Notes: generated by a model from the sequence alone, not told the origin. Counted from the stretch's first letter, positions 1-31,013 are shown. The stretch: 31,013 bases of DNA from a virus (IMGVR_UViG_3300013009_000019:1-31013); one strand, 5' to 3'. Translations and numbers: made by a program.

Positions 1-1630
1 TAGTGACCGTTTGCTTGACGTGCTCCTCGGTGGCCCGTGTCTTTTGCTGCTCCGCCCGCTCAATCCGCTGGAGAGCCTGCTCATGTGCTTCGGCCTCTTT
101 GACCTGTGCCTCCGCCGCCCGCTTTTGGTCCTGCTCCTCGAGCTGGAGTTTCTGTAGCTCTGCGCGTTGGATGCGCGATGTGGCCTGCTCATGAGCCTCG
201 ACCTCTTGCAGCTCCTTCTCCGCGACCTGTTTGGCGGCTTTCGTGTGCGCTTCCGCTACGCGCTGCTTCGCTGCGGCCACCGCGTTGGCTTCTTGTTCCG
301 AGGCATCGATAATCCGGCGTTTGGCTGCCTCGACCGTCGTTGCGCTTTGGTTGACGACCTCTTGCAAGTGGTTTTTCGCAGCCTGGAGTTGGTTCTGGGC
401 CTGCGTCAGTTGCGCTTGCAACTTCGCATTCGGCTGGCTCAACTGCTGGAGATATGCTTGCGCTGCTTGAATCTGCGTTTGCAAGGACTGCGAAATGGGA
501 TCCGCAAAGCCTTGTGCGGCCTTCGCAATCGTCGGTTGCGCGGTCTGTAGCGCGAATGCGATGTCCCCGGCGAGAGGGGTGACGGACTGCACCGCTGCCA
601 ACGCTGCGCCCTGGAACGCCGACGCGATGGTATCTGCCGTGTCGCTGGCCGCTTGACCAACCGTCGTCTGGCCATCCTGCAACCCCTCGGCCAACATGCG
701 AATGAGGTTCGGCATCCACTGGTCAGAGTCCTGACCTGGCCCGGCCTCGGTCGGACTGTGCCAACCCAGGAAGCGCTTGATGGCGCGCGCGACAGACTCC
801 GCAGCGTTCTCCACCCAGCTGATCGCACTGCGAATGCCGTTGCCGAGCATCGTCACGAGGTTCCGGCCCCAACCAAACGCATCCGAGACCATCGCACTGA
901 CCGTGGAGCGAATGCCGGATACCACCAAGCGGATGGCCGACGAAATGGCGTTCCACGCAGACGAAGTCGCGGATCGAATGGCTTCCCACGCGGCGGTGAT
1001 GTCGGACCGAACCGTCGAGACCGCGGACGTGACGGTCGAACGAATCGCGTTCCAGACGGATGTCAGCGCATTGTGAATCGCGGCCCATGCCGACGTAGTG
1101 GTGCTCCGCACCGTTTCCCAGGCTGTGCGGATGGCCGACGTGATGTTCTGCCACACAGACCGCACAGTCGACACGAGTCCGTTCCAGATGCCCGAGAGCG
1201 TCGAGCGAATGGCGTTCCACACGGACAACGTCGTATCCCGCACCGCGTTCCAAGCGGTCGAGATCCCGCTCCTGATGCCATCCCACACTGTGCGGTCAAT
1301 GCTCAGAAGTCCGTTCCACACCCCTGACAGCGTAGACCGGATCGCATTCCACACCGATGACGTGGCCGTGCTGATTGCAGTCCATGCGGTCGTGATCGCT
1401 TGATGGACGGCGGTCACGGCTGTCGAGATGGCGGTCTTGATGGCATTCCAAGCCGTGGACGCAACCGACTTCAGCTCGTTCCATACGTCGACAAGGAACT
1501 GCCGCACCTGCGTCCAGTGTGTGATGATCTCGTATGTTCCCACGGCCACCGCCGCCACGATCGCGGTGATGATGGCGGTAATCGGGTTCGTCATGAAGGC
1601 CAGCGCAACGCCCCGCAAGGCGGTGATCAT
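1..1630 (-). CDS. Tape measure protein, C-terminal part (runs off left edge; separated from N-terminal part by an in-frame TGA)
   Basis: The reading frame is open from the window edge to 1642 and lies in the same register as the N-terminal tape measure ORF, with only the TGA at 1643-1645 between them. The first residues are hydrophobic (FATVMITALRGVALAF), then an Ala/Ile/Val membrane-like helix, then many degenerate WNxIRS units, then a segment around 700-790 containing FLGWHSPTEAGPG, a form common in phage tape measure proteins. The left end (1-500) is a long Gln/Glu/Ala/Lys-rich predicted coiled coil. The tape measure fixes tail length and passes through the tail tube during injection. The only Met near the break is the ATG at 1630, five codons past the stop and without a convincing ribosome binding site, so independent translation is doubtful. 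The C-terminus lies outside the window. Confidence 0.8.
   Translation of the reverse strand, partial: MITALRGVALAFMTNPITAIITAIVAAVAVGTYEIITHWTQVRQFLVDVWNELKSVASTAWNAIKTAISTAVTAVHQAITTAWTAISTATSSVWNAIRSTLSGVWNGLLSIDRTVWDGIRSGISTAWNAVRDTTLSVWNAIRSTLSGIWNGLVSTVRSVWQNITSAIRTAWETVRSTTTSAWAAIHNALTSVWNAIRSTVTSAVSTVRSDITAAWEAIRSATSSAWNAISSAIRLVVSGIRSTVSAMVSDAFGWGRNLVTMLGNGIRSAISWVENAAESVARAIKRFLGWHSPTEAGPGQDSDQWMPNLIRMLAEGLQDGQTTVGQAASDTADTIASAFQGAALAAVQSVTPLAGDIAFALQTAQPTIAKAAQGFADPISQSLQTQIQAAQAYLQQLSQPNAKLQAQLTQAQNQLQAAKNHLQEVVNQSATTVEAAKRRIIDASEQEANAVAAAKQRVAEAHTKAAKQVAEKELQEVEAHEQATSRIQRAELQKLQLEEQDQKRAAEAQVKEAEAHEQALQRIERAEQQKTRATEEHVKQTVT
930..1485 (-). repeat. Degenerate tandem Trp repeats inside the tape measure gene
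   Basis: On the plus strand the string GCGTTCCA or a close variant (ATTCCA, GTTCCA, TTCCCA, TCCCAC) recurs every 33 or 66 bases. Read on the coding strand this gives successive units of the form WNAIRSTxSx, with Trp at roughly 11-residue spacing. Such repeats are common in tape measure proteins and probably evolved by in-frame duplication. They also make the region prone to recombination and assembly error. Confidence 0.75.
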
Positions 1631-1642
1631 CACGGTCGCGAA

Positions 1643-1645
1643 TCA
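1643..1645 (-). other. In-frame TGA interrupting the tape measure gene
   Basis: The plus strand reads TCA at 1643-1645, giving AGC-TGA-TTC on the coding strand. Both flanks are coding in the same register with no gap or frameshift. A single transition (TGG, Trp) would restore one continuous gene. The base after TGA is T, a context favouring efficient termination in bacteria. Confidence 0.85.
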
Positions 1646-3031
1646 GCTCACCAGGCCGCTCAGCACCTCGAAGCCGGATCCGATCAGCTTCAGCACACCG
1701 CTCAGGGACTCGATGCCCGACACGATAGGACTTATCGCGCCCCCGAACAGCTTGAACATGCCTATGCCCGACACGAGGTACCCAAGCATCGTCCCCAGCG
1801 CAGGGTTCGCTTTCAGCAATCCCGATACCATCTGCCCCAACGACACAGCCGCTTCAAGCAACTGGTGCCCCACAGGCGCCCACGCGCTCAAGAGCTGCGT
1901 CGCAATCGTTGCAAGCTGCCCGATGAGTTGGACGACCAAAGGGCCATTTGCTCGCACGTAGGCCACAAACTGCTGGAAACCCTGGCTCGACTGCAAGGTG
2001 GTTGCCCATGCGGCGAACCGCTGTGTGAGCGTCAGGAGCCCCTGCGCCATGCCGGTCGAGAGCGGTTGGAACGCCATGAGGAGCCCGGTGAAGCCTTTGA
2101 TCAGGTTCCCGATGGCCTGACCGAAGTCCAGCAACATGGGCTTTGCGGTCGAGCCAAGAAAGCCGAAGAACTGTTGCCAATACGGCGAACCGAGCGCCCG
2201 CCCAGCCTCTCCCTCAAGCTCCGTGAACGCTTCCGTTGCGTTCTGAATCACCGGACGCATATCGATGAGCAGCTGCCGCAACATCTGGAGACCATTCACG
2301 AACGCATTGATCACAGGCGTCTCGAAGGACTGACGGAACTGCCGAAAGAATTGCTGGAAGTCCATGAGCGATCGCGCCGCGCGCTGCTCCTCAGCATCCA
2401 TGCTCGCCCAGGCTTCCTTTTCTTTCTGCAGAGCCTCTTGCCGCTGTTTGTTCGTGACCGCGTTGTTGTACGCCTCCTGCGCCTTCTGCACCGCCTCCGT
2501 GCCCTGGAACACGTCCTTCAGCGTAGGCACAGCCACGACCGCGAAACCGCCGACGCCAGCTGTCGCTGATGCGAAGGCAGATGCGAGTCCCATCACACCT
2601 GCCGTGGCAGTCGCCACGAGTGGAGAGAGCATTGGCAGAGCGGACAGCAAGGCCCCGATCCCGAGACCGCCCCCTTCGCCGCCTTCGATGTTCAGCCGGA
2701 CCCGCTTCTCTTCCGGCTTCGTATCCTCGGCGAGGCGAGCGCGGGCTTCTGCATCGTCCACCCGGACACGCACAGTGGTATCGCGGTCGCGCGCATCTTC
2801 TTCGATGCGCGCCCTTGCCCGCGCATCGTCGAGGTCGACACGGACCGTCTTCGATTCCGCGCGCGCGATCTCCGCGAGTTCCGCCTTGGCCTCCGCGTCT
2901 TGCACGTCGACATTGACCGTCTTGTCGCGAAGAGACATCGCGTCGAGCTCGCGGATCTTCGCCTCTTCCTTGTCGAGCTCGGAAGCGAACTGGCCCGCGT
3001 CGAGTATCAGGCGAATGATGAGGTTGTCCAC
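1643..3031 (-). CDS. Tape measure protein, N-terminal part (462 aa, ends at an in-frame TGA)
   Basis: A GTG start at 3031 is preceded by GAGGTGAT. Residues about 35-110 contain three to four 24-residue repeats of the form xTVRVDxDDAxARAR, typical of the charged helical N-termini of phage tape measure proteins. They are followed by a Gly/Ala-rich hydrophobic stretch near residues 115-165 and then long amphipathic helices. The ORF follows the tail-assembly chaperone genes, where a tape measure gene is expected in siphoviruses. It stops after residues GLVS at a TGA, while the same frame stays open for at least another 1.6 kb that encodes typical tape measure sequence. A tape measure of about 460 aa would give a very short tail, so this is most simply a truncated gene, a readthrough gene or a sequencing error. 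The family call is firm; the functional state is not. Confidence 0.85.
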   Translation of the reverse strand: MDNLIIRLILDAGQFASELDKEEAKIRELDAMSLRDKTVNVDVQDAEAKAELAEIARAESKTVRVDLDDARARARIEEDARDRDTTVRVRVDDAEARARLAEDTKPEEKRVRLNIEGGEGGGLGIGALLSALPMLSPLVATATAGVMGLASAFASATAGVGGFAVVAVPTLKDVFQGTEAVQKAQEAYNNAVTNKQRQEALQKEKEAWASMDAEEQRAARSLMDFQQFFRQFRQSFETPVINAFVNGLQMLRQLLIDMRPVIQNATEAFTELEGEAGRALGSPYWQQFFGFLGSTAKPMLLDFGQAIGNLIKGFTGLLMAFQPLSTGMAQGLLTLTQRFAAWATTLQSSQGFQQFVAYVRANGPLVVQLIGQLATIATQLLSAWAPVGHQLLEAAVSLGQMVSGLLKANPALGTMLGYLVSGIGMFKLFGGAISPIVSGIESLSGVLKLIGSGFEVLSGLVS

Positions 3032-3035
3032 CGTA

Positions 3036-3278
3036 TCACCTCGCTCCTATGCCCCACGTGTGCTCTCCCACTGGCGACAGCACTGCGGCCTCAGATGCCG
3101 GCGCGTACCGGCGCATGCGATCCGCCCGCGCCTCCAACAGGCCGACAATGGACGCCCAGGGCGTCTCCTCAAGCATCATCCCGGGCGTCCATCCATACGT
3201 CTCAGCGCAAAACTCCATCAGCTCATTCAGCGGTATGCCGTCTGGAGCTGCACCTGCAGCCCCAGCTGGCGCAAGAAG
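3036..3278 (-). CDS. Tail-assembly chaperone, T part of a G/GT frameshift product
   Basis: This frame is -1 relative to the preceding chaperone ORF and is open from the slippery site at 3278-3284 to the stop at 3036. A -1 shift would join 109 residues of the upstream protein to 80 residues from this frame (LLAPAGAAG at the junction, WGIGAR at the end), about 189 aa in all. An internal ATG at 3218 could give a 60-aa product, but it has no clear ribosome binding site and begins 8 bases after the upstream stop. In lambda and many siphoviruses, G and GT chaperones bind the tape measure protein and recruit tail tube subunits. The position between tail tube and tape measure genes fits exactly. Confidence is high because frame direction, heptamer, downstream stem and synteny agree. 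Confidence 0.8.
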   Translation of the reverse strand, partial: LLAPAGAAGAAPDGIPLNELMEFCAETYGWTPGMMLEETPWASIVGLLEARADRMRRYAPASEAAVLSPVGEHTWGIGAR

Positions 3279-3604
3279 TTTCCCAGGGTGTCGATACGGT
3301 TGAGTGTCACCACCGTCTTGACGGCTTCGACGATCTCTGGAAGCGAAGGGCCTTTCTCTTCGTCCTCAAACAGCCCCTTCGGCAAGGTCGGAATGAACGT
3401 GCGAAAGAACGCGTCCAAACTCGTGCCGAGCTGTCCGACGATGCCTTCGAACACCTGATCGGTGTCGGTTGCATCGACTCCCTGTAGCGATTCCGCGACG
3501 CCGCTCAATTCCCGCGCGAGTCGCATGAGTTTCGCGACGGGCACCGCCTTCGCCACATACTCCTTGCCGCCAAGCGTCACCGTTGCTGTGGTCTCCAAAC
3601 TCAC
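3227..3604 (-). CDS. Tail-assembly chaperone, G-like (125 aa)
   Basis: The ORF starts at GTG 3604, which overlaps the stop of the tail tube gene as GTGA. It encodes a small mostly helical protein beginning MSLETTATVTLGGKEY, with a beta-hairpin-like N-terminus followed by helices, as in phage tail-assembly chaperones of Bacillota. It acts in the cytoplasm during tail assembly, keeping the tape measure protein soluble and guiding tube polymerisation. Near its 3' end the codons CTG-GGA-AAC contain a perfect -1 slippery heptamer, so a minor fraction of ribosomes should make the longer GT protein. The protein was recognised by synteny and features rather than by a sequence search, so the exact Pfam family is left open. 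Confidence 0.75.
   Translation of the reverse strand: MSLETTATVTLGGKEYVAKAVPVAKLMRLARELSGVAESLQGVDATDTDQVFEGIVGQLGTSLDAFFRTFIPTLPKGLFEDEEKGPSLPEIVEAVKTVVTLNRIDTLGNFLRQLGLQVQLQTAYR
3242..3284 (-). other. Programmed -1 ribosomal frameshift signal (slippery heptamer plus stem-loop)
   Basis: On the coding strand the heptamer G-GGA-AAC (3284-3278) is in the X-XXY-YYZ register of the zero frame. It resembles the lambda G/T slip site GGGAAAG. Twelve bases downstream, 3265-3242 can fold into a stem of about ten pairs (arms CTGGGGCTGC and GCAGCTCCAG, one G-U pair, loop of four). The -1 frame is open past the zero-frame stop. Confidence 0.8.
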
Positions 3605-4116
3605 GAGGCAGCCACCTCACTCACCGTCGCCAGCTCCTGCCCAGCGGGTTGCGTGAAGTCAGGCAGGCACTCGAACGTGACTTCGACGAATGCTGGCTTG
3701 TCCTTCGCCATCGTGTAGTTGCTGCTGGCCATGGCCGTCGCCTTATGCACGGTGAACGTCCGCGTCTTCCCGTTTGGCCCCGGGCCGACGAATGTCAGCG
3801 TATGGTACTTGAACGTGGGTTGCGAGCCAATGGCAAGCGTCGTCGCGCCGCTTTGCGCGTCGGTGGTCGGCGCATTCGGCTGGTTCCACGCAATCTGCAG
3901 GTTCTGCAACGAAGCCTCTGCAATCTGCGTCTTCACGGTCATCGTGCGCTCGGTCAGCCCGCGCGCCACCACGCCGACATATTGGTCGACCTGGATGTCG
4001 GTGTACTTGTCCTGGATTTGGATTTCGACGCCGCCTGCTGTCGCACCGATATCCTGGTCATCGACCTTGAACGAGCTGCACGGACCGATAATGATGTTCG
4101 CCGAGTTCACGGCCAT
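3601..4116 (-). CDS. Major tail (tube) protein
   Basis: This 171-aa protein starts at ATG 4116 with AAAGGAG about ten bases upstream. It begins MAVNSANIIIGPCSSFKVDD and is rich in Thr/Val beta-strands (for example ERTMTVKTQIAEASL and KYHTLTFVGPGPNGK), as in siphovirus and contractile tail-tube subunits that stack as hexameric rings. Its place between the neck proteins and the chaperone/tape measure genes is diagnostic. The segment VEVTFECLPDF near the C-terminus is a typical closing strand. It overlaps the next gene by four bases (GTGA), suggesting translational coupling. I did not identify an added Ig-like domain; the length is close to the basic tube fold. Confidence 0.8.
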   Translation of the reverse strand: MAVNSANIIIGPCSSFKVDDQDIGATAGGVEIQIQDKYTDIQVDQYVGVVARGLTERTMTVKTQIAEASLQNLQIAWNQPNAPTTDAQSGATTLAIGSQPTFKYHTLTFVGPGPNGKTRTFTVHKATAMASSNYTMAKDKPAFVEVTFECLPDFTQPAGQELATVSEVAAS

Positions 4117-4142
4117 TGGTGATCGACTCCTTTCATGGGCAG

Positions 4143-4364
4143 TTAAAATGCCGCCTTGGGATCGGCGGCGTTCGGAGCAGGTTCAGCCTGTTGTTGGTCA
4201 GGCTCAGGATGGGCTTGGACTGGCTCCTGCGGAGGCACAGGCGCCTCGACCTCTTGAATGGCCCCCGCACGTAATGCCCCTGCTACGCGCTCAGGGTCGG
4301 CCTGAAACACGATACCGGCACCGAGAGCCACGGTATGTCCGGGCATGACCACGTAGGTCTTCAC
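4143..4364 (-). CDS. Small phage protein with Pro/Glu/Gln-rich tail (73 aa), function unknown
   Basis: The ORF starts at GTG 4364, overlapping the upstream stop as GTGA, and ends 26 bases before the tail tube gene. Residues 1-45 form a compact head (MKTYVVMPGHTVALGAG, then ADPERVAGALRAGAIQ) that looks like a small beta/alpha domain. Residues 46-73 are a disordered Pro/Glu/Gln/Ala tail. Short proteins of this kind sit just upstream of the tail tube gene in several siphoviruses, but I cannot assign a function. The four-base overlap and consistent codon usage support it as a real gene of the late operon. Confidence 0.6.
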   Translation of the reverse strand: MKTYVVMPGHTVALGAGIVFQADPERVAGALRAGAIQEVEAPVPPQEPVQAHPEPDQQQAEPAPNAADPKAAF

Positions 4365-4780
4365 CCCGTCACCTCCCCCGCAATCACGCGCTCGACCGCG
4401 CGGACCGTGATCACGACAGCCAGATACGTCGTGCCGCCGTATTCGACCATGCCGTAGCGATAGCCCGTGACACCGCTGTTTTCGACCACGCCGCCGAGCT
4501 TCGGGTCCTGGTCAATGGCCCTGCGTAACTTTTCGATCCACGGCTTGGCCGCGGCATCGGAAGACAGGGCATCCGCTCGGCTGAACAGCACCCGGACTTC
4601 GATGTTGTGATCGATGGTATACGTCACGTCGCGGTCCCACGGGATGTTCCCGCCTGCAGGCCAGTGCAGGATGGCAGGCAGTTTCCCCACCGACTCCGGC
4701 AAATGCTCATAGACCTGCGCCTGCGGCATCGTGCGGCGTTCGATCGCGACGAGCGCGTGGATGATACGTTCAACGGGCAT
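4361..4780 (-). CDS. Tail terminator / tail completion-like protein (139 aa)
   Basis: The ORF starts at ATG 4780 and overlaps the preceding gene by 11 bases. It begins MPVERIIHALVAIERRTMPQ and contains a mixed alpha/beta pattern (VTYTIDHNIEVRVLFSRAD, then TYLAVVITVRAVERV at the end), resembling the small alpha/beta proteins that cap the tail tube and join it to the head. It follows a connector and a gp10-like protein and precedes the tail tube gene, which is the expected slot for a tail terminator (lambda gpU, SPP1 gp17). The call rests mainly on order and size; it could instead be another neck component. Confidence 0.55.
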   Translation of the reverse strand: MPVERIIHALVAIERRTMPQAQVYEHLPESVGKLPAILHWPAGGNIPWDRDVTYTIDHNIEVRVLFSRADALSSDAAAKPWIEKLRRAIDQDPKLGGVVENSGVTGYRYGMVEYGGTTYLAVVITVRAVERVIAGEVTG

Positions 4781-5294
4781 ATCGGGCGAGCGCCTCCCTC
4801 ACATAGCGGATGATGAGCTCTTTGGCCTCCTCGTTTTTCGCTTCGTAGGCTCGACGCATGAAATGGATGCCCTTCGTGCCGCGCTTCTTGACCGCCAACC
4901 ATCCGGCGCGGGCGAGATCCATGTGCCGCTTGGATCCGCGTCTGACAGGCACGTCGAATTCTCTGTTGCCCTTGCTCACGGCCCAGTCAACGAACGGCTT
5001 GAATGGTGCCACGTGTGGCCGCGTGTCGTACTCCACAAACGGCGCATACGGAGCCTTTTGAGCGTCCGCAAAGACAGTCCCGATGATTTGGTTATCGGCC
5101 CTTAGAGGCGGATTGGTTACTGAGATGGACCGCGCAAGGGTGCCGGTTGCCACCCGTCTTTCGGCATGTATGATGAACACTGCCTCCCGTTGAAAAACAT
5201 GACAACCTGCAGCAATCCCGCGCGCTCCCGCATCCATCGCAACGTCCTTCACTTTCGTCAAATCCGGCAACTGAGCCACTCTCACCCGTGCCAT
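4770..5294 (-). CDS. HK97 gp10-like neck / tail-component protein (174 aa)
   Basis: It starts at ATG 5294, three bases after the connector gene ends. The N-terminal helical part (LPDLTKVKDVAMDAGARG) is followed by RVATGTLARSISV, then YAPFVEYDTRPHVAPFKPF. The pattern of basic residue, TG-x-LxxSI and then YAxFVEYGT-like followed by PFKPF is the hallmark of HK97 gp10-type proteins that sit at the head-tail interface. The C-terminus is strongly helical and charged (AKNEEAKELIIRYVREALARY). The position between the gp6-like connector and the terminator-like protein agrees. It is slightly longer than many family members because of a basic insert (RRGSKRHMDLARAGWLAVKK). Confidence 0.7.
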   Translation of the reverse strand: MARVRVAQLPDLTKVKDVAMDAGARGIAAGCHVFQREAVFIIHAERRVATGTLARSISVTNPPLRADNQIIGTVFADAQKAPYAPFVEYDTRPHVAPFKPFVDWAVSKGNREFDVPVRRGSKRHMDLARAGWLAVKKRGTKGIHFMRRAYEAKNEEAKELIIRYVREALARYAR

Positions 5295-5297
5295 GCC

Positions 5298-6098
5298 TTA
5301 CACTCCCACGCGCCGCCGCGGCTGGAGCATGGCCAGCACGTCTTTCGGCGCAGCTTGCGTGTATTGCAGCAGGCCAAAGTCCGTGTTCCCGATCACGTCC
5401 GAGTACCCGCTGTCCTTCTCCTTCCACAGGCGAGCCGCCAAGATGGCCGTGGCCCGCTTGATGTCCGCAGGCATCTCGTCGGCCGTGTAGCCACCCGAAT
5501 AGGTGATCGTCATTCGGACCGGTCGGAGCGCCAGTAGCTCGCTCAGGTCTCCCAGGTGCACTGCCACAACGTACGCCTCGTCGTCCCACCAGACCTGACT
5601 GGCGGGAATATCCCACACCGGCTCAAGAGGACTCGCTTGCACCGTCACCGCGTGCACCTGCTGCACCGGCGTGTGGTCCAGACTCACCATGGTGGTACCA
5701 TCGCGGCCGACCTTCGCCCCGCGCGTAACGGTCACGCGATCGGCGAACGCCCACCCGCCTGCGGGCGTGTACGTCAACTGGTCCACGAGTCGGCTGGCCG
5801 CTTCGAGGACCGATGGGAAAGGTGTTGCATCCAGCAACCAAGTGCCTGCTGGGTGTGTTTGCATGAGCGGACCCGCCAGTGTGACGGACGTGCCATCGCT
5901 CGACACGGCGCTCACCGTTGCGGTCTCACCCACTTGCCCGCGATAGCCGACCAGCAGGCATGCCCCCGCGGCTAACGAGACGGGCCTATCGGTGGTCAGT
6001 TGGACGTCTCCCGCGTTCACCGGTGTCGCGAGTTGCGCGAGCTCAGACAAATCGATGGCAGACGCGAGGTCTACAATCGTCGCATATGCCGCGCCCAT
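5298..6098 (-). CDS. Head-tail connector (gp6-like adaptor, 266 aa)
   Basis: It starts at ATG 6098. The C-terminal third (MTITYSGGYTADEMPADIKRA, then LAARLWKEKDSGYSDVIGN) matches the pattern of phage head-tail adaptor proteins: a YxxGY strand, a Pro, a helix that packs on the portal, and a closing segment. The N-terminal half is beta-rich, with LTTDRPVSLAAGACLLVGY and TATVSAVSSDGTSVTLAGPL, and looks like an added small barrel domain. That makes the protein longer than simple gp6 homologues of about 100-200 aa. It probably forms a dodecameric ring beneath the portal. The position, two genes after the major capsid, fits. Confidence 0.7.
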   Translation of the reverse strand: MGAAYATIVDLASAIDLSELAQLATPVNAGDVQLTTDRPVSLAAGACLLVGYRGQVGETATVSAVSSDGTSVTLAGPLMQTHPAGTWLLDATPFPSVLEAASRLVDQLTYTPAGGWAFADRVTVTRGAKVGRDGTTMVSLDHTPVQQVHAVTVQASPLEPVWDIPASQVWWDDEAYVVAVHLGDLSELLALRPVRMTITYSGGYTADEMPADIKRATAILAARLWKEKDSGYSDVIGNTDFGLLQYTQAAPKDVLAMLQPRRRVGV

Positions 6099-6101
6099 GG
6101 C

Positions 6102-6329
6102 TCAGCCCTTCCTCACAGACCTGCGCCTGCCGCTCGATGCAGTTCGCGGCTCCGTCGCCTGCTGCTCACCGACGTCCGCTGCCGCGGTTTCGACGACTTC
6201 CTCGAAGTGAGGAAAGGCGATCAGCACGCGGCCGATCGCCTCTGGAACGTCAAACACGCCCCCCGCCCCCTCGAACTTCTCTTCACCTGCCACCAAGACG
6301 TGTGCGTGGTGCAACGACCGTATCAACAT
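6102..6329 (-). CDS. Small late-operon protein (75 aa), unknown function
   Basis: It starts at ATG 6329 with AGGTGAT eight bases upstream and ends three bases before the connector gene. Residues 1-46 form a possible small domain (MLIRSLHHAHVLVAGEEKFE, then FDVPEAIGRVLIAF), followed by an Ala/Glu/Arg-rich disordered tail ending SGRRRSVRKG. Proteins of this size are often found between capsid and connector genes and have been described variously as head fibre, decoration or unknown. I cannot choose between these. The good ribosome binding site and tight spacing make the gene credible. Confidence 0.6.
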   Translation of the reverse strand: MLIRSLHHAHVLVAGEEKFEGAGGVFDVPEAIGRVLIAFPHFEEVVETAAADVGEQQATEPRTASSGRRRSVRKG

Positions 6330-6340
6330 GCGGCATCACC

Positions 6341-7885
6341 TCACAGGATGTTCGGCTCGCCGCTCGCCACGTTGCAGAGGACCGCCATGCTACCCGGGAA
6401 GTAGTTCTTGAACGTCTCGATCGCGCGCACTTCGAGGTCGTACCGCGGACCGCCGAGCGGGCCATCCTGGCGAGCCATCGCGTACTCGATCTGCTGGTAC
6501 TCCTGTTGCGTCTCCACCTCGAGGACGTTTGCCACCTGGTTGTTCGGGTATGGCAGCGCCTCGGTGATGATGACGATGGTGCCCGGCGGAAGGTGCGGCA
6601 TGACCTCGATCTCGATGGGCTGGTTCGGCATGATCGGGTTCGTGTACTCGACGACCGCGTAACCAGCCCGCAGATTGCGCCGCGCCGTTGGGTCATTCGC
6701 ATCCACGATGGCGTAGGTGCCGCCGCCACCATTCCCCGACTTCACGATGCCCGCGGTGATGTCATTCATCTGTTCACCCGAGACCAGGATCCGCGTCGGC
6801 GACAGCTGCACCTTGTCCCAGATGCGGACCAGCATCTCGTCAATCTCGACGATGCGGCCGGCAGACGCCGTGAGCTTCTGGCCGTCGAGCGACTTGAAAA
6901 GCGCTCCGAGCGGCGTTGCTCCAGGCGTGCCCGGCGAGACGAGTGTGCCGTTCAAGTACCATCCAGACAGCGTCGCCAACAGCCCGTTGAACGTGTTCGG
7001 GTCGGCCGAAGCGTCCACCCAAGCATTCCCCCACGGCGTCGGAGGTGCCAAGTCAGGCAGTTGCGGAGGCTGGTTGTCCGCCGTCGGGATGCTCGTGATG
7101 AGCACGCTGTTGACCACCGTTGTCGTGTAGTACCAGTAGGTCGTACCGTCCGTCGAAACGTACCAGTCATACGCCACGACACCGGCCAGTTTGGGGTTGA
7201 AATTGCCGAACCCATCGGTTGCAGGCACGATAGCCGACACCGAACCGGTGTTGTTGTCGGAAGCCACCTGCACCTGCGCGTTCTCGGACGGCAGCGAACC
7301 ACCGCCGAAGTAATAGCACTCGTGGTTTCGCGCACGCACCCGGACGTGCACAGTCGTGCCGCCCGGGATCGAACCTCCCGCGCTGTTCGCGGTCAGCACC
7401 GGAACGGGCGGTTGCGGGGTGCTGAAGTTCTGCGCGCCCAGGAGCATTCGGTCCTCCTCGATCATGAGCGCGTACAGGAGATTGATGCCCGCCGTCGCAC
7501 GCAGATCCTCGAAGCCTTGCGCAAGCATCTGAGCATCCATGCTCACCGTGTCGCCGAGCGCGATCGGATAGTAGCCGCTCTGGAAGTCCAGCTCTTCCGT
7601 CGTTACACGCGGACCCGCCTGGCCAAACCCGACACTCGGGCGCTGGCGCGTGGCGTTGATGCGCGTGATGGCCTTCCAGTGTGCAGCCTGCGAACCTACG
7701 GCGGCTTTCTTGCGAAAAATGCGGTTGCGGAACGGCGACCAGACCGGAAACAGCTTTTTCGACGGGGCCTCAAGTTCGTAACCCGTCAGGCCCAGCCCCA
7801 CTGTATACCCTTGCGACAGGGCCTTTTTGACGTCCGGCTTGATCATCGCGATCGTCTCAGCCGTGATATCCATGATGTTCGGCAT
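6341..7885 (-). CDS. Major capsid protein with an inserted beta-rich (Ig/Fn3-like) domain
   Basis: The chosen start is ATG 7885 because GGGAGG lies seven bases upstream; an in-frame upstream GTG/ATG lacks that spacing. The protein is 514 aa. The N-terminal arm (MPNIMDITAETIAMIK) and residues 90-150, including DFQSGYYPIALGDTVSMDA and helical EDLRATAGINLLYALM, resemble HK97-fold capsid subunits, as do the C-terminal segments LVSGEQMNDITA and IEIEVMPHLPPG. Residues about 155-285 are a Thr/Ser/Val/Pro-rich beta insertion with VHVRVRARNHE and YDWYVSTDGTTYWYYT, resembling an Ig or Fn3 fold. Such insertions often project from the capsid surface. The gene follows the protease and scaffold genes and is preceded by a terminator. 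The HK97-fold assignment comes from pattern and context. Confidence 0.82.
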   Translation of the reverse strand: MPNIMDITAETIAMIKPDVKKALSQGYTVGLGLTGYELEAPSKKLFPVWSPFRNRIFRKKAAVGSQAAHWKAITRINATRQRPSVGFGQAGPRVTTEELDFQSGYYPIALGDTVSMDAQMLAQGFEDLRATAGINLLYALMIEEDRMLLGAQNFSTPQPPVPVLTANSAGGSIPGGTTVHVRVRARNHECYYFGGGSLPSENAQVQVASDNNTGSVSAIVPATDGFGNFNPKLAGVVAYDWYVSTDGTTYWYYTTTVVNSVLITSIPTADNQPPQLPDLAPPTPWGNAWVDASADPNTFNGLLATLSGWYLNGTLVSPGTPGATPLGALFKSLDGQKLTASAGRIVEIDEMLVRIWDKVQLSPTRILVSGEQMNDITAGIVKSGNGGGGTYAIVDANDPTARRNLRAGYAVVEYTNPIMPNQPIEIEVMPHLPPGTIVIITEALPYPNNQVANVLEVETQQEYQQIEYAMARQDGPLGGPRYDLEVRAIETFKNYFPGSMAVLCNVASGEPNIL

Positions 7886-7907
7886 CGGAATACCTCCCTT
7901 GACCATG

Positions 7908-7929
7908 AAAAAAGCGCCTCATCGGCGCT
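7908..7929 (-). terminator. Rho-independent terminator between scaffold and capsid genes
   Basis: On the coding strand AGCGCC-GATGA-GGCGCT is followed by a run of six T residues. It lies 15 bases after the scaffold stop and 23 bases before the capsid start, so it is inside a cotranscribed run. It would lower readthrough into the capsid gene unless antitermination or a separate promoter operates, or it could mark a processed or stabilised 3' end. Confidence 0.8.
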
Positions 7930-7944
7930 GCGCCTTTGGATGTC

Positions 7945-9375
7945 TTACTTCTGTGCCGCTGGGTGCAGCCTGCGCGCGGCCTCGCGGCTCAGAATGTCGC
8001 GTAAATACGGGCTCTGGACCTGATTCATGGCCTGCTCCAAGACCCTGCTGTCTGTAAGGTCCGGCGCATCGCCTTTGCGGACCAGGTAGTAGTCGTGTGC
8101 ATTCGCTGCACCTCGCAACATCGGGCCTCCGGGCATCGGCTGATTCTCGAGCGCTTGGACCCGCTCCTCCAGCGATTTGATGACCTTCGCTGCTTCGAGC
8201 AACTCCCCGGCGCTCTTCGCCAGCGTCGTCAAGCCGGTTGCCTCCAATGCCTTGATGACAGCTTCCGCCGCAGGACTCTCACCCGCGGCGGACTTCACTG
8301 CGCGACCTTTCTGCGCGTCATCCTCCGCAGGCTTTTCGGGTTTGCGGGCCTTCGCGGTGTCATCCTCACCCGTCGGATCTTCGTCCGGACGGTCCTCGTC
8401 CTCGTCGCAGATCCCCATCGACTTGCACGTGTCGTGGAAGTGCTGGATGGACTTAAAGCCAGCGGCATTCGCGATGTGCGTCATGGCCTGATGGACTTTC
8501 TGCATGTTGGCCTTGCTCATCACGCGGCCCGCTTTAGTCACGCTGTTTGCCACCGTGGTCTCCCCTCCCTTGTCTTCTGCCTCAGCCTGCTCCACCAACA
8601 GAGCCCCCGCCAGTTCTTTCAGCGCAAACGCCAAGGCGTCGAGCACAGCCTCAAGCGCCTGGACTTGATCCCAGTCGTCCGGGTCCGCCGTGACAGCCTC
8701 AGCCTTCTCTCGATCGCGGATCGCTTCCACCACACTCTGCGCCTGCATTACGGCGTCGACCGCCCGCTGCATGAGGTCGACGTCAGCCTGTTCCCACGCG
8801 GCCGACCCTGGGGTGGCAGCGTCATCGGGATCGCCCGCCGCTTTCTTCGCCTCTCCCTTGTCACCCTGGTTGTTGGGCGTGACGATCTTGCCATCTTCGT
8901 ATTTGTAGCCTTCGCCCAGGAGCTTGTTGGCGGCATTGGCAATGCGCTTACCGATAATCGCCCACTCCTCCGTCGTGTAACCCCCGGCCTCACGCTGACC
9001 GTCTTGGTTGAAATAGGCCACCGCAGCCCGGATGTGGCTCTCATCGATGGGATAGGCGTAGTTTACCGGGTCGGCGTACTGCTCGGGATCCGTCGGCTTG
9101 CCCTTGGGCGGTGTCAAATGCCCCTTACCGTCCTTGAACTCGATCCCGTACTTCTTGGCGCGTTCTTCGGCCTGCTCGTGCAATTTGTCCCGATCCGCCT
9201 TCCAAACACCGTCTTCTTGCGCTTTCGCCAACAGCTCGTCCAAGCTCGGCCCCTCCTTTCCGTCGAGAGCCTTCACCACGAGGAATCGCATGCCCGTGGC
9301 GGGCTCCGTCACCGCATCCACGCGGTCAATGTCCATGTCGAACATTTCCTGCACTTCATCCCCCGACTTCCGCAT
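7945..9375 (-). CDS. Probable capsid scaffolding protein (476 aa)
   Basis: It starts at ATG 9375 with AAAGGGGG about nine bases upstream, seven bases after the protease gene. The N-terminus contains MDIDRVDAVTEPATGMRFLVV, the pattern seen at the start of XkdF-like proteins (aspartate, valine, E-P-A, then strand). The middle (residues 150-360) is acidic, Ala/Glu/Asp-rich and helical, followed by a predicted coiled coil (LAKSAGELLEAAKVIKSLEE, then RVQALEN). The end is a basic helix containing DILSREAARRLHPAAQK. Long acidic helical proteins with a basic C-terminal helix, encoded between protease and major capsid genes, are classic scaffolds. A separate fold around KVHQAMTHIANAAGFKSIQH may form a small domain. 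Removal by the adjacent protease is inferred. Confidence 0.6.
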   Translation of the reverse strand: MRKSGDEVQEMFDMDIDRVDAVTEPATGMRFLVVKALDGKEGPSLDELLAKAQEDGVWKADRDKLHEQAEERAKKYGIEFKDGKGHLTPPKGKPTDPEQYADPVNYAYPIDESHIRAAVAYFNQDGQREAGGYTTEEWAIIGKRIANAANKLLGEGYKYEDGKIVTPNNQGDKGEAKKAAGDPDDAATPGSAAWEQADVDLMQRAVDAVMQAQSVVEAIRDREKAEAVTADPDDWDQVQALEAVLDALAFALKELAGALLVEQAEAEDKGGETTVANSVTKAGRVMSKANMQKVHQAMTHIANAAGFKSIQHFHDTCKSMGICDEDEDRPDEDPTGEDDTAKARKPEKPAEDDAQKGRAVKSAAGESPAAEAVIKALEATGLTTLAKSAGELLEAAKVIKSLEERVQALENQPMPGGPMLRGAANAHDYYLVRKGDAPDLTDSRVLEQAMNQVQSPYLRDILSREAARRLHPAAQK

Positions 9376-9381
9376 CCGTCA

Positions 9382-9780
9382 TCACCCCCTTTCCGGTTGT
9401 ACCTCAGCCGGTTTACGGAACGCGTCGCCCTGGATGCTGTAGCCCGTGAGTACACCACGCTTGATGAGTTGCCATGCAGCATCGTCCCACACGACCCCAA
9501 GCAACCAGTCGCCAGCCTTGACCACCTGGCCGTTCACTTCCCAGTCCGGCCCCCGATAGATGTACGACTCGACCGGGATACCGTGGCCCTCGGTGCCGTC
9601 CTGGTGCTGGATGCCAATTTTCCGGTGCTTCGCGAGCCACGTCCATGCGGTTTTCTCCAACTCCTCCGGCGTGGTGAACTCTCCATGAGCGTCAACCTTG
9701 TTCGCCGGATACGCGATCCCAAGCGTGTAGTGCTGTTCCTCAGCTGCCTTCATCACACCGTAGCGCGCCATATCCAACAC
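9382..9780 (-). CDS. XkdF-like prohead protease (132 aa)
   Basis: The ORF starts at GTG 9780; a second possible start is ATG 9771. It contains the features of the XkdF family: YTLGIAYPANKVDAHGEFTT, then a helix (PEELEKTAWTWL), GIQHQDGTEG with the candidate catalytic His, IPVESYIYRGPDWEVNG, then GDWLLGVVW and LTGYSIQGDAFRKP. The family includes B. subtilis PBSX XkdF and is thought to be a serine protease maturing the prohead. Here the protease is a separate short gene followed by the scaffold gene, rather than one long fused polypeptide. The gene lies just after a terminator, so its expression must come from readthrough or an unseen promoter. Confidence 0.75.
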   Translation of the reverse strand: MLDMARYGVMKAAEEQHYTLGIAYPANKVDAHGEFTTPEELEKTAWTWLAKHRKIGIQHQDGTEGHGIPVESYIYRGPDWEVNGQVVKAGDWLLGVVWDDAAWQLIKRGVLTGYSIQGDAFRKPAEVQPERG

Positions 9781-9802
9781 GCATCACCTCGCCTTCGGGC
9801 AT

Positions 9803-9831
9803 AAAAAAGGCGCCAACCGTTCGGCTGACGC
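9803..9831 (-). terminator. Rho-independent terminator between the small Cys gene and the protease gene
   Basis: The coding strand carries GCGTCAGCC-GAAC-GGTTGGCGC, nine pairs including G-U pairs, followed at once by six T residues. It lies 20 bases after the stop of the preceding gene and 22 bases before the protease start, so it divides the late operon into packaging/portal genes and capsid/tail genes. Confidence 0.8.
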
Positions 9832-9851
9832 TCTCGATGATTTTGCTTCCG

Positions 9852-10091
9852 TCATGGGTTCGAACGCGCCCGCTCCAACAACCGCCAATGATTCTTCACG
9901 GCCCGCTCGCCGTCTGCATCCGCCTCGAACCGGATACCGCGATCGCCTGGATACGCGTCTCTGTGGTCGACCTTCCATCGCAAAATTTCTTCCGGTATGC
10001 CATCCGGGTACGCGGCACACCGCCATTCGCGCGGGATACCGTCTTGCCTCACATGGCGGCAGAAGTAACACTGTGGCGGCGCTTTGATCAC
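9852..10091 (-). CDS. Small Cys-rich, probably zinc-binding phage protein (79 aa)
   Basis: The preferred start is GTG 10091, which forms a four-base GTGA overlap with the MuF-zincin gene and has AAAGGTGG eight bases upstream; GTG 10103 is an alternative. The N-terminus has CYFCRHVRQDG, then WRCAAYPDGIPEEIL, then an aspartate/His segment (DHRDAYPGDRGIRFE). Proteins with a CxxC, a later Cys and a DHRxPYPGDxGIRFE-like end are recurrent in siphoviruses immediately after the MuF-type head gene. I know of no established function. Because it directly follows a possible toxin domain, an immunity role is conceivable, but homologues after toxin-free MuF genes argue against assuming it. Confidence 0.65.
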   Translation of the reverse strand: MIKAPPQCYFCRHVRQDGIPREWRCAAYPDGIPEEILRWKVDHRDAYPGDRGIRFEADADGERAVKNHWRLLERARSNP

Positions 10092-11938
10092 GCCATGTCC
10101 CACCTTTCGGCATCCTCTCGGATCCGCTGCTTCTGGTCATCCGGCGCCACGCGCATCGCACGCCATTGACCCTGCATGTACAGTCTACCAGGCGTCACGT
10201 GCTCCAGCAGCCACGCGACGGCCGCAACCGCGGGATGATCGTCCATGGATTTGCCTTGCTGGACAAGCATCTCGTACTGCGCGAAAGCCTCTGCGAAGGC
10301 TTCGCTGGCATCCGTTGCGGCGTACTGACTGATGGGACGCGCCAGCATCATCTCAGTCAATCTTCGCTCCGTCTCGGAGACCAGACCGTACCCAGCGGCC
10401 GTCACGAACGGCTCGAAGGCGTAGCCCTGTCGGCCGATGTTCTGCAGCCACCACTGCACCTGGTGCCCGAACTCGTGTGTTAGCACGTAAGCAGGATTGC
10501 TTGCCGCCTCGGGCGCGAGCCACCCCTTCTGGGCGAGCCCCTTAAGGTCATTCCGCAAGAGCTTGGGATCGCCCAGAAACTTTGGATTCAGCCAGATCTG
10601 GCCGATGGGCCCCGCGAACGCGTAAGCTTCCTCCTTCGCATCCTCAGGTATCTCGTACTGAATCTGTTCCCCGAGATGGTCCGTGTACTGCCCGATGTAC
10701 GTCACCGTCTTCGCCACGTACGGATAGCGCGTGAACAGCCGGTCGATCTCCTTGACCAGCGGCGCGAGCAGTTCTGGATGGACGTCTCGGAGGTCCGTCA
10801 CCAGGTCCGGATACTTGTTCTTGAGCCACGCCTCGGCCTCTGCAGGCATCATGAATTTGTCTGGCGGCTCCATCGACTCTTTCCGGTAGCGCACGTTGTC
10901 ATCAATAACAGGAAGAAAATGCCTTGAGCAGTGCGGATGCCCAAGCGGATTCGCCTCCGCCTCGGCTAGCGTCCATTTTGCGTGGTTGACCGGGCGGCAG
11001 ATTTCGTCCTGCGTGCCGTCAATCACTTCGACCATGGAGAAACCGGCCTCGCGCAAGCTCGAGATTTGCCCTCGATTGTACGCGAACGCCGCCTCGGTGC
11101 GAGCAATGCGGCGCGCCCGCCAGTCGGACATGTACGGGAAGCCGATGCGCCCCGCGTCATCGACCAGCAGGTCTGCAACCTCCTGCCACGTCTTGCCCTC
11201 TTGCAGTCGCTGCTGAATCCACGCATTCAGCTTCAGACGCGTGGTGGAGTCCACACGCATCTTTGGGTCTTTCGCAGGGACCAGCGTGCCGTCCGGGTTG
11301 ACGTGCATCCCCACGAGCTCCCCCGCGCGCTGCCGAGCAAAGTATCGGGCTTTCGGACTCACCGCATCCCACGTCAGACTGATTTCGGCCTGCCGCAGCC
11401 CGTCCCACGTTTGCGCCGCGCCGCGCCGAAACGCATCCTCGAGAATCTGCTGCGTCTGCGGCATCAAGACCTCGTACCATGGCGTCCAGTCGTACTCGTC
11501 CATGGCCTGCTGCACGGCCTGTTGAATCGTCTTGTCGTCTGGGATCGACGGCTGCTTCCCGAGAATGCCCTTGATCTTCTGGGCCTCCTGCACGAAGAAG
11601 TCGTGAATGGCGTGGTACAGGAAGTCGCTTGTGACTTGCAGCGCCGCCTTGCGGTCGTCCGGGTTGACCCAGACGTAGCGGCTTCCGATTCTCGCGCGTG
11701 GGTCTTCCTTTCGCCGCAGAATGCGCTCGTCGAACGGGTCGAGCGGCTCATCTGGCCAGTGAAGCGACGGCGGCCCGAGTGGAGCCTGCGAGACAGCCTC
11801 AACTGCGCCAGCCTCCTGAGGCAGCGTTCCCGCCTCGGCTGGCGGTGTCGTACCGGACTCAGCTGCATCACTCGAGGCGTCAGACGCATCGCTCTTCTCG
11901 CCGCCCTGAGCCTTTGCTACGCGGCCCGGGCGGCTCAC
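10088..11938 (-). CDS. MuF-type head morphogenesis protein fused to a C-terminal zincin (HEFGH) domain
   Basis: The GTG start at 11938 overlaps the portal stop (GTGA). The protein has 616 residues. Residues 1-60 are a low-complexity acidic N-terminus. Residues 90-345 carry the MuF region: the helical YMSDWRARRIARTEAAFAYNRG, then IDGTQDEICRPVNHA and NPLGHPHCSRHFLPV. From about residue 360 to the end lies a second domain with YVLTHEFGHQVQWW (HExxH-type, residues 488-492) and a downstream acidic helix SEAFAEAFAQYE (about 545-556) that could supply the third zinc ligand. This is the arrangement of MuF proteins with C-terminal effector domains. MuF proteins bind portal and DNA inside the head and can be ejected with DNA. 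The zincin might be a delivered effector or a maturation protease. The family calls are firm; the role is open. Confidence 0.85.
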   Translation of the reverse strand: MSRPGRVAKAQGGEKSDASDASSDAAESGTTPPAEAGTLPQEAGAVEAVSQAPLGPPSLHWPDEPLDPFDERILRRKEDPRARIGSRYVWVNPDDRKAALQVTSDFLYHAIHDFFVQEAQKIKGILGKQPSIPDDKTIQQAVQQAMDEYDWTPWYEVLMPQTQQILEDAFRRGAAQTWDGLRQAEISLTWDAVSPKARYFARQRAGELVGMHVNPDGTLVPAKDPKMRVDSTTRLKLNAWIQQRLQEGKTWQEVADLLVDDAGRIGFPYMSDWRARRIARTEAAFAYNRGQISSLREAGFSMVEVIDGTQDEICRPVNHAKWTLAEAEANPLGHPHCSRHFLPVIDDNVRYRKESMEPPDKFMMPAEAEAWLKNKYPDLVTDLRDVHPELLAPLVKEIDRLFTRYPYVAKTVTYIGQYTDHLGEQIQYEIPEDAKEEAYAFAGPIGQIWLNPKFLGDPKLLRNDLKGLAQKGWLAPEAASNPAYVLTHEFGHQVQWWLQNIGRQGYAFEPFVTAAGYGLVSETERRLTEMMLARPISQYAATDASEAFAEAFAQYEMLVQQGKSMDDHPAVAAVAWLLEHVTPGRLYMQGQWRAMRVAPDDQKQRIREDAERWDMA

Positions 11939-13830
11939 CAGAAAAAAGGACCCGCGAACGCCTGATCCACAGCGCCCACCGTCTTGGCGTCCTTCAGTCG
12001 CTCCCAGATCTCGTCGTGCAGTTCATCGGGCAGGATATCGGACTCGAATTGTCGGGGCGCCTTGCCCTGCTTCACCCGCCGCCGACTGTTCTGCTTCCAT
12101 CGCTTGAGCTCAGCCAGGATGGCCGCATCATCAGGCACCGCGAACTTCTGGACGTCCTCCCCCGCTGCGGACTCTGGCTCCTTGGTGTCATTCCCGATCG
12201 GCGTCTCCGCGGTCTCCGTCGGCGCATCATGCGACTGCACCTGCTGGTTTGCTTGGTCGATCGCTTGCTGCGCCTCGTCCACAGCCGCTTGCGCAAACGG
12301 CGGCAGGTCGCCTCCCTGTTGCCCCGGTTCCTGGATGGACACATTCGCGTTCGGTACGAGGACGGTGCCTCGCATCTGGTACATGCCCGCATATTCCGCG
12401 GGAATCCAAGCCTGCGGGATGTACTTCCCGATTTGGTCCAGCGGTACCGGTCCCCAGTTGGTGACGACCATGCGCGGAATCGGGTTGTCAGGATCGGGCT
12501 CGAGCCCGAGCACGTTCTTGCGCACCTCATCGACCGACTCCGCACCCATCTCGACGAAAATCTTGTGGGCCTGCGCCTCGAGCAGCTTGTCCTCCTTCTC
12601 GGCCAGGTTGAACTGAAACTTGAGCGGATAGCCAAAGTGCTCCTGGATAATCCGCGTGTAGATGCCCTCGAGGTATTTCACCAGCGGCTCCAGCGAGGCG
12701 CGGTACATGATGTCTTCCTGCGTCTCGCCCACGGAGCGGTTGCTGTCGCCCGTGAATCCGATCTCGTCTGGCGTCACCTTGAAGGCCGCGCACGTCTTGC
12801 GCAACAGAAACTCCGGGAACGTCGGGTCGAAGTTCGCCGTCTTTGCTGGAACCGGGTCCGCGCCGGCCGGAATCCACTTCACCTTGTGCTTCCACGCCTG
12901 GTCTCCCGTCATGAAGTTGTCCCAGAGCTCCTGCCACTTGCGCAGTTGCTCGGGGCTCGACAAATCCGGCGGCGCCTTCATGAAGGTGTCGGGCACTGTC
13001 CCCTCCGTGAAGTACATCAGGAAGTGCCACTGCCACCGGATGTCCGTGTTGATCGTCAGCATCAACCACTCGATAGGCGGGAAACCATATGGCGTATGCG
13101 ACCGCGCGCGGAAGGGATGATAGATGAGCTCGTCGCGCGACAGCCACACTGCTGGCACACCCTGCACGAACTGCACGTAAGCAGGCGCGGGCGGCGACGG
13201 GATACGTCCGTGAAAGTCAATCAGCGGTGCTATCGTCGTGCCGTCCACAATCTCGAGCGCCCCGAGCTTCCCCGCGCGCGTTTTGCGGATGTAGATTGCG
13301 CCCGCGTCGAACGACAGCACGTCGTCCAGGAACATCTGCTGCCACGAATCGAACGGGGTGACGCCGTCCGGCTTGCTGAAGAACTTGCGGACTTCGCGGA
13401 TCTGGTCCGACACATCCTCATCGCCGCCCACAGAGTCATCCGGCACAATGGACCAGTCGAGACCGCGGATCTCGTCCTCCCGGCGCTCGATGCACAGACG
13501 TGCCACATCGTACGTCTCGATGATGTCTCGCATTGTCTCGAAACTCATCTTTGTCTCGACCGACCGCGGCCGCGTGGCGATGTTGTACCCCGTGGTGTAG
13601 TCCCATTGGCGCGGCTCTTCGCCCCACGGGAAGAGCTGATTCAGCGGCCGACCGGGTGCAAACGCACCACCCGTGTCCATGCCCTGCTCACGCATGGCCT
13701 GCTCTACGTTCGGGGGCACCTGCGCCCCCCCAAGCGTGGTCGAACTGCCACCTACACTTCGCACGTCGTTCGGAGCAAGGCTTTGCGCAGCTTTAATGAG
13801 CACCTGGCTCACGCGCTCTCGAATCCCCAT
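11935..13830 (-). CDS. Portal protein (631 aa)
   Basis: ATG 13830 (MGIRERVSQ) is chosen because AGGAGGTGA precedes it at ideal spacing and the large terminase ends five bases before; an upstream in-frame GTG/ATG to 13920 lies inside the terminase gene. Portal features include SFETMRDIIETYDVARLCIE, then a DxDW-like LDWSIVPDD, PYGFPPIEWLM and KVTPDEIGFTG with IMYRASLEPLVKYLEGI, which forms the clip-to-wing pattern of phage portals. The C-terminal 120 residues are Gln/Pro/Glu-rich. The portal forms the dodecameric DNA channel at one capsid vertex and docks terminase. The position between terminase and the MuF gene is standard. Confidence in the family is high; the exact portal subfamily is not claimed. 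Confidence 0.9.
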   Translation of the reverse strand: MGIRERVSQVLIKAAQSLAPNDVRSVGGSSTTLGGAQVPPNVEQAMREQGMDTGGAFAPGRPLNQLFPWGEEPRQWDYTTGYNIATRPRSVETKMSFETMRDIIETYDVARLCIERREDEIRGLDWSIVPDDSVGGDEDVSDQIREVRKFFSKPDGVTPFDSWQQMFLDDVLSFDAGAIYIRKTRAGKLGALEIVDGTTIAPLIDFHGRIPSPPAPAYVQFVQGVPAVWLSRDELIYHPFRARSHTPYGFPPIEWLMLTINTDIRWQWHFLMYFTEGTVPDTFMKAPPDLSSPEQLRKWQELWDNFMTGDQAWKHKVKWIPAGADPVPAKTANFDPTFPEFLLRKTCAAFKVTPDEIGFTGDSNRSVGETQEDIMYRASLEPLVKYLEGIYTRIIQEHFGYPLKFQFNLAEKEDKLLEAQAHKIFVEMGAESVDEVRKNVLGLEPDPDNPIPRMVVTNWGPVPLDQIGKYIPQAWIPAEYAGMYQMRGTVLVPNANVSIQEPGQQGGDLPPFAQAAVDEAQQAIDQANQQVQSHDAPTETAETPIGNDTKEPESAAGEDVQKFAVPDDAAILAELKRWKQNSRRRVKQGKAPRQFESDILPDELHDEIWERLKDAKTVGAVDQAFAGPFFW

Positions 13831-13834
13831 GCCG

Positions 13835-15304
13835 TCACCTCCTCTCGTCTTGACGTTGGGCCAGAACGGATTCCAAATATGCCATCCATACGCTGCCATG
13901 CCCTCGAATAGGCGCGGCAAATGCCAACACCACGGCGTCCGCCTTGTCCGGCGAGTAGCCCAAGCGCCTTTTCATGTCTTCCTTGCTCTCCACAGCAATC
14001 TGTCCTCGACTGGTGATCTTGTACTTGATTCCGGCGAGTTCCGCCAGCAACTCATCGTCAGGCGGCAACGCAATCGGGTCTGGCGCGTCGGGCTTCAAGC
14101 GCTCGCGCAACCCCCACCAGAGCTCCGAACGACGATTCGCGAAGTGTTCAGGATCAACAGCTGCCTCCGCGACGTTGACGCCTGTCACGTCGGCATCCAG
14201 CTCGTGCAACCTGTCCACCACGCCTGCACCTATACCGATGACATCCACATGAATTGATGCACCGCCCATTTCGCGCGCTTTGACCAGAGCAGCTCCCGCC
14301 GTCTCCATGGTGTCCTGGTGCCTGTAGACGATGAGTTGCAACACCTTCGACCCCTTTCGCGGCGCAAGTACTGTCCGGTCATCGCCGAAGCGCGCCACGT
14401 CAACGCCTAGCACCACAGGCTCGCCCTCAGGTGTCTCACTCCATCGCTCCATTGCGGCCTCAATCCAAGCGAGCGGGATCAGCGTGTCCGCGCCCTGCTC
14501 TGGAAATTGGCCAAGCACACGCGACTGGTAGGCGGGACTATGCGGGCCCCACTGCACATACTTGTCGGCCACCCAGCCAGGCGTGATAAGCCGAGGGTTC
14601 GGGAGCGGCCGCTCTCCGATCTTCTCTGCCCACGCTCCGCTCGCGACGTCCTCCTGGGTGATCCCGAACTCTGTGAAGTTCGGCGTGTCGAAAGCCGATA
14701 CGGAAATCGTTCGCCATCCAGGCTTCCGAAAGGCGTCGTAGAACGTGCCTGAGACACTGGTCGGGTTGCCCAACAGTAACAGGCGGCTGTGCGCGCTCGT
14801 CAAAACGCCGTCAACCGCCTCGAAAATGGCTTCTGGAACACCCGCTGCCTCATCCACGACCACCAGAATGTGCTCGGCGTGAAAGCCCTGGAATCGGTCG
14901 GGATGTCGCGTGCTTACCCCAATGGCAAACCAATCGTCTGCCACGTACAGTTCCGGCGCCTTCCGCATCAGCTTGCCGCCCAGCGGGACCTTCGCTGCAT
15001 GATACGCCGTTCGAATCTCCCGCCAAATCAGTTTCTCGACCTGACGCCACGTTGGTGCTGTCGAGAGTACGACCGCGCGCGGATGACAAAAGAGAAACCA
15101 CAGGATGGTAGCAGCTGCGGTAAAGCTCTTCCCTATGCCGTGACAGGACCGCACGGCCGTCTTCGGATAATCCCGAACGGAGCGCAGAATGTCCTCCTGA
15201 CGCGTCCACGGCTGCACGCCCAGCACATGTCGTGCCCACCACACGGGGTCTTGCCGCGCGCGCTCAATCAAGCGCCTGGCTTGGGCGCGATCTTGCAACA
15301 TCAT
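13835..15304 (-). CDS. Terminase large subunit (489 aa)
   Basis: It starts at ATG 15304, overlapping the small subunit stop as ATGA. The ATPase domain has Walker A SCHGIGKSFTAA (about residues 53-64), Walker B HILVVVDEA (about 145-152) and coupling motif LLLLGNPTS (about 174-182). The nuclease domain begins at VVLGVDVARFGDD (about 297-309), continues with DVIGIGAGVVDRL, and ends with YSPDKADAVVLAF, giving the usual acidic triad of RNase H-like terminase nucleases. It pumps DNA into the prohead and cuts concatemers. The length is typical. Overlaps and spacing on both sides indicate a tight packaging operon (small terminase, large terminase, portal). Confidence 0.95.
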   Translation of the reverse strand: MMLQDRAQARRLIERARQDPVWWARHVLGVQPWTRQEDILRSVRDYPKTAVRSCHGIGKSFTAAATILWFLFCHPRAVVLSTAPTWRQVEKLIWREIRTAYHAAKVPLGGKLMRKAPELYVADDWFAIGVSTRHPDRFQGFHAEHILVVVDEAAGVPEAIFEAVDGVLTSAHSRLLLLGNPTSVSGTFYDAFRKPGWRTISVSAFDTPNFTEFGITQEDVASGAWAEKIGERPLPNPRLITPGWVADKYVQWGPHSPAYQSRVLGQFPEQGADTLIPLAWIEAAMERWSETPEGEPVVLGVDVARFGDDRTVLAPRKGSKVLQLIVYRHQDTMETAGAALVKAREMGGASIHVDVIGIGAGVVDRLHELDADVTGVNVAEAAVDPEHFANRRSELWWGLRERLKPDAPDPIALPPDDELLAELAGIKYKITSRGQIAVESKEDMKRRLGYSPDKADAVVLAFAAPIRGHGSVWMAYLESVLAQRQDERR

Positions 15305-15870
15305 CCGTCGTCGGCCTCAGCCAGCCCAAGGAGTTCTGCCCATGTGGTGGCTGCGCGGCTCAGCGGGTCTTCTCCGAGCAACTCAGTTTTCAACTTGATG
15401 GCCTGCCGAACCTCTGAGATGGAGCCGGTAAACAGATCGACCATCTGCTTGGCAGGCACGCCTTTTCGCATCACCGGCTTGAACTCGCCATCCAAAAGCG
15501 GCTTCCCGTTCTTGAGCAAAACCGGGAACTCTTTTGTGACAGCCTCCTCGATGTGGTCAGCTGCCAGGAGGTGCATTCTGTAGCCGCGTTCGATCATCGC
15601 ATCCAGGATCTCAAGCTCGCTCAGCCGCCTTTGAACCGCCTCTTCCATGACAGCCCGCGATTGTTCGACATATCGCCGGGCGACTTCTTCGCGTACGGGA
15701 AAGTGCTCCATGAAATGGCGATGGACAGCGGCCTTGCTTACGGACTGCCCTCTCTGTTTAAGCCACACCGCGATTTCGGCCAGAGACGCCCCGTCTTCCT
15801 TCATGCGCTCGACCTCTGCGCGATGTTCGGAGTTGCATATCTTGCATCGAGCGGAGTAGCCGACCTCCAT
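15301..15870 (-). CDS. Terminase small subunit (189 aa)
   Basis: The start is ATG 15870 (MEVGYSARCKICNSEHRAEV), chosen because GGAGGCG lies ten bases upstream and the upstream in-frame extension looks non-coding. A CxxC plus His segment sits at the N-terminus, then a helix-turn-helix-like region (DGASLAEIAVWLKQRGQSV, then KAAVHRHFMEHFPV), and long helices follow. The C-terminus ends in ATTWAELLGLAEADDG. A DNA-binding N-terminus with a helical oligomerisation core matches small terminases that recognise the pac/cos site. Its stop overlaps the large-subunit start by four bases. The HTH-like match is by eye; the context is decisive. Confidence 0.8.
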   Translation of the reverse strand: MEVGYSARCKICNSEHRAEVERMKEDGASLAEIAVWLKQRGQSVSKAAVHRHFMEHFPVREEVARRYVEQSRAVMEEAVQRRLSELEILDAMIERGYRMHLLAADHIEEAVTKEFPVLLKNGKPLLDGEFKPVMRKGVPAKQMVDLFTGSISEVRQAIKLKTELLGEDPLSRAATTWAELLGLAEADDG

Positions 15871-16181
15871 GGCGTCTCGCCTCCGTTTCGCTTCGCTTCG
15901 ATTCGTCTCGCTCCTACCGAGACGAGTCACACACCGCCACCGTTGGGCGCCCGAGTCCAAAGCACGCATCACTCGGCCCTCGCCACACGCCCGTGGATGC
16001 GTTCGGACGCCCAACGCCAGCGGCGTCAAACCGCTGACGTCCAGTGCCCATGAGAAGGGGGCTGTCGGAGTTCGTGGCCAACTCCGGCAATATCAACGTA
16101 GCACGCGTAACGCCTGCCGTGGTCCAACACAGTCCAGGGTTCGTCTAGTTTCAGTCCAGCCGAAATCGGCATGCGCATGTG
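15871..16181. other. Non-coding stretch upstream of terminase with two hairpins
   Basis: About 310 bases without a supported gene. It holds an 8-bp perfect hairpin at 15903-15925 (TCGTCTCG, seven-base loop, CGAGACGA), a nearby G/C-repetitive run of CGAAG-type units (15880-15900), and a 7-bp hairpin at 16066-16086 (CGGAGTT, CGTGGCC loop, AACTCCG). It should contain the leftward late promoter and possibly the packaging recognition site, but I see no good -35/-10 pair, which would suit an activator-dependent promoter. Confidence 0.5.
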
Positions 16182-16211
16182 TTGACACGTGTATTTTATA
16201 CGTGTTATTGT
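16182..16211 (+). promoter_or_regulatory. hicAB promoter overlapped by a palindromic operator
   Basis: TTGACA lies at 16182-16187. A weak -10 (TATTGT, 16206-16211, spacer 18; or TTATTG one base earlier, spacer 17) follows. The 21-bp near-perfect palindrome ACACGTGTA-TTT-TATACGTGT (16185-16205) fills the spacer, a position suited to autorepression by the HicB ribbon-helix-helix domain. Confidence 0.65.
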
Positions 16212-16224
16212 GTCGTTGAGAACG

Positions 16225-16422
16225 ATGAGACTCAAGGGCTGGTCCTCGCGGGAACTCATCCAACTGCTTGAGCAAGAGGGTTGGAAATGTGTCGAAGTCG
16301 TCGGAAGTCATCATCAGTTCAAGCATCCGACTAAACCGGGCAAAGTCACGGTTCCTCACCCAAAGAAAGACCTAAAGCCGGGGCTCGTAAGGTCCGTCTT
16401 AAAACAAGCGGGACTCCTCTGA
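16225..16422 (+). CDS. hicA: HicA-family toxin (mRNA interferase)
   Basis: ATG 16225 (MRLKGWSSRELIQLLEQEGW) gives a 65-aa protein, normal for HicA; an upstream in-frame start at 16189 would add promoter sequence. The family signature is complete: a first helix ending in GW, EVVGSHHQFKHP with the conserved catalytic His, TVPHPKKDLKPGLVRSVLKQ and the terminal AGL. The fold is a double-stranded-RNA-binding-like domain that cleaves mRNA and is neutralised by HicB. It lies on the plus strand, opposite to the surrounding phage genes, with its own promoter, indicating an accessory module. The antitoxin gene follows 28 bases downstream. Confidence 0.92.
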   Translation: MRLKGWSSRELIQLLEQEGWKCVEVVGSHHQFKHPTKPGKVTVPHPKKDLKPGLVRSVLKQAGLL

Positions 16423-16450
16423 AGGGGCTCCCGCGAAGGGAGGTCCATGT

Positions 16451-16873
16451 ATGGCGAGCTACGTGTACCCTGCGATTTTCGAGCCCTATGAGGATGGCTC
16501 GTATGTCGTCTCATTCCCGGACCTTCCGGGATGTGTGACCCAAGGCGATGACTTAGAAGACGCTCTGCGCATGGCGCAAGAAGCAATGGCCTTGCACCTT
16601 TACGGCATGGAACGTGATGGCGACGTGATTCCAGCGCCCACAGATGCGTCCAAGGTTGTCATCCCCGCAGATGCGAACCCAGGTGCGTTCGTGACACTCA
16701 TTCACGCGCGTACGGAGCCCATTCGTGATGAAGTGATGAACCGGGCTGTCAAAAAGACGCTGACGCTCCCAAGATGGCTAAACGATGCAGCCGAAGAGGC
16801 AGGGCTGAACTTTTCCCAAGTCCTCCAACGCGCGCTGAAGGAGGAACTTGGTGTCGTCGAATTCAAACCTTGA
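16451..16873 (+). CDS. hicB: HicB-family antitoxin
   Basis: ATG 16451 has GGGAGG eight bases upstream. The 140-aa protein has the HicB N-terminal partial RNase H-like domain (YPAIFEPYEDGSYVVSFPDL, then GCVTQGDDLEDAL and AQEAMALHLYGM) and a C-terminal ribbon-helix-helix segment (KKTLTLPRWLNDAAEEAGLN, then SQVLQRALKEELG). The first domain blocks HicA; the second binds DNA, probably at the palindrome at 16185-16205. Toxin before antitoxin is the usual hicAB order. The strong ribosome binding site fits the need for antitoxin excess. The gene ends 22 bases before the convergent late-activator gene; a hairpin there (16883-16897) has no T-run. Confidence 0.92.
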   Translation: MASYVYPAIFEPYEDGSYVVSFPDLPGCVTQGDDLEDALRMAQEAMALHLYGMERDGDVIPAPTDASKVVIPADANPGAFVTLIHARTEPIRDEVMNRAVKKTLTLPRWLNDAAEEAGLNFSQVLQRALKEELGVVEFKP

Positions 16874-16895
16874 GTATCGCTCGAGGCGACCCGCC

Positions 16896-17390
16896 TCACC
16901 CCAGGCTTAGGGCGCGGATCGCCTCATCGAGCATTTGGTACATGCGCGACTTCGAGATGTACAAGGTGTCGCAGATATCCTGACAACGCCGTCGGTCGCG
17001 ATAGTACATGGTCAGGAGCGTTTGATAGCGCACGTCAAGCCCCGCCACCGCATCCTCGAGGTCCTCGAGCGCGCTGCACACAGCGTGGTACTCGGCGTAG
17101 AGCCGGTCCAGTCGCATCTCCGCATCTCGCAGGGCGTCGAGTGTGCGAATCGTGTGCTCGGCCTCTTTGTCGTGGATGCCGCCCGAACCCCGAGGCATGC
17201 CCAGGTGCTCGTATTGTTGCACGATGTGCCCGAGGATGCCGTCTGCGGATAAGGAGTCCCGCATCCGCTTGATCCGCTCCTCTTGCTGCTGGATGCGGAT
17301 AGGGAGTTGACGCCGCCGATGTTCGAGTTGACTCCACTCACGCAACCTCGCCTCTATCGTTGCGACCGACTGCACCGCCAACACCGCCAT
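16896..17390 (-). CDS. ArpU/RinA-like late transcription regulator (164 aa)
   Basis: Starts at ATG 17390, though GTG 17384 has better spacing from AGGAGGG. The protein is helical. A coiled coil at residues 25-110 precedes a sigma-factor-like C-terminal HTH (DAVAGLDVRYQTLLTMYYRD, then CQDICDTLYISKSRMYQMLD). This is the layout of ArpU, RinA and DUF1492-type phage regulators that turn on the late operon. The sequence GLDVRYQTLLTMYYRDRRRC resembles sigma region 4 entries. It is the last gene of the early/middle operon and lies just before the late packaging genes, interrupted only by hicAB. The target promoter is expected between 15871 and 16181. Confidence 0.75.
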   Translation of the reverse strand: MAVLAVQSVATIEARLREWSQLEHRRRQLPIRIQQQEERIKRMRDSLSADGILGHIVQQYEHLGMPRGSGGIHDKEAEHTIRTLDALRDAEMRLDRLYAEYHAVCSALEDLEDAVAGLDVRYQTLLTMYYRDRRRCQDICDTLYISKSRMYQMLDEAIRALSLG

Positions 17391-17412
17391 CCCTCCTGAC
17401 CTTGGATTTCCG

Positions 17413-17589
17413 CTACTCCCGCGCCCGACGCTTCCCGTACTTTTGCTCCAGATAGCTCTCGATCTCCGCCCGGGTCATGCGGTATGTAGTCACATGCAAC
17501 GGTTCGGCCTGATATTGCTCGTTCGCCGTGTTTCGCACCGGTGTGCCCGACAAGCGATTGATCCAGCTGCTCGCGAGGACTTTTTTCAC
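17413..17589 (-). CDS. Small basic phage protein (58 aa), unknown
   Basis: The start is GTG 17589, overlapping the stop of the RecU-like gene as GTGA; longer in-frame starts lie inside that gene. The protein begins VKKVLASSWINRLSG and ends RAEIESYLEQKYGKRRARE, with a central strand (AEPLHVTTYRMT). The C-terminal helix is charged and basic. Nothing identifies a family. The coupled start and the position between RecU-like and late-activator genes argue for a real gene. Confidence 0.55.
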   Translation of the reverse strand: MKKVLASSWINRLSGTPVRNTANEQYQAEPLHVTTYRMTRAEIESYLEQKYGKRRARE

Positions 17590-18116
17590 AGTTCGCCCAC
17601 TCCCTGCAGGTAATCGAGCACCACGCCGCGGCCGGCGGTCACGCGCCGGCACTGCTCGCGGATGACTTCATACGGTACCGACTTGCGACCGCCGCTCTTA
17701 CGCGCTGCCCACCATTCCCTCAGTTGCCGAAACGACACCACGTAGAATTCCTCGTGCGCAGCAAACTCCATCAGCACAAACGCAATCCCACCATGGCAAT
17801 CCCACGACTCCAGGAATTCGAACTGGTGCGGTTCTAGGTTGTCGAGCGGGAACCGGGTCTTGGTCAGGGTGGACTTCGCGTCGAACGCGATCGCCCGACC
17901 GCCCGCGATACCCACGAAGTCCACCGTCGACTTGCGCTCCGGAAACGCGCTCACAATCCGCGGACCTCGCCGTATCACTTGCCACGGTGTCGGCACCTTT
18001 TGGACGACGGCGATGCCCTTGCTCAGGTATTGGGCGTTGGCCGCCATGACCAGCTCTTCAAGAGCTCGGCCGCGGTTCGCTTGCGAGACGTGCTTACGTC
18101 GACTGACTGGCTGCAT
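17586..18116 (-). CDS. RecU-like Holliday junction resolvase (176 aa)
   Basis: ATG 18116 (MQPVSRRKHVSQ) follows GGAGGG at good spacing; an upstream ATG at 18134 is less well placed. The N-terminus has NRGRALEELVMAANAQYLSK, as in RecU, followed by IAVVQKVPTPW and the nuclease core SAFPERKSTVDFVGIAGGRA, then IAFDAKSTLTKTRFPL, giving the D...D-x-K pattern. Later comes NLEPHQFEFLESWDCHGGIA, typical of RecU. Cellular RecU resolves recombination intermediates; phage versions (e.g. in 936-type or SPP1 relatives) serve replication and packaging of branched DNA. It ends coupled to a small gene. Gene size is slightly shorter than B. subtilis RecU. Confidence in the family is high. Confidence 0.85.
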   Translation of the reverse strand: MQPVSRRKHVSQANRGRALEELVMAANAQYLSKGIAVVQKVPTPWQVIRRGPRIVSAFPERKSTVDFVGIAGGRAIAFDAKSTLTKTRFPLDNLEPHQFEFLESWDCHGGIAFVLMEFAAHEEFYVVSFRQLREWWAARKSGGRKSVPYEVIREQCRRVTAGRGVVLDYLQGVGEL

Positions 18117-18312
18117 GAGTCCCTCCACGTGCATCCGCTGTCCCTGACCATCTCTGCGCGAGCTCGTCCAACAGTCTGGCCGCATGCGCTTGCTCCTCTA
18201 GATAGCGCACGTATGCCCGTGTAGCCGTGCTCGGATCCGCTGCACGCCAAACCCTGCGAGCTGTTTCCACGCGCACCGATGCAGCCTCAAGACGCCGGAG
18301 AAGGTCCTCCAC
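18094..18312 (-). CDS. Small helical protein (72 aa), unknown
   Basis: GTG 18312 has GGAGG about nine bases upstream. The ORF overlaps the previous gene by 26 bases and the RecU-like gene by 23. The sequence is helical (MEDLLRRLEAASVRVETARR, then YVRYLEEQAHAARLLDELAQ). No family is recognised. The overlaps with both neighbours are typical of compact phage operons, but the longer overlaps mean this could be a spurious ORF; I lean towards real because the translation has a consistent amphipathic pattern. Confidence 0.5.
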   Translation of the reverse strand: MEDLLRRLEAASVRVETARRVWRAADPSTATRAYVRYLEEQAHAARLLDELAQRWSGTADARGGTHAASQST

Positions 18313-18601
18313 GCCCAGTCGCCTCCCTCGGTTTCGGCTCGAACGTGCCCTCCACCACCTTCACCTGAGAAGCACGCGGCGTGTAATACAGCACCCTTTC
18401 GCCTTCGACGACTTCCACGAGCACGCGCTCGATCTTGCTCACGCGCGAACCCTTGAGTCGGGATTCGGGCACTGCCGCGGGAATGTTGCGCCACACGTCC
18501 ACGCCAGGCGGCACGAATTGCAATACGCGTCCGCGTTTGACGCTCCACGTTCCGCGCGCCTGACTCTCCCACTCCACGAAATCGCCGATTTGCACGCTCA
18601 T
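18287..18601 (-). CDS. Small beta-rich phage protein (104 aa), unknown
   Basis: The start is ATG 18601, overlapping the upstream stop as ATGA; longer in-frame starts fall in the neighbouring gene. The N-terminus MSVQIGDFVEWESQARGTW, then KRGRVLQFVPPGVD, resembles a small SH3/KOW-like barrel, a fold common in phage accessory proteins. The middle carries PESRLKGSRVSKIERVLVEV, and the end is a Pro/Gly-rich tail. I recognise no named family. It sits in the replication operon, so a nucleic-acid role is plausible but not shown. Confidence 0.6.
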   Translation of the reverse strand: MSVQIGDFVEWESQARGTWSVKRGRVLQFVPPGVDVWRNIPAAVPESRLKGSRVSKIERVLVEVVEGERVLYYTPRASQVKVVEGTFEPKPREATGRGGPSPAS

Positions 18602-18822
18602 TCCGATATCCCTCCGTTCACGCAATCCAAGCGAATGATGCGACGTTGCCGATCGAGTCCTAGACGAATGCGTTCGTCTCCGCGTCCCGCGACGAGCATG
18701 TTCTCGAGCTGTCGCTTGAGCGAGTCGAACACCACGATCGCCGTCCGAACCGTGAAGTCGACGGGCAATTGCACCCACGCGTCCGCGTCACACGGCTTGA
18801 CGGTTTGCAACGCGTCTTTCAT
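18598..18822 (-). CDS. Small phage protein (74 aa), unknown
   Basis: The start is ATG 18822 (MKDALQTVKPCDADAWVQLP), overlapping the DnaC-like gene stop as ATGA. The sequence continues DFTVRTAIVVFDSLKRQLEN, then RIRLGLDRQRRIIRLDCVNG. It contains a possible strand-helix-strand unit and two Cys but no metal motif. No family assignment is possible. The ATGA overlaps at both ends place it firmly in the operon. Confidence 0.6.
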   Translation of the reverse strand: MKDALQTVKPCDADAWVQLPVDFTVRTAIVVFDSLKRQLENMLVAGRGDERIRLGLDRQRRIIRLDCVNGGISE

Positions 18823-19658
18823 TGCGCCAGCCCCCGCCTGCGCCAACTGGCGCCCTCGAGCCGCACGCCGTCGCACATCTCGAGAATCCTGTCGACGAGC
18901 GCCTCCCCGACGTTGGGATACCGGGCCCGCACCTCTCGGAGCGGCATGTTCGTCGTGACGATGAGCGAACGCTGCTCCTCGTACCGCGCATTCACGACCT
19001 CGAACACGACTTGCTCCACCCATTCGGTGACCTTCTCCTTGCCGAGGTCATCGAGCACGAGGAGATCGCATCGCTTCAGTCGCCGAAGTACCGCGGCCTC
19101 CGTCTCCCGCGCGGATTCATCGAACGTGCTGCGGAGCTCCGCCAGCAAGCTTCCGATGGTGCCGAAGACGACAGTGTGTTCTTGGGCGAGCAACTCAAGC
19201 GCGATAGCGGCTGCCAGGTGCGTCTTTCCTGTGCCCACCGGCCCGACGAACAGCAGCCCCTCGCCCTCCCGCGGGTCAAAGGCTTCGGCGAACCGGAGCG
19301 CTCGCTCGTACGCCTCGCGATTTTGGTCGTTGACCTCAAAGTCGCGGAACGTGCGCCGACGCCATCGCGCAGGCAAGCCACTGGCCTGGAACAGGGCCTC
19401 GATTCGCTTGCGGCGACGTTCGTGCTCCTCCTGCTCACGCTGCAACTGACGCCGCAAACGCCTCTCCTCCTGCCGCAACTGCCACTCCGAGCAATCACAC
19501 ACCCAAGGGCCAAAAGGCACGTCCTGATCCCCCAAACGGACCGTGGTCATCCTGCGCATCCGCGCCCCGCAATAGGGGCATATGTCAGCTCCCGAAGTAC
19601 GCGCGTTCAAGTTCATCCCAGTAAGCATCCTCGCCAACGCTTCCCCCAGATGCTCCAT
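18819..19658 (-). CDS. DnaC/DnaI-like helicase-loader ATPase (279 aa)
   Basis: ATG 19658 (MEHLGEAL) is chosen because GAGGTG precedes it by six bases; GTG 19667 is upstream and lacks one. Features in order: an N-terminal zinc-binding Cys set (CPYCGA, then CDCS), a charged coiled coil (residues 60-90), and an AAA+ domain with Walker A FVGPVGTGKTHLAAA, Walker B DLLVLDDLGKE and sensor LIVTTNMPLREV, ending with ALVDRILEMCDGVRLEG. This matches DnaC/DnaI helicase loaders, which load the replicative helicase at the phage origin. It follows the DnaD-type initiator and overlaps it by 74 bases. The zinc module at the N-terminus is like DnaI. No phage helicase gene is present, so it probably recruits the host helicase. 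Confidence 0.85.
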   Translation of the reverse strand: MEHLGEALARMLTGMNLNARTSGADICPYCGARMRRMTTVRLGDQDVPFGPWVCDCSEWQLRQEERRLRRQLQREQEEHERRRKRIEALFQASGLPARWRRRTFRDFEVNDQNREAYERALRFAEAFDPREGEGLLFVGPVGTGKTHLAAAIALELLAQEHTVVFGTIGSLLAELRSTFDESARETEAAVLRRLKRCDLLVLDDLGKEKVTEWVEQVVFEVVNARYEEQRSLIVTTNMPLREVRARYPNVGEALVDRILEMCDGVRLEGASWRRRGLAQ

Positions 19659-20586
19659 GCTCCGCACCTCGCTTTCGTCGCTTTCGCGTTTCCGTCACTT
19701 GCGCGTCTTGTCTCACCGATGGGTGCCCGCGTGCGGACCGCCCCTCTGTGCGCCAGTTCGCCAGGATACTGCGGACGTACGAGAGCTTGCGCACGTTTTG
19801 GAGCGCAGCTTGACGAATGGCGTCCCGGATCCAGTCAGCTGGATACTCGTCCACGAGCGTGACGAGCTCTTGCTGCACCATCGCCGAGAGCACGCCGATC
19901 TCTTGCTCGTAAGTCCGAGCCACCTCACCTAGCTTGGCGTCCAACTCCGGAGGCGACTCCATGGGCCTGGCATCTGGCCTCTCGTCCTCTTGCGGTTCAA
20001 CCGTCACTGCGACCTCTTCGCGCGCGTGCGCGTGATGACAACGACGACGATGATCTTGATCTCTTGAAGGAGAAGGTGAAGGTGAAGGTAAGGGGAACTG
20101 CGGGGCCCCGTTGGGGTTTTCAGAACCCCCGCTGGTCCCCACGGACCCCCGTGGGGCCCCGTGGGGATTCTCGATTTCCCCATGGGGGTCATGCGATTCC
20201 CCACGATTCCCCGACGGCGGCGCAGGCAAGTCGGAGTCCATCTTGTCCTTGCCGGGACGCCGTGAACGATTCATGTGTGTCTGGTACTTGTACCACTTGT
20301 CCTCCGGGATGGCCATGTATGGCTTCCCGTCGACTTCGTAGAGCACAAGCAGTCCGACCTTCTCATAGAGGCGCAGCGTACGCTCGATGACCTCGACCGT
20401 GACCATATCGTTCATGGGGAAGACCTTGGCCTTGAGACGGCGCGGATGAGCCTCGGCTCTTCCCCAGTCGTCGAAGGTCGTGAGGAACCATGGCCAAATC
20501 AAGGCGGCCAACGAGTCTTGCTCCGCCACCTCTGCGAGTTGTTCATCAATGCTCATATCGCTGGTGATAAAGACCTTCCGCGCCAT
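19585..20586 (-). CDS. DnaD-domain replication initiator (333 aa)
   Basis: It starts at ATG 20586. The N-terminus (residues 1-110) is a winged-helix-like region (SIDEQLAEVAEQDSLAALIW, then VIERTLRLYEKVGLLVLYEV). A low-complexity Gly/Pro/His/Ser linker (residues 115-190) is encoded by a G/C-rich repeat cluster. The C-terminal half includes TYEQEIGVLSAMVQQELVTL, then YPADWIRDAIRQAALQNVRK and YVRSILANW, the DnaD/DnaB_2 domain signature. Such proteins recognise the phage origin and recruit helicase loader and helicase, which suits the DnaC-like gene downstream. The region encoding the linker may itself be the origin, as in lambdoid O genes. The domain call is firm; origin location is inference. 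Confidence 0.85.
   Translation of the reverse strand: MARKVFITSDMSIDEQLAEVAEQDSLAALIWPWFLTTFDDWGRAEAHPRRLKAKVFPMNDMVTVEVIERTLRLYEKVGLLVLYEVDGKPYMAIPEDKWYKYQTHMNRSRRPGKDKMDSDLPAPPSGNRGESHDPHGEIENPHGAPRGSVGTSGGSENPNGAPQFPLPSPSPSPSRDQDHRRRCHHAHAREEVAVTVEPQEDERPDARPMESPPELDAKLGEVARTYEQEIGVLSAMVQQELVTLVDEYPADWIRDAIRQAALQNVRKLSYVRSILANWRTEGRSARGHPSVRQDAQVTETRKRRKRGAEHGASGGSVGEDAYWDELERAYFGS
20095..20215. repeat. G/C-rich repeat and palindrome cluster inside the initiator gene
   Basis: CCCCGTGGGG occurs twice head to tail (20147-20156 and 20157-20166). CCCCACG and CGTGGGG (20137-20143, 20150-20156) form an inverted repeat, and CGATTCCCC is directly repeated (20194-20212). A related CCCCATGGGGG lies at 20178-20187. 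Such iteron-like density within an initiator ORF is typical of phage origins. Confidence 0.65.
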
Positions 20587-20598
20587 CTTCGTGCCCTC

Positions 20599-20913
20599 TC
20601 AGTCGTACAGGTCGAACTGATAAACCCATCCGTCGCGTTCCAGACCGGACAAATAGATATTGCCTTTCTCATCCGTCACAAGGATTTCTGACTCAAACAG
20701 CGCATTGGTTAGCCGCGCGTGTCCCCCGTCCCAATTCGTGGCCTCTGTGATGCGATCGAAGTATCGAGTGATGTTGTCACCCTTGCAGTACGTAGCCGCC
20801 CACCAAGCAAGCATCAAAACCCTGCCTAAAACGCTGTACTGAGGTTCACCCAGTAGGCGTGATAGCTTTACGATTTTTGGATGATAAGCGACTTTGGATG
20901 AAACCTTTAGCAT
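20599..20913 (-). CDS. Small winged-helix-like replication-operon protein (104 aa)
   Basis: ATG 20913 (MLKVSSKVAYHPKIVKLSRL) is preferred because AAGGGGTGAGC precedes it. The protein has a helical body (VLGRVLMLAWWAATY, then ITEATNWDGGHARLTNALFE) ending in strands (SEILVTDEKGNIYLSG). The layout resembles the N-terminal DNA-binding domain of phage replisome organisers, like the first 110 residues of the next gene. It may be a paralogue or a regulator of initiation. No catalytic motif is seen. The assignment is tentative. Confidence 0.55.
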   Translation of the reverse strand: MLKVSSKVAYHPKIVKLSRLLGEPQYSVLGRVLMLAWWAATYCKGDNITRYFDRITEATNWDGGHARLTNALFESEILVTDEKGNIYLSGLERDGWVYQFDLYD

Positions 20914-20949
20914 GCTCACCCCTTGCACACCTCCTCATCATCCCGTCCA

Positions 20950-21837
20950 TCACTCAATGACCGACGCCTCGGCACCGTCCAATTCAAGACCCATTGCCTG
21001 CGGGTTCACCTTCTCGTCTTTTGGTGGCTCCACGTCACGGATCTCACCTTCCGCTTCGACGTCATGCCATTCCACATCAATCGGGTCATCGCCGTCCATG
21101 GCCATCGGTGCCTTCTCGTCGGTCGTGACCGCCTTCTGCATCTCGATGCTCAAGATTCCCCATTTCGCGAGCATGTTGCGGATGACCGTCTTGAGCGCCA
21201 TAGCGTCGTAATCCTGTTGCCAGCCGAACCCGCTCTTGGCGAACCGCTTGCGATGCGCCTCCATCGCGGCGATGGGCCAGTACACGAATTTCTCGTACCC
21301 ATTGATGAGCCGGAAGTAACCGGCGTACCCAACCACCTTGTCCGACTTACGGCCCTCTGGATCGAACACGAAGTCCTCCGTGAGAGGATTCCACGACACG
21401 AGCTCCCCCTCATGGATGGGCAGTGCGTTGATCTTTGCGTACTTGCCAGTGCGAAGCGCCAGTTGGATGTAGCCTCTATAACCCATTTGGAATTGCGCCA
21501 ACATGCGGCCCGTCTTGCCGTCCTTGTAAGGCACAATCCACGCGTATCCCAGGTTGCGATCGATAGGCAGGTCCATCGTCGCCGCGACCATGCACGACGC
21601 AATGACACTCATCGGCTCGCACTTCTGCAGGTTTGGGTCGGCATTGACCAAGTTCACGATGGAGCTCATGAACTGCGGCGCGCGATCGCGCAGGATCTCC
21701 TGGAACCTCGCCTGGATGGAGGGCGCCTGCAACATCGACCGAATCGCATTCGAAACCGCGCTCCCGGGCTTCTTTTCAGGAGCCTGTCCTTGCACACGTT
21801 GCAACAACGCTTCGTTTCCGCCACTCACTTTCGCCAC
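20950..21837 (-). CDS. recT: RecT-family single-strand annealing protein (295 aa)
   Basis: It starts at ATG 21837 and follows the exonuclease gene by three bases. Family signatures: FQEILRDRAPQFMSSIVNLV, then LQKCEPMSVIASCMVAATMD, LPIDRNLGYAWIVPYKD, FQMGYRGYIQLALRTGKYAK and KTVIRNMLAKWGILSIEMQ. RecT anneals complementary single strands produced by its exonuclease partner and drives phage recombination. The C-terminus is acidic (DGDDPIDVEWHDVEAEGE) as in other RecT proteins. The pair recT/yqaJ-like is characteristic of Bacillota prophages such as skin. The length is normal. The gene is intact. Confidence 0.95.
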   Translation of the reverse strand: MAKVSGGNEALLQRVQGQAPEKKPGSAVSNAIRSMLQAPSIQARFQEILRDRAPQFMSSIVNLVNADPNLQKCEPMSVIASCMVAATMDLPIDRNLGYAWIVPYKDGKTGRMLAQFQMGYRGYIQLALRTGKYAKINALPIHEGELVSWNPLTEDFVFDPEGRKSDKVVGYAGYFRLINGYEKFVYWPIAAMEAHRKRFAKSGFGWQQDYDAMALKTVIRNMLAKWGILSIEMQKAVTTDEKAPMAMDGDDPIDVEWHDVEAEGEIRDVEPPKDEKVNPQAMGLELDGAEASVIE

Positions 21838-21840
21838 CGC

Positions 21841-22785
21841 TTACGCCTCCTTCGCTTGATTCGACTTGACGAGAAACCGCCGACTTTCAATGGTCCGCAA
21901 GTACCGCTCGTACACATCAGGCATCTCAGTTTGTAGCGCCTTCGTGTCCAAGCGCGTGCTCGTGTATGACTTCCACGACACGGTCCAGGTCCGCAAACGT
22001 CCCGTTTCGTTCTCTCCTAGCAACGCGCGCAGGTGATTTGCTGCTTCTTCCTTGCGTGCCTTGGCCTCGCGCTCTTCTTGTGCGGCCTGCTCGTACTGCT
22101 GAATCCATCGCTCTGCCTCAGGGGAAAGCTCTATCTGCTGACCGTTGCTTTGCGGATAGCGCCGCGCGAGATACTCCGTGGCCCTGTCACTGCCGTCGGG
22201 TTCGGGCGGCACGCGTTGTTCGACATGCCACCAGAACTTGCGCTCCGCGGCCACCAGTGCCTCAATGAACGCCTCGTCTCGCTCCACCAGCTTGTAGCGA
22301 AACGCGTTGCCGCCAATGAGCACCGCGATCCACCATCGCTGATAGCCCGTGACCGCCATGTAGTGCTGGCACTGCACGTAGTAGTCGTCTGGGATGTTGT
22401 CACCGTCCCACTCTCCTGCCTTCCAAGCGGCAGCCGTCTTGATCTCGACGCCCTCACGTCGACCGACGACCAGCCGATCGACATTGGCGAGCATCCACGG
22501 GTGCTCCGGATGCTGCAGGATGGCGTTCCGTCTCCGCAACTTCAGGCCCGTCTGCCGTTCAAACTCCGCCGCGATGACAGGCTCCAGTACAGTGCCCCAG
22601 TAGGCAGGTTCGCCTGGCTCCTCTGGCTCCGCCTCGCCGATTTTCTCGAGCCACACCGTGAAGGCGGAACCGTAGCGACTCAAACCGAGGATCTTGGGGG
22701 CATCGCTGCCCCCGATGCCCCTTCTCCGCCAAGCGAGCCACTGTTCGCGCGCCATATCGCGCGTGTTGGCCAGGACCATCGCCAT
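21841..22785 (-). CDS. YqaJ-type viral recombinase exonuclease (314 aa)
   Basis: It starts at ATG 22785 with GGGAGGA upstream. Motifs in order: RRRGIGGSDAPKILGLSRYG (residues about 20-39), WGTVLEPVIAAEFE, WMLANVDRLVVG with Asp103, GVEIKTAAAWKAGEW with the E-x-K (114-116), then DDYYVQCQHYMAVTGYQRW with conserved Gln. This is the PD-(D/E)xK lambda-exonuclease-like YqaJ family, which degrades one strand of dsDNA 5' to 3'. It acts with RecT encoded immediately downstream. The C-terminal 90 residues are helical (EEREAKARKEEAANHLRALL). The gene is complete. Confidence 0.92.
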   Translation of the reverse strand: MAMVLANTRDMAREQWLAWRRRGIGGSDAPKILGLSRYGSAFTVWLEKIGEAEPEEPGEPAYWGTVLEPVIAAEFERQTGLKLRRRNAILQHPEHPWMLANVDRLVVGRREGVEIKTAAAWKAGEWDGDNIPDDYYVQCQHYMAVTGYQRWWIAVLIGGNAFRYKLVERDEAFIEALVAAERKFWWHVEQRVPPEPDGSDRATEYLARRYPQSNGQQIELSPEAERWIQQYEQAAQEEREAKARKEEAANHLRALLGENETGRLRTWTVSWKSYTSTRLDTKALQTEMPDVYERYLRTIESRRFLVKSNQAKEA

Positions 22786-22788
22786 GAC

Positions 22789-23022
22789 TCAATCCTCCCA
22801 GTCCGTGCTGACAACGTCGGACAACTCAAGCTGCATGGATCGCACATACCCGCAGCGCTCCATGTAGTCGAGGAGGCATTCCGAGCTGCAGAAGTAATCA
22901 CCGTCGTATTCGTACACCTCGTCGCCCTCGCACAGGTCCACGCCACACCGGCCGCATTCAGTTACGACGATCGCAGCGGGCGGCTCCTGGAGCTTCCACG
23001 CGTCATACCCTGGCAACTGCAT
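22789..23022 (-). CDS. Small zinc-ribbon-like protein (77 aa) ahead of the exonuclease gene
   Basis: ATG 23022 (MQLPGYDAWKLQEPPAA) has AAGGGGA eight bases upstream; ATG 23031 is too close to that site. The centre has CGRCGVDLCEGDEVYEYDGD, then FCSSECLLDYMERCG: a CxxC followed by CxxxC, a treble-clef or zinc-ribbon pattern. Small genes at this position occur just ahead of yqaJ in skin-type elements. No enzymatic motif is present. It could be a nucleic-acid or protein adaptor. The start overlaps the upstream gene by 20 bases. Confidence 0.65.
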   Translation of the reverse strand: MQLPGYDAWKLQEPPAAIVVTECGRCGVDLCEGDEVYEYDGDYFCSSECLLDYMERCGYVRSMQLELSDVVSTDWED

Positions 23023-23323
23023 GGAAGTCATCCCCTTCCGACGCGTGCTGCGTTCTGGTATCATGGTGGTGGGACTTTTGATAAGCCCCTTTCCCTAGCA
23101 ACTCTTTCAGGACGCAGATCTCGTGATAGAGACCCAGGTGTTCGTCGCGCATGCTCTCGAAAGCCTGCGCGATGCCCGCCTTGTACCCTGCCAGGAACGG
23201 GTCGCTCTCACGGTCTGCGTTTTTTCTGTGCTCCGCGGCGAGCTCCGTGGTGTCCTTCAGAAAGCGCCAATAGACCGTGTCGATTACCTCAAGCTTCATG
23301 ATCACCCGATTGATGTCCATCAT
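23003..23323 (-). CDS. Small helical early protein (106 aa), unknown
   Basis: The start at ATG 23323 is a double ATG with GGGAGGGA at good spacing; longer upstream starts are not supported. The sequence is helical (MMDINRVIMKLEVIDTVYWR, then DTTELAAEHRKNADRES and YKAGIAQAFESMRDEHLG). No family is known to me. It ends in a His-rich stretch (SHHHDTRTQHASEGDDFH) that could bind metal or be an unstructured tail. It belongs to the early operon. Confidence 0.6.
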   Translation of the reverse strand: MMDINRVIMKLEVIDTVYWRFLKDTTELAAEHRKNADRESDPFLAGYKAGIAQAFESMRDEHLGLYHEICVLKELLGKGAYQKSHHHDTRTQHASEGDDFHAVARV

Positions 23324-23367
23324 GTGTCCCTCCCTGTGTCCCTGTTGGTCAATCTTCGCCCGCGCGG

Positions 23368-23637
23368 TCACGCGTAGGCGTGATAGTCTGTGTTCAGGAT
23401 GAGTTGGATTTGCCTGCGGAGGGCTCTCAAATGTCGGATGAGCCAGTCGATCATGTCGAGACCCCCGCAGGACTCCACCCATCTCTGCAGCATGTCAGCG
23501 TCAATGGCCTGCCCAGCCTCGACACGGCTCACCATCTTCCTCTCCGTGTTCATGGCCTCAGCCAGCTCGAACTGGCTCAGGCCGGCCGCCTCTCTCAGAA
23601 CCCGCAGAATAATGTGTCCTCGCACCTTGCGCTTCAC
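23368..23637 (-). CDS. XRE-family helix-turn-helix protein (89 aa)
   Basis: It starts at GTG 23637 with GGGGAGGGA upstream. The HTH runs HIILRVLREAAGLSQFELAE, then AMNTERKMVSRVEAGQ, the standard XRE pattern (LSQFELA then VSRVEAG). The C-terminal part (LDMIDWLIRHLRALRRQIQL) is helical and may dimerise. It lies downstream of the promoter-proximal early genes and probably adjusts early expression or plasmid-like replication control. It is distinct from the two switch regions further right. Confidence 0.75.
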   Translation of the reverse strand: MKRKVRGHIILRVLREAAGLSQFELAEAMNTERKMVSRVEAGQAIDADMLQRWVESCGGLDMIDWLIRHLRALRRQIQLILNTDYHAYA

Positions 23638-23771
23638 GTGGTATCCCTCCCCGCATAGGCTCCGCAGCAGGTTGCGCCTGTGTCGCGCCAGCCCCGACGC
23701 GACGGCGGAGCAAGATGTATTCCGCTACACTGCCCTATCCCTTGTATGTCTTGTTTGTCTGATGTGGCATG

Positions 23772-23800
23772 TCATCCACTTATCCACCGGATTATCCACA
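23772..23800 (+). promoter_or_regulatory. Cluster of DnaA-box-like sequences
   Basis: TTATCCACA at 23792-23800 is a perfect DnaA box. TTATCCACC (23780-23788) differs by one base, and TCATCCACT (23772-23780) is a weaker third. The first two are 12 bases apart, about one helical turn, in the same orientation. They overlap the stop codon of the excisionase-type gene. Confidence 0.55.
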
Positions 23801-24085
23801 TGGTTGTCCGTCGTTAGCGAGACCTTCACGCTCGAGCCATTGGAACAGCGCGTCGCGCGGGATTCGAATCATGCGGCCGTCGCGTACAGCCGGAAACCCT
23901 GGTCGTCGCGTCAAGTCGTACATCTTGTACACGCTGACGCGCGTGGCTTCAGCCGCTTCGCGTACCGTCAGTATCGGCGGCAGGTCGTCCCGCACGGCTG
24001 GCCGGTGCATTTGCTCGAGCAACGCAGCGACTTCTTCGCGGATAATCCGCCGCAGGTCAGACTCTTCGATCAGCGCGATCGCCAT
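23792..24085 (-). CDS. Excisionase-type / MerR-like HTH DNA-binding protein (97 aa)
   Basis: ATG 24085 has GAGGAGGTGAAG upstream. The N-terminus is helical (MAIALIEESDLRRIIREEVA, then ALLEQMHRP). The domain PPILTVREAAEATRVSVYKM, then RRPGFPAVRDGRMIRIPRDA and LFQWLERE is the helix_17/excisionase winged-helix pattern (LTVxEAAExxxVSxxxxY...RxGRxIRIPxxAL). Such proteins serve as excisionases or as early DNA-binding regulators. With an integrase at the right end, an Xis role is attractive but not proven. The gene is expressed from the early operon. Confidence 0.75.
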   Translation of the reverse strand: MAIALIEESDLRRIIREEVAALLEQMHRPAVRDDLPPILTVREAAEATRVSVYKMYDLTRRPGFPAVRDGRMIRIPRDALFQWLEREGLANDGQPCG

Positions 24086-24111
24086 GTCGCTTCACCTCCT
24101 CTGGTCTCCTA

Positions 24112-24381
24112 TCAGCGGTTCAACTGTTCATGCACTGGCACGATGAATGCCTCAGCCGTCTTAGAAGCAATCTCGCTGGACCATGCCTTTTGCGCCGCTA
24201 CAAGCTGCTTCTGTGCTAATTGCAGGTTTCCGCAAAAGCTCCATACCCCACACCCTTGCTCTGAACGAACGATAACGGCGTGCGTATAGTGTCGGTCGGG
24301 TCTGGTTGTCGTGCGCTTGAATTCACGCTCCTCAACTAGGGCGACGAATGTCCGTTTGTGCACTTTCTCAGCCTGACTCAC
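24112..24381 (-). CDS. Early protein (89 aa), unknown
   Basis: GTG 24381 is preceded by AAAGGAGGTGACC, one of the best ribosome binding sites in the window. The sequence is MSQAEKVHKRTFVALVEERE, with a central strand region (HYTHAVIVRSEQGCGVWSFC, then GNLQLAQKQLVAAQKAW) and a helical end. No family is recognised. Two Cys are present without a metal pattern. It is the second gene of the leftward early operon, a position often used for small host-takeover proteins. Confidence 0.65.
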   Translation of the reverse strand: MSQAEKVHKRTFVALVEEREFKRTTTRPDRHYTHAVIVRSEQGCGVWSFCGNLQLAQKQLVAAQKAWSSEIASKTAEAFIVPVHEQLNR

Positions 24382-24396
24382 GTTTGGTCACCTCCT

Positions 24397-24621
24397 TTAC
24401 GCCGTTTCGTTTGACGGTGTAGAATGATGAAGTAAAACGTCATCAATGCTCAGTTCCAACATCTCGGCCAATTGAATCAATCGTTGGGGTCGTAGAACAC
24501 TCTCGCCGTGCTCATATCTCTGGTATGCGCGAAGGGATATTCCCAAGCGCTCTGCAACGTCGCGCTGAGTGAGTTTGTGCGCCTCGCGGGCGTGACGGAC
24601 GTTTTGTCTCACCGGCTTCAC
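24397..24621 (-). CDS. Cro-like XRE regulator, inner switch (74 aa)
   Basis: It starts at GTG 24621 with AAGGTGG upstream and is the first gene of the leftward operon. The HTH is clear: VRHAREAHKLTQRDVAERLG, then ISLRAYQRYEHGESVLRPQR. The short length (74 aa) and no extra domain match Cro-type antirepressors. Divergent from it is a second XRE gene at 24723. The intervening 101 bases hold two palindromic operators and a strong leftward promoter. It probably binds those operators and competes with the divergent repressor to favour lytic development. Confidence 0.85.
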   Translation of the reverse strand: MKPVRQNVRHAREAHKLTQRDVAERLGISLRAYQRYEHGESVLRPQRLIQLAEMLELSIDDVLLHHSTPSNETA

Positions 24622-24640
24622 ATCACCACCACCTTAGCTT

Positions 24641-24663
24641 CATGTGAACTTTAAGCTCACATG
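24641..24663. promoter_or_regulatory. Operator 1, inner switch
   Basis: The 23-bp near-palindrome CATGTGAACTTTAAGCTCAC plus ATG shares the core TGARCTTTAAGYTCA with operator 2. It overlaps the likely -35 region of a rightward promoter whose -10 is TAGAAT at 24671-24676, and lies near the start of the leftward transcript. Confidence 0.75.
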
Positions 24664-24671
24664 TTGGTTTT

Positions 24672-24700
24672 AGAATACATGAGCTTTAAGTTCATGTCAA
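24672..24700 (-). promoter_or_regulatory. Leftward early promoter with operator 2 in its spacer
   Basis: On the minus strand TTGACA (24700-24695), 17 bases, then TATTCT (24677-24672). The palindrome ACATGAGCTTTAAGTTCATG (24677-24697, plus T) exactly fills the spacer, so a bound repressor would exclude RNA polymerase. It drives the XRE gene at 24621 and probably the whole leftward operon. Confidence 0.8.
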
Positions 24701-24722
24701 GCGGTACGAAGGAGAATTTGCA

Positions 24723-24941
24723 TTGGCTTCCTTCGCCGAACGCTTGTCCGAACTTATCGCTGCACGCGGCGTGCAGAAGAAGGAGTTAGCTGAGTATCTT
24801 GGCATTTCGTATCGAAACCTTCGCCATTACGAGACTGGAGAACGAAAACCCGACTTCGATGGACTCCTCAAACTTGCCGATTTCTTCGATGTGTCTATCG
24901 ACTACCTCGTCGGTCGGAGTGACGACCCGGAAAGGAAGTGA
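24723..24941 (+). CDS. XRE-family lysogeny repressor, inner switch (72 aa)
   Basis: It starts at TTG 24723 with GAAGGAG eight bases upstream. The protein is a single HTH domain (LSELIAARGVQKKELAEYLG, then ISYRNLRHYETGERKPDFDG) with a C-terminal FFDVSIDYLVGRSDDPERK typical of short XRE repressors. It faces away from the Cro-like gene across a two-operator region. The next gene starts six bases downstream. It has no RecA-sensitive cleavage domain, so induction may use an ImmA/IrrE-type peptidase, present further right. Which of the divergent pair is the repressor and which the Cro-like partner is inferred from orientation. Confidence 0.8.
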   Translation: MASFAERLSELIAARGVQKKELAEYLGISYRNLRHYETGERKPDFDGLLKLADFFDVSIDYLVGRSDDPERK

Positions 24942-24947
24942 ACTAGG

Positions 24948-25421
24948 ATGTCGGATTCTACGATCAAATCACCACAGTCGCTCGAAAGAATCATCGACGT
25001 GAAGGGATTGTATCTATCTATCGTCGCCAATTCTGTCGATTTCCTTTCGAGCGGCGAAATTGAGCAATTTCAATTTGGCCGCGATACAAAGCTGATCATC
25101 TTGACTCATTCAGCTGCCATTGTAGGAAGACCGTTTCACTTCCCGACCGAAGACGAGTATCAGTCGGCCGATAAAGTCTCACTTGCTCTGAAAACGTTCT
25201 TCTCGTCCATAGACAATGTTTTGAATCAGTACGTATTGGACCGAGAAGAATCCATCGACCCATCAAGCATCCAGGCGACAAATGTGTCGCATGTTATTCA
25301 TCTGGAAGATGTTGAGGTTAAGCCGTTTGCTAACCCTCAGACAACCATGAGATTCCCACATCTTGCCGTGTTCGCTGGCGAAATAGTTGGTATAACCTTT
25401 GGCGAATATCCTGAAGGTTAA
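24948..25421 (+). CDS. Hypothetical protein downstream of the inner repressor (157 aa)
   Basis: ATG 24948 follows the repressor gene by six bases and has AAGGAAGTGA upstream, so it is likely cotranscribed in the lysogen. The sequence begins MSDSTIKSPQSLERIIDVKG and ends PHLAVFAGEIVGITFGEYPE; the middle is mixed alpha/beta, with SSGEIEQFQFGRDTKLIILT. It lacks a signal peptide or membrane helix and belongs to no family I recognise. As a lysogenic gene next to a repressor, a superinfection or host-interaction role is possible. Its end overlaps the convergent gene at 25330 by 92 bases. Confidence 0.65.
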   Translation: MSDSTIKSPQSLERIIDVKGLYLSIVANSVDFLSSGEIEQFQFGRDTKLIILTHSAAIVGRPFHFPTEDEYQSADKVSLALKTFFSSIDNVLNQYVLDREESIDPSSIQATNVSHVIHLEDVEVKPFANPQTTMRFPHLAVFAGEIVGITFGEYPEG

Positions 25422-25632
25422 CGAATGACCAGCTGGCGTTGATGACAGGCGGAGCGACAATGACCCTGGCAGGTACTAGTTCAACGCGTCCGCCATTCGT
25501 CAACTCCTCACGCACTATCTCGCGCACGCGCTGTTCGTCCATGCTCTCCCCCCTTACGCATGGCTCCTCGTCGATCACGACAGTTCGAATCGGACGCGTT
25601 TCGTACACGAACTGCATCACGTGATTGTCCAC
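25330..25632 (-). CDS. Small protein of the outer switch leftward transcript (100 aa), unknown
   Basis: GTG 25632 has GAGGTGATC upstream. The sequence begins MDNHVMQFVYETRPIRTVVI, then a helix MDEQRVREIVREELTNG, then a strand region VELVPARVIVAPPVINASWS. The last 30 residues are encoded opposite the 3' end of the gene at 24948. The XRE gene at 25893 lies 33 bases upstream and is probably cotranscribed. No function is known; the good ribosome binding site and the early position under the outer leftward promoter are the main support. Confidence 0.55.
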   Translation of the reverse strand: MDNHVMQFVYETRPIRTVVIDEEPCVRGESMDEQRVREIVREELTNGGRVELVPARVIVAPPVINASWSFVNLQDIRQRLYQLFRQRTRQDVGISWLSEG

Positions 25633-25665
25633 TCGATCACCTCGACGTTTGACCGGGTTGAAGCG

Positions 25666-25893
25666 CTAAGCAGAGTGGTCATTCAGTAACGATTCGTCAC
25701 CGTCAGCTTCGAAAAATCGGGTCCAGTCAAACCCAAGTACATTTGCAATCCGCTTAGCGACTTTGACACTAGGTCGCCTGTTACCATTCGCGATCATCGT
25801 GTAGTAATGTCGACTGATTCCGGCTCGAGCCGCTACTTGCTCGTGGGTCATGTTCTTGTCCTTCCGAATGCGCTCGAGCCACTCATTCGTCAT
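25666..25893 (-). CDS. Cro-like XRE regulator, outer switch (75 aa)
   Basis: ATG 25893 (MTNEWLERIRKDKNMTHEQV) has AGGAGGTGG upstream; a longer start would lie inside operator sequence. The HTH continues AARAGISRHYYTMIANGNRR, then PSVKVAKRIANVLG. The C-terminus is acidic (FFEADGDESLLNDHSA). It is divergent from the XRE gene at 26039. Its own promoter is overlapped by a perfect-type palindrome. In layout it duplicates the inner switch but with different operator sequence, so the two should not cross-regulate. Confidence 0.82.
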   Translation of the reverse strand: MTNEWLERIRKDKNMTHEQVAARAGISRHYYTMIANGNRRPSVKVAKRIANVLGFDWTRFFEADGDESLLNDHSA

Positions 25894-25907
25894 GGTATCC
25901 ACCTCCT

Positions 25908-25922
25908 GTAACGGATCGTTAC
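25908..25922. promoter_or_regulatory. Operator 1, outer switch
   Basis: GTAACGGATCGTTAC at 25908-25922 is a near-perfect palindrome. It lies right at the start of the leftward transcript, immediately upstream of the ribosome binding site of the gene at 25893, and shares the half-site GTAAC with operator 2. Confidence 0.75.
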
Positions 25923-25926
25923 CCAA

Positions 25927-25955
25927 ATGATAAGTAACGATTCGTTACTAGTCAA
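25927..25955 (-). promoter_or_regulatory. Leftward promoter of the outer switch with operator 2 in its spacer
   Basis: On the minus strand TTGACT (25955-25950), 17 bases, then TATCAT (25932-25927). The palindrome AGTAACGATTCGTTACT (25933-25949) is exactly the spacer. This repeats the geometry of the inner switch with an unrelated operator. Confidence 0.8.
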
Positions 25956-25962
25956 GATCGAA

Positions 25963-26014
25963 GTTACACTTTGTTACTAGTTGTTTATTGTCACACGATG
26001 TTACGGTATCTAAT
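25963..26014 (+). promoter_or_regulatory. Further half-sites and probable rightward promoter region, outer switch
   Basis: GTTAC half-sites occur at 25963-25967, 25973-25977 and 26000-26004. TTGTCA (25988-25993) and TATCTAAT (26007-26014) are candidate promoter elements, but their spacing is not ideal. AAGGAGGTGAGC at 26019-26030 then serves the gene at 26039. Confidence 0.45.
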
Positions 26015-26038
26015 GTCTAAGGAGGTGAGCGCTGGCCA

Positions 26039-26458
26039 ATGCTTGGAGAACGGCTCCGTCGTCTGAGAGAACAAAAGAAGATGACCCAAAACGATGTCGC
26101 AAAGTACCTCGGCATCACTCGTCCGGCGTACACCCAATACGAAAACGACGTGCGGAAGCCGGATCCTGATACATTGGCCAAGTTAGCTGAGCTTTTCTCT
26201 GTGTCAATTGACTATCTCGTAACAGGAAGGGAACTAGACGAACGAACTGACGGCAGCACCCGTACGTCGCCTGTATCTCCCGAACAAGCCGAATTCCTTA
26301 AATGGGTCGAAGAGAACCTCGAAGGTGCCTTCTTCTACGAATTTCACGGCACGCCCGACGAGATGAAGGAAGAAGCGATGGAGACGTTGCGATTATGGTG
26401 GGAAATGGAGAAGCGGAGGTTGGAGCGGCGCAAAAAGATGCAGGACAAGCAGGGGTGA
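26039..26458 (+). CDS. XRE-family repressor, outer switch (139 aa)
   Basis: ATG 26039 has AAGGAGGTGAGC upstream. The HTH is LRRLREQKKMTQNDVAKYLG, then ITRPAYTQYENDVRKPDPDT, followed by LAELFSVSIDYLVTGRELDE. The C-terminal 65 residues (EQAEFLKWVEENLEGAFFYE, then FHGTPDEMKEEAMETLRLWW) match the pattern of Bacillota phage repressors with a helical oligomerisation tail. It is longer than the inner repressor. Directly downstream, seven bases away, begins the unknown gene at 26465, so the repressor probably leads the cargo operon and regulates it through the GTAAC palindromes. Confidence 0.85.
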   Translation: MLGERLRRLREQKKMTQNDVAKYLGITRPAYTQYENDVRKPDPDTLAKLAELFSVSIDYLVTGRELDERTDGSTRTSPVSPEQAEFLKWVEENLEGAFFYEFHGTPDEMKEEAMETLRLWWEMEKRRLERRKKMQDKQG

Positions 26459-26464
26459 GATTGC

Positions 26465-27283
26465 TTGGAGTTAAATCTTCTTGAGATTTTGCGTTCCTTC
26501 TTTCCTCAAGTTGATGAACAAAAGCTGAGGGAAGCTACAGAAGAGGCGCTGTCAACATACTATTCGAAAGCAAAACCATACGTAGATGTAGCCAACCTGC
26601 GTTCTTGGTATGAATGCTTGCCTTCGCATGCTCGCAAGATCGTCGAACCGATGGCAGAAGAAAAAGTCATCGAGTTGCATCGCACCCCACACAGCTTCCT
26701 GGAACGATGTGCCTTAGCCATATTGAATGAGTTGTCCGATACCAAGCTTGCACGCGAGATCGTGGAGTTCGCTTTATCGCTTGATGGTCTTTCCTACACA
26801 GACGAATACTTTTTGCACATAACGCTATGGCGGATTCTCGAACGTGAGTTTCCAGAGTACACCCGAGATAAGGCCGAAGCGTTCGTGAAGACGTTCAGGC
26901 GCGTTGTAGACCATATCCCGAAATTTAAAGAAGAATATGATCCGAGCCAATTGCGTGGACGGCACCTTCCAGCGGAGCTTTTCATTGAGGCTTTAGAATA
27001 TCTCGGACGCACTGAAGAAGCAGAGAAGTATCGGGTTTTCAAAGAACAGCATGGATTTATTCCGCAACTGAGTGAACAAGATTTGTACTACATCGAGCGC
27101 CAACGTAGGCTAAATGAGGTGGTCTTAGACTACGTACGCAATCATCCTGGATGTATGCAAAGCGAGATTTATGATAAATTCCCGGATTACAGACAGTGGG
27201 AGATACGTGATGCGTTGAAGTATCACGAAAATATCAAGCGAGTGAAACAGGGAAGAACCTATAAACTTTACGCTTCGAATTGA
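26465..27283 (+). CDS. Unknown cargo protein with a C-terminal winged-helix-like domain (272 aa)
   Basis: TTG 26465 has GGGGTGAGA upstream, seven bases after the repressor stop. The first 210 residues are almost entirely helical (MELNLLEILRSFFPQVDEQK, then LRSWYECLPSHARKIVEPMA and ALSLDGLSYTDEYFLHITLW), with no catalytic motif visible. The last 60 residues (RRLNEVVLDYVRNHPGCMQS, then EIYDKFPDYRQWEIRDALKY) form a winged-helix-like unit ending in strands (IKRVKQGRTYKLYA). I do not recognise the family. Base composition is visibly more A/T-rich than the phage core. It precedes a Beta-family gene by 40 bases in the same direction, suggesting joint function as sensor, regulator or partner. Confidence 0.7.
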   Translation: MELNLLEILRSFFPQVDEQKLREATEEALSTYYSKAKPYVDVANLRSWYECLPSHARKIVEPMAEEKVIELHRTPHSFLERCALAILNELSDTKLAREIVEFALSLDGLSYTDEYFLHITLWRILEREFPEYTRDKAEAFVKTFRRVVDHIPKFKEEYDPSQLRGRHLPAELFIEALEYLGRTEEAEKYRVFKEQHGFIPQLSEQDLYYIERQRRLNEVVLDYVRNHPGCMQSEIYDKFPDYRQWEIRDALKYHENIKRVKQGRTYKLYASN

Positions 27284-27323
27284 TTTATCGCAATAATATT
27301 GATTCCGAGGGGCGTGGTATACA

Positions 27324-28391
27324 ATGTTTGGTCCAAACCATTACGTGCCGATCTTGAAATCCAAGCGGGCTGAATTCAAAGCTCTTTCGATGCTCAAGCC
27401 GAAAGCGCAATTGCTGTATACCCCACTATTTGAATTCGTGGGTCAAGTTGAAGACGAAGACAAGATGCGGCGATCTATTGAACAATTCGCGGAGCGACTG
27501 CTCAATTTCGTAGGTACCGAACACAAATTCTTCGTTGATCTGAAACGAGTAAATTTGTCCATCTCAGTTGGAGGACATTCACTTACTCAGTATCTGTTCG
27601 AAGAACTGCGAAGAAACCAACTAAAAGCAATACCGGTTACGGGTCTAAGCCGGGATCTGAATTACCAAAGCGACATCCGCCGTGTTCATTCCACAGATAA
27701 ACTTGGAATTTGTCTTAGACTTACGCCAGCCGACTTTACAAACACATGTGCCATCGAGAGTTTGATTTATTTGCTCGATTGTAGTGCATCCGAGGTCGAC
27801 TTGATCATCGACTTAGGACACATAGATGAAAACATGTTGCCTCTTTTGAAAATGAGCGTGATAGACTTGCTGTCCCGATTACCCTCACTTCTAGAATATC
27901 GAACTTTCACGCTTGCCGGATCCTCATTTCCATCTTCTATGGGAAATGTAAGCACCTATTCCGTTACATACATACCTAGAGTCGAATGGGAATTGTGGAA
28001 ACATTTATATCTATCACGCTCGTCTTTACCTCGCATTCCCTCGTTCTCGGATTATGGTGTGGATAACCCAAATCCGCTCGAAGACTTTGATCCAAGAACT
28101 ATGAAAATATCGGCGAACATCCGATACACGTGTGAAGAGAACTGGATAATCTTCAAAGGCGGAGATTTGCGAAAAGGGAAAGGACACGACCAGTATTTCG
28201 ATTTGGCTTGTGACGTCACACACCATACGTGTTATGCAGGTCCTGACTTCAGTTGGGGAGACGCAAGGATTCTCTCATATGCAAAGAAAGAACCGGATAA
28301 AGGCGGAACGCCTGGTACGTGGAGAGAAATTGCATACAATCATCACATTGAATATGTCATTCACCAGATCTCCAACCTTTCCTGGCCTTGA
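27324..28391 (+). CDS. Beta-family protein (355 aa), candidate defence component
   Basis: ATG 27324 begins MFGPNHYVPILKSKRAEFKA, the characteristic start of Beta-family proteins (HYVPILKxKxxExxAL), followed by LLYTPLFEFVG. The pattern of alternating strands and helices (FFVDLKRVNLSISVGG, then AIPVTGLSRDLN and SEVDLIIDLGHIDENML) suggests a TIM-barrel-like fold. The C-terminal half has SANIRYTCEENWIIFKGGDL and the closing EIAYNHHIEYVIHQISNLSW. From memory, the family is named for Beta of satellite phage P4, part of the gop-beta-cII module reported to protect against phage. Its end overlaps the convergent sce7726-type gene by 35 bases. Codon composition is A/T-richer than the phage core. Family confidence is good; role is inferred. 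Confidence 0.78.
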   Translation: MFGPNHYVPILKSKRAEFKALSMLKPKAQLLYTPLFEFVGQVEDEDKMRRSIEQFAERLLNFVGTEHKFFVDLKRVNLSISVGGHSLTQYLFEELRRNQLKAIPVTGLSRDLNYQSDIRRVHSTDKLGICLRLTPADFTNTCAIESLIYLLDCSASEVDLIIDLGHIDENMLPLLKMSVIDLLSRLPSLLEYRTFTLAGSSFPSSMGNVSTYSVTYIPRVEWELWKHLYLSRSSLPRIPSFSDYGVDNPNPLEDFDPRTMKISANIRYTCEENWIIFKGGDLRKGKGHDQYFDLACDVTHHTCYAGPDFSWGDARILSYAKKEPDKGGTPGTWREIAYNHHIEYVIHQISNLSWP

Positions 28392-28926
28392 TCCGCTCCA
28401 ATACAAGATTGGCCAACTCAGGAACAGGGAGTGAGTTGGCCAATCTTGACCAAATTTCCGATCGAGGTTTAGTCCTCACCCCTCGATCAAGTCCTAAGCG
28501 CTCTAACACTTGGAGTGCCTCTTCACGCCAAAGTAGCTGCACTATGGCATACGGATCAAGGCTCGGATTCTCACGAGGAGGCCGTTCTTCATAAAAATCG
28601 ATTCGAGTGTCACATTCCGCAGGAACGCAAATCCCCCACCAGTCAGGGACGATGTTGCGCACCTGTTTGACATGCTCCTCTGCAGCAACAATGACTACCC
28701 GGTTAAGCACCTTGGAATACGTCTCTTGCTGAACAGGAAGGCGTTCCAGCGTATCCCGAGGGCTCTTGATTTCATATCCGGTTAATATGCCATTAACAAC
28801 TGCGACATCAACACGAGACGAACCTTGACAAAGACCGAGCTCATCTATGATAAGCGTATCAGGCTCATGTGCATGCTGCTCTCGAAGTTCGCGATGCAGA
28901 GCCTCACGAATGTCCTTGTCACGCAT
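28357..28926 (-). CDS. sce7726-family predicted PD-(D/E)xK nuclease (189 aa)
   Basis: ATG 28926 follows AGGAGGGG; GTG 28932 is too close to it. The N-terminus MRDKDIREALHRELREQHAH, then PDTLIIDELGLCQGSSRVDV and AVVNGILTGYEIKSPRDTLE shows a classic nuclease-like core: acidic E in the first helix, D at the strand (SRVDVA) and E-x-K (YEIKS). Further family signatures are RLPVQQETYSKVLNRVVIVA and VPDWWGICVP. These match the sce7726 family, often encoded beside Beta-type or sce7725-type proteins. The gene is on the opposite strand to the Beta gene, convergent with it and overlapping by 35 bases. It has its own promoter and palindromic operator at 28961-28993. Nuclease activity is predicted, not shown. 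Confidence 0.82.
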   Translation of the reverse strand: MRDKDIREALHRELREQHAHEPDTLIIDELGLCQGSSRVDVAVVNGILTGYEIKSPRDTLERLPVQQETYSKVLNRVVIVAAEEHVKQVRNIVPDWWGICVPAECDTRIDFYEERPPRENPSLDPYAIVQLLWREEALQVLERLGLDRGVRTKPRSEIWSRLANSLPVPELANLVLERIKARKGWRSGE

Positions 28927-28960
28927 GCACACGCCCCTCCTAAGCTACAGAAGCCCTCAT

Positions 28961-28993
28961 GACTAATTTAGTCTCACCTGATTACCTGGTCAA
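28961..28993 (-). promoter_or_regulatory. Promoter of the sce7726-type gene, overlapped by a perfect palindrome
   Basis: On the minus strand TTGACC (28993-28988), a 17-base spacer, then TAAATT (28970-28965). The perfect 13-bp palindrome GACTAATTTAGTC (28961-28973) covers the -10 and likely start site, so this promoter is probably repressed by an unidentified dimeric protein. Confidence 0.65.
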
Positions 28994-29080
28994 GAAATCG
29001 CGATTGTTTCCCTCTTCCATTTCTCCTGGAGATGCATTACAATACGAACACATGTTCCTTTGGCGCTGTGGGAGGGAAAC

Positions 29081-29653
29081 ATGTACAGGCACCTAGACTC
29101 CGCAATCGAACGGTACTATCGCCAGCACAACATTTGCTTTCCCCATGACATCGACCTCGAAGCACTTGCGGAAGAAAACGGCATCCCAGTGCGTTATCTC
29201 CCGCGCTCATCCAAAGCCTACGAGCTCAAAGGCGGGCGGCATCTGATCATCGTCGACAGCCGTGTGGATTATCGGCAGCAACGCGTCGAGCTCGCCCACG
29301 AACTCGGCCATGTACTGCTCCACACCGGCACGCAATGGCACCTACCAGCTCTATTCCGAGTCAAAGAAGAACGACAAGCCGAGCACTTCGCGATGTGCGC
29401 CCTGGCGCCCACCTTCATGCTCTTGCCGATGATCGAAGAAGGCGCGGACCGTCGCGTGCTCGCAGCAAGGCTTGCCGATGAGTTTCGCGTACCGGAAGCG
29501 TTCATGGACCGACGTCTGGACCTCTTGCGCGCGCAACTAGAGTACGCGCCTTCGCGAGCGCGTCTGCAAATCGCCGAGTCGTGCGCCCGATACGGATTTG
29601 CCGTGTGGATCACCATCGCTCTGTCGACCTTGGGCGGTTTGGCCGCATGCTGA
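29081..29653 (+). CDS. ImmA/IrrE-family metallopeptidase (190 aa)
   Basis: ATG 29081 has GGGAGGG six bases upstream; an upstream TTG is in frame but not needed. The protein contains QQRVELAHELGHVLLHTG with the HExxH zinc motif, then EERQAEHFAMCALAPTFML, in which the downstream Glu supplies the third ligand. This is the ImmA/IrrE pattern: in ICEBs1 ImmA cleaves the ImmR repressor to induce excision. Here no XRE gene is directly adjacent; the nearest are the two switch repressors 3-4 kb left. A C-terminal hydrophobic stretch (FAVWITIALSTLGGLAA) might be a membrane segment, unusual for ImmA. It ends 15 bases before the integrase start and may be cotranscribed with it. Confidence 0.9.
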   Translation: MYRHLDSAIERYYRQHNICFPHDIDLEALAEENGIPVRYLPRSSKAYELKGGRHLIIVDSRVDYRQQRVELAHELGHVLLHTGTQWHLPALFRVKEERQAEHFAMCALAPTFMLLPMIEEGADRRVLAARLADEFRVPEAFMDRRLDLLRAQLEYAPSRARLQIAESCARYGFAVWITIALSTLGGLAAC

Positions 29654-29668
29654 TGGAGGTGCCAATCG

Positions 29669-30811
29669 ATGCGTGGACATGTGCGTAAGCGCGGAAACAA
29701 GTGGTCGGTCGTGGTCTACCTGGGCTACGACGAAAACGGAAGGAAGCGCTACAAGTGGCATGGGGGATTCGCCACAAAACGCGAAGCTGAGCGTTTCCTT
29801 GCCTCACTCGTCGAGAAGATTCACGACGGCACGTACGTGGAACCCACCAAGGAAACTGTGGGGTCCTATTTCAGTCGATGGCTGGAGGACAAGCAATCTG
29901 AACTTCGCTACAACACGCTCAAGAAATACCGATGGCTCACCAGCCATTATGTAGTTCCCAACCTAGGCAAGGTCCCATTAGCGGATCTGCAACCGCGACA
30001 CCTCCAGTCGCTGTACACGTCCTTGCGCACGGGACGCAACGGAAAACGCTTGTCCGACCGCTCCATCCTGCATCTTCACGTGATGATCCACGGTGCCCTT
30101 GAGCGCGCGGTCCGATGGGGCTTAGTATCCCGAAACGTGGCGGAGCTTGTGGATCCGCCTCGAGTACGCGAGAAGGAGATGCAGGTCTGGTCCGTCGATG
30201 AGGTGCAACGTTTCCTGGAGGCGGCGCGCGAGTATCGGTATTACATGGTGTTCCTGTTAGCGATCACGACGGGCATGCGAAAGGCGGAGATCTGCGGCTT
30301 AAAATGGGAAGACATCGACTTGGATACCGGCCATATCACGGTGCGCCGATCCCTCGTCTATGTGCAGGGCGAGCCGCGGTTCGAAGAGCTGAAGACAGCC
30401 AAGAGCCGGCGAGTCGTGTCGATTCCGCCAGAAGTCGTCGCGGAGCTGCGGCGCCACCGCGCGCAACAGGCCCAAGAGAAACTATTGATGGGAGCAGCGT
30501 ATCAAGACCACGGCCTGGTCAACTGTCGCGCAGACGGCAGGCCCATCTACTACCGCACGCTCGATAACCAGTGGCTCAAGGCACAAGAGCAGGCGGGCGT
30601 GCGCCGCATCCGATTCCATGACTTGCGTCACACACACGCGTCCCTGTTGTTCGAGCAAGGCGTGCCCCTCAAACTCATCTCGGAGCGCCTAGGGCATGCA
30701 CGCAGCAGTATCACACTGGACATCTATACGCACGTCCGGCAGGAACAGCATGACGATGTCGCTCGGACATTCGGCACATTGCTATTCGGGAGCGAACGTG
30801 GCGCCAAATAA
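29669..30811 (+). CDS. Tyrosine recombinase (phage integrase), 380 aa
   Basis: ATG 29669 has GGAGGTG upstream. An arm-binding N-terminus (MRGHVRKRGNKWSVVVYLGY, then KWHGGFATKREAERFLA) is followed by a SAM-like core-binding domain (ETVGSYFSRWLEDKQSELRY) and the catalytic domain. Catalytic residues visible: Arg204 (TGMRKAEICGL), Lys245 (ELKTAKSRRVV), His317 and Arg320 (RFHDLRHTHAS), His343 (ERLGHARSS) and Tyr353 (TLDIYTHV). All are present, so the enzyme should be active. It belongs to the Int family that uses tRNA genes, and it lies 106 bases from the 3' end of tRNA-Cys. Such proximity marks the prophage end. Xis is probably the HTH protein at 23792. Confidence 0.97.
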   Translation: MRGHVRKRGNKWSVVVYLGYDENGRKRYKWHGGFATKREAERFLASLVEKIHDGTYVEPTKETVGSYFSRWLEDKQSELRYNTLKKYRWLTSHYVVPNLGKVPLADLQPRHLQSLYTSLRTGRNGKRLSDRSILHLHVMIHGALERAVRWGLVSRNVAELVDPPRVREKEMQVWSVDEVQRFLEAAREYRYYMVFLLAITTGMRKAEICGLKWEDIDLDTGHITVRRSLVYVQGEPRFEELKTAKSRRVVSIPPEVVAELRRHRAQQAQEKLLMGAAYQDHGLVNCRADGRPIYYRTLDNQWLKAQEQAGVRRIRFHDLRHTHASLLFEQGVPLKLISERLGHARSSITLDIYTHVRQEQHDDVARTFGTLLFGSERGAK

Positions 30812-30838
30812 CTTCGGGCCACGAAGATTAGCAGTAGA

Positions 30839-30864
30839 TTTGCAAATGCTGAGGTTTGCAAATG
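30839..30864 (+). repeat. Direct repeat between integrase and tRNA, possible arm-type sites
   Basis: TTTGCAAATG occurs at 30839-30848 and again at 30855-30864, sixteen bases apart and in the same orientation. Short direct repeats beside an integrase gene and its attachment site are typical arm-binding sites. The proposal is by position only. Confidence 0.45.
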
Positions 30865-30867
30865 AAA

Positions 30868-30899
30868 GACGCGGCCGCGAAGACCTCGCGAGCCGCGTC
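30868..30899 (-). terminator. Strong hairpin downstream of tRNA-Cys, probable terminator
   Basis: GACGCGGC-CGCGA, loop AGACC, TCGCG-A-GCCGCGTC: thirteen pairs with one bulged base. On the minus strand it lies about 20 bases past the tRNA 3' end and is followed by TTTCATTTGC, a modest T-run. On the plus strand the T-run (30909-30913) begins ten bases after the stem. It probably terminates tRNA-Cys, and may also end the integrase transcript. Confidence 0.6.
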
Positions 30900-30917
30900 A
30901 CAACAAGCTTTTTCAAC

Positions 30918-30991
<74 letters not shown>

Positions 30992-31013
30992 TTGAGGCCG
31001 CGCAACCCGGACA

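Follow-up and report, generated by a model that had tools for sequence, protein, structure and literature searches.

A Beta-family protein and a convergently encoded nuclease of the sce7726 family, to which P4 cII also belongs, form the conserved core of a four-gene block in the viral DNA analysed here (a 31,013-base virus record from IMG/VR, the whole of which we refer to as the window). We read the block as a prophage-borne Beta–nuclease anti-phage unit, and consider this reading somewhat better than even. The identity of the genes and the pairing of Beta with sce7726 are established with high confidence, while a role in defence, argued by analogy with P4 and PD-lambda-2, is moderately probable.

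All four open reading frames of the block were confirmed where originally predicted and together span 26039-28932, with matches to PF14350 and NF033832 in agreement. The genes for an XRE-family repressor, a 272-residue protein and Beta lie in line on the plus strand in that order, and the sce7726 gene opposes them on the minus strand. The block was also correctly described as richer in A and T: its GC content is 44-52%, whereas the window as a whole has 59% and the structural genes have 62%. A promoter scan was uninformative, returning two candidates where 4.3 were expected. The sole further copy found, on contig IMGVR_UViG_3300013008_000012, shows 100% identity across 12.5 kb; for this reason it provides no independent evidence and was left out as such.

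The nuclease gene occupies positions 28357-28932 of the minus strand, with the ATG at 28926 as its likely start. Its product matched NF033832 with an E value of 7.9e-53 and 179 bits (the curated cut-off being 70), and the PADLOC model for cII (named 'cll') matched it at E 6e-28. A sequence search of the PDB returned no relative. Alignment with 54 relatives revealed E31, D42, E54-x-K56 and Q68xxxY72 to be invariant or nearly so. The QxxxY motif is typical of RecB-like nucleases, and we take the full set of residues to be a RecB-like PD-(D/E)xK nuclease motif. The protein is thus predicted from its sequence to be an active RecB-like nuclease, and the E-x-K residues named in the original prediction are both present and conserved.

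Beta (27324-28391, plus strand) was identified by its matches to PF14350 (E 5.5e-68) and to the PADLOC models PD-Lambda-2_C (E 8e-60) and beta (E 4e-14). An AF2 model of the protein reached a mean pLDDT of 95.8, and nearly all of the top fold matches to this model were TIM barrels, with Z scores of up to 13.2. Beta is therefore confidently predicted to adopt a (beta/alpha)8 fold. Residues E17, D163, D243 and H341 do not vary among 83 Betas, that of P4 included, and the conserved polar residues are positioned at or near strand ends in the model. Their pattern looks more like an active site than the surface of an antitoxin, and we infer an enzymatic activity for the protein. The Beta alignment was too diverse for pattern scans, for which sce7726 alignments served instead.

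The distribution of the pair was assessed from both sides. Scans made with sce7726 only gave 160 loci (80 viral and 80 genomic) spanning viruses, Bacillota, Actinomycetota, Pseudomonadota, Acidobacteriota, Myxococcota and other phyla. A convergent Beta gene was present at all of these except five, four of which lie on cut contigs; the fifth (L078) is the one true exception. As the loci were chosen by similarity to the sce7726 protein of the window, the same may not apply to more distant members of the family; among Bacillota, about half of the sce7726 genes had no PF14350 neighbour. Collapsing at 90% Beta identity left 113 non-redundant pairs, a set that takes in the window itself and nine annotated loci of phages and plasmids identified by way of Beta. 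Distances among the Betas were correlated with those among the sce7726 proteins (Mantel r 0.73, null maximum 0.125), as expected under co-inheritance. In a sample assembled from Beta first (1,093 genomes of three phyla; 398, 398 and 297), a convergent sce7726 gene lay beside 29 of the 33 full-length Betas, and the other four had a gene for an M78-peptidase protein directly upstream. Within E. coli, 93 of 5,426 genomes carried a Beta–sce7726 pair of the type seen in the Rac prophage and 39 carried gop-beta-cII. The repeated co-occurrence anticipated in the original prediction is thus near-obligate, and the catalytic motifs are intact. Our search found no paper on the Beta–sce7726 pair as such, many subscription papers (the 1990 work on P4, for example) lying outside its reach.

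The two genes are also joined physically. In the window their reading frames share 35 bp, tail to tail (28357-28391), and the 3' ends overlapped in 111 of the 113 non-redundant pairs, with a median of 50 bp. The overlap was in phase 2 in 95 pairs and in phase 0 in 16; phase 1 never occurred. Thirteen base pairs past the Beta stop, inside the sce7726 reading frame, is a perfect inverted repeat of 17 bp with an 11-nt loop (28404-28448), whose RNA fold z scores were -5.7 and -4.8 on the two strands. Hairpins of at least 10 bp are enriched at this position in the family: the 100-bp bin that follows the Beta stop has one in 12 of 112 cases, compared with approximately 15 of 2,640 other bins (Fisher p 1e-10, a value to be taken as a guide only, since the loci are related). 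A terminator is marked at the matching place in the P4 record. The hairpin of the window has no T run and is therefore not a standard intrinsic terminator; it is probably either a terminator of another kind or a block to convergent transcription.

Comparison with described systems placed the pair among them. The gop-beta-cII module of P4 protects E. coli against λ and P1 (PMC9122126). In the P4 record (NC_001609), cII is annotated as an sce7726 protein, is convergent with beta and lies beside the integrase gene; the core of the window therefore corresponds to the beta-cII half of gop-beta-cII, and the suggestion that this combination of genes was undescribed is not supported. A Beta homologue, a convergent sce7726/cII gene, an adjacent integrase gene and a terminator-like hairpin between the two genes are features common to both. 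The proteins are distant, with approximately 21% identity between the Betas and 24-25% between the sce7726 protein and P4 cII, which has a C-terminal extension absent from the protein of the window. Furthermore, P4 beta and cII are separated by 27 bp whereas the window pair overlaps, and the window has an XRE switch of its own and the orphan gene for the 272-residue protein in place of Gop. The PADLOC gop model found no match in the block (P4 Gop, as a control, matched at E 5e-70), and the 272-residue protein, tried as a candidate Gop, was rejected for want of such a match.

The window Beta matches component C of PD-lambda-2, and many PD-lambda-2-like loci carry a convergent sce7726 gene. Neither of the other two components was detected by PADLOC: no reading frame resembling the HigB-like component A lies upstream of the window Beta, and the position of component B, a fusion of XRE and M78 domains, is taken by the 272-residue orphan. 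The XRE and M78 proteins of the window are instead encoded by separate genes on either side. Pairs of the type found in E. coli Rac-type prophages (Rac-SA53, KU052037) are likewise convergent, overlapping and prophage-borne, with 31% identity in Beta and 42% in sce7726; these have no upstream operon partner. Finally, in the sce7726-sce7725-RES loci of Bacillota (NF033832, NF033831), sce7726 stands next to a distant relative of Beta. The profile-profile match between Beta and sce7725 spans 38 N-terminal columns only; sce7725 keeps E17, D243 and H341 in seven of seven sequences and D163 in six of seven. These loci differ in that the genes are in tandem on one strand, sce7726 has approximately 285 residues and a RES-domain protein is encoded by a third gene.

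Both families thus occur in modules reported to act against phages, gop-beta-cII and PD-lambda-2, which upholds the antiviral link drawn at the outset. The Gop protein and the HigB and HigA-peptidase proteins of the published systems are missing here, so that defence by the pair alone is an extrapolation from them. The same literature raises the possibility that the pair is a toxin-antitoxin or addiction module in which one member is toxic, the pair stabilises the prophage and protection against phage is secondary. P4 Gop was reported to be toxic without beta, and the two were described as probable toxin and antitoxin (PMC9122126); PD-lambda-2B was reported to be toxic alone (PMC9519451), and modules of this sort typically have tightly linked genes. 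However, it is precisely these two toxic members that are absent from the window, and in PD-lambda-2 the Beta component was required for defence and dispensable for toxin neutralisation (PMC9519451). We consider an addiction module unlikely, though the best placed of the alternatives to an anti-phage unit.

The predicted fold of Beta brings in another explanation, akin to restriction-modification, whereby Beta would modify or mark self DNA and sce7726 would cut DNA lacking the mark. Among the TIM-barrel matches was tRNA-guanine transglycosylase, aligned over approximately 260 residues with a Z score of about 12; the conserved polar residues at strand ends and the near-obligate nuclease partner would also suit such an arrangement. 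Against this, identity to the transglycosylase was just 6-9%, aldolases and TrpA scored equally well, TIM barrels have a fold in common without having a function in common, and no sequence-recognition domain was seen. Modification of self DNA by Beta is accordingly an improbable account of the pair.

Upstream of Beta are two adjacent switches of divergent XRE genes, the second of which consists of an XRE-family regulator gene on the minus strand (25666-25926; HTH_3, E 9.9e-14) and the XRE-family repressor gene on the plus strand (26039-26458; HTH_3, E 3e-19), the latter being first in the strand that leads through the 272-residue protein to Beta. Four operator-like sites of the form GTWAC-N5-GTWAC are located between or just inside these divergent genes (25908-26004). 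The window has five such sites against an expectation of 0.66, and none of 100 shuffled sequences reached five. Other short palindromes are present at 28961-29057, near the start of the nuclease gene.

The gene for the 272-residue protein (26465-27283, plus strand) has a TTG start and follows the XRE gene after a gap of 6 bp. Its product is mostly helical and is an orphan: searches of viral contigs, 85k genomes, phages, plasmids, 398 Bacillota genomes and the PDB returned only short, weak matches, the scans of the viral contigs and 85k genomes being of a kind that reaches close relatives only. A single-sequence model was poor overall (pLDDT 53), with a C-terminal unit scoring 75-86, and residues 217-270 matched phrog_1324 weakly (E 4e-4). 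The C-terminal winged helix proposed for this protein is thus weakly suggested by a local stretch of the model and a marginal profile match. The gene was found beside no other Beta in the 113 non-redundant loci.

Upstream partners of Beta elsewhere are varied or lacking. No co-directional gene preceded Beta in 70 of the 113 pairs, the Rac-prophage pair of E. coli among them. In the other 43, a co-directional reading frame of at least 80 residues ended within 250 bp of Beta, some of these probably by chance. An M78 peptidase domain was present in 18 of the upstream genes, accounting for most of those that recur, and approximately 16 of them resemble the XRE-M78 proteins of the PD-lambda-2B type; Gop and an FRG-domain protein were further partners. 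Since most pairs stand alone and the 272-residue gene does not recur, Beta and sce7726 are best taken as the unit. Of the neighbourhoods proposed for comparison, that of Beta with sce7726 is shared among loci; the 272-residue and XRE genes are not recurrent neighbours, and probably constitute a local regulated operon behind the divergent switch.

These observations bear on the model put forward originally, that of a single new defence system made up of four genes (those for the XRE protein, the 272-residue protein, Beta and sce7726) whose repressor restrains the nuclease until infection. The 6-bp gap and the in-line arrangement with Beta, the operator-like sites ahead of the XRE gene and the low GC content common to all four genes would be consistent with it. 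However, the 272-residue protein has no relative beside other Betas and no convincing one elsewhere, and five of the eight near relatives of Beta examined had no upstream partner (in Cohnella, Paenibacillus, Pseudobacteroides and a viral contig). The nuclease gene is moreover on the opposite strand, and GTWAC-N5-GTWAC sites occur in the window only near 25.7-26.0 kb, with none near the nuclease start; neither the placing of the nuclease under an operator nor its being held off by a regulator is borne out. A four-gene system is, like the restriction-modification scheme, improbable.

Beyond the nuclease gene is a gene for an M78 (ImmA/IrrE) metallopeptidase with the motif HELGH (29060-29653, plus strand; PF06114, E 1.9e-17), which adjoins the integrase gene and probably belongs to the lysogeny module of the phage. 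Its product possibly regulates XRE repressors. It was considered as a member of the block and not adopted: its GC content of 59.6% is phage-like, and an M78 gene lies beyond sce7726 in just two of the 113 loci. A regulator–peptidase pair of the ImmR-ImmA or CapH-CapP kind, with the peptidase acting on the repressor, is possible: capH was matched by the XRE protein (E 2e-10) and capP by the M78 protein (E 2e-11), although their genes lie 2.6 kb from one another in a phage that encodes further XRE proteins. That the block is simply a second phage switch for lysogeny or superinfection regulation with hitchhiking genes and no part in defence, as the complete divergent XRE switch with operator-like sites before it and the M78 peptidase and integrase genes after it might suggest, is very improbable, because the pair occurs in many phyla with an integrase resembling that of this phage nearby in only four of 104 viral and genomic representatives, and is therefore not tied to such lysogeny modules.

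We return, then, to the Beta–nuclease unit as the preferred reading of this prophage cargo. The pair would protect the lysogen, with the nuclease attacking incoming phage nucleic acid. Beta, as its obligate partner, would license or restrain the nuclease or act on the same nucleic acid; this division of work is a doubtful part of the proposal, and the order of events is one that we infer. Expression of Beta would proceed from behind the divergent XRE switch and its operators, in an operon with the putative winged-helix orphan as a local addition, and the hairpin past the Beta stop would keep the convergent transcripts apart.

A broader proposal, offered tentatively and held at rather less than even, is that Beta and sce7726 alone constitute a widespread two-gene anti-phage system composed of a TIM-barrel enzyme and a RecB-like nuclease. 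This pair would be the common chassis beneath gop-beta-cII, PD-lambda-2-like and sce7725-sce7726-RES loci, to which effectors (Gop, XRE-M78 peptidase, FRG or RES proteins) have been added, and the present phage would add a new orphan winged-helix component under a switch of its own. If so, two defence systems described separately would have one core in common, and Beta would act as an enzyme alongside a nuclease, in contrast to its description to date as an antitoxin. Most full-length Betas of the sampled genomes (29 of 33) are paired in this way, yet databases give these families placeholder names only.

The window carries two distinct divergent XRE switches, at 24397-24941 and 25666-26458, and their operator palindromes differ: those of the former are TTAA-centred (about 24642-24697), while those of the latter are of the form GTWAC-N5-GTWAC (25908-26004). 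The phage genome also encodes a HicB-like antitoxin family protein at 16451-16873. Just downstream of the integrase lies a tRNA-Cys gene (30918-30991), a likely attachment site; the identical contig IMGVR_UViG_3300013008_000012 ends at the same base.

In two E. coli loci resembling the anti-phage system PD-lambda-2, L240 (5208-6725) and L241 (5380-6333), the position convergent to Beta is occupied by a gene of the SIR2 family or by an unknown one, rather than by sce7726. L078 was the sole sce7726 locus with sufficient flanking DNA in which Beta could not be detected. In the Granulicella loci L107 and L233, a gene for an FRG-domain protein, possibly a further effector type, lies directly upstream of Beta and overlaps it.

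Four Bacillota genomes (L211-L214) encode a long sce7726 protein (about 285 aa) and sce7725, a distant Beta relative, in a tandem operon. A further protein of 355-364 aa is present in three of these four operons, being shorter in L213, and both examples scanned contained a RES-domain. The tandem operon appears to form a second class of this core, one in which the effector is different.
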